DNA from: a virus
IMG/VR virus record: IMGVR_UViG_3300010939_000030
Span: 1-33,006 of that record
DNA: 33,006 bases
Direction: 5' to 3' (one strand)
Below are positions 1-33,006 of this stretch, one piece after another. Numbering within the stretch: the first letter of the stretch is position 1; every line of letters starts with the position of its first letter. A program made the translations under genes and the position numbers. The notes under the pieces are model-generated. The model was not told the origin of the DNA. It saw only the letters and a program-made list of their open reading frames with translations, and did not search any database.

Positions 1-2079
1 GCTATAACTCGGTACAAAATAACTGCTGTCAGCGCTGAGACATTCGAAGAGTCTTTGGGTGGACTGGAAACAAACTCGATATCAATAACTGCTGTTACGA
101 AAGCGGACCCAGCCGTTGTGACTGCTACCTCACATGGCTTTAACAACGGAGACATTGTTCATATAACTGGCATCGTTGGAATGGAAGAACTGAACGACCG
201 AGAGTTTGAGGTAGCAAACAACGCCGCGGATACGTTTGAATTGGTTGGCGAAGATTCAACGAATTACGGAACTTGGGTTTCCGGCGGGACAGTGAATCAA
301 GTCTCAGCCGTAATAGAATCCTCCGCAACGCCGACGGCAGCAAATCCTAATGTTATAACTTGGACTGCTTCGACTGGGGCTGATGAATACAATATCTATA
401 AAGAAATAAACGGCATTTACGGTTTGATAGGGGTTGCTGGAACAACCACTTTCAATGATACCGGGATTACGGCAGATACTAACGAAACCCCGCCAAAGCC
501 ACGCAACCCTTTTAATGCGACTGGGGATTACCCATCAGCCGTTGGTATCTATCAAGGTAGACAGGTCTACGGTAACCAGGACAATGACGTTGAAAAAAAC
601 TTCATGTCACGATCTGGAGATAGAAAAAATTTAACGATCCGATCTCCGTTGCAAAATGACGACTCTGTTTCATTCCCACTGGCCGGTAAAAGCGTGAACG
701 AGATTCGTCATTATCTCGATCTTGGGACATTGATTGTGTTCACTTCTGGCGGAGAATGGCAGGTGCGAGGCGGAATATCTGGCGTCATAACGCCAGGAGA
801 AATTAACCCTGTGCAGCATGGCTACGATGGGTCAAGTACACTTCCGCCTCTTATTGTTGGCAACACAGCGCTATTCGTACAGGCGCGCGGGTCTATTGTG
901 AGAGATTTGTCTTATGAGTTCGAGAGCGACGGTTATACGGGACGAGATTTGACAATATTCTCAGCGCATTTAGTAGACGATTTTACGATCCGAGATTGGG
1001 CTTATCAAAAGATTCCGCATTCAATCGCTTGGATGGCAAGAAGCGATGGGACTTTAATTGGCCTCACATATATCCGAGATCAGCAAATGCTTGCGTGGCA
1101 TAGGCATGATTTTGAAGGAGGCACAGTTGAACAGGTTGTCAGCGTACCAGAAGGAACCAAAGATGCTTTATACCTCCAGATAAAACGGACAATCAATGGT
1201 AAGACCAAAAGATACATCGAAAGAATGTATCAGAGGAGCTTTACCGATGTGATTGATGCCGTTCACATGGATAGCGCTGCAACTATTGATGGCCGGAATA
1301 CGGATACGACGCACACCATGCTTCTTTCCGGCGGGACGGACTGGGATTATGAAGAAACTCTTACGCTGACCTCCAGCACAGCATTCTTCGTTTCTGCTGA
1401 TACTGGGAATGTGATTCAGTTGACAGGAACAGACGACAGCGTGTACCGATTTACTATTGATGCTTTCACCAGCTCAACCGTGGTCACGGGAAAGGTCCAT
1501 AAGACTGTGACGGTCGCTTCAGGGCTTCGAACGACAGCGACTTCAACCTGGGCAAAAGCTATCGATGTTATAAGTGGTTTGTGGCATCTTGAAGGAAAGA
1601 GTGTGAGCGTGTTTGCTGATAGATTCGTTGTCGCTAATCCGAACAATGCTTCCTATACGAAGCTGACCGTGGCATCTGGAAAAATAACTCTGGACAAACC
1701 CTATGCGGTTGTCCATGTCGGTCTTCCGTACACTTGCGATTTAGAAACACTTGACATTGATTCTAATCAATCTGAGCCGCTGATGGACAAAAACCGACTG
1801 ACAAAAAATCTTACAATGTATGTTGAAGACACAAGGGGCCTATGGATCGGCGCTGAATCGCCTACGTCCGACAGCGATTATGAAAGCCAGCTTCACGAAT
1901 TGAAGCTTCGGGATGATGAAGATTATGAATCTCCGGTTTCATTAAAAACGGAGCCGTTAAAACAAAATATTAAGTCCGCTTGGAACAGGAATGGCAGAGT
2001 TTTTATCCGCCAGACCGATCCAATTCCATCGACTATTTTAGCGGTAGCTCCGTCCGGTTATTTACCTTTTAGGACTTAG
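1..2079 (+). CDS. Tail nozzle-like virion protein (T7 gp12/tail tubular B type), 5' end outside window
   Basis: The frame is open from base 1, so the gene starts upstream; the first TTG/ATG codons inside the window are not the true start. In order I see an E1_FCCH-like beta domain (about window residues 25-95, 'TSHGFNNGDIVHITG', 'NDREFEVANN'), a fibronectin-III-like segment ('VITWTASTGADEYNIYK'), then the long conserved core of podophage nozzle proteins with 'FTSGGEWQVRGG', 'VGNTALFVQARGSIVRDLSYE' and 'DGYTGRDLTIFSAHL'. That core is typical of proteins forming the distal tail tube that joins portal/adaptor to the outside. It is followed after 8 bases by the internal virion proteins, the usual T7-like order. 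Family assignment is by recalled motif resemblance, not by a search. Confidence 0.65.
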   Translation, partial: AITRYKITAVSAETFEESLGGLETNSISITAVTKADPAVVTATSHGFNNGDIVHITGIVGMEELNDREFEVANNAADTFELVGEDSTNYGTWVSGGTVNQVSAVIESSATPTAANPNVITWTASTGADEYNIYKEINGIYGLIGVAGTTTFNDTGITADTNETPPKPRNPFNATGDYPSAVGIYQGRQVYGNQDNDVEKNFMSRSGDRKNLTIRSPLQNDDSVSFPLAGKSVNEIRHYLDLGTLIVFTSGGEWQVRGGISGVITPGEINPVQHGYDGSSTLPPLIVGNTALFVQARGSIVRDLSYEFESDGYTGRDLTIFSAHLVDDFTIRDWAYQKIPHSIAWMARSDGTLIGLTYIRDQQMLAWHRHDFEGGTVEQVVSVPEGTKDALYLQIKRTINGKTKRYIERMYQRSFTDVIDAVHMDSAATIDGRNTDTTHTMLLSGGTDWDYEETLTLTSSTAFFVSADTGNVIQLTGTDDSVYRFTIDAFTSSTVVTGKVHKTVTVASGLRTTATSTWAKAIDVISGLWHLEGKSVSVFADRFVVANPNNASYTKLTVASGKITLDKPYAVVHVGLPYTCDLETLDIDSNQSEPLMDKNRLTKNLTMYVEDTRGLWIGAESPTSDSDYESQLHELKLRDDEDYESPVSLKTEPLKQNIKSAWNRNGRVFIRQTDPIPSTILAVAPSGYLPFRT

Positions 2080-2087
2080 GGGGAGAA

Positions 2088-2612
2088 ATGGGATTAGTGG
2101 CAGGGGCAGCGATACTTGGGTCATCCGCGATTAGCTTCGTAAATTCGATAGCTCAATCTCAGGCCATAAAAAGACAGGGGAAGTTTGAGCAGCAGCAATT
2201 GAACCAGAATGCGCGGTTCGCTGATCTCCAGGCCAAGGATGCCACCAAGAGGGGCGAGAGAGCCGCAAAAGACCATAGGCAACGCGTAAGGGTGCTTATT
2301 GGCTCAAATAGGGCTAATTTGGCTGCACAGGGGCTTGATTTGGACGATGATTCTGCCCTTGATATTCAGCTCAATAACGCTGAAGTCGGCGCTGTGGAAG
2401 AGCAGAGGATCAAAAACAATGCCTGGAGAGAGGCTTGGGGTTATCGTGTACAGGCCAGCAATTTTAGGACTAGCTCTGCTTTTACGGGGCTTGCTGCAAA
2501 AAATAGGGTAAGGGATACAATTATAACTGGCGGTCTGAATGTGGTTAAAAATATTACGTCTGCTTATTACGTCAGTAGTGCTGGCAACAGGGGCGCAGAG
2601 GCTGAATTTTAG
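2088..2612 (+). CDS. Internal virion core protein, T7 gp14-like
   Basis: 174 residues. ATG is preceded by GGGGGAG about 4 bases upstream. The N-terminus has a short Gly/Ala-rich hydrophobic stretch (GLVAGAAILGSSAISFV), then an Ala/Gln/Lys-rich helical region (IAQSQAIKRQGKFEQQ onward) and a tail with 'RANLAAQGLDLDDDSALDIQ' that I associate with the gp14 family of internal core proteins. In T7 this protein is ejected with the DNA and helps form the channel across the outer membrane; the same role is inferred here from sequence flavour and position between the nozzle gene and two larger internal proteins. Confidence 0.65.
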   Translation: MGLVAGAAILGSSAISFVNSIAQSQAIKRQGKFEQQQLNQNARFADLQAKDATKRGERAAKDHRQRVRVLIGSNRANLAAQGLDLDDDSALDIQLNNAEVGAVEEQRIKNNAWREAWGYRVQASNFRTSSAFTGLAAKNRVRDTIITGGLNVVKNITSAYYVSSAGNRGAEAEF

Positions 2613-2620
2613 AGGACATT

Positions 2621-4174
2621 ATGCCAAAAGTATTAGTTAAAAAATTAGATGCTCCGAGAATAGGGACTGGAAGACTGCCAGCCGCACGCGCAACGAGTGA
2701 TCCAGGTTTAGAGGCGTTTGGTGGCGGGGCAGAGAAGGCAAAGCAATCGGCTGCGATTCGTTCCATTGGAGTAAACGTTGCAAGGATAGCGCTTAGAGAA
2801 GAGAAAAAAGCGAACGATATACAAGTCCAAGATTCTGAAATTGATATTCTTAATGCTAAAAATGATGGTGAAATTGCGGGGGCCTCATTAAAATTTGAAG
2901 ACGCTGCTGGGTCTTTAGAAAAGAGCCTTGAAGTATACGACAAAAAAACTGAAAAGATTTTAGAAAACTCAAAAAACTCTAACCAAAAGTCTAGAGTCAT
3001 AGCGCTGATAAATAAAAATAGAGCGTCTATGTCTCGGCTGATGGAAAAACATTCGGCAGCAGAATTATTTAAACATGAGAATGCTAGCACAGACGTCGTT
3101 ATAAAATTGCATAAGAATAACGCAGCTGCTCATTTCTCAGATGATGTATCTATTACAGAAGCGTTGCTTGAGCAAAAGAAGGCTCTTATTCGAAAAGCTG
3201 ATAGGCTTGGTTGGTCTTCCGAAATAGAAGAATCGGAATGGCGAGATATTGAATCTAGCACTCATTCGGCAGTTATTGCGGCTGCGCTTAGTGAAGGCCA
3301 GACGCAAAGAGCCAAGGACTATTTCGAGCAGAACAAAGAAGGCATATTAATCGAAGACTCAAAAGCAGTTTCCGCTCTAATCCGTGAAGAGGCAGCAAAC
3401 GCAACGCATGAAGAGATGGCCAATAATGTGATGATCCAGGTTGGCAACGATTTCACGAAAGTCCAAGAAGCCCTGAATAAAATATCTGACGACAAAACAA
3501 GGTCTGAGGTTGCGAAGAAAGTTAACCATCAAGTCCAGATTGCCAAGGGCGAACAGGTCAAAAAGATAACTGAGATTCAAAAAGACGACGGGTACACGCT
3601 TGAAGACCTTGAGCTTGACAAAGAAATACTACCACCAGCTTGGTACAAAACTAAGCGAGTCGAGATGAATGACCCTGGGGCTTGGGAAGAAAATGAGAAA
3701 AGCTTTCATAAGAACTTTCGTGTTTTGATGCTGGAGTATGCGAAGGTCGCAAACTCACCTCCTGATAAATTTGCGGATAACATGATTGAGTTTCAAACCA
3801 AAATTCTTACAAGCAAGGGCAAGGTAGACAACGACCAATACGCTCAATTGAAAAGGATAACCGATAATGATTTTATCGCCCAAAACAAAGAGGCAATCTC
3901 ATTCTGGGACCCTGCTTTTACGGTGATAAGATCATTTTTTGGTGACGCCCCGGTGGCCACTGCCTTAGTCATAAATAAAATCATAGAAAAGACTGTGGAT
4001 GCAAAGCCGGAAGACAGACCCAAAATACTCCAAGAAGAAGTTGACAAACAAGCCGTAGTGAACAATCCTGAAATTGCAACCTTAACTGACGGCCAAGAAG
4101 TTACCAGAGCTGGAAAGAAATTCACAGCAATCAAGCAACCGGACGGAACCTTTAAATACGCGAGGGCAAAGTAG
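2621..4174 (+). CDS. Internal virion protein, T7 gp15-like position
   Basis: 517 residues, ATG with GAGGAC just upstream. The protein is charged and strongly helical with little Cys or Pro, likely long coiled coils between residues 60 and 330, and a more compact end containing 'GKKFTAIKQPDGTFKYARAK'. No enzyme motif is visible. It sits between the gp14-like protein and a giant ejection protein, the position of gp15 in T7-like virions, which forms part of the periplasmic ejection tube. The assignment rests on order, size and composition rather than on recognised residues. Its TAG overlaps by one base the GTG start of the next gene, so the two are probably translated in a fixed ratio. Confidence 0.55.
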   Translation: MPKVLVKKLDAPRIGTGRLPAARATSDPGLEAFGGGAEKAKQSAAIRSIGVNVARIALREEKKANDIQVQDSEIDILNAKNDGEIAGASLKFEDAAGSLEKSLEVYDKKTEKILENSKNSNQKSRVIALINKNRASMSRLMEKHSAAELFKHENASTDVVIKLHKNNAAAHFSDDVSITEALLEQKKALIRKADRLGWSSEIEESEWRDIESSTHSAVIAAALSEGQTQRAKDYFEQNKEGILIEDSKAVSALIREEAANATHEEMANNVMIQVGNDFTKVQEALNKISDDKTRSEVAKKVNHQVQIAKGEQVKKITEIQKDDGYTLEDLELDKEILPPAWYKTKRVEMNDPGAWEENEKSFHKNFRVLMLEYAKVANSPPDKFADNMIEFQTKILTSKGKVDNDQYAQLKRITDNDFIAQNKEAISFWDPAFTVIRSFFGDAPVATALVINKIIEKTVDAKPEDRPKILQEEVDKQAVVNNPEIATLTDGQEVTRAGKKFTAIKQPDGTFKYARAK

Positions 4175-7100
4175 TGCCAGGAAATCTTTTGACCCAGGAA
4201 GAATTTGACGCTCTTGAGGGAACTGAGAGTCCGAATATTTCGGACAAACAGGTTCTCACTCAGGAAGAGTTCGACCTTCTTGGGCGGACAGAAGAATCCA
4301 TTTTAAATAATGACGGGAATAAAACTTTCTCTCTCGAAAAAAGCATATTCAACGTTCTGTCAAGGGGTGTGATTGGTTTTGGTGAAAATCTTATGGACGA
4401 TGAAAAGGCGAAAACTTTTTCTGAAAATATAAAAGAGTCTTATCAGAGAGGAGATGATAGCCAAAATGTAAGCATGTTGGAATATCATGAAACTCTTGGC
4501 GAGTTGGATTTTGACACAGATATTAAGCCAGTCAAAGATGCTCTTGAAAAAAGATTATCTGAAAGGGAGATAAAAGGAGAAAATTTATTTTCAAACTCAA
4601 TTTATAAAGTTTCTGGAATGTTGCCACCTATTATATCTGGAACTTTAGAAGGTGTTATCCTTGGGGCTGAAGCCACTCTTGCTGTCAGTGCAGTTCCAGG
4701 CGGGTTGGCATTTGCTCCTGTTGCCTTCACAGTAGGACAAACAACCGGGTCTGTGAATTATTGGTATAAACTTGGAACCGGCGAATTGAGCGGAATTCTT
4801 AGAACTGAAGGGATTGAAAGAGATATACGAGTTCCAGTCGCTCATGTCTTTGGGCTTATGTGGGCAGGAATTGAATTTTCTCAAGTAGACAAGCTTTTGC
4901 CAGGAACTAAAGCGGCCACAAAAACATTCGTCATGTCTTCAGTTAGAAAAGCTACTGGCCGAATGGTGAAACAATTCGGAATAAATTGGGCGCAGGAGGT
5001 TGGTGAAGAGGGTGTGCAAAAATTTATATTTGAACTTGCGTCTGAACTTGCAAATGATTTATCTAACAAAAGTGTGAGGGGTGCCGGGTCCGCTGCGATT
5101 TCTGGCCCCACAGGAATTTCAGGCGCTAAACCAGAATTCTTTTTAAAAGCAATTATGGCATCCGTTAAAGAAATGCAAGAAGCTGCTTTACCAATGTTGT
5201 TTATGATGGGACCGGCTTCAGTGACAGGAACAGTAAAAACGCTTGAAGGAGTATCAAAAGCAAAAGCCTTAGAAGCGCAAGTGAATAAGTTGCTTGACAT
5301 AAGAGAAGCTGCGATTGAAGAATTTGAAAAGGAAGTCGCAGTCCTGGATCCAGAGTTGCCGGAAACGAGAATAGGAGACATTGACCCTGACTTGGAAGAT
5401 GAAGCGTTTGAGGAACCATCTGCGAAAGAGAAGGAAGAAAAAAAGGATAAGCCAACGGCTGATGACTTTGCACTTGAAATTGTAAAATTATCTTTCGACG
5501 AAAGCCTTGCAGAAGGTGGAATTGACGAGCAATTTCTAGCAGAAGAGGAAATATTTAAAATTGCCGCAGAGCAGGGGATCACAAAGGAAGACATACTTGA
5601 TGCTCAAAAAAGATTGCGTAAACAATTTGGAAAACAGAAAAAGAAAAAGATTGAAGACTCCGATGTTGAAGCCGACGCTTCTTTCGACTTTGCTGAAAAA
5701 ATCGCTGAAGAGATTCAGGCTGAGCCAGGACAGCTCTCTGATTTGGAGAAGAAACTTGAGAAGCTAGAAGGTAATAAACTTAGAGCTGACTTCGCACGCG
5801 AAGCATTAAAAGAAATGAAGCCGATTACCGAATTTTTTAATCGGAGCGTAAACGTAAAAAAAGACTCAAGCTTTTCTAAAGACGAGATCAGGCGGATACC
5901 TCAGCGATTCAGGACGAATAAAGAAGAGGCTATGTCTCTTGACGAGCTGAGAGAGGCTGCCAATGAAGCGAATATTGGTAGAAATTTTGAAACTAAAGAT
6001 GATCTGATTGAATTTCTTGAAGCCCTTGACAGGCAAGAGAAGAAGCTGACTCAAACCATCGAAGAGAACCGTCCTAAAATTGTATCCAAAGAAGAACGTA
6101 CAGAATTGGCGCAAAGGATAGTCGATATCAAGTCCGGTATCCGGGCTGGAAAAAGATTATCCAAGGAAGAGGCCAGGGCTGTCCAAGAGGATTTTATTGG
6201 AATATTGAAGGCATCGGCGCTTACCGATAAAGACAAGGAAAAATTCACACTGGCAATCAAGAACACGCAGACGCATGAGCAGTTCGCTAAACTGCTGCCG
6301 GAGATTGAAAATCGCATCGCGCGTTTGGAGGCCGCTCAAACAGGCCGGATAACTAGATCAGCGATTGGAAAGATTCTCAGCAGATCAAAAAAGAAGAAGC
6401 AGTCCAGGGCGCTCCGGAAAGGCCGGTACGATTACGAGACAAACAAGATATTTACTAAGCTTCGGGAGCATAACAAGTTATCTCAATCTGGCGCTCAGAA
6501 AGCGCTAGAAGCTATGGGGGATGCCACAACTGAGATGGAGGCTATTGAGCAGAGATTCCTTTCTTTGAAAGCAAATGGAGCCGAAGCTTCAGCGGCGATC
6601 CACAGACAGGTATTGCGTGATATGAGGCGGCTTGTCAAGGTTGGTGAGGAGTCTAAAAACGCTCAGGATTTCGAAAGGAAAGTTGAGCGAAAAGAGCGTG
6701 TTGATGAACTTAATGCTGGAATTGATAGGGTCAAGGCGAAAAAGGGTACTGTCAAAACGACTATCATAAATGCTTATTTGCGTGGATTCTCAAACATTTA
6801 CTCAATGATTAACGGTATTGCTGGAAAGAAGATGGCTGAGAAATATGATCCTTTGCTTCAGCAGAGCAAGAAAAGTACGGCTATACTTCTAAAGACAGAG
6901 GAAGTTTCAAATAAATTAGCTGAAATCTTCAAAATTAAATCCAGCAGGGCTACAGCAGAGCTGGTCCGGATGGAGAATGAGAAATTTAAACTTGTCGATT
7001 TTGAAGGGATTGAAAGAGAATACAGCAAGCTCGACCTTCTGGACATATACAATTCCATAAAAAATGAAGCAATCAGGGAACGGTATTATAGAACATTCAC

Positions 7101-8598
7101 GGAAGATCAAATCACAGAGGTTCTTGGCAATGTGACTGAGGAAGAAGCTGCTTTTGCAGACTACATGCAAGAGGTTGCCCAGAGTTATTACGATGTACTG
7201 AATGCGAGAAACATAGAGTTGAGAAACATCGACCTTGGCATTGTTGAGAATTACTGGCCAGCGACTTCAAAAAAGCCTTTGGACATTTATGATGATTTTA
7301 AGGCCCAAAGTGAAACCCCATCGGCCCTAAAAGAAAGAGCGAAAGGCCGTGTGATTCCTGTCCCGAAAAATGCATGGCTCAAGCTTCACCGGCATATTGT
7401 GCAAGCCGAACACGTTGCTCATCTTAGCCGGAACCATGAAACACTCATGCGATTATTTACAGATAGCAGGGTGGAAGACAACATAAGAACTAAGTTCGGT
7501 GATGGTGTTTACGAAGTCCTGATGAATCAGATTAACGAAATCTCTTTAAATAATCAAACTGTGCGCCTCGATGATATAACCAAGATTTTTGGTAAGGCTA
7601 TAAATAATTGGGTTGTTGCGAAGGTTGCCTTGAATCCTTCAGTGTTCGTTAAACAGCTCATCTCCACTGGGAATTATATGGAAATAATGAACGTCGCTGA
7701 ATGGAATAAATTCTTCTTTGAGGGTGTGAAAACTCCAAAACAAACCTTCGATTTTATGTGGAAAAACGTGCCATTCATTAGAGCAAGGTTCCGCAGAGGG
7801 TATTCAGAAGCTATCCAAAGGGCAATCGAAGAGGCCGGGAAAATTGGTGGAAACAAAGAGGGATGGGTAAACGCTTTAACATCATTCGTGCGTGCCGGTG
7901 ATATTGGCGCGATTATCTACGGCGGCTATCCGGTAATACAATCTGAGCTTGCCAAGCATGGTGACATGAAAAAAGCCATTGATGTATTAGAGACAGCAAC
8001 TCCAAAGTCACAGCAGTCCGGGCTTTCTTCAAGTTTGTCACAATTCCAGAACAGTAAAAATCCTTTTATTCGATTGTTTTTGGCATTCAAAAATACATCG
8101 ACGCAGTATTTGAGGAAACAAGCAGACGCTATAATCAGCCACTTAAACGGGGATATCTCTACAAAACAGCTTGCGAAGACTCTGCTTATTTACTCCGTCA
8201 TACAGCCAGCGATGTACGGCGCCGCCGGTGTTATTGTGAGAAACGTAATCTTCGATTCTGGTGATGAAGATAAAGAGTTTTTTGATGAGCTTTTTGCTGG
8301 GATTATGGACGCTCTTATTATGAACCCATTTAATGCAATCCCAATCCTAGACGATATAGTTTATGCAGCCATTCGTGCTAAACTCAGGGATAAGCCGGTC
8401 TGGGAAGTTATCAGCATTCCTATGATTAGCGATCTTGGAAAAGCAACCAGAAAACTTTTGAAAAAAGATGTCGCGTTTGAAGATGTGATGAGTTTTATGG
8501 GAACATTTGCCGAACCTATCACCGGCGCCCCAGTGAGCACGTTTAAGAGACTATTTAAAAGGTTCCTTGGCAAAGAAAAGAAAAAATCTTTCCTGTAA
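4174..8598 (+). CDS. Giant internal virion/ejection protein (T7 gp16-like position)
   Basis: 1474 residues, the largest gene here. It starts with GTG inside the stop of the upstream gene. The N-terminus carries two copies of LTQEEFD (residues 6-12 and 28-34). Hydrophobic patches lie around 150-195 (SGTLEGVILGAEATL, GGLAFAPVAFTVGQ) and 335-350, followed by a very long charged helical middle (about 370-900). The C-terminal half resembles the large polyvalent proteins of phages, with 'NYWPATSKKPLDIYDDF' and 'QYLRKQADAIISHLNGD', then a hydrophobic 'LLIYSVIQPAMYGAAGVIV'. No lytic transglycosylase motif like that of T7 gp16 is visible. The likely role is ejection into the host with the DNA and a share in trans-envelope transfer. 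Confidence 0.6.
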   Translation: MPGNLLTQEEFDALEGTESPNISDKQVLTQEEFDLLGRTEESILNNDGNKTFSLEKSIFNVLSRGVIGFGENLMDDEKAKTFSENIKESYQRGDDSQNVSMLEYHETLGELDFDTDIKPVKDALEKRLSEREIKGENLFSNSIYKVSGMLPPIISGTLEGVILGAEATLAVSAVPGGLAFAPVAFTVGQTTGSVNYWYKLGTGELSGILRTEGIERDIRVPVAHVFGLMWAGIEFSQVDKLLPGTKAATKTFVMSSVRKATGRMVKQFGINWAQEVGEEGVQKFIFELASELANDLSNKSVRGAGSAAISGPTGISGAKPEFFLKAIMASVKEMQEAALPMLFMMGPASVTGTVKTLEGVSKAKALEAQVNKLLDIREAAIEEFEKEVAVLDPELPETRIGDIDPDLEDEAFEEPSAKEKEEKKDKPTADDFALEIVKLSFDESLAEGGIDEQFLAEEEIFKIAAEQGITKEDILDAQKRLRKQFGKQKKKKIEDSDVEADASFDFAEKIAEEIQAEPGQLSDLEKKLEKLEGNKLRADFAREALKEMKPITEFFNRSVNVKKDSSFSKDEIRRIPQRFRTNKEEAMSLDELREAANEANIGRNFETKDDLIEFLEALDRQEKKLTQTIEENRPKIVSKEERTELAQRIVDIKSGIRAGKRLSKEEARAVQEDFIGILKASALTDKDKEKFTLAIKNTQTHEQFAKLLPEIENRIARLEAAQTGRITRSAIGKILSRSKKKKQSRALRKGRYDYETNKIFTKLREHNKLSQSGAQKALEAMGDATTEMEAIEQRFLSLKANGAEASAAIHRQVLRDMRRLVKVGEESKNAQDFERKVERKERVDELNAGIDRVKAKKGTVKTTIINAYLRGFSNIYSMINGIAGKKMAEKYDPLLQQSKKSTAILLKTEEVSNKLAEIFKIKSSRATAELVRMENEKFKLVDFEGIEREYSKLDLLDIYNSIKNEAIRERYYRTFTEDQITEVLGNVTEEEAAFADYMQEVAQSYYDVLNARNIELRNIDLGIVENYWPATSKKPLDIYDDFKAQSETPSALKERAKGRVIPVPKNAWLKLHRHIVQAEHVAHLSRNHETLMRLFTDSRVEDNIRTKFGDGVYEVLMNQINEISLNNQTVRLDDITKIFGKAINNWVVAKVALNPSVFVKQLISTGNYMEIMNVAEWNKFFFEGVKTPKQTFDFMWKNVPFIRARFRRGYSEAIQRAIEEAGKIGGNKEGWVNALTSFVRAGDIGAIIYGGYPVIQSELAKHGDMKKAIDVLETATPKSQQSGLSSSLSQFQNSKNPFIRLFLAFKNTSTQYLRKQADAIISHLNGDISTKQLAKTLLIYSVIQPAMYGAAGVIVRNVIFDSGDEDKEFFDELFAGIMDALIMNPFNAIPILDDIVYAAIRAKLRDKPVWEVISIPMISDLGKATRKLLKKDVAFEDVMSFMGTFAEPITGAPVSTFKRLFKRFLGKEKKKSFL

Positions 8599-8614
8599 AT
8601 AACGGAGGAATACC

Positions 8615-10210
8615 ATGACAGTACCATCGACAACAAACAGAAATGATTTTGATGGCGCTGGGTCTACAGCGACTTTTGCTTATACTTTCAAAGTCACAAA
8701 TCAATCGCATTTATCTTTGGCGATAAAAAATGATTCTACGGAGGCGGAAACATCTCTAACGATCACGACTCAATATACTGTCACCGGCGTCGGCGACGCA
8801 AGCGGCGGTAGCGTCGTTCTTGTTGACGACGGTTCTGATTGGATTGACGCAAGCGGATTCTTAAAGTCTGGGTACAGTCTCGTTATCAGAAGGGTTGTGC
8901 CTTTAACCCACTCTTTTGATATCAGGAACCAGGGCGATTTCTTCCCAGAAACGCATGAAGATGCTTTTGATTATTTCATCTGGGTCGCTCAACAGCAACA
9001 AGATGAGATTGACCGAGCGGTTAAATTCACTGAAGCTTCTGAAACAACTGGCATAAGCATGCCAGAGCCTTCAGCAGACAAAGCTATCTTTTGGAATGCT
9101 CTTGGAACCGCGCTTGAGAACAGGTCATTGGATGTCACATCAGGCACGTTTCCTGGAGATTTCAGTGCCGGTCTTGATGCTTCAAAGGCCGCATCTCCAA
9201 GCACGAATGATGTTTACATTGCAACAGACACGCAAATTCTTTACATATGTTTTGCTTCGCCTACTTGGGTCTCGTATGGGGGAAATATAGCTTCTGGGCT
9301 GGACGCCAGCAAAGCTGCAAGCCCAAGTGTCGGAGACGTTTATATCGCCACAGACACGCTCCGAATTTATGCGTGTTTCTCTGCTGGAATTTGGTCTTCT
9401 AAGAGGACATATGACCTTGCCGTTGATTGGGCTAAGGGGGCAGACATAGCATCTGCTACGACTACTGACATCGGCGCTGCTACCGGGAACTATATTCATG
9501 TCACAGGAACGGTAACGATCACAGGGCTTGGAACAGTACAAGCTGGGACTCTTCGTATTGTCCGTTTCGCTGATGTATTGCTTCTTACGCACAATGCAAC
9601 ATCTTTAATTTTACCAAGTGGGGCTAATATCACCACAGCAGCCAATGATGTCGCCGTGATGGTTTCGGAAGGGTCTGGAAATTGGCGATGTGTGGATTAT
9701 CAAAAAGCTGATGGGACAGCGCTTTCTTCTGGTAGTTTGGTGGGTCATGTTATTCAAGTTGTCAATGTCCTCGATGGGGCAGTCGCAACTGGCACGACCT
9801 TGATGTTAGATGATGACTCAATCCCTCAGAATGCGGAGGGCGATGAATTCATGACTTTGGCAATTACTCCTAGTAACACAAATAATAAGTTAAAGATTGA
9901 CGTTGTAGTTAATTTAGCAACGAATGCCACTAATACTAATAATCTTATAGTAGCGCTATTTCAGGACACTACTGTAGGTGCCCTTGCTGCAGCATCTGTT
10001 ATTAAAGGAGACGGTGGTGTAGGTAATGATCTTTTGCACCAGATTAATTTCACGCATTATATGGTTGCTGGTACAACTTCATCTACGATCTTCAAGGTTA
10101 GAGCTGGTGGAGAGGCTATCAATGTGGTTACGTTTAATGGAATTTCTAGTGGTAGGAAATTCGGGGGAGTTATGCCGTCAAGTATTACAATCACGGAGAT
10201 AAAAGTATAA
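8615..10210 (+). CDS. Tail fibre/spike with T7 gp17-like N-terminal attachment domain
   Basis: 531 residues; ATG has GGAGG about 5 bases upstream. Residues 1-150 ('TVPSTTNRNDFDGAGSTATF', 'FAYTFKVTNQ', 'RRVVPLTHSFDIRNQGDFFP', 'FDYFIWVAQQQQDEIDRAVK') match the pattern of T7-type fibre N-termini that dock onto the tail. A two-copy 42-residue repeat follows (about 186-270), then beta-rich, Ser/Thr/Asn-rich sequence typical of trimeric fibre shafts and a C-terminal head that probably contacts the receptor. It is separated from the ejection protein by 16 bases and belongs to the same late operon. Confidence 0.75.
   Translation: MTVPSTTNRNDFDGAGSTATFAYTFKVTNQSHLSLAIKNDSTEAETSLTITTQYTVTGVGDASGGSVVLVDDGSDWIDASGFLKSGYSLVIRRVVPLTHSFDIRNQGDFFPETHEDAFDYFIWVAQQQQDEIDRAVKFTEASETTGISMPEPSADKAIFWNALGTALENRSLDVTSGTFPGDFSAGLDASKAASPSTNDVYIATDTQILYICFASPTWVSYGGNIASGLDASKAASPSVGDVYIATDTLRIYACFSAGIWSSKRTYDLAVDWAKGADIASATTTDIGAATGNYIHVTGTVTITGLGTVQAGTLRIVRFADVLLLTHNATSLILPSGANITTAANDVAVMVSEGSGNWRCVDYQKADGTALSSGSLVGHVIQVVNVLDGAVATGTTLMLDDDSIPQNAEGDEFMTLAITPSNTNNKLKIDVVVNLATNATNTNNLIVALFQDTTVGALAAASVIKGDGGVGNDLLHQINFTHYMVAGTTSSTIFKVRAGGEAINVVTFNGISSGRKFGGVMPSSITITEIKV
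9170..9400 (+). repeat. Two-copy protein repeat inside the tail fibre gene
   Basis: Two tandem units of 126 bases (42 residues; the second tapers off) begin at 9170 and 9296. Both encode GLDASKAASPS..DVYIATDT followed by a Y..CF...W pattern. Although the proteins are almost the same, most synonymous positions differ between the copies. The repeat probably forms a small beta module in the fibre shaft. Confidence 0.85.
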
Positions 10211-10220
10211 AGGAGGACTT

Positions 10221-10505
10221 ATGGCTGACATAATTTTAGGTCAGATCAATCTAACGCAGGAACAATTAACGAGGTCGGAGTCCTTGAAGACTTCAGTGAT
10301 TAGAGGATTCAAAACTAAAGAGGGAGTCGTTACTGTTACGGTCATAGGAAGTTTAACGGGTACTAAAAAGCAGAGTTTAATAACTAACTTGAACGCTCTT
10401 TCCAAAGACCCACTACCCAAGACACGGCTTGATGAATTAAAATCGAAGCCTGTTTTGACTATTCCCGAGATAACAGAAGCCCTGAAAATTCAAGGGATTC
10501 TTTAG
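10221..10505 (+). CDS. Small protein after the tail fibre, function unknown
   Basis: 94 residues, with a strong AAGGAGG ribosome site 4-5 bases before ATG. The sequence is Thr/Lys/Leu-rich with no Cys, no membrane segment and no motif I recognise ('MADIILGQINLTQEQLTRSE', 'ITEALKIQGIL'). Genes directly behind a fibre gene are often fibre assembly chaperones or accessory tail proteins, but that is only positional inference. Confidence 0.7.
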   Translation: MADIILGQINLTQEQLTRSESLKTSVIRGFKTKEGVVTVTVIGSLTGTKKQSLITNLNALSKDPLPKTRLDELKSKPVLTIPEITEALKIQGIL

Positions 10506-10534
10506 TCAGTTTGGAATGGTTTAAGTGGAAGAAA

Positions 10535-10666
10535 ATGAAATTAAATCCAGCCAAAAAAACCGTAAAGGCGGGAGCGGAATTTGACAGTCTTTTTTATAAC
10601 TTGATCTGGAAGCATGTAGAGAAAATCTGGAAGAAAGGCAATAATGAAAAACCTCCAAACGGGTGA
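10535..10666 (+). CDS. 43-residue basic amphipathic peptide, doubtful
   Basis: A short frame starting MKLNPAKKTVKAG and ending KKGNNEKPPNG fills the space between two firm genes and overlaps the next by 23 bases. The middle (FDSLFYNLIWKHVEKIW) would form an amphipathic helix with aromatic residues on one face. The ribosome site is weak (GGAAG). An in-frame TTG lies 24 bases upstream. It fills an otherwise empty slot next to lysis-type genes, but coding status is uncertain. Confidence 0.35.
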   Translation: MKLNPAKKTVKAGAEFDSLFYNLIWKHVEKIWKKGNNEKPPNG

Positions 10667-11159
10667 CGTTCTTTTCGTCGAGGGTAAAGGGATCATCGGC
10701 AAAGGGATCGCTTTGGTGACACGCTCGAAGGTTTCTCATGTTGGGATCATCTATAATAAAGACTTAATCTTTGAAACCCATGCTGGTCAGAACGCGAGGC
10801 TCAACCCTATCGCAAAGAGGTACGCCGGAAAGAATGTTCTGGTTTATCGTCCGCCTTTATCGGATTCAGATAAAGAAAAAGTTATCAAACGATGCCACAA
10901 ATACAATGGATCAAAATACAGCATGTTTGATATTGGGACGAATTTCTTATTTGCTTGGATGCCATCCAAGTTGCGTAGAAAAATCGTTGCCAAGTTGGGG
11001 AGAAAGAGCTGGATGATTTGCTCAGAGATTACGGCCAGAATACTGTATGATGTAAACCCAACTAAGTTTGACTATTTGAAATTGTACGAAGGTCTTCAAC
11101 CCGGCGGGGTGCTGAAGTTCGCGGAAGTGAATCAATGGAAACGCATTAACGTAACTTAA
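10644..11159 (+). CDS. Permuted NlpC/P60-type (YiiX-like) cysteine hydrolase
   Basis: 171 residues; ATG has GAAAGGCA upstream. The 'TGDVLFVEGKG' opening, 'SKVSHVGIIYNKDLIFETH' and 'WMICSEITARILYDV' match the circularly permuted papain-like family: catalytic His at 32 comes before catalytic Cys at 126, with Glu44 in the usual third position. Such enzymes cleave peptide or amide bonds in cell wall or lipid substrates; in a late phage operon a peptidoglycan-degrading role in entry or lysis is likely. There is no signal peptide, so it may be virion-bound or depend on a holin. It lies between the fibre gene cluster and an exported protein. Confidence 0.75.
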   Translation: MKNLQTGDVLFVEGKGIIGKGIALVTRSKVSHVGIIYNKDLIFETHAGQNARLNPIAKRYAGKNVLVYRPPLSDSDKEKVIKRCHKYNGSKYSMFDIGTNFLFAWMPSKLRRKIVAKLGRKSWMICSEITARILYDVNPTKFDYLKLYEGLQPGGVLKFAEVNQWKRINVT

Positions 11160-11173
11160 CAAAGGAGAAAACA

Positions 11174-12046
11174 ATGAACCTCAAAACAATGCTTTTAGTG
11201 ATGGCTTTAACCACCGTGGGTTTTCAATATGCGGAGGCTGCTCAGTGGTTTAACGGAAACGCGGAACTTGGCCACTTCTCGCAAGTGAATTGTGCCACTT
11301 CTATTACCTGTACTGTCGTTTCTGGACGATTGCAAATTGATGCTTCTGGATCGTTCGATGAAGATGTGACGATCACAGGGACAACCCCAAGCCTTACCAT
11401 CGGCGATGGTGATGAGGAAGATGCCCAGGTTAATATTGATGGCAATGTGGCAGACTTCTCATACGGTGTGGACGACACAACCGATTTGTTTGTTTTGTCT
11501 CTAGGTACTGTACTTGGGACAACTAATGTATTTAGCGCAGATGGAACAACCATCACATTTACCGATAATGTCGTAAGTAGTGGAACCACTATTTCTACGG
11601 GATTATTGACAGCTTCAGCAGCAATTACGGTTACCACTGGTAATGCTACTGTTACGGCTGGAGATGTGATTCTTACGGCGGGTCGTACTCAAGGTGGAGT
11701 CAGTTCTACGTTGACCTGTAGTTCCGGATTGGTCATTGACCTTTCAGCAACGCTAGAAACGGCGCTTGTTACTCAAGGACAAACAACTACTGCTTGTGCT
11801 ATTAGTTTTACCAATGGTACAGCGGGAGAGATTGTTAATCTTACTCACACCTATGACGGTTCGGGTGTTGTGACCTTTGCAGATGTGTTTTCATGGGATG
11901 CTGCCTGGACACCAGTTGTTGCTGAGTGTACTGGAACAGACGCAGCCGTGACGGCGGCTAGTGGTGATGCTTTTGCCATTAGTGGTTTTATGACTTCTGC
12001 AACAGAGCTTGCGATTACAGGCTGTCAGTATTTTGATGCCGCGTAA
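11174..12046 (+). CDS. Exported Thr/Ser/Gly-rich beta-repeat protein
   Basis: 290 residues, ATG with AAAGGAG 6 bases upstream. A clear Sec signal peptide opens the protein (MNLKTMLLVMALTTVGF, likely cut after AEA at about 23). The mature part is almost Lys-free and rich in Thr, Ala, Gly, Val and Asp with short beta-strand periodicity ('TVTTGNATVTAGDVILTAGR'), as in beta-solenoids or adhesin shafts. It carries several Cys. A signal peptide on a protein from the end of a virion operon is unusual; it could be an envelope or surface protein made by infected cells, or a fibre-like protein exported before attachment. The exact function is unknown. Confidence 0.75.
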   Translation: MNLKTMLLVMALTTVGFQYAEAAQWFNGNAELGHFSQVNCATSITCTVVSGRLQIDASGSFDEDVTITGTTPSLTIGDGDEEDAQVNIDGNVADFSYGVDDTTDLFVLSLGTVLGTTNVFSADGTTITFTDNVVSSGTTISTGLLTASAAITVTTGNATVTAGDVILTAGRTQGGVSSTLTCSSGLVIDLSATLETALVTQGQTTTACAISFTNGTAGEIVNLTHTYDGSGVVTFADVFSWDAAWTPVVAECTGTDAAVTAASGDAFAISGFMTSATELAITGCQYFDAA

Positions 12047-12256
12047 TTAGGTTAATTTAGATTTGCCATGAAGATAAGGGGCGGGGGCTTCGGCTCCCGT
12101 CTTTTTTTTGTCATTTATTTCTTTTATTCTAATCTCCCAATATAAGTTGGCTACAAATTCAGGTATCCTTATTTTACTACCATCAGCATAGTGCATGAAG
12201 TGTACGAATTTTTTACCTTTTAATCGGGACAGAACAATCGGGCTAGTTGGCTTCAC
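12047..12256 (-). CDS. Small protein at the end of the recombination operon, unknown
   Basis: 69 residues starting at GTG with GGAG upstream; the start overlaps the preceding 52-residue gene by 14 bases. The body (VLSRLKGKKFVHFMHYADGS, IPEFVANLYWEIRIKEINDK) looks like a real folded small protein. Its last ~20 codons run through the opposite-strand terminator hairpin, so the 3' end is partly dictated by that structure. No family recognised. Confidence 0.5.
   Translation of the reverse strand: MKPTSPIVLSRLKGKKFVHFMHYADGSKIRIPEFVANLYWEIRIKEINDKKKTGAEAPAPYLHGKSKLT
12079..12109 (+). terminator. Intrinsic terminator with UUCG tetraloop
   Basis: The stem 12082-12088 pairs with 12093-12099 (CGGGGGC against GCTCCCG, one G-U pair) around a TTCG loop closed by C-G, a very stable tetraloop. 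G-U and G-C pairs extend the stem outward, and eight T follow at 12102-12109. It lies 33 bases after the stop of the virion operon. On the minus strand there is no comparable T-run, so it mainly stops rightward transcription. Confidence 0.93.
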
Positions 12257-12401
12257 GAATATTCTCCAAGAGTTTGTTGACGATTAACGCCTTGGCTTTC
12301 GCGTCTTCAGAAGCGTCACTGAGAATGTCTTCGATCTCATTTTCCGTGACGCGCCCCTTCGCTAAATCAAGACGCGCAATCAATTCTCTGATGCGGTTCA
12401 C
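12243..12401 (-). CDS. 52-residue acidic helical protein with GTG start
   Basis: The start GTG overlaps the TAG of the upstream gene by one base (TAGTG), with GGGAGAGGA directly upstream. The product (NRIRELIARLDLAKGRVTEN to LLENIREAN) is charged and helical and contains an acidic 'ENEIEDILSDASEDA' stretch. It is an ordinary small phage gene by its linkage and ribosome site; the function is unknown. Confidence 0.65.
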   Translation of the reverse strand: MNRIRELIARLDLAKGRVTENEIEDILSDASEDAKAKALIVNKLLENIREAN

Positions 12402-12625
12402 TATCCTCTCCCAAAGAACCTCGGTAACTTCAATTTTATTTTGTTGCTCTTTTTATTTTTCTCGTTGTGGATGATTGTGAGGACATGCATCGCGTACCCT
12501 TCGGCTGCGGTAAGGCTGCGCTTCTCTATGCACATCATTTCCATTATGTCTGCGAACCCTGGCTCAGACACCATCTTTACTGTGCCATTCGGCATGTCTT
12601 CGAGTGATATTAAAATCTTGCTCAC
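12401..12625 (-). CDS. 74-residue small protein with GTG start
   Basis: It begins at GTG preceded by AAGGGGG (7 bases spacing), 9 bases after the RecT stop. The sequence is MSKILISLEDMPNGTVKMVS with a Met-rich middle (FADIMEMMCIEKRSLTAAEG) and a Lys/Asn-rich end. I see no domain. The same N-terminal flavour occurs in small phage proteins downstream of recT, but no role can be assigned. Confidence 0.65.
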   Translation of the reverse strand: MSKILISLEDMPNGTVKMVSEPGFADIMEMMCIEKRSLTAAEGYAMHVLTIIHNEKNKKSNKIKLKLPRFFGRG

Positions 12626-12634
12626 GTTACCCCC

Positions 12635-13465
12635 TTAGATTGGAACGTCGTCTTCAGGCGATGCCGATTCTGCTGGGTGTGGTGGCTCATCTGATTTCGA
12701 GGCTTCCTTCTTCACAGGAGTCGCCTTTGTTCCTACTGCTTCATGGAGTTTGGTCGGTGTTCCGGTTGGCGTCTGTTCCTTAACCGGAGCTGGTCCTTTC
12801 AGATCATACAACGAATCATCGCGCTGTGTCACTGTGTCAAGATCAGCGGAGGACGGAAGACGATACTTCGCCAGCCTTCTGAGTGCGGACTTTCGTCGCA
12901 TCTCGTCTTTAAAAGGGCCTTTCCACGGGCCATCCTTTTGTTTTGACATTTTCTCAATTGCTGCCATTTGAACCTCGTCCATCTCTTCGAAGTAAAACCC
13001 GTCACGGGTCTGGGCATAAGCATACGTCAAGATTGGTTCCCCTCTATCTCCACGTGCCTTTTTATGCTTGAAGTGCTGCCCATTCTCATCAACCCATGAA
13101 TCGTATTCGTCGTTCTCGTACACCACAAGCGCATCGATTGCCTTGATCTCGCCTGAGTTTCTTGCCTTTTTGCAGATGCCGAAGATCATCGGCATGTATA
13201 CCGCGCTGTTTTTAAACTTCTGGATAGTTGCTTCCCGACCGTCTGGGAATAGGCCGTCCTGGGCGCACTTCAAAAACTCCGTGAAGAGTCCGGCACGATC
13301 ACATTCTGCCAGCGCTGGTGTGATTGATACCGCTGTTTGTGCGATGCGGACGAAGTTTTTCGGTTTGATATGTTCTGGTAAGACTTTTGCGAATTGACTT
13401 TCCATCTTGACCAGAGTGCTTTTCAGATCATCTAACCTCGATATTACTTTTGTCTCTTTTGCCAT
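12635..13465 (-). CDS. recT: RecT-family single-strand annealing protein
   Basis: 276 residues; ATG with AAAGGAGATC upstream. Recognised by 'LPEHIKPKNFVRIAQTAVS', 'PALAECDRAGLFTEFLKCAQ', 'DGLFPDGREATIQKF', 'YMPMIFGICKKARNSGEI' and 'RRKSALRRLAKYRLP', which follow the RecT core order over residues 20-210. The last 60 residues are a disordered Pro/Thr/Lys tail. RecT binds single-stranded DNA left by an exonuclease and anneals it to a homologue or invades it. The partner exonuclease is encoded about 3.2 kb upstream in the same operon. Confidence 0.9.
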   Translation of the reverse strand: MAKETKVISRLDDLKSTLVKMESQFAKVLPEHIKPKNFVRIAQTAVSITPALAECDRAGLFTEFLKCAQDGLFPDGREATIQKFKNSAVYMPMIFGICKKARNSGEIKAIDALVVYENDEYDSWVDENGQHFKHKKARGDRGEPILTYAYAQTRDGFYFEEMDEVQMAAIEKMSKQKDGPWKGPFKDEMRRKSALRRLAKYRLPSSADLDTVTQRDDSLYDLKGPAPVKEQTPTGTPTKLHEAVGTKATPVKKEASKSDEPPHPAESASPEDDVPI

Positions 13466-13492
13466 TTTGATCTCCTTTAACTTTAATGAAGT

Positions 13493-13771
13493 TTAAAGTT
13501 CGGACCCTTCTTCTTTTACGGTTGCGTCTGTTATGGTTTTTCCCTCACCCGATGCTGCTTCAACCTTCGGACGCTTCGGCGCTACGATCTTCTGAATCTT
13601 TCCGCCCTTAGAGATAAAGTCTGCGACTTGTTTCCCTGTCGCTGGTTTTACTTGGAACTTCTGTTTAACAATATGGCGGATTGCTTGTGATGGCGTTCCG
13701 GCTTCGACCATTGACTCCCGCCCGGTATGTTCATCATCCATTGAAATTATTGAATAGATTCTGGTTTTCAT
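13493..13771 (-). CDS. 92-residue protein upstream of recT, unknown
   Basis: ATG lies in an ATGA overlap with the preceding gene and has GAGGA upstream. The N-terminal half ('MKTRIYSIISMDDEHTGRES', 'TPSQAIRHIVKQKFQVKPAT') looks like a small alpha/beta fold. The C-terminal third is Lys/Glu/Ala-rich and probably disordered. It is found in the recombination operon directly before recT, but no function is recognised. Confidence 0.7.
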   Translation of the reverse strand: MKTRIYSIISMDDEHTGRESMVEAGTPSQAIRHIVKQKFQVKPATGKQVADFISKGGKIQKIVAPKRPKVEAASGEGKTITDATVKEEGSEL

Positions 13772-13947
13772 TTTGGCTTCCTCATAAACACGATTCGTCT
13801 TTCTTCGTGTCCCGGTTGGTGTTCTAGGTTTAAAACTAAGTTATATTCAGGGCCACCGTTCATGAAAATAATCCTTTCATGCGGCTCCATGAGGCATTCG
13901 ATGTCTTGTTGTTCCTCAATTGTGATTTGGACGATTACAGTTCTCAT
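13768..13947 (-). CDS. 59-residue small protein, unknown
   Basis: I place the start at ATG 13947 (MRTVIVQITIEEQQDIECLM) because GGAG lies 7 bases upstream and the preceding gene stops at 13949; the longer frame would run back into that gene. It may form a short beta-rich fold ('PHERIIFMNGGPEYNLVLNL'). The 3' end overlaps the next gene by ATGA. No family recognised. Confidence 0.6.
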   Translation of the reverse strand: MRTVIVQITIEEQQDIECLMEPHERIIFMNGGPEYNLVLNLEHQPGHEERRIVFMRKPK

Positions 13948-13948
13948 T

Positions 13949-14125
13949 TTACTGCTCCGCCACATCAACCTCAGGCAAGGCCATGGGGTCTTTAAGCGGA
14001 TACTGCTCTTTATACGCCAACTGAATTTCAATCAACGTCATAATATCAAAGTTCATCTGTTTCTGCTTCTGCTCCAACTGGGTTATTCCCAACCACTTTT
14101 TTAGGGCTTTCTTTAGGTTTAACAT
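13949..14125 (-). CDS. 58-residue small helical protein, unknown
   Basis: Start at ATG 14125 with AAAGGAGCGAAAG upstream. It has a basic, amphipathic N-terminus (MLNLKKALKKWLGITQLEQK) and an acidic end (ALPEVDVAEQ). The stop is followed one base later by the next ATG. The basic helix could bind nucleic acid or membrane, which is inference only. Confidence 0.6.
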   Translation of the reverse strand: MLNLKKALKKWLGITQLEQKQKQMNFDIMTLIEIQLAYKEQYPLKDPMALPEVDVAEQ

Positions 14126-14136
14126 CTTTCGCTCCT

Positions 14137-14631
14137 TTAATGTTCTTCGTCGTGATGCTTTCGGCATAGCCAGGTTACTTTAAAAGGTTCTAAATAATCC
14201 GGATGGTGCGCTTCGGATTTTTTATTACCACATTTAACGCAGGGCATCTTAACCATATAACCAACAACAATAGCGGCTCTGACAACTTGCCTTGCAAATA
14301 TCTTATGTGGCGATATTTCTTTTTGCCAAGCGTAGCTATTTTTGATTGCCAGTTTACCAGCCATTGTTTTTTGGTATTGCCTAGTCTTTTCAATGACGGC
14401 AATCTTGTTCTTTTTATAATGCTCTCTGTGGTAAGTATTCCTTTTATCCCTGTTTCTTCTTCCATATTCACGCCAGTTCTCCCTCTCGCCTTCTCTTATA
14501 CAATCTTTTGAACAATACCTACCTTGACTATGCCTTGTCAGAAATCCACTCCCACAAACAGAGCATTTAACAGACCTAGATTTGCTCGGTGATCGGTAGT
14601 TCTTCCTTTTTTTGGGGCTTTCCATGGACAT
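14137..14631 (-). CDS. HNH-endonuclease-like double zinc protein
   Basis: 164 residues from ATG 14631, chosen because GGAG lies 9 bases upstream; the longer frame would extend deep into the ATPase gene. Residues ~23-44 hold a first zinc site (CSVCGSGFLTRH...YCSKDC). A basic helical linker follows. The C-terminus has 'CVKCGNKKSEAHHPDYLEPF' and 'VTWLCRKHHDEEH', an HNH-like beta-beta-alpha metal pattern. Phage proteins of this type are nicking or homing endonucleases or DNA-binding zinc proteins. It overlaps the ATPase 3' end by 56 bases, which suggests a mobile insertion into the operon. Confidence 0.65.
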   Translation of the reverse strand: MSMESPKKRKNYRSPSKSRSVKCSVCGSGFLTRHSQGRYCSKDCIREGERENWREYGRRNRDKRNTYHREHYKKNKIAVIEKTRQYQKTMAGKLAIKNSYAWQKEISPHKIFARQVVRAAIVVGYMVKMPCVKCGNKKSEAHHPDYLEPFKVTWLCRKHHDEEH

Positions 14632-15904
14632 ATTTAACTTCTCCTTCTTCAATGAATATCCCCACCTTACCAGAATCACTTACTTTTTCAACCCAAATCT
14701 GATAGTCCTCTTTCTCAGCCATTTTAGCCAGTAACTTCATTGAGTCTGCATCCAGAAGTGATCCATCGCGGACACGGATAACTCTTAGCTTTGGATTGAG
14801 GGCCATGGCAATAGCGACGCTGGCGCGAAGTTGCTGTGCGTCAGAGGCTTGCTCGAATGGTACTCCATCCATCAGGATTTCTCCATCGCCGAACGATATG
14901 CCTTCAACCGGAAGCTCTGCAGCTTCGATTGCTTTTTGCTTTTCCATATTACGCTCTTCAATTGCAGCGGTGAGCGCATTGGCTTCCGCCTCAATTTCTT
15001 CAGAGTTTTTAAGGTGCTGTTGTTTATTCTGCTGCTGCTCATATTTCTCGTTCAGAGCCTTCGCATTGTCCAGGTCAGCGCGGACGGCTGAGATATCGAC
15101 CGGCTTTGGCAAAGGCGGGGCAGCGGACAACTTGTTAGACATTACTGTGACCTTTTCTTTAATCTCAGAAAGACGATCAGCTATTTTATTGATTTGCTCT
15201 TCCAATTCTTCACGATTCTGTATCAGGCGCTCCGTTTCAACCCCAAAATCTTCGATCTTTGTGCGGTAATTCGCTCGGTTTATTTCGCGCTTAGAAATGT
15301 CCGAGTTGTACTGGCTGGACTTTTCCAGTAGGTCAATCAGGTCTTTCTCGTCAACCTTCTCGCATTCATCCACGGCTGGGATCGCCGCGTACATATCCCT
15401 GAAGCCTCTCGCCTGACGGTTTAAGTCCCGCCGTTTGTCATAATCCTGCTGGTTTTTCTCCTCGATCAAGGCAAAATCCACACCGGGAACGAACTTTTTG
15501 ACGACCTCAAACTGCTCTTTAGGAGAGGACTTTGAGAAGGCCAGAGGGTCGAATGACAGCTCCCCAAGCAGTCGGTCAAGCATATTCTGGGGGGAAGGAT
15601 ACTTGGCGCCCTTAGCGCTCTCTACGGTGATCTTGGTGGCATTCTGGCCCGTTTTGGTGGTGCTGAACGTCCTTGTGACAACCATCTCCCCCAAGTCTAG
15701 CCGGATACGGGCGGTGTTTTGGCCCTTCCTTATAGGCACGGACTGGATATGCGTGGCTCCGGCCATGGCCCACCAGATACAGTCAAGGACGGAAGTCTTG
15801 CCGTGGCCGTTCTTCCCGGTGATTTCAACAAGGTTCCCGTCCGGTTTAATCTGGACGGCTACGAGTCTCTTAATGTTCTCTGCTTCAAGCGCTATGATTT
15901 TCAT
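14576..15904 (-). CDS. SMC/Rad50-like AAA ATPase of the recombination operon
   Basis: 442 residues; ATG with AAGGAG upstream. Walker A is GKNGHGKTS at 30-38, following 'LEAENIKRLVAVQIKPDG', the standard start of RecF/SMC-like ATPases. The middle (about 150-330) is charged coiled coil. The C-terminal half has a short signature-like 'SDAQQLRASVAIAMALNP' and a Walker-B-like 'LRVIRVRDGSLLDADSM'. It is much shorter than Rad50 or SMC, like the small phage ATPases encoded beside RecT and YqaJ-type nucleases. Probable role: ATP-driven help in end processing or annealing. The Walker B lacks a clear DE pair, having RDGSLLD instead, which deserves attention. Confidence 0.75.
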   Translation of the reverse strand: MKIIALEAENIKRLVAVQIKPDGNLVEITGKNGHGKTSVLDCIWWAMAGATHIQSVPIRKGQNTARIRLDLGEMVVTRTFSTTKTGQNATKITVESAKGAKYPSPQNMLDRLLGELSFDPLAFSKSSPKEQFEVVKKFVPGVDFALIEEKNQQDYDKRRDLNRQARGFRDMYAAIPAVDECEKVDEKDLIDLLEKSSQYNSDISKREINRANYRTKIEDFGVETERLIQNREELEEQINKIADRLSEIKEKVTVMSNKLSAAPPLPKPVDISAVRADLDNAKALNEKYEQQQNKQQHLKNSEEIEAEANALTAAIEERNMEKQKAIEAAELPVEGISFGDGEILMDGVPFEQASDAQQLRASVAIAMALNPKLRVIRVRDGSLLDADSMKLLAKMAEKEDYQIWVEKVSDSGKVGIFIEEGEVKYVHGKPQKKEELPITEQI

Positions 15905-16262
15905 GGTGTTTCTCCTTTTCTTTTTCAGGGTGACTTGACCCGCAGCCTTCGCTTGGCGTTGGCCCTTGATGTGAATGATGCTTCGGGCAGACAGTCCCTT
16001 TGCCTTCCCAACCGCACCAACATTTATAATATTTCATACGTTTCTCCTTTATGAATTGACGGACGATGTGTACCCCTTTGCCCCAGGTTGTGAAATGATC
16101 CCCTGTCAAACGGCGATGGATGATAACCAAGTCGCCTTTCTTTGTCCGGAACCGAAGGACTTCAAAACTGTCCTTCGGCTTATCAAATATAAACCCTTGA
16201 TCTACCAGCCAATGCTTAAACGCATCGAGCTGGTTCCGATGGAGCAAGCAGCGGCTTCTCAT
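15885..16262 (-). CDS. Two-part small protein: phage domain fused to Cys/His zinc ribbon, internal start retained
   Basis: 125 residues from ATG 16262 (weak AAAGG, 4 bases after the preceding stop). Residues 1-75 (HRNQLDAFKHWLVDQGFIFD, VLRFRTKKGDLVIIHRR, ending VRQFIKEKR) resemble a stand-alone small phage protein that usually ends at this point. Residues 76-125 start at an internal ATG (16037) carrying its own strong AAAGGAG and form a zinc-binding piece (MKYYKCWCGWEGKGTVCPKH) with a His/Glu/Lys-rich tail. The two parts are in one frame without a stop, so a fused 125-residue and a free 50-residue product may both be made. The end overlaps the ATPase start by 20 bases. Confidence 0.65.
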   Translation of the reverse strand: MRSRCLLHRNQLDAFKHWLVDQGFIFDKPKDSFEVLRFRTKKGDLVIIHRRLTGDHFTTWGKGVHIVRQFIKEKRMKYYKCWCGWEGKGTVCPKHHSHQGPTPSEGCGSSHPEKEKEKHHENHSA

Positions 16263-16266
16263 GGCA

Positions 16267-16635
16267 TTACCTTTTGTCAGCAAAAACTTCTTCATTGTCG
16301 TAGGCAACGTAGGCGAGGAACAGGACTTCGCACATAAAATCCCAGAAGTGCTTTGTGATCGCCAACCCACAAGCTCCGCCTTCTATATGCCCTTGTTCTT
16401 TCCACTTCTTTAAAATGCGCCGCTCTTTTTCATTGATGTGGACTGGTTTTAATTTTCTGTCATTGACCATAACGTAATGCACATAAGGGATAAGCCTCAG
16501 TTCATCCTGAGTTATTCCCCTGCTGAGCATGATTTTTGAGGTTTCTTGGACAGCCGTTGTAAGAAGACCACGACCAAACTTCTTACCGTCTTCTATTTTT
16601 AAATCTCTCCCTGTATTACTTCCGTAGACTCTCAT
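16267..16635 (-). CDS. 122-residue protein after the exonuclease, unknown
   Basis: Start at ATG 16635, which overlaps the exonuclease stop (ATGA) and has GGAAGG upstream; a TTG 12 bases earlier is less likely. The sequence (RVYGSNTGRDLKIEDGKKFG, VHYVMVNDRKLKPVHINEKE) has a C-terminal aromatic helix (FWDFMCEVLFLAYVAYDNEE). No domain recognised. Tight coupling with the exonuclease suggests an accessory to recombination, without direct evidence. Confidence 0.65.
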   Translation of the reverse strand: MRVYGSNTGRDLKIEDGKKFGRGLLTTAVQETSKIMLSRGITQDELRLIPYVHYVMVNDRKLKPVHINEKERRILKKWKEQGHIEGGACGLAITKHFWDFMCEVLFLAYVAYDNEEVFADKR

Positions 16636-17648
16636 GTTTCCTTCCAAACCTCGGCTTCAATCGGCTCTTTGATGTGCTTCTTCGGGTTAATCTTGAACAT
16701 GCGGTACGCCTTCCGGTCATACTCAACGTGAGTCGCGCCGACCATTCCAAGCGTGATGCTGAAGTCAGACGAGATTGCTTTCTCGGCGTCCTGAACTTTC
16801 TGCAAGATTCGTGTCTTAAATTCTTGCTGCATGTTCGTGCGAAGCTTAATCTCCTGGGCCAGTTTGTAATATCCCTGAACCCACTTCAGCATATCTTTGT
16901 CACCTTCCGCTGCGTACAATTTATCCGGATCGGCGAACCCGTAAAGCTTCGAGATTGCTTTGGCATCCCGCGCGAAGTCCACTTCCGGCTCAACGCCGTC
17001 TTCTATAGACTGCCAAAATGCCTTCACCTTCTCTTTGATCTTTTCGTGGATTTGAGGTTCGGCCTTTCTTTCTATTAAGACAAGGCGATTGCCTCCGACC
17101 AGGACCGCGATAAATCCGAAGGTGCGTCCGGACACTAAAAGCTGGTGCTGCAATTGGATTTCAATGTGAGGCGGGGCTTCGAAGTAGCCGTCGTCGTCTT
17201 CATTCCAGGTGTTTTTGAAGATTAAGGAATCGACGTTTTTAACTTCAAGGATTCCTAACCCTATTTTTGGGACTGGTGCTGGCTCGACTGGACCTTCTTT
17301 TATTCCATCAGATACGGGTTTTTCATCCTCGTATTTTTCAATGCTAAAATCAAAACTCGCGCCGATCCGAAGTTTTGATCCGCGCATGTACTCATTCATC
17401 CGTCGAACCTTCCATCCCATTTGTTCGGCCAACCTACTACCTATTGTATCCTGAAGCGCCTTACCCCACTCCATGCGTTCATTGTCTTCAATTTCAACAA
17501 CTTCCTTGTTTTTCTTTTGATGCCACAATTCGAATATCGTACAATACGGGGAGATTCCAAACAACGCGGAGACTTCAGTGGACGTAACATCTTTTGATTT
17601 CAATTCAAGCCATTCCTGCCTGTCTTTTGGTGTAATTGTTTCTCTCAT
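16632..17648 (-). CDS. YqaJ-type PD-(D/E)XK exonuclease, partner of RecT
   Basis: 338 residues from ATG 17648, chosen for its AGGAGGGG site; an upstream frame extension would cross the promoter. It shows the viral recombinase pattern: 'RQEWLELKSKDVTSTEVSAL' with 'GISPYCTIFELWHQK', then Asp100 in GASFDF, the catalytic Glu135-x-Lys137 in LGILEVKN, and 'PPHIEIQLQHQLLVSG' as the downstream Gln motif. Enzymes of this family chew 5' ends of double-stranded DNA to give the single strand that RecT coats. First gene of the leftward operon. Confidence 0.88.
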   Translation of the reverse strand: MRETITPKDRQEWLELKSKDVTSTEVSALFGISPYCTIFELWHQKKNKEVVEIEDNERMEWGKALQDTIGSRLAEQMGWKVRRMNEYMRGSKLRIGASFDFSIEKYEDEKPVSDGIKEGPVEPAPVPKIGLGILEVKNVDSLIFKNTWNEDDDGYFEAPPHIEIQLQHQLLVSGRTFGFIAVLVGGNRLVLIERKAEPQIHEKIKEKVKAFWQSIEDGVEPEVDFARDAKAISKLYGFADPDKLYAAEGDKDMLKWVQGYYKLAQEIKLRTNMQQEFKTRILQKVQDAEKAISSDFSITLGMVGATHVEYDRKAYRMFKINPKKHIKEPIEAEVWKET

Positions 17649-17678
17649 TTCGACCCCTCCTGTTTTAAGATTAACGAC

Positions 17679-17708
17679 ATGATAATTCATTCCTGAAGTT
17701 TTTGTCAA
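17679..17708 (-). promoter_or_regulatory. Leftward sigma70-like promoter of the recombination operon
   Basis: On the minus strand TTGACA (17708-17703) is followed after 18 bases by TATCAT (17684-17679), five of six consensus bases. It would start about 25 bases upstream of the AGGAGG of the exonuclease gene. Confidence 0.7.
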
Positions 17709-17722
17709 GTGTTATTTGACAA
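17702..17722. promoter_or_regulatory. Inverted-repeat operator shared by both divergent promoters
   Basis: TTGTCAA (17702-17708) and TTGACAA (17716-17722) are perfect inverted copies around a 7-base spacer. Each arm is the -35 box of one promoter. A dimeric repressor bound here would block both directions. The HTH protein encoded at 17752 is the obvious candidate ligand; this is inference. A direct CAAGTG repeat (17706, 17720) overlaps it. Confidence 0.7.
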
Positions 17723-17744
17723 GTGACGAAAATATGCTTATGAT
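17716..17744 (+). promoter_or_regulatory. Near-consensus rightward promoter
   Basis: TTGACA (17716-17721), 17-base spacer, TATGAT (17739-17744): eleven of twelve consensus bases with ideal spacing. The expected transcript start (about 17751) coincides with the ATG at 17752. Confidence 0.85.
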
Positions 17745-17751
17745 GCGAAAC

Positions 17752-17919
17752 ATGAAATATTATAGATTGAGAGAAATAGCTAAAAAGCTCGATGTGGATA
17801 GGAAGGTTGTCTACTACTGGAAAAAGCTCAAGCTTATAAAGGTAGAAAAAAGGCTTGGGCTTCTATGTATAAGCCATAAAGAGTTTAAAAAGCTTCGCGC
17901 TCTCATCAGGAATCGTTAA
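17752..17919 (+). CDS. Small HTH regulator, probably from a leaderless mRNA
   Basis: 55 residues starting MKYYRLREIAKKLDVDRKVV. 'LREIAKKLDVDRKVVYYWKK' is a helix-turn-helix of the MerR/excisionase-like winged type, followed by a short beta wing and a basic tail (FKKLRALIRNR). I chose ATG 17752 because all earlier in-frame starts fall inside the promoter, before the predicted transcript start. No ribosome site precedes it. It is first in the rightward early operon and probably regulates the divergent promoters it borders. Confidence 0.75.
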   Translation: MKYYRLREIAKKLDVDRKVVYYWKKLKLIKVEKRLGLLCISHKEFKKLRALIRNR

Positions 17920-17921
17920 TA

Positions 17922-19319
17922 ATGACAACAGTTTTACGCGGATACCAGAACGATATCATTGCCGAAACTCGCGGCAATATGAAGAACGGAAACCGATCAG
18001 TCCTTATACAAAGTCCCACCGGATCAGGGAAAACCTTACTCACAGCTCACATGCTGAAGACAGCCGCCGCCAAGAATATGCGCTGCTGGTTCCTGGTCCA
18101 CAGAAGAGAGCTAATAAAGCAATCCACGATCACATTCACGGAAGTAGGCGTGAACCATGGCGTGATTGCTCCGTCCTTCTTTGAAGAGCCGAGAAAATTA
18201 ATCCAGATAGCATCAGTACAAACCATAGCCCGCCGCCTTCACCGCCTCAAAGCCCCTGCCTTAATCGTCTGGGATGAGTGTCACCACGTAGCGTCCCAAT
18301 CATGGTCCAAAATTCACGATGCCTTCCCAAACGCCTACCATATAGGACTTACGGCCACCCCGGAGCGCCTTGACGGGACTGGACTGGCGAAGTGGTTCAA
18401 GCACATGGTAAAGGGACCGGCAGTTGATTGGCTTATTGACCATAATTTTTTAGCTACTTACAAGCTGTTTGCGCCACCGTCCGGAATAGTCACAAAAAAT
18501 CTACATAAGAGAATGGGCGACTTTGCGAAGGACGAACTGGCGCAAGCGGCTGACAAACCGATGATTACCGGCGACGCGATTAAGCATTATAGGAAACACG
18601 CGGACGGAAAGCGCGCCGTTGTCTTCTGCGTATCTATTGAACACTCAAAGCATGTCGCAGAGCAGTTCAGTAAACAGGGGATCAAAGCGGCACACGTTGA
18701 CGGCTGCACAAAGATGGAGGAACGCGATGAGTCAATCAGAAAGTTTCGGAGCGGAGAGATTACAGTCCTTTCTAATGTCGAATTGTTTGGCGAGGGGTTT
18801 GATCTACCTGCGTTGGAAGTGGCGATCCTACTTCGTCCTACACAATCTCTCGGTTTATATTTACAACAAGTGGGCAGGGCCTTGCGTCCTTACGCGGGGA
18901 AACGTGGAGCGGTTATCCTCGACCATGCTGGAAATTGTGAACGACATGGTTTGCCAGATGAAGAAAGAGAATGGTCCCTCTCTGGTAGCCGGGGGAAGAA
19001 TGGCCGGTCGAATAACGGCCCTTCGGTGCGCGTATGTCCAAAATGCTTTGCGGCCCAATTCCCAGGAAGCCTCGTTTGTAAGTTTTGCGGCCATGAAATC
19101 GACGCCAAACCCCGTCAAGTCGAGCAAGTGGAAGGGAATCTGGAAGAGGTTGACGTTGAAGCTATCCGGCTCCAGCGCAAAAGAGAACAAGGCTCCACGG
19201 AAACATTTGAACAGCTAGTGGAGCTGGGTAAGCAGCGAGGATACAAGCGTCCGTATCTTTGGGCTAAGCACATATGGAACGGTCGCCAAGCTAAACGTTT
19301 GAGTAGGAGGATGATATGA
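17922..19319 (+). CDS. Superfamily 2 DEAH-type helicase with C-terminal zinc ribbon
   Basis: 465 residues. Motif Q-like 'LRGYQNDII', Walker A PTGSGKT (32-38), motif II DECH (118-121), motif III-like TATPER (144-149) and motif VI 'QQVGRALRPYAGKRGAVILD' are all present, so the enzyme looks intact. A four-Cys ribbon near the end (VCPKCFAAQFPGSLVCKFCG) probably binds DNA. Such SF2 helicases in phage replication modules unwind forks or origins and stand in for dedicated replicative helicase loaders. It begins 2 bases after the HTH gene and overlaps the next gene by ATGA. Confidence 0.88.
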   Translation: MTTVLRGYQNDIIAETRGNMKNGNRSVLIQSPTGSGKTLLTAHMLKTAAAKNMRCWFLVHRRELIKQSTITFTEVGVNHGVIAPSFFEEPRKLIQIASVQTIARRLHRLKAPALIVWDECHHVASQSWSKIHDAFPNAYHIGLTATPERLDGTGLAKWFKHMVKGPAVDWLIDHNFLATYKLFAPPSGIVTKNLHKRMGDFAKDELAQAADKPMITGDAIKHYRKHADGKRAVVFCVSIEHSKHVAEQFSKQGIKAAHVDGCTKMEERDESIRKFRSGEITVLSNVELFGEGFDLPALEVAILLRPTQSLGLYLQQVGRALRPYAGKRGAVILDHAGNCERHGLPDEEREWSLSGSRGKNGRSNNGPSVRVCPKCFAAQFPGSLVCKFCGHEIDAKPRQVEQVEGNLEEVDVEAIRLQRKREQGSTETFEQLVELGKQRGYKRPYLWAKHIWNGRQAKRLSRRMI

Positions 19320-19744
19320 AAATCTACCTGGCTTCTAGTTGGAAAAACGCTGGCTTCGTTAAGGAGGTAAAAGAGATTTTAGAGAGTGAATGCGGTCATG
19401 TTGTAGACGCTTTCTGTGACGCAGAAGAAGGAAGGTTTGTGTTTCATTACTCTGAGATAAAAGATTTTCAGAATCTTGACGCCATTGAGTTTCTGAAAAC
19501 CGAGCAAGTGAAAAAGGTCTTTAGGGAAGACAGAAAGTGGATTGATTGGGCCGAAGCCTTAGTCATGCTTTTGCCTTGCGGAAAATCGGCTCACCTTGAG
19601 GCCGGATATGCCAAGGGTAAAGGCAAAAAGCTCTTTATCTTCGGAGGGTTTTTGAAAGGCGAATTCGAAGCTATGTACGGGTTTGCAGATGGCATGTTCA
19701 GATTGAATGAGCTAGACGACTTGATTAAAGTATTGAGAAAATAA
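19316..19744 (+). CDS. Nucleoside 2-deoxyribosyltransferase-like protein
   Basis: 142 residues, ATG inside the helicase stop, GGAGGATG upstream. The fold signs are an N-terminal MKIYLASSW strand-loop and 'LVMLLPCGKSAHLEAGYAKG', which matches the family's conserved loop with the catalytic Glu (SAHLEAG), followed by KKLFIFGG. These enzymes exchange bases on deoxynucleosides or hydrolyse modified nucleotides; in phages they are linked to base salvage or nucleotide-pool control. Similar folds also occur in TIR/NADase-like effectors, so the substrate is open. Confidence 0.7.
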   Translation: MKIYLASSWKNAGFVKEVKEILESECGHVVDAFCDAEEGRFVFHYSEIKDFQNLDAIEFLKTEQVKKVFREDRKWIDWAEALVMLLPCGKSAHLEAGYAKGKGKKLFIFGGFLKGEFEAMYGFADGMFRLNELDDLIKVLRK

Positions 19745-19767
19745 CAAAAACCAAAAAGGAGGATGGC

Positions 19768-20238
19768 ATGAAAATGACGAAGGAAGCTTATGTAAAGGCA
19801 AACGCGGGTTTGGCGCATGAGCTTGATCGTAGCCAGAGCGAGGATTTGGTTTTGAGAGAACGCTTCACAATCGTGCTAAGTGGTAAGGAGATCGTGATGA
19901 AAAAAATGTTTACGATGTTAACGATTTTGATGCTGGTAGCTTCCAGCGCGATTGCAGGGCCGCTTGACGCAAGGCTCAAAGTTGAGAGTAGGAATCTCAG
20001 GAATTTGAAGCAACGATTTACCCAGCAACAAGCTCTCGTTAAACAATTGGAAGACGAGTTTAACCGCGTTGCTGGAAAGGTCCAGTTACTCAATGACATG
20101 ATTGAAGAGGCTAAAGAGTTAGCCAAAGCGGAAGTGGAAGAGGAAAAAGATTTAGCTGAATTGGAAACGGAGGAAACGAATATGTCGCTTCCCGAAGAGG
20201 CCGTTGAGGACGAAAAGGCTTCTTCCGATGGCGAGTGA
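19768..20238 (+). CDS. Two-part protein: small phage domain plus exported coiled-coil protein with own start
   Basis: 156 residues from ATG 19768 (strong AAAGGAGGATGG). Residues 1-43 (EAYVKANAGLAHELDRSQSE, RERFTIVLSGKEIV) look like a self-contained small soluble protein. At 19897 an internal in-frame ATG has a perfect AAGGAG 6 bases upstream and opens with a Sec signal peptide (MKKMFTMLTILMLVASSAIA|GP). The remaining 90 residues are charged coiled coil with an acidic tail. Two products are likely: the long form, where the signal would act as an internal membrane anchor, and a 113-residue exported form. No enzyme motif is seen. Confidence 0.65.
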   Translation: MKMTKEAYVKANAGLAHELDRSQSEDLVLRERFTIVLSGKEIVMKKMFTMLTILMLVASSAIAGPLDARLKVESRNLRNLKQRFTQQQALVKQLEDEFNRVAGKVQLLNDMIEEAKELAKAEVEEEKDLAELETEETNMSLPEEAVEDEKASSDGE

Positions 20239-20596
20239 AACTAATCTAGTAAAAAAGATTCAGATCGCATTTTCTAGGCTTGGCGCGCGAGTATTTCGGA
20301 ATAACATTGGCATGTTAGAAGATAAGCGCGGCATGAAGGTTCGATACGGTCTGTGTACCGGATCGAGCGATCTGATAGGTTGGACTCCAGTCGTTATTAC
20401 ACAGGCCATGGTAGGCTCCCGCGTTGCGGTCTTTACATCAGTTGAAGCCAAAAGCGATAAGGGCAAACTCCGTCCGGAGCAAATGGCTTGGCTGACTGTT
20501 ATCGAAGCTGCTGGCGGTATTGCAATGCTTGTCCGCTCTGAATCAGAAGCAACCATCATGCTTTCTAAAATGCTGAAGGCGTTTAAAGGTGGGTAA
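20228..20596 (+). CDS. VRR-NUC domain nuclease
   Basis: 122 residues from ATG 20228; the longer TTG-started frame lacks a ribosome site. The pattern 'SETNLVKKIQIAFSRLGARV', 'GLCTGSSDLIGWTPV', 'VFTSVEAKSDKGKLRPEQMA' and 'WLTVIEAAGGIAMLV' is the stand-alone phage VRR-NUC fold: Glu-x-Lys in VEAK with an upstream Asp in SSDLIG. These are PD-(D/E)XK enzymes that cut Holliday junctions or DNA ends. It overlaps the primase start by 8 bases, in keeping with a role in replication or resolution. Confidence 0.85.
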   Translation: MASETNLVKKIQIAFSRLGARVFRNNIGMLEDKRGMKVRYGLCTGSSDLIGWTPVVITQAMVGSRVAVFTSVEAKSDKGKLRPEQMAWLTVIEAAGGIAMLVRSESEATIMLSKMLKAFKGG

Positions 20597-23500
20597 ATTG
20601 GCTGAGTTCGACTTCCAAGGATTAGCGCAAAGGCTTCTATCAGATGCTAGGAATTATGTTCCGTCCTGGTTGCCTGGTGGCCGGATGCATGGGGCTGAGT
20701 ATTGTGTTGGAGATTTACACGGAAAACCTGGGGATTCCCTTCGAGTAAATCTCAATACGGGCAAATGGGCTGACTTCGCATCAAATGACAAGGGCGGGGA
20801 TTTAATATCGCTTTACGCAGCAATCCAAGGCATGAAGCAGATTGATGCCGCTAAAAAGTTGGCTGACATGATTGGATTTATTACTCAGCAGCCAGAGCTG
20901 ATGAGAAAGCCGAAGCCGACACTCCCGCCGGTCGCTGTTGTTAAGCCAAAGATTCCTCCTACCGGCACGCCGAAACCTGAAATGTTTCACGGAAAGATGG
21001 GTGCGCCGGTCGCTTCATGGTGTTACCTATCGTCGATTGGCCGTCCGGTGTTCTATGTCGCCAGGTACGAGACTAATGATGGCAAGCAACTGCTGCCGTG
21101 GTCTTGGATAGATGGCAAATGGCAATGCAAGGGATGGCCAGCGCCACGGCCCCTCTATGGACTGGACGAGCTGGCCAGGAGGCCGAACGATCCTGTGATG
21201 GTATGTTATTCTCCCGACACGGAATTGCTTACTCCAAAAGGATGGAAGCCTATTTCTGAATGTGCTGAATCTGACATGGTTGCGCAATACGACAAAGAGA
21301 CAACTGATGTTAGCTTTGTCATTCCTTCCGATTGGCAAAAATTTCAATTTGACGGCCAATTAATAAATATAAAATCGGATTGGTGCGACATGGCAGTCAC
21401 GCCAGATCACAGAATTCTATTGAGAAAAAAGCGTAGAAATAAAATTTGGGGATTCCCTCAAGCAACGGCTGCAAATGATTTTATCTATTGTGACCAATTA
21501 CCAAATTCTGGAATTTCGATTGGAGCACAAGGGCCGACTGTTTCACAAGCACGATTGATAGCAGCTTTTCAAGCAGATGGCTCTTTTCCTGTCGGGAAAA
21601 GGACAATCGCCTCGTTTAATTTGAAAAAAACTCGCAAGAAGGAACGGTTAATATCCTTGCTTGAACACTTAAATATTCCCTACCAATTAAAGGTCTATGA
21701 GTCAATTCCTAAGTGGACAACAATTCAAATCAGCATATCCACTATAAGATGGTTAACCACTTACATGCCGAATAAAAAATTTAACTGGTCTATGTTAAAT
21801 TGGAACTTTTCCTCAAGAAAGGCTCTTATTGAAGAGTTGGGTTTTTGGGACGGCGATTTTGTTGGAAATGCTGGAATTCGTTATTTTACTTCCGATGCAA
21901 TTAATGCGCAGGTCATTAGTGCAATGACTGCTATTTCTGGTTATGGTTGTATATTAAGGCATGATGATCGACCGGCAAGAAAACAGGCTGTTCGTGCCTA
22001 TGTATTAAATTTATCCAGAAAGGGTTGGAGGGGTTTCTCTAAAAATCCTAATCCGAAAAGGCTGCTTCAATACAAAGGAAATGTTTATTGTTGCACAGTC
22101 CCTACAGGATTTTTAGTAACGAGAAGAAATGGTAAGAATGTAATATCAGGAAATTGCGAGGGCGAGAAGGCAACGGAGGCAGCCCGTAAGATAGCCGGAG
22201 CAACCTATGTAGTGGTTACATGGCCGAACGGCTCTAAGGCCATAAACAAGGCTAATTGGAAGCCCGTCTATGGCCGGAAGGTTCTACTATGGCCAGACGC
22301 GGATGGTCCTGGACGAGCTGCCATGCATGAGGTAGCAAAGCAGCTAGAGGCGCATTGCGATGAGATTAAAATTCTTAACGTCAAGGATCAGGACGGCTGG
22401 GACGCCGCTGACGCGCTGGAAGAGAACTGGAATTACGGACACTTGAAGGGTTGGGCCAAGGGCATTGTCGTATCGCATCAGGTAACTCCGCCGCCCGTTG
22501 CACAGCCTTCGTATACTGCACAGCAGAATGTGCAAATTAATATCTTTACCGAGGACTGTGAAGAGCTGGACGGCGCTATCACGGCAATCCATGAGCGCCT
22601 TGGGATTCCGGTTTCGAAACAGGGCATGCCTGTCTGCAATGTCGATACGATATCACGCGTGCTTGAAGGAATCGCAGCGTTTAATGATTTCGTTTGGTTT
22701 GATGAATTTCATCAGAGATATTACACAACCTTGGATAAGAAGGTTCGGGAATGGAGCAAGGTTGACTCAATGAATTTGCTTTTGTTTTTACAGCGGAAGC
22801 TAGGGTTGCGCCACATTGGTCTTGAGATGGTGAATCATGCCATGATGATTTACGCTCATCAGAGGATTAAGAATTCTCCGAAAGACTGGTTCGAGAAGCT
22901 GGAGTGGGACGGAACCGCGCGGCTGCACTCATTCTTTAAGGATTGTTTCGGGGCTGAATATAATGATTACTCACAGGCCGTCGGCAAGAATTTCTGGGTT
23001 GGCATGATAGCCCGTATCTACCAGCCAGGTTGCCAGCTTGATAACATGGTCGTGCTTGAGGGCGCCCAAGGGATCGGGAAGTCAAAGTCCATGCGGCTTA
23101 TAGGTGGAAACTGGTATACCGAAGCGCATGAGTCTGTAACTAGCAAAGATTTCTTTATGGCGCTGCATGGAAAGCTGATCGTGGAGATAGCAGAGCTGGA
23201 CTCATTCAATCGCGCTGAAGTGACTCGAATCAAACAGGTTATCACATGCCCGACAGACAGGTATCGCGCGCCTTATGACGACAAGACTCAGGATCATCCG
23301 CGCAGGTCGGTCTTTGTCGGGACAACAAACGAGCATCATTGGCAGCGGGATCATACTGGCGCCAGGAGATTCTGGCCGATAGCGTGTCAGCGCATCAACC
23401 TTGGCATCTTGACGCAAAACAGGAAGCAATATTTTGCAGAGGCCATCATTCTATATAAGAAGGGTGAAAACTGGTATCAGACTCCTGAAGAAAGTACGCT

Positions 23501-23825
23501 TAGGGAACAAGATTTTCGCCGCCAATCTGACGCATGGGAGGATATTATTCGGGAATATCTGGCGGGTGGTACCAAGGGCTTCCCCATATTTGAATGCACG
23601 ATCCAAGATGTTGCGACTAGCGCACTGAGTATCGATATTGCACGGCTTGAAGTTCATGTCCAACGCCGGATCGGAAATGTTTTAAGGACTATAGGATGGG
23701 AGAAAAAGAGGGTTAACCGTGGGGATCGAATCATAAGGTTATGGCAACCGATGGAGGCGAAAGATGAAGCGAATAATACGCTATTTCCAGCAGAAGAAAA
23801 GAGAGAGCCAGGTCAAGAAGGCTGA
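20589..23825 (+). CDS. TOPRIM primase with VapE-like helicase domain, interrupted by an intein
   Basis: 1078 residues as translated, 761 after splicing. Residues 1-205 are a primase N-terminus ('GRMHGAEYCVGDLHGKPGDS', 'GGDLISLYAAIQG'). The TOPRIM domain starts right after the intein with CEGEKATEA (523-531) and holds the metal site WPDADGPG (DAD 570-572). The C-terminal half is of the virulence-associated E type: Walker A EGAQGIGKS (824-832), 'LHGKLIVEIAELDSFNRAE', 'VFVGTTNEHHWQRDHTGARR'. It would make primers and unwind DNA at the fork for host polymerase. Start is GTG at 20589 or TTG at 20598; both are possible. It overlaps the deformylase gene by 62 bases. Confidence 0.85.
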   Translation: MGKLAEFDFQGLAQRLLSDARNYVPSWLPGGRMHGAEYCVGDLHGKPGDSLRVNLNTGKWADFASNDKGGDLISLYAAIQGMKQIDAAKKLADMIGFITQQPELMRKPKPTLPPVAVVKPKIPPTGTPKPEMFHGKMGAPVASWCYLSSIGRPVFYVARYETNDGKQLLPWSWIDGKWQCKGWPAPRPLYGLDELARRPNDPVMVCYSPDTELLTPKGWKPISECAESDMVAQYDKETTDVSFVIPSDWQKFQFDGQLINIKSDWCDMAVTPDHRILLRKKRRNKIWGFPQATAANDFIYCDQLPNSGISIGAQGPTVSQARLIAAFQADGSFPVGKRTIASFNLKKTRKKERLISLLEHLNIPYQLKVYESIPKWTTIQISISTIRWLTTYMPNKKFNWSMLNWNFSSRKALIEELGFWDGDFVGNAGIRYFTSDAINAQVISAMTAISGYGCILRHDDRPARKQAVRAYVLNLSRKGWRGFSKNPNPKRLLQYKGNVYCCTVPTGFLVTRRNGKNVISGNCEGEKATEAARKIAGATYVVVTWPNGSKAINKANWKPVYGRKVLLWPDADGPGRAAMHEVAKQLEAHCDEIKILNVKDQDGWDAADALEENWNYGHLKGWAKGIVVSHQVTPPPVAQPSYTAQQNVQINIFTEDCEELDGAITAIHERLGIPVSKQGMPVCNVDTISRVLEGIAAFNDFVWFDEFHQRYYTTLDKKVREWSKVDSMNLLLFLQRKLGLRHIGLEMVNHAMMIYAHQRIKNSPKDWFEKLEWDGTARLHSFFKDCFGAEYNDYSQAVGKNFWVGMIARIYQPGCQLDNMVVLEGAQGIGKSKSMRLIGGNWYTEAHESVTSKDFFMALHGKLIVEIAELDSFNRAEVTRIKQVITCPTDRYRAPYDDKTQDHPRRSVFVGTTNEHHWQRDHTGARRFWPIACQRINLGILTQNRKQYFAEAIILYKKGENWYQTPEESTLREQDFRRQSDAWEDIIREYLAGGTKGFPIFECTIQDVATSALSIDIARLEVHVQRRIGNVLRTIGWEKKRVNRGDRIIRLWQPMEAKDEANNTLFPAEEKREPGQEG
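21204..22154 (+). mobile_element. Intein with LAGLIDADG homing endonuclease
   Basis: 317 residues (206-522 of the precursor). It begins with Cys (CYSPDTELLTPKGW, block A), has VTPDHRIL as block B (TPDH 271-274), two LAGLIDADG motifs (LIAAFQADGS at 323 and LIEELGFWDGD at 413), and ends VPTGFLVTRRNGKNVISGN followed by Cys+1. The penultimate residue is Gly instead of the usual His. Removing it joins PVMV to CEGEK, exactly restoring the TOPRIM catalytic motif. Two lines I counted inside are 32-38% G+C against about 60% in one nearby host line, which fits recent arrival. Confidence 0.93.
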
Positions 23826-24330
23826 GCTGGACCGTCTAAAGATTGATCCGGATGATCTGAACATAGTCCACGTTCCTAACCCATTGCTTAAAACTGTATG
23901 TCCGCTTACTGATATCAATGAAGACAGCGTGCTTAATAATTTAATCATCAAGCGTATGGCCGTGCTGATGCTTGGCTATGACGGCAAGAGAACGCGCTGG
24001 CTCGGCGTGGGCTTAGCAGCTCCACAAATTGGAATCCTGAAGCGCTTCTTTGTCATGACGCCTTCCAAAACGTTCCGAGAGAATAATATCTGGTACTGCT
24101 TTAACCCATTGATAACAAACCAAGGGCGGGATACTGAGACTGTCGATGAAGGCTGCTTGTCGTGTGATCCTTCCAGTTTTAAGCCGGTAACTCGCTGGCG
24201 CGTTATCGAAGTGCAGTATTATGACTTAAACAGGCAGCTTGTAAGGAAGACACTGAAGGGCTGGGAGGCAAAAATATTTCAACATGAGTTCGATCATTTA
24301 AACGGCGTCTTGTGCATCAATAAAAAATAG
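23764..24330 (+). CDS. def: Peptide deformylase
   Basis: 188 residues; ATG with GGAGGCG upstream. All three family motifs are intact: GVGLAAPQ (81-88), EGCLS with metal ligand Cys131, and HEFDH (174-178) with the two His ligands and catalytic Glu. The enzyme removes formyl from new protein N-termini in the cytoplasm. Phage copies are usually short like this one and are thought to favour turnover of host membrane proteins or fast maturation of phage proteins. A basic 20-residue N-terminal extension precedes the catalytic core. It follows the primase gene with a long overlap. Confidence 0.9.
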   Translation: MKRIIRYFQQKKRESQVKKAELDRLKIDPDDLNIVHVPNPLLKTVCPLTDINEDSVLNNLIIKRMAVLMLGYDGKRTRWLGVGLAAPQIGILKRFFVMTPSKTFRENNIWYCFNPLITNQGRDTETVDEGCLSCDPSSFKPVTRWRVIEVQYYDLNRQLVRKTLKGWEAKIFQHEFDHLNGVLCINKK

Positions 24331-24339
24331 GGGGTTGTT

Positions 24340-24597
24340 GTGAAAAAAAAGATTGAGGATTATAAGGCCGAGATTAAGTGTGTGAATGCAAAATTGATTC
24401 AAGAAGGCCGACGAAGGTTTATTGCCGAATCTGAATTGGGCCATTACCAGCATTACTTTTGGGATAAGTTCAGGTTTTACGTCGAGACAAGTGCTGAGAA
24501 TAAGTATCCGATAATGACGGCCCTCATTCTCGGCCATGTTAAATTCTTCAACAAACGGAGGCCGTTTGATTTCAACCAGCTTCCGCTGGCGGTTTAA
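24340..24597 (+). CDS. 85-residue helical protein, unknown
   Basis: GTG start with AGGGGG 5 bases upstream. The protein is Lys/Glu/Tyr-rich and helical (KIEDYKAEIKCVNAKLIQEG), with a middle 'WDKFRFYVETSAENKYPIMT'. No domain recognised. It is separated by 9 bases from the deformylase gene, within the early operon. Confidence 0.6.
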   Translation: MKKKIEDYKAEIKCVNAKLIQEGRRRFIAESELGHYQHYFWDKFRFYVETSAENKYPIMTALILGHVKFFNKRRPFDFNQLPLAV

Positions 24598-24598
24598 T

Positions 24599-24853
24599 GT
24601 GAAGGTTCCCGACTTCAGGTTGATCCCAAACGATGAGACTCTTGAGGCCGACAAGTCCGTTAAAAATTGGCTTGCTTATGTTGAAATCCTTGTTCGCCGT
24701 GAACTTGAAAAGCCAAAATTCTGCCGCGTATGCAAGCAAGAAATTGACAGGCTTGAGCATGTCGCTGTCATGCAAGAGTCTGTTAAGGAAGATTTGGGGA
24801 TCGAGTATCTTTGCGATTTGTGCTGGATGAAAGGATTGTATTACTCACAATGA
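24599..24853 (+). CDS. 84-residue zinc-ribbon protein
   Basis: Start placed at GTG 24599, right after the previous stop; the longer frame would overlap that gene by 60 bases. Two CxxC pairs (FCRVC and LCDLC, about 35 residues apart) suggest a structural zinc site. The N-terminal part (VPDFRLIPNDETLEADKSVK) is acidic and helical. Likely a DNA- or protein-binding small protein; no family named. Confidence 0.6.
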   Translation: MKVPDFRLIPNDETLEADKSVKNWLAYVEILVRRELEKPKFCRVCKQEIDRLEHVAVMQESVKEDLGIEYLCDLCWMKGLYYSQ

Positions 24854-24872
24854 AATGGGCGGAGGCTAGATC

Positions 24873-25157
24873 ATGTTTAACTGGATAAAAAATATTTTCA
24901 AGAAAAAAGAGGTTAAGAAACAAGATGGGCTAACTGAAGAGCAGCGCCGGAAGGTCATGGAGAATTTTCAAAAGTCATTGGCCGCGCGAAGGAAGTCCCA
25001 GGAGCGCAGCCGGACCAGAGGGACGCCGGGAGCATTCGGCAACTCACGCTACATTCCTCCGGTGCAGTTCCTGAAGGTGTCGCTTATCCGTAAGCTTAAA
25101 CGACAAGAAGCTGCACGGGTTGCTGCATTTGAGAAAGCAAGAGGGGTGGCCCAATGA
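24873..25157 (+). CDS. Basic 94-residue protein, unknown
   Basis: ATG with GGAGG about 9 bases upstream. It opens MFNWIKNIFKKKEVKK, an amphipathic start that could touch membrane, followed by a very basic low-complexity body (AARRKSQERSRTRG) and an Arg/Lys/Ala-rich helix. It probably binds nucleic acid by charge. Its stop overlaps the next ATG (ATGA). Confidence 0.65.
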   Translation: MFNWIKNIFKKKEVKKQDGLTEEQRRKVMENFQKSLAARRKSQERSRTRGTPGAFGNSRYIPPVQFLKVSLIRKLKRQEAARVAAFEKARGVAQ

Positions 25158-25276
25158 AGAAGCCTGACCGGTGTCGATGCGGTAATTTCTCTGATAGCGG
25201 ACTTGTATGTTTAAAATGCAAAAAGACGACACCGCATTACCCAATGAAAAAGCTCAAGGCTAAGAGGCGACGATGA
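25154..25276 (+). CDS. 40-residue zinc microprotein
   Basis: ATGA-coupled to both neighbours. CRCG and CLKC pairs 14 residues apart form a compact zinc knuckle (PDRCRCGNFSDSGLVCLKC), followed by a basic tail (MKKLKAKRRR). The layout is typical of tiny phage ribbon proteins; role unknown. Confidence 0.6.
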   Translation: MKKPDRCRCGNFSDSGLVCLKCKKTTPHYPMKKLKAKRRR

Positions 25277-25341
25277 GTTTTACTGATGCAGATGAATTTT
25301 GCGAAATTTGTGGCAAAACTCTTATAAAAAATAAACCATGA
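25273..25341 (+). CDS. 22-residue peptide with CEICG motif, doubtful
   Basis: A 22-codon frame (MSFTDADEFCEICGKTLIKN) is ATGA-coupled at both ends. One CxxC pair only, so it would need a partner or dimer to bind metal. The perfect chaining argues for translation, at least as a coupling device; it may also be a remnant of a larger ribbon. Confidence 0.35.
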   Translation: MSFTDADEFCEICGKTLIKNKP

Positions 25342-25634
25342 AAGGGAAGCCAATGGATGCGAGGAAGATAGCAGATAAGTTTGTATATGAAGCCGACAAC
25401 TTTTCGAGAAAAGGTATGGGATACGAGAAGCAGTTGATCTTAACTGACCTGTTTAGAACAACGCTTACCAAAGCCCTTGAGTCCATATTCCATCGGACGA
25501 AGGAGAGGGCGGTGAAAAACATGGGCGGTGTTATTGATGATTGGGATGACATCGATGACCAAAAGAAAGTGGATGCTAGGCGTTATCTTGCCAAAGCCAT
25601 ATCCTCCATCACCTTCGAGGAGGTGAGTAAATGA
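25338..25634 (+). CDS. 98-residue protein, unknown
   Basis: Two starts are possible: ATG 25338 (coupled to the previous stop) or ATG 25353 with AAGGGAAG upstream (MDARKIADKFVYEADNFSRK). The product is charged, helical and ends FEEVSK. No domain recognised. The stop overlaps the next ATG. Confidence 0.6.
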   Translation: MKGKPMDARKIADKFVYEADNFSRKGMGYEKQLILTDLFRTTLTKALESIFHRTKERAVKNMGGVIDDWDDIDDQKKVDARRYLAKAISSITFEEVSK

Positions 25635-25855
25635 AAATAATAATTGCGTTCATTGCCGGTGTTATTTTTGCGCTTATAATCTTCTTTTTTATTGGGAAAT
25701 TTTCTGTTGGAAGGGAAACCGTTCACGGCAGGCATGGATACGACTCAATTAGGGTTTTTAACTACTATGATAATCAAAAAAATGTAACTTGCTGGTATTT
25801 CAAAAGTGGTTTTGCGGGAGGGTTATCTTGTATCCCTGATGAGGAGAGATCATGA
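25631..25855 (+). CDS. 74-residue single-span membrane protein
   Basis: ATGA-coupled, GGAGGTGAGTAA upstream. The N-terminus is one long hydrophobic span (IIIAFIAGVIFALIIFFFIG, residues 3-22). The exported part has two Cys (VTCWYF, LSCIPD) that could form a disulphide. The layout fits a small inner-membrane protein such as an exclusion or lysis-timing factor; that is inference. Confidence 0.65.
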   Translation: MKIIIAFIAGVIFALIIFFFIGKFSVGRETVHGRHGYDSIRVFNYYDNQKNVTCWYFKSGFAGGLSCIPDEERS

Positions 25856-25905
25856 ATAAATCAGTAAATCGCTAAACATGCTTTGAGAATGGAGCCATTG
25901 AAGCC

Positions 25906-26265
25906 ATGAACCGCAAAGAGATTGAGGAGAAGCTGATACGTGTACTTAAAGATTGGGCGCAACATGAATGCCACATGCCTGAGCTCAATGATAAGGATAT
26001 TACAAGGATGGTTCGAGGGTTGCTTGCTGAGTTCATCATCAAAAGGGAGAGCTATATTGAGAATCAACTCAATGAGCGTATTTGCACAACAGAGAATCTC
26101 TTGGATGAAATAAAAAGGTTTAAGGAAAGGGAGAAGAAGTTGATGGAGGCCCTGATATTTTATGCTTCTTTAAGAGTGATTCCATCCGTTAGGCCGAAAA
26201 CAATTCCAGATAAAGCCATCGAAACCCTCAAATCCATCAACTACTCGGAAGGGGACGACCGATGA
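25906..26265 (+). CDS. 119-residue charged helical protein, unknown
   Basis: ATG at 25906 (MNRKEIEEKLIRVLKDWAQH); the ribosome site is weak (GGAG sits too far away). It has a likely coiled coil in 'TTENLLDEIKRFKEREKKLM'. The end, 'PDKAIETLKSINYSEGDDR', resembles small phage early proteins, but I cannot name a family. Coupled to the next gene by ATGA. Confidence 0.6.
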   Translation: MNRKEIEEKLIRVLKDWAQHECHMPELNDKDITRMVRGLLAEFIIKRESYIENQLNERICTTENLLDEIKRFKEREKKLMEALIFYASLRVIPSVRPKTIPDKAIETLKSINYSEGDDR

Positions 26266-26366
26266 GTGACGCAACTAGCTTAATGATTTTCTGGCATATG
26301 CTGGCGATGATTTTTGTTGGGTACATGCTTTGGAGAGCAATTACTGAAAGGAACAATAAGCCCTGA
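26262..26366 (+). CDS. 34-residue membrane microprotein
   Basis: ATGA-coupled to the previous gene. A single hydrophobic span (MIFWHMLAMIFVGYMLW) between a short polar N-terminus and a basic end (RAITERNNKP), so it probably inserts in the inner membrane with the C-terminus inside. Possible holin-like or inhibitor peptide; no direct evidence. Confidence 0.55.
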   Translation: MSDATSLMIFWHMLAMIFVGYMLWRAITERNNKP

Positions 26367-26408
26367 CCGATCCTAGAGATGCGGAGGAGAAACCGACGGA
26401 GGCTTGAA

Positions 26409-26660
26409 ATGACGAAAACTGATTATCATAAAATCGGGCAAAGAAATCTTCATCACATCACCATGGCAATTCAGGTTGCTACGCTGGAAGCAACAAGTGA
26501 ACGTGGGGAAATTGAGGTAGTAAGGCGCCAGATGTTCGAAGACGTTGCTGTATACGGCCAGCAGATCGTTGAGCAGAATGAGTTTGACCGGATCGTTTAT
26601 CATGCACTTCCTTGGTGGCGTAGGCTTGTCACAGCGAAACCTAAGCGAATTGTGGTGTGA
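26409..26660 (+). CDS. 83-residue protein, unknown
   Basis: Start at ATG 26409 with GGAGG 6 bases upstream; an earlier in-frame ATG (26379) would give an Arg-rich extension without such a site. The sequence (TKTDYHKIGQRNLHHITMAI) is helical and ends basic (WWRRLVTAKPKRIVV). No family recognised. Confidence 0.6.
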   Translation: MTKTDYHKIGQRNLHHITMAIQVATLEATSERGEIEVVRRQMFEDVAVYGQQIVEQNEFDRIVYHALPWWRRLVTAKPKRIVV

Positions 26661-27169
26661 GGCCGCGACCTATGTGGCGGAAGGGACGCAAGAGACAATA
26701 CAGAGCGCATTTTCCGAAGGACCTTAGGATATTCATTCTTAGGCTTAAAGAGGCTTACCCCTTCCTTGGCAGAATTCCCATAACTGCCGGATTGCGACGG
26801 CATCCTTATTTTCGCGGGTTAAACCTGAATTATCATCTGACGGGGAATTACCTTTACCGGCAAGGGATCAAGGTTCGAGGTAACGGTAGAACGCTCTCAG
26901 TAAGGGAGAAACAGAGGCGTATTGATCTTGTCGCTAGTTTTGAGTTCTATTATAAGGTTCAGGAGCCTGAACGTTTGCCGAAATTTAAACATGATCGGGG
27001 AGCTAGTTTAACTAATAAATCGAGAGAAAATTTATGCCCGTGTTGTGATCTTTATATAGGTAAGCGGAAATTTATGAAATATTTTTATGCTGGCGATTCT
27101 CACCATGTCAACGTCTGCGCCGGGTGCCTTAAGAGGATTAAAATTGTAGCCGAGCGCTCAAAAAAATGA
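26657..27169 (+). CDS. 170-residue basic protein with zinc ribbon
   Basis: GTG at 26657 overlaps the previous stop; ATG at 26672 is an alternative. The N-terminal part is very basic and aromatic (RKRQYRAHFPKDLRIFILRL), the middle contains 'LSVREKQRRIDLVASFEFYY', and the end carries two CxxC pairs (LCPCC, VCAGC) around 35 residues apart. Most likely a nucleic-acid-binding phage protein. The stop is coupled to the lipoprotein gene. Confidence 0.6.
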   Translation: MRPRPMWRKGRKRQYRAHFPKDLRIFILRLKEAYPFLGRIPITAGLRRHPYFRGLNLNYHLTGNYLYRQGIKVRGNGRTLSVREKQRRIDLVASFEFYYKVQEPERLPKFKHDRGASLTNKSRENLCPCCDLYIGKRKFMKYFYAGDSHHVNVCAGCLKRIKIVAERSKK

Positions 27170-27390
27170 AGAAAATCAAAGCAGTATTCATTCTGGTTTT
27201 AATCGTGGGCTTGGCATCCGGATGCGGGGCCAGGATACGGCAAACGGTTATTGAACCTGGCTTGTGCTTGGGGTCTGGGTGCTATGAGCCACTTGAGGAA
27301 TGCGATTTCGCTATGTCGAACGTGCCCTGTTGTAGCTCAGGATATTACGACAGCGAAGGCGCGTTGACTTGTCAAAGCATTTACGAATAA
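27166..27390 (+). CDS. Small Cys-rich lipoprotein
   Basis: 74 residues, ATGA-coupled. Signal peptide with a good lipobox (MKKIKAVFILVLIVGLASGC, lipid Cys at 20). The mature 55 residues hold six more Cys (LCLGSGCYEP, EECDF, PCCSSG, TCQS), so they are probably disulphide-bonded in the periplasm. Short phage lipoproteins act as outer-membrane spanins or superinfection blockers. The absence of an Rz-like partner next door makes the second role as likely. Last gene of the rightward block. Confidence 0.75.
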   Translation: MKKIKAVFILVLIVGLASGCGARIRQTVIEPGLCLGSGCYEPLEECDFAMSNVPCCSSGYYDSEGALTCQSIYE

Positions 27391-27414
27391 TTTTGGCGGC
27401 TTGAACCAGCCAGC

Positions 27415-27591
27415 TTAAACTTCGCTACGGGTTTTAAAATTATCCAGCTCGGACTTGTGGATTAGCGTCACGCGCCCGAACGTCCTATAATGTTTTATCC
27501 TTCCGTCCTTCTTTGCCTTTCGGATTGCTTGCCGCGAAACTCCCTTCAGGCGCGCAAATTTCGTCAAAATCATAAAATCATCAATATCCAT
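27415..27591 (-). CDS. HTH excisionase-like DNA-binding protein
   Basis: 58 residues; ATG with AAGAGG 7 bases upstream. 'ILTKFARLKGVSRQAIRKAK' is a helix-turn-helix of the excisionase/MerR type, followed by KKDGRIKHYRTFGRVTLIHK as wing and anchoring strand. It lies at the far end of the leftward operon and converges on the lipoprotein gene. Could be a regulator or architectural DNA-bending protein; no integrase is present in the window. Confidence 0.7.
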   Translation of the reverse strand: MDIDDFMILTKFARLKGVSRQAIRKAKKDGRIKHYRTFGRVTLIHKSELDNFKTRSEV

Positions 27592-27642
27592 GATTTAGCC
27601 TCTTTCGATTAAATTCTTGCCCCGCATTTGACTTGAGAGCCA

Positions 27643-27834
27643 TTATCTCGGCGGGGTGCTTATGATGGGGATGGGTGTATTCTCGGTTGGTCTGACCTCT
27701 CTTAATCTGGTGTAGTAGATGGCGTATAACTGGCGCTTGGCCATGCGCTTAAACTTCGTGCGGGACTCCGGCCAGTAGTGCGCCAGCCATTCGATCAACT
27801 GCCATTTCTGACGCGGAGTGAAATGCCCATTCAT
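27643..27834 (-). CDS. 63-residue basic protein, unknown
   Basis: Start at ATG 27834, coupled by ATGA to the upstream membrane microprotein; a GTG-started extension to 27897 would lie in that gene's other frame. 'FTPRQKWQLIEWLAHYWPES' and 'FKRMAKRQLYAIYYTRLREV' suggest a basic helical DNA-binding protein with a Pro-rich tail. No family recognised. Confidence 0.6.
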   Translation of the reverse strand: MNGHFTPRQKWQLIEWLAHYWPESRTKFKRMAKRQLYAIYYTRLREVRPTENTPIPIISTPPR

Positions 27835-27926
27835 GTCGCGCACCGCCAAAGCGCCCAAACGACCAGCACTGTGTTTGCAGCCAAGTACCAGCCCCACAGC
27901 CAGTCATAGATTCGATAGTCGCTCAT
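27831..27926 (-). CDS. 31-residue Trp-rich membrane microprotein
   Basis: ATGA-coupled at both ends. MSDYRIYDWLWGWYLAANTV leads into LVVWALAVRDM: one hydrophobic span with several Trp and Tyr at the entry face. Its place in the same operon as the lysozyme makes a lysis-related membrane role possible, which is inference. Confidence 0.55.
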   Translation of the reverse strand: MSDYRIYDWLWGWYLAANTVLVVWALWRCAT

Positions 27927-28048
27927 GTGTCGCGCTTCTTGTGTGTGAACATGCTAGGCCAGCGCATAAGCGCTGACAGCACGCACGGGGCGCAATGGGT
28001 GCGCGTGTGGTCTGTCTTTGGGCCTCGGCATCGTTTGCAATGGGTCAT
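27923..28048 (-). CDS. 41-residue zinc microprotein
   Basis: Coupled to the genes on both sides. Two CxxC pairs, CKRC at 4-7 and CAPC at 19-22, form a ribbon (MTHCKRCRGPKTDHTRTHCA), followed by a basic helix ending KKRDT. Role unknown. Confidence 0.6.
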   Translation of the reverse strand: MTHCKRCRGPKTDHTRTHCAPCVLSALMRWPSMFTHKKRDT

Positions 28049-28239
28049 CATTCGAACCTTAGCAAAACTCCGCCCAGCAATTTTCCAGACGGTTCCTTCA
28101 GCTCGTACTTAATCCCCGCCTGAAGGTGCATATCGTAAATGCCTTTTGCGGTCGATTCTAAAAGCTTCGAGAGCTTGCGTCCGTTCTTCTGCTCGAATCG
28201 GATTGAGTCTTCAATGTGTAAAACCACGTTCAGTTTCAT
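28048..28239 (-). CDS. 63-residue protein, unknown
   Basis: ATG with AAAGGATACAGC upstream, directly after hairpin element 1. The sequence (MKLNVVLHIEDSIRFEQKNG, LSKLLESTAKGIYDMHLQAG) mixes strands and a helix and could be a small phage regulator or inhibitor. The stop TGA shares a base with the next ATG. No family recognised. Confidence 0.65.
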   Translation of the reverse strand: MKLNVVLHIEDSIRFEQKNGRKLSKLLESTAKGIYDMHLQAGIKYELKEPSGKLLGGVLLRFE

Positions 28240-28253
28240 GCTGTATCCTTTCT

Positions 28254-28302
28254 GCCCCGACTTTGGACGGGGCTTGTTGTTTAACGCCGGATCGCTCCGG
28301 CG
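28254..28302 (-). ncRNA. Two-hairpin intergenic RNA element, copy 1
   Basis: In the leftward transcript: hairpin A (7 bp, CGCCGGA/TCCGGCG, 28302-28285) with a GCGA loop of the GNRA type, an 11-base linker TTAAACAACAA, then hairpin B (6 bp, GCCCCG/CGGGGC, 28273-28254) with an 8-base loop. AAAGGA and ATG of the next gene follow. Copy 2 at 28592-28638 has the same geometry with different stem sequences. No T-run, so it is not a plain terminator. Confidence 0.75.
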
Positions 28303-28306
28303 CTCA

Positions 28307-28570
28307 TCACGCCGTTACTGGCTCTTGCTCTGGCGCCATAAGTTTTGCTGACGCCTTCCTGAGTTTGGCGACTGCCTTCTCTAATTCTGGCAGGTGTTCA
28401 ATGGCAAGCGTAACCCCGCGCTTAGTCGGACGGTATACAGTCTCACCTTCCATCTGAAACCATACGCGGAAGTCGATAAAAACTTTCCCTTTATATTTGC
28501 GAAGCTGAACTCTTATTTCTTCGCTCTCGTTTCTGGTGATGCTGTGAACTAAATAATTTTGCTCTGGCAT
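28307..28570 (-). CDS. PC4/p15-like single-strand DNA-binding coactivator
   Basis: 87 residues; ATG at 28570 with GAAAGGGG upstream, just after hairpin element 2. 'EIRVQLRKYKGKVFIDFRVW' and 'YRPTKRGVTLAIEHLPELEK' follow the beta-sheet-plus-helix layout of bacterial and phage PC4 proteins. They bind single-stranded or melted DNA and assist transcription or replication. The Lys/Ala/Glu-rich C-terminus is probably flexible. Close to the complete family length. Confidence 0.8.
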   Translation of the reverse strand: MPEQNYLVHSITRNESEEIRVQLRKYKGKVFIDFRVWFQMEGETVYRPTKRGVTLAIEHLPELEKAVAKLRKASAKLMAPEQEPVTA

Positions 28571-28591
28571 GATATGACCCCTTTCGGTTGT

Positions 28592-28638
28592 GCGCGGGCT
28601 TGTGACCGCGCTTGCTGTTTAACGCGCCAGAAGGCGCG
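28592..28638 (-). ncRNA. Two-hairpin intergenic RNA element, copy 2
   Basis: In the leftward transcript: hairpin A (6 bp, CGCGCC/GGCGCG, 28638-28623) with a TTCT loop, an 11-base linker TTAAACAGCAA, then hairpin B (6 bp, GCGCGG/CCGCGC, 28611-28592) with an 8-base loop. The linker differs from copy 1 at one base, while the stems differ but still pair. The PC4 gene begins about 20 bases downstream. Confidence 0.75.
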
Positions 28639-28642
28639 CCAC

Positions 28643-29128
28643 TCACGCTTTTGAGTGTCTATCAATGACCGCATGCCCGCCCTGATAAAGCTCAGGGTAT
28701 ACGGGGATTTCCTCATCGAGTCCATCCCCTGAAGCCGGAACGCTTAGGACATGCTCGCGCTTGAAATTCGGGTTAAGTTGTCCGGCGTCAATCCACGAGC
28801 GGATAGCGTCAGGCGTCGCCACGAAGTTATAGCAAGCGTTCCCGCGCATTGTCCTGTTAAGTTCCGTATCGCATTTTATGGGCTGATCCCATCCCTCGAA
28901 AATAGCCGATTCTGTGTCCTTGAGAGGTGCCGAGGAGTACGCCCGGCTTCTGAGCGGAAAAATGTATTGCGTTCGTTTCCCGCGTTCTTTGAAAACCGGA
29001 TTGCCGTCGATGTGAATCCTCGTAATAAAGATTTCCCGCTTACTCGTCATAGCCATCATTGACCCGATGGCGTAAACGGTGTACTCATTACCTGCTCGCA
29101 TAATGCTGTCTATCGTCTGTGTTTCCAT
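28643..29128 (-). CDS. 161-residue protein, unknown
   Basis: ATG 2 bases after the lysozyme stop, AGAGG upstream. The body has 'YTVYAIGSMMAMTSKREIFI', 'TRIHIDGNPVFKERGKRTQY' and 'SSAPLKDTESAIFEGWDQPI', with a Pro/Asp-rich C-terminus. It looks like a complete soluble alpha/beta protein but I recognise no family. It sits between the lysozyme gene and hairpin element 2. Confidence 0.65.
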   Translation of the reverse strand: METQTIDSIMRAGNEYTVYAIGSMMAMTSKREIFITRIHIDGNPVFKERGKRTQYIFPLRSRAYSSAPLKDTESAIFEGWDQPIKCDTELNRTMRGNACYNFVATPDAIRSWIDAGQLNPNFKREHVLSVPASGDGLDEEIPVYPELYQGGHAVIDRHSKA

Positions 29129-29130
29129 TT

Positions 29131-29637
29131 TTAACCTCTCTTGTTGATGATGATTTTTAATCTCTGATCCGAATCAATTATCGAGATAAGGCGCTCCGGC
29201 CTTGTCCCTGTCTGGTGATACCATTTACTAGAGCGCATTTCCCGAATGATGCCTTGCGTGCCGCGCTCCTGTAATGCTACGCGCAAGCGCTTAAATTTAA
29301 AAAGCCGGTTCCCTAAATTGTAGGCCATGTCAACGATTGCTATTTTCTCTCCTGCTGTCATTTGAACCCACGCGGACGCGCTGAACCTGACCGCGCGCGC
29401 TGTGGCCTCGTCGTACTTCAGGAGGAAAACCTCTCGGGCGTGATCCCGCGTCATTTTATCGCATGAATGATAAGCACAATTAAACCCGTATCCTATGGTC
29501 TGAATCCCTCGCGTGTCGGTGTACGCTGTAGCGCTGAACCCTTCAAGCTCTTGGGTAAGCGCTCTCCCATGCGCTTCCCACGCGGACGCATCCGGCGCGC
29601 ACAGCATGAGAAACGCAAGGGCTAGAGCTGTTTTCAC
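29131..29637 (-). CDS. Exported GH24 lysozyme (endolysin)
   Basis: 168 residues from GTG 29637, which overlaps the methyltransferase stop (GTGA) and has GGGGAG upstream; an ATG 18 bases earlier is less likely. A Sec signal or signal-anchor precedes the enzyme (MKTALALAFLMLCAPDASA). The T4-type catalytic triad has exact spacing: Glu32, Asp41, Thr47 in 'ELEGFSATAYTDTRGIQTIG'. 'AGEKIAIVDMAYNLGNRLFK' completes the fold. It cuts the glycan strand of peptidoglycan. Export by Sec would make it independent of a large-hole holin, as in signal-arrest-release endolysins. Confidence 0.88.
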   Translation of the reverse strand: MKTALALAFLMLCAPDASAWEAHGRALTQELEGFSATAYTDTRGIQTIGYGFNCAYHSCDKMTRDHAREVFLLKYDEATARAVRFSASAWVQMTAGEKIAIVDMAYNLGNRLFKFKRLRVALQERGTQGIIREMRSSKWYHQTGTRPERLISIIDSDQRLKIIINKRG

Positions 29638-30224
29638 AATTTCGTTTCTCCCCATTGTCCGGCCATTGCGTCAGCTATTCCCTGATATGTTCTGCTTCGT
29701 ATCTTCCAGCGGTCTTTTGAGGGGGGCAGACTGTTTTGACCGCCTGGCGTTTGATTCGCCCACCTGGCGGGGTTATGCGTTATAAGTATTTCAGTGGCCA
29801 TGAGTGGAGGCAATCCTTTAAGCCAAAGCCCTGTCTTCTTGCTCTCCGGGTGTCCAAATTCGTATGGCTGTATATACTGATCCGGTTTTCGATACACTGT
29901 TGACATGATGCCAACAGGGTTTTCTATCGCGATACGGTCAATGGGCGCGTCAGCCAGGAGCATAAAAAAATTAATGCCTTGTTGCTGGCGTCCATCTGCT
30001 TTCTTTTCCCTCCAAAACGTTGCACCCGACACGCTTAGATGTGTGCATGGCGGGTGAGCGATCATTAAATCCCAGCCTTGTTTTAAGACTGGCGCTATGT
30101 CCCCTTTAATGTGCGGTCCTGGGTTTTCAGTCTCAAGTGAGTCACAACTTACGGCTTCGTGTCCCTTTTTAATAAAAGCATCGCGGACAATTCCGCTGAA
30201 CTCGCAAGCGATCAAGACTCTCAT
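29634..30224 (-). CDS. C5-cytosine methyltransferase-like protein
   Basis: 196 residues; ATG at 30224 with no ribosome site. 'MRVLIACEFSGIVRDAFIKK' matches SAM motif I, 'MIAHPPCTHLSVSG' holds the catalytic Pro-Cys (Cys60), and 'IAIENPVGIM' is motif VI (ENP at 101-103 in place of ENV). The length is well under a typical enzyme, with a very small target-recognition part, as seen in many phage versions. Likely function: methylating phage DNA against host restriction. First gene of the leftward lysis operon. Confidence 0.75.
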   Translation of the reverse strand: MRVLIACEFSGIVRDAFIKKGHEAVSCDSLETENPGPHIKGDIAPVLKQGWDLMIAHPPCTHLSVSGATFWREKKADGRQQQGINFFMLLADAPIDRIAIENPVGIMSTVYRKPDQYIQPYEFGHPESKKTGLWLKGLPPLMATEILITHNPARWANQTPGGQNSLPPSKDRWKIRSRTYQGIADAMAGQWGETKL

Positions 30225-30233
30225 GTTGTCATA

Positions 30234-30262
30234 ATGGTAACATTAGAGTATCGGGCTGTCAA
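30234..30262 (-). promoter_or_regulatory. Candidate leftward promoter of the methyltransferase/lysis operon
   Basis: TTGACA (30262-30257, perfect) and TACCAT (30239-30234, four of six) are 17 bases apart on the minus strand. The predicted start lies only about 3-4 bases before the ATG at 30224. A small palindrome, TAATGGTAACATTA (30232-30245), covers the -10 box and could be an operator. Confidence 0.5.
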
Positions 30263-30394
30263 CAGGCTATAAATGCTTGAATACAGTCAAAATGCCTGTT
30301 TGTCCATAATAAATGGCTCATGATGGCCATGTAAAGCGCGATCTCTGAGTTGGCAATGCTTGGACATGGCCCGCTTGCTTTCAATCCGTAACAG

Positions 30395-30435
30395 AGCCAC
30401 TTATGTCACTTGATTTTGTTTAAGTGGCTTTTTTT
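30395..30435 (+). terminator. Hairpin with T-run, rightward
   Basis: AGCCACTT (30395-30402) pairs with AAGTGGCT (30422-30429) around a 19-base loop, followed by seven T. There is no rightward gene upstream, so it would end an unannotated short transcript or shield the repeats from read-through. The stem itself is made from the CCACTTA repeat. Confidence 0.6.
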
Positions 30436-30663
30436 AACCGTTGATATCATTGCTCTTAACCACTTAACCACTATAACCACTTAAAATAGGTGTAAAGTTA
30501 TATCGGAAACGGAGGTAGTCATATACGCTACTAACGGGAAAAAGAGTGTAAAGAAGCTCACATCCTGCCGTTATTATAAGGAATCAAGTGGACATAGTGG
30601 TTATGACGATTTATCAACGACTTAAACCGTTATGTAGTAACGCTTTTATTGCCATGCCACTTA
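30397..30663. repeat. Iteron-like CCACTTA repeats in both orientations
   Basis: CCACTTA occurs at 30397, 30460, 30477 and 30657 and inverted at 30421. Shorter AACCACT or AGTGGTT forms lie at 30466 and 30596 (inverted), and AAGTGG at 30586. A tight cluster of three AACCACT units (30458, 30466, 30475) is spaced 8-9 bases. Such arrays bind initiator or regulator proteins. Confidence 0.65.
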
Positions 30664-30692
30664 AAACTACAATATGTAAATAACCCATAATA

Positions 30693-30712
30693 TTATAGGA
30701 CATGTCCTATAA
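30693..30712. promoter_or_regulatory. 20-base perfect palindrome, likely operator
   Basis: TTATAGGACATGTCCTATAA reads the same on both strands with no spacer. It lies 108 bases upstream of the rightward operon and next to A+T-rich DNA. A dimeric regulator site is the simplest reading. Confidence 0.65.
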
Positions 30713-30819
30713 CGTTGGAAAGTGGGTTTGAAGAAATGTATTTAACATGAATGAAGATATAAACTTAAAGAAACTTTACATAACAACTTGGGTATTATTG
30801 GACGATTCCAGGTGGAAAA

Positions 30820-31164
30820 ATGAAAATATGGGAATGTTTTAAATGTGGGCACGAATGGGCAAGCCGTCAAGCCGTCCGGCCTCGTAGCTGTGCCGGGTGC
30901 AAGGTGTTGAAATGGTGGGAACCGCGCAAAGTGCCACGAAAACCAAGGCGCACCGTCATGGGGCGACCGCCAATCTATCCACTAGGCACGATGCAGGTTG
31001 GCGATACGGTGTTGATCCCTTGGTACCGCTATGGTGACGGAAAGATTGACGCACGGCGTAACGATAATATCCATAGGGCGATAGCTAAGTATGAGCAATA
31101 CAACGGGGTTACGTTCAATACTCACCCTATAACCACAGGATTGAAGATAGAACGTGCGTGTTAA
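30820..31164 (+). CDS. 114-residue zinc-ribbon phage protein
   Basis: ATG with GGTGGAA upstream. An N-terminal ribbon, FKCG and CAGC pairs in 'WECFKCGHEWASRQA' and 'RPRSCAGCKVLKWW', is followed by a basic linker (RKVPRKPRRTVMGRPP). The C-terminal half (GTMQVGDTVLIPWYRY, 'NIHRAIAKYEQYNGVTFNTH', TTGLKIERAC) is of a type seen widely in phage genomes as a stand-alone small domain. Here the two are fused. A DNA-binding or regulatory role is inferred. First gene behind the control region. Confidence 0.7.
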   Translation: MKIWECFKCGHEWASRQAVRPRSCAGCKVLKWWEPRKVPRKPRRTVMGRPPIYPLGTMQVGDTVLIPWYRYGDGKIDARRNDNIHRAIAKYEQYNGVTFNTHPITTGLKIERAC

Positions 31165-31330
31165 TGATAGCTCATGCTATAAAGCATGCTTTCCCGAATC
31201 TCTATATGCGAGGGGGGATCGGGGTTTCGCGCGCGCCGCCACCTAAGAGCCCGTCTGCGAGGTCGGGTCACTTTCCACAATTTTTTCTGAAATAAAGTAA
31301 GGGTGCGAGGGAGCCGATGATTTGAGTGTG
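31165..31330 (+). other. Short non-coding stretch before the terminase region
   Basis: Contains the inverted repeat CATGC/GCATG around TATAAA near 31172-31187 and then a G-run and a CGCGCGCGCC stretch (about 31211-31240). No frame or promoter stands out. Its place just upstream of the terminase small subunit gene makes it a possible packaging site, without direct evidence. Confidence 0.4.
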
Positions 31331-31492
31331 ATGAGTATTCTTAAATTAGAAGCGTGTTCTGATTGCGGCCTCAGAGCGTTTGATCTGGCAAAGCATAAAT
31401 GCGTTCTTGATCCTCCGCCGACAAGACGAGCGGGTACACGGCGGGACAACGGATTCAAGTGGGTGCGTGGAAAGAGGAAATCTTATGGGTGA
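31331..31492 (+). CDS. 53-residue zinc-type protein upstream of terS
   Basis: ATG at 31331 (MSILKLEACSDCGLRAFDLA). CSDCG followed by HKC gives a CCHC-like metal site; the second half is Arg-rich (TRRAGTRRDNGFKWVRGKRK). Its stop overlaps the terminase small subunit start by 8 bases. It may bind DNA in packaging. Confidence 0.55.
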   Translation: MSILKLEACSDCGLRAFDLAKHKCVLDPPPTRRAGTRRDNGFKWVRGKRKSYG

Positions 31493-32120
31493 GACAGCAT
31501 TAGCGCTTGAGCAGCGAACGCTTGCGAAACTCAGCGACGAGAAGAAAACGCTGGAAGAGGTTTTCAATCACGTTGCCAACGGCGGGTCCGTCATTGACCT
31601 GGCTGAGACTTGGAATCTCCGGTACTCCGACATTGTGCGCTGGCTGTACGAAGATGCCAACCGGAAGGCCCAATATGAGAATGCGATCCAGGCCCAGACG
31701 GAATGGGCGATCCAGCGCATCCTGAAAGAGATTCGGGATATTGGGTTTGCTGACATACGTGAGGCTTTTGACGATCAAGGCAATCTTAAAGATGTCAAGG
31801 ACATGTCTAAAGTTGTGGCCGCGACGATTCAAGGCGTTGATATTTTTGAAGAGTTTGAAGGACGCGGCAAAGACCGGGAACGGACCGGGTTTACGAAAAA
31901 GATCAAGTTCTGGGACAAGCTTCGCGCGATTGAACTTTTGGGAAAAAACCTGAAGATGTTCAGTGAACGGGTTGAGCATTCCGGCAAGATAACTTTGGAA
32001 GCGCTCATCAAGGCTTCGATCCCTAAAAAGGTTGAGGCAGCGAAAGGGCCGCTCAGCATGGGCGAGAAAGAGCCTGTCACAATTGAAGTCAAAGCTGAAG
32101 ACACAGGAGAAGATTTATGA
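31485..32120 (+). CDS. terS: Terminase small subunit
   Basis: 211 residues; start at ATG 31485 with AAGAGGAAA upstream, much later than the longest frame. An N-terminal HTH (FNHVANGGSVIDLAETWNLR, YSDIVRWLYEDANRK) is followed by 'AIQRILKEIRDIGFADIREA' and 'KKIKFWDKLRAIELLGKNLK', the order typical of phage small terminases. It recognises the packaging site and hands DNA to the large subunit, whose gene is not present in the following 900 bases. Confidence 0.75.
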   Translation: MGETALALEQRTLAKLSDEKKTLEEVFNHVANGGSVIDLAETWNLRYSDIVRWLYEDANRKAQYENAIQAQTEWAIQRILKEIRDIGFADIREAFDDQGNLKDVKDMSKVVAATIQGVDIFEEFEGRGKDRERTGFTKKIKFWDKLRAIELLGKNLKMFSERVEHSGKITLEALIKASIPKKVEAAKGPLSMGEKEPVTIEVKAEDTGEDL

Positions 32121-32350
32121 GAGTGAGAACTTCTTTGAGTTTTAAAAGTTTAATGCGAAAAACAGGTTCCGGTTTGCAGCACGAAAAGGATAATGAGAAT
32201 TGCTGGTGTAAACCATCGTTAGTACAAGTATGTCCGGAAGCCGATGATTATTGCGCGTGCAAGCCGGAGTGCTTTCGCTGCAACGGATCAAGTAAGGTTG
32301 AGGCTTATGACCTTGACGAACCCTATTGGATAATCCATCAGGATTTATGA
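32117..32350 (+). CDS. 77-residue Cys-rich zinc protein
   Basis: ATGA-coupled to terS. Residues 29-55 hold many Cys (ENCWCKP, QVCPEADDYCACKPECFRCN), enough for one or two zinc sites, and the end (EAYDLDEPYWIIHQDL) is acidic and aromatic. Small 'CWC' proteins of this kind are frequent near phage packaging genes. Function unknown. Confidence 0.55.
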   Translation: MRVRTSLSFKSLMRKTGSGLQHEKDNENCWCKPSLVQVCPEADDYCACKPECFRCNGSSKVEAYDLDEPYWIIHQDL

Positions 32351-32415
32351 GCAAAATTAAACTGACGGACGATACGATCATTGGATGCAAGAGCTGCCAG
32401 TGGAGCGGTAGATGA
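32347..32415 (+). CDS. Truncated zinc-ribbon peptide at the composition change
   Basis: 22 residues (MSKIKLTDDTIIGCKSCQWS), ATGA-coupled. It has the first half of a ribbon (CKSCQWSG) but stops two residues later, before any second CxxC. It looks cut off, and the cut falls where the high-G+C segment begins. Confidence 0.45.
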   Translation: MSKIKLTDDTIIGCKSCQWSGR

Positions 32416-32579
32416 AGAACATGAAGACGCCGCCTATGGTGACCGTGCTTCACGATCCGGATAGTGACGTGCACACACTGACGCGCGCCGCGGAGATCCG
32501 CCGCAATCCGGCGCGTCATAAGGCCGCCAAGACCGTGGCGAAGCAGCGCCTGAAAGATCTGGCCGACGTCGCCGAATGA
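32412..32579 (+). CDS. 55-residue basic protein in the G+C-rich segment
   Basis: ATG 32412 or 32421 (MKNMKTPPMVTVLHDPDSDV). The body is Arg/Lys/Ala-rich (LTRAAEIRRNPARHKAAKTV) and ends KDLADVAE. Its stop overlaps the next ATG (ATGA). Codon use is far richer in G+C than in upstream genes. Unknown function. Confidence 0.6.
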   Translation: MKNMKTPPMVTVLHDPDSDVHTLTRAAEIRRNPARHKAAKTVAKQRLKDLADVAE

Positions 32580-33006
32580 AGTCTCCGATTTTCGGCGGCG
32601 AGTTCATCGGACTCACGCGGGATCTTGCGTATAACCGCGCGATCAACCTGATTCCGGAGCTGGTCGATACGAAGGATGGGAAGGCTGTCGGCGCGATGTA
32701 CGGGGCACCTGGCTATACGTTGTCCGCCACTGCAGGCAGCGGGCCGATCCGACAGCTCTACACAGCGTCTAACGGTACGCTGTACGCGTTGAGCGGGAAC
32801 GAACTGTACAGCGTCAGTTCGGCCGGCGTGGGCGCGGCGCAGGGCGAAGTCTTCACGTCAACCGGCTACGCCTCGATGACGGACAACGGCGACAACGAGC
32901 AGGTCTTTCTGGTTGACGGTTCGGCAGGGTACTGCCTGAACACCTCGACGGGGGCCTTCACTGTTCCTCTGCCGGGCGCTCTGGGTGTAAAGCCGACGTC
33001 ACTGGC
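32576..33006 (+). CDS. P22 gp10-like tail accessory/DNA stabilisation protein, 3' end outside window
   Basis: At least 143 residues, open to the window edge. 'SPIFGGEFIGLTRDLAYNRA' with 'INLIPELVDTKDGKA', 'MYGAPGYTLSAT', 'GPIRQLYTASNGTLYALSG', 'ASMTDNGDNEQVFLVDG' follows the conserved start of the P22 gp10 stabilisation family, a beta-propeller tail protein fitted below the portal. This role overlaps with the nozzle gene at the left end, and the two are of different base composition, so they may not belong to one virion. Confidence 0.75.
   Translation, partial: MKSPIFGGEFIGLTRDLAYNRAINLIPELVDTKDGKAVGAMYGAPGYTLSATAGSGPIRQLYTASNGTLYALSGNELYSVSSAGVGAAQGEVFTSTGYASMTDNGDNEQVFLVDGSAGYCLNTSTGAFTVPLPGALGVKPTSL

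Follow-up and report, generated by a model that had tools for sequence, protein, structure and literature searches.

Two gene junctions of a phage contig carry the same arrangement of two hairpins in front of a start codon. The question raised by this locus is what kind of RNA the duplicated element represents and what it does for the phage. The whole stretch of viral DNA that was analysed (IMG/VR record IMGVR_UViG_3300010939_000030, 33,006 nucleotides) is called the window. A preliminary description of the window had pointed out the duplication and had listed three options for its role: RNA processing, translation control or protein binding.

Layout of the duplicated element

The genes of the leftward run follow each other in the order DNA methylase, endolysin, 161-aa gene, PC4-like gene and 63-aa gene (Table 1), in a phage that encodes podovirus-type tail and internal virion proteins. 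As the preliminary description stated, the two elements flank the PC4-like gene. On the minus strand each of them consists of hairpin A with a four-base loop, an 11-base linker (TTAAACAGCAA and TTAAACAACAA, consensus TTAAACARCAA) and hairpin B with an eight-base loop (GCGCGG-TCACAAGC-CCGCGC and GCCCCG-TCCAAAGT-CGGGGC), followed by a ribosome site and an ATG at 28570 (copy 1) or 28239 (copy 2). This layout had been described exactly, to the base. Minimum-energy folds of the isolated strands contained both hairpins (P1 and P4 in the nomenclature used below), with folding z-scores of -2.6 and -3.4.

Table 1. Position of the ribozymes, their parts and the neighbouring genes in the window
Feature	Position	Strand	Description
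Twister-P5 ribozyme copy 1	28594..28647	(-)	Junction of 161-aa gene and PC4-like gene; RF02684, 53.4 bits, model 1-58 complete
Twister-P5 ribozyme copy 2	28256..28311	(-)	Junction of PC4-like gene and 63-aa gene; RF02684, 47.2 bits, model 1-58 complete
Predicted cleavage site copy 1, U28621 / A28620	28620..28621	(-)	Conserved U-A step in Rfam alignment
Predicted cleavage site copy 2, U28283 / A28282	28282..28283	(-)	Conserved U-A step in Rfam alignment
P1 hairpin copy 1 (hairpin A)	28622..28639	(-)	G.U + CGCGCC/GGCGCG, loop TTCT
P1 hairpin copy 2 (hairpin A)	28284..28303	(-)	G.U + CGCCGGA/TCCGGCG, loop GCGA
P4/L4 hairpin copy 1 (hairpin B)	28592..28611	(-)	GCGCGG/CCGCGC; loop with T1 (CAC) and T2 (GC) partners
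P4/L4 hairpin copy 2 (hairpin B)	28254..28273	(-)	GCCCCG/CGGGGC; loop with T1 (CCA) and T2 (GU) partners
UGA stop codon of 161-aa gene, within ribozyme copy 1	28643..28645	(-)	U in P2; GA is the invariant L1 GA
UGA stop codon of PC4-like gene, within ribozyme copy 2	28307..28309	(-)	Same offset (+2) as in copy 1
161-aa gene, upstream of copy 1	28643..29128	(-)	No Pfam or PHROG family; L191 homologue lies between hammerheads
PC4-like gene, 87 aa, between both ribozymes	28307..28570	(-)	PF02229, E 2.9e-11
63-aa gene, downstream of copy 2	28048..28239	(-)	No family
Endolysin (phage lysozyme) gene, upstream in the leftward gene run	29131..29655	(-)	PF00959, E 1.2e-13

Assignment to the type-P5 twister family

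In a comparison of the whole window with all 4227 Rfam families, only RF02684, the type-P5 twister ribozyme, matched. It did so twice, with E-values of 1.5e-8 for copy 1 and 5.5e-7 for copy 2. The curated gathering cut-off of this family is 37.6 bits, and both copies span model positions 1-58 of 58. No third twister copy was found in the record of the window, and no other Rfam family matched at these two sites. By these matches both elements are type-P5 twister self-cleaving ribozymes, a known and named class (Roth et al. 2014, as reviewed in PMC5408937), for which activity is predicted here. Thus the original observation was confirmed, whereas the identity of the RNA had been missed; the processing option stood, narrowed to predicted self-cleavage by a twister. 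The hairpins and the linker had been delimited correctly, but the element starts further 5', at 28647 and 28311, and takes in the upstream stop codons. The overlooked 5' strand, which crosses the stop codon, provides P2 and the GA of L1.

Counted from 28647, copy 1 is made up of P2 (CGU with ACA), L1 (GAGUG), P1, the U/AA cleavage step, L2 (GC), P4 and L4 (UCACAAGC). In copy 2, P2 is likewise CGU with ACA, L1 is GAUGA, L2 is AC and L4 is UCCAAAGU. P1 is formed by six G-C pairs and a basal G.U in copy 1 and by seven pairs and a G.U in copy 2, and P4 has six pairs in both. The L1 GA and the UAA are present in both window copies; the roles of the U-A cleavage site, of the active-site guanine and of the adenine 3' of the cleavage site are described in PMC5408937.

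P1, P4, the tertiary contact T2, the L1 GA, the U-AA and the circular permutation with closed P1 are common to the window copies and the type-P5 twister; P2 and, in copy 2, T1 correspond in part. The differences lie in P2, which is here the three-pair form without the fourth pair, in T1 of copy 2, and in the upstream stop codon placed inside the ribozyme. In P2 of both copies the U-A and G-C pairs beside L1 are formed, whereas the outermost position is a C.A mismatch, which is paired in the 42 other parsed copies. T1 is complete in copy 1 (G-C, U-A, G-C; GUG/CAC), while copy 2 has two of the three pairs (U-A, G-C, A.C); the third pair is intact in all 43 other parsed copies. The C.A in P2 and the A.C in T1 are weak points, and copy 2 may be a slow cutter.

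Two of the three T1 pairs differ on both sides between the copies. T2 is GC/GC (G-C, C-G) in copy 1 and AC/GU (A-U, C-G) in copy 2, a compensated change. The preliminary description was right that the linkers differ at one base; this difference, G to A, is not neutral but is one half of T2, answered by C to U in L4.

Relatives and covariation

Relatives were collected with a core pattern run over IMG/VR contigs, after which the Rfam model was applied to whole records. Thirteen other IMG/VR phage records had matches above the RF02684 cut-off; weaker copies included, they contain 44 sites, 38 of them above the cut-off. The cultured Tunturiibacter phage Tunturi_4 added four more twisters, all above the cut-off. 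A lack of further instances, or unpaired stems in related phages, had been named beforehand as evidence against a selected structure. The outcome was the opposite: 48 further instances, nearly all of them paired.

Forty-four copies from 14 phage records, including the two in the window, could be parsed, and two weak copies could not. The L1 GA, the L4 GU and the AA were invariant in 44 of 44. The three T1 pairs were formed in 44, 44 and 43 copies, the lone failure being one pair in copy 2 of the window, and T1 occurred as five fully paired types (GGG/CCC, GUG/CAC, UGG/CCA, GAG/CUC and GGA/UCC). T2 was found as AC/GU, GC/GC, GG/CC and CC/GG. All these counts lean toward pairing, since part of L4 is set by the seed pattern and the register of T2 could shift by one base in the scoring. 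The seed pattern left the P1, P2 and L1 columns free. Compensating changes in P1, P2 and P4 of the 44 parsed copies exceeded those in label shuffles, which ignore relatedness. This family-wide covariation supports the earlier claim of a selected RNA structure with covarying stems.

The two strong GC hairpins might also be transcription terminators, or chance hairpins in a GC-rich phage. We regard this as practically excluded: the covariation of the pseudoknots contradicts it, the Rfam E-values and the family-wide pattern speak against it, and the nine terminator-like matches in the region barely exceed the 7.3 found in shuffles. Moreover, the coding strand has no T-run, as had been noted when simple termination was judged unlikely; the terminator-like matches at these two places are on the other strand. 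On that plus strand the P4 hairpins (28254-28273 and 28592-28611) are flagged as terminator-like next to the T-rich complement of the linker, probably as a by-product.

Some peculiarities of the parsed copies deserve mention. A basal A.G in P1 was present in 9 of the 13 copies with a U-A middle T1 pair and in 0 of the others; a tertiary dependence between T1 and P1 is possible, as is shared ancestry. A second 3' half (TGTGGCAAGCCCGGTCACAAGCCC) directly trails two of the four twisters of G045 (L162, G045:C1:135-203 and 776-846, minus strand). The extra half could compete for the 5' half and act as an alternative-fold switch, or it could be a decayed duplicate.

Searches with the PC4-like, endolysin and primase/helicase-like proteins detected no close relatives of the window phage, and the region had no DNA-level relatives in the phage collection. 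The tail protein identified three relatives at 45-47%, all without twisters. The exact linker pattern gave no match, a broader pattern gave five new loci with no twister among them, and the strict twister pattern had no match in bacterial genome contigs. Two candidate carriers were rejected: the Vibrio phage match H44, in which the covariance model found no twister, and the human gut phage MT835475, whose score was below the cut-off.

Placement at the ends of genes

In 37 of 50 copies an ORF of 45 aa or more, taken from simple, uncurated ORF picks in the case of the IMG/VR records, had a stop codon that starts at -5 to +8 of the first base of the ribozyme. Random positions in the same stretches gave an expectation of 2.5, and the mirror arrangement on the other strand was seen for one copy. 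The offsets fall into several groups. The group at -4 to -1 has its stop codon next to the outer P2 strand or overlapping it. At +2, the offset of both window copies and also found in G036 and G078, the UGA takes its U from P2 and its GA from L1; at +7 (G018 and G065) the UGA is inside GAGUGA. Downstream, the usual distance from the ribozyme to an ATG with its ribosome site is 15-50 nt.

The largest array is that of G023: 9.4 kb with 15 twisters on the same strand, in which exactly one gene separates neighbouring copies in 10 of 14 intervals. Of the four Tunturi_4 twisters, two begin at the base that directly follows an annotated CDS (the ORF87/ORF86 and ORF79/ORF78 junctions). Within a phage, the copies resemble each other in local signatures (CGUGA in the window, GCAGAGGG in G023). 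The arrays are uneven. Several records have one copy only, and these fit poorly with division of a whole operon as the only role. In the window the 161-aa gene abuts the endolysin gene directly, therefore the gene run is only partly divided by twisters.

The fifteen-twister array is located on an 82.9-kb viral contig (L160, G023:C1:21418-30802), with a twister at most gene junctions. Many of its copies share UAGCAGAGGG; within this string the ribozyme core overlaps with a UAG stop codon.

Other ribozyme classes at equivalent junctions

In G057 a pistol, a type-II hammerhead and four twisters were found at gene junctions on one strand of one gene run. In G008 the stop of a gene is followed at the next base by a hammerhead in one place and by a twister in another. 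The gene run of G057 (L163, G057:C1:12500-19500, minus strand) has its pistol at 61.3 bits and its type-II hammerhead at 45 bits, and one of its type-P5 twisters is below the cut-off.

The 161-aa gene allowed a direct comparison. One homologue was found, in L191/G089 (49% identity, E 2e-50), and no further one in bacterial genome contigs, plasmids or phages. It is flanked by type-II hammerheads at 27 nt ahead of its start (44.7 bits) and at 8 nt past its stop (37.3 bits, near the cut-off of 37), both with the core motifs CUGAUGA, GAAA and GUC. The downstream junction of the 161-aa gene thus carries a twister in the window phage and a hammerhead in L191. Because the homologue has hammerheads at both ends, self-cleavage, rather than the twister fold or PC4 binding, appears to be the property that is kept. 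The exchange of ribozyme class at a shared junction is suggestive, as one gene pair that amounts to no statistical proof. L191 (L191:2443-3575) contains three type-II hammerhead copies within 1.1 kb, two flanking the 161-aa homologue and one of the three below the cut-off.

PC4 domains bind single-stranded nucleic acid, and the PC4-like gene sits between both copies. The element could on these grounds be a conserved structure without catalysis, bound by a protein such as the PC4-like protein or controlling translation. We consider this very improbable, as the catalytic residues and the pseudoknots are kept and unrelated ribozyme classes occupy equivalent positions. For translation control as the main role, it is also unfavourable that the ribosome site falls outside the ribozyme. 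A PC4 gene above the family cut-off was present in the window only and in 0 of the 13 other twister records, two of which gave weak sub-threshold matches. On this count, and with a hammerhead, which shares no fold with the twister, at the equivalent junction elsewhere, the earlier suggestion of a PC4-binding RNA was rejected as a general explanation.

Proposed role of junction cleavage

The stop-codon placement, the dense array and the hammerhead/twister exchange together point to cleavage at gene junctions as the selected property. The explanation that we favour, with a probability of about 0.8, is that type-P5 twisters cut the phage operon message co-transcriptionally into gene-sized mRNAs with hairpin-capped ends. 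The twister would fold during transcription by forming the P1 and P4 hairpins, the short P2 and the pseudoknots T1 and T2, and would then cut at the U-A step between P1 and P2. By the mechanism described in PMC5408937, this step would be cleaved by in-line attack to which the active-site guanine and the 3' adenine contribute. The predicted cuts are 22-24 nt past the upstream stop codon and 43-50 nt ahead of the next ATG; as they lie between the stop codon and the ribosome site that comes next, the coding sequence would stay whole. The upstream mRNA would end in the P1 hairpin with a 2',3'-cyclic phosphate, and the downstream mRNA would begin with 5'-OH AAACARCAAG followed by the P4 hairpin. 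The likely gain would be the conversion of a long transcript into gene-sized, end-protected mRNAs, stability and yield being uncoupled for each gene. What the sequences themselves show is the membership of the family, the covariation of stems and pseudoknots, the location on the coding strand between stop codon and ribosome site, the arrays and a second ribozyme class at the junctions of the same gene; activity in the cell, protection of the ends and a benefit to the phage are inferred.

Alternatively, the twisters could be active while the gain lies in turnover or timing, with exposed pieces decaying and expression near the lysis gene lowered or delayed. Cleavage would create fresh ends usable by nucleases, and the twister pair of the window is just downstream of the endolysin gene. 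On the other hand, the cut pieces would end and start in stable hairpins, 5'-OH ends of RNA are generally resistant to the 5' sensor of RNase E, and arrays elsewhere span genes of many kinds, such as the polymerase processivity factor and methyltransferase genes in the array of Tunturi_4. For these reasons we think this explanation unlikely.

A somewhat better case, though still a doubtful one, can be made for a modular cassette, in which a gene moves between phages together with a ribozyme that cuts it free of whichever transcript it has entered, serving the mobility of accessory genes and not the operon. The window and the 10 kb surrounding L191 have nothing in common except the 161-aa gene and its ribozyme junctions, and the local signatures shared by the copies of one phage suggest spread inside a genome. 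However, the ribozyme in L191 belongs to another class, hence gene and ribozyme are not one fixed moving unit, and an unsystematic look noticed no mobility genes or insertion signatures beside the ribozymes. The cassette idea is compatible with operon cutting rather than opposed to it.

Cutting of the operon message by ribozymes has a precedent in the prophage hammerhead clusters that flank single genes (PMC3088659). These are likewise located between phage operon genes, several per operon, and were likewise proposed to cut long transcripts into operon- or gene-length mRNAs. Perreault et al. (PMC3088659) showed in vitro that such clusters cleave fragments of native polycistronic RNA, and one set also cleaved in E. 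coli. With respect to several ribozymes on the coding strand between operon genes, which characterise these clusters, two were found in the window and up to 15 in its relatives. The twisters differ in belonging to another class, in reaching up to 15 copies and in the stop codon that abuts or overlaps them. That twister and hammerhead ribozymes are associated with phages and lie close to each other has been reported, with no known reason (PMC10085705, PMC6155905, PMC4604425), and the purpose of self-cleaving ribozymes in bacterial and phage genomes has been described as unknown or open (PMC10085705, PMC6155905). The hammerheads and twisters near Mu-like phage genes and near each other (PMC10085705) resemble the present case in the phage setting and in the proximity of mixed classes. 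Here, in contrast, the phage encodes podovirus-type tail and virion proteins, and the association is positional, with stop codon and ribosome site, and not by gene function.

The window copies are ordinary members of their class, and both the class and the operon-cutting idea are already known (PMC3088659). What may interest specialists is the positional rule at stop codons, the near-complete division of a 9.4-kb operon and the exchange of classes at the junctions of one gene. In a more speculative extension, which we hold to be improbable, twister-P5, hammerhead II and pistol ribozymes would be interchangeable punctuation of phage genes, with the upstream stop codon set within their catalytic core or next to it, and a ribosome completing the upstream gene would hold the ribozyme open so that translation gates cleavage. 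Junction cleavage is made testable by Tunturi_4, a cultured phage with four copies on Tunturiibacter empetritectus.

A separate observation concerns positions 20589-23825 of the window, which encode a 1078-aa protein with primase- and VapE-like helicase parts. Pfam gave no intein domain in this protein. Its residues from about 205 to 524 match PHROG families named PhoH-like, ribonucleotide reductase and thymidylate synthase over certain stretches, and these matches suggest an intein.
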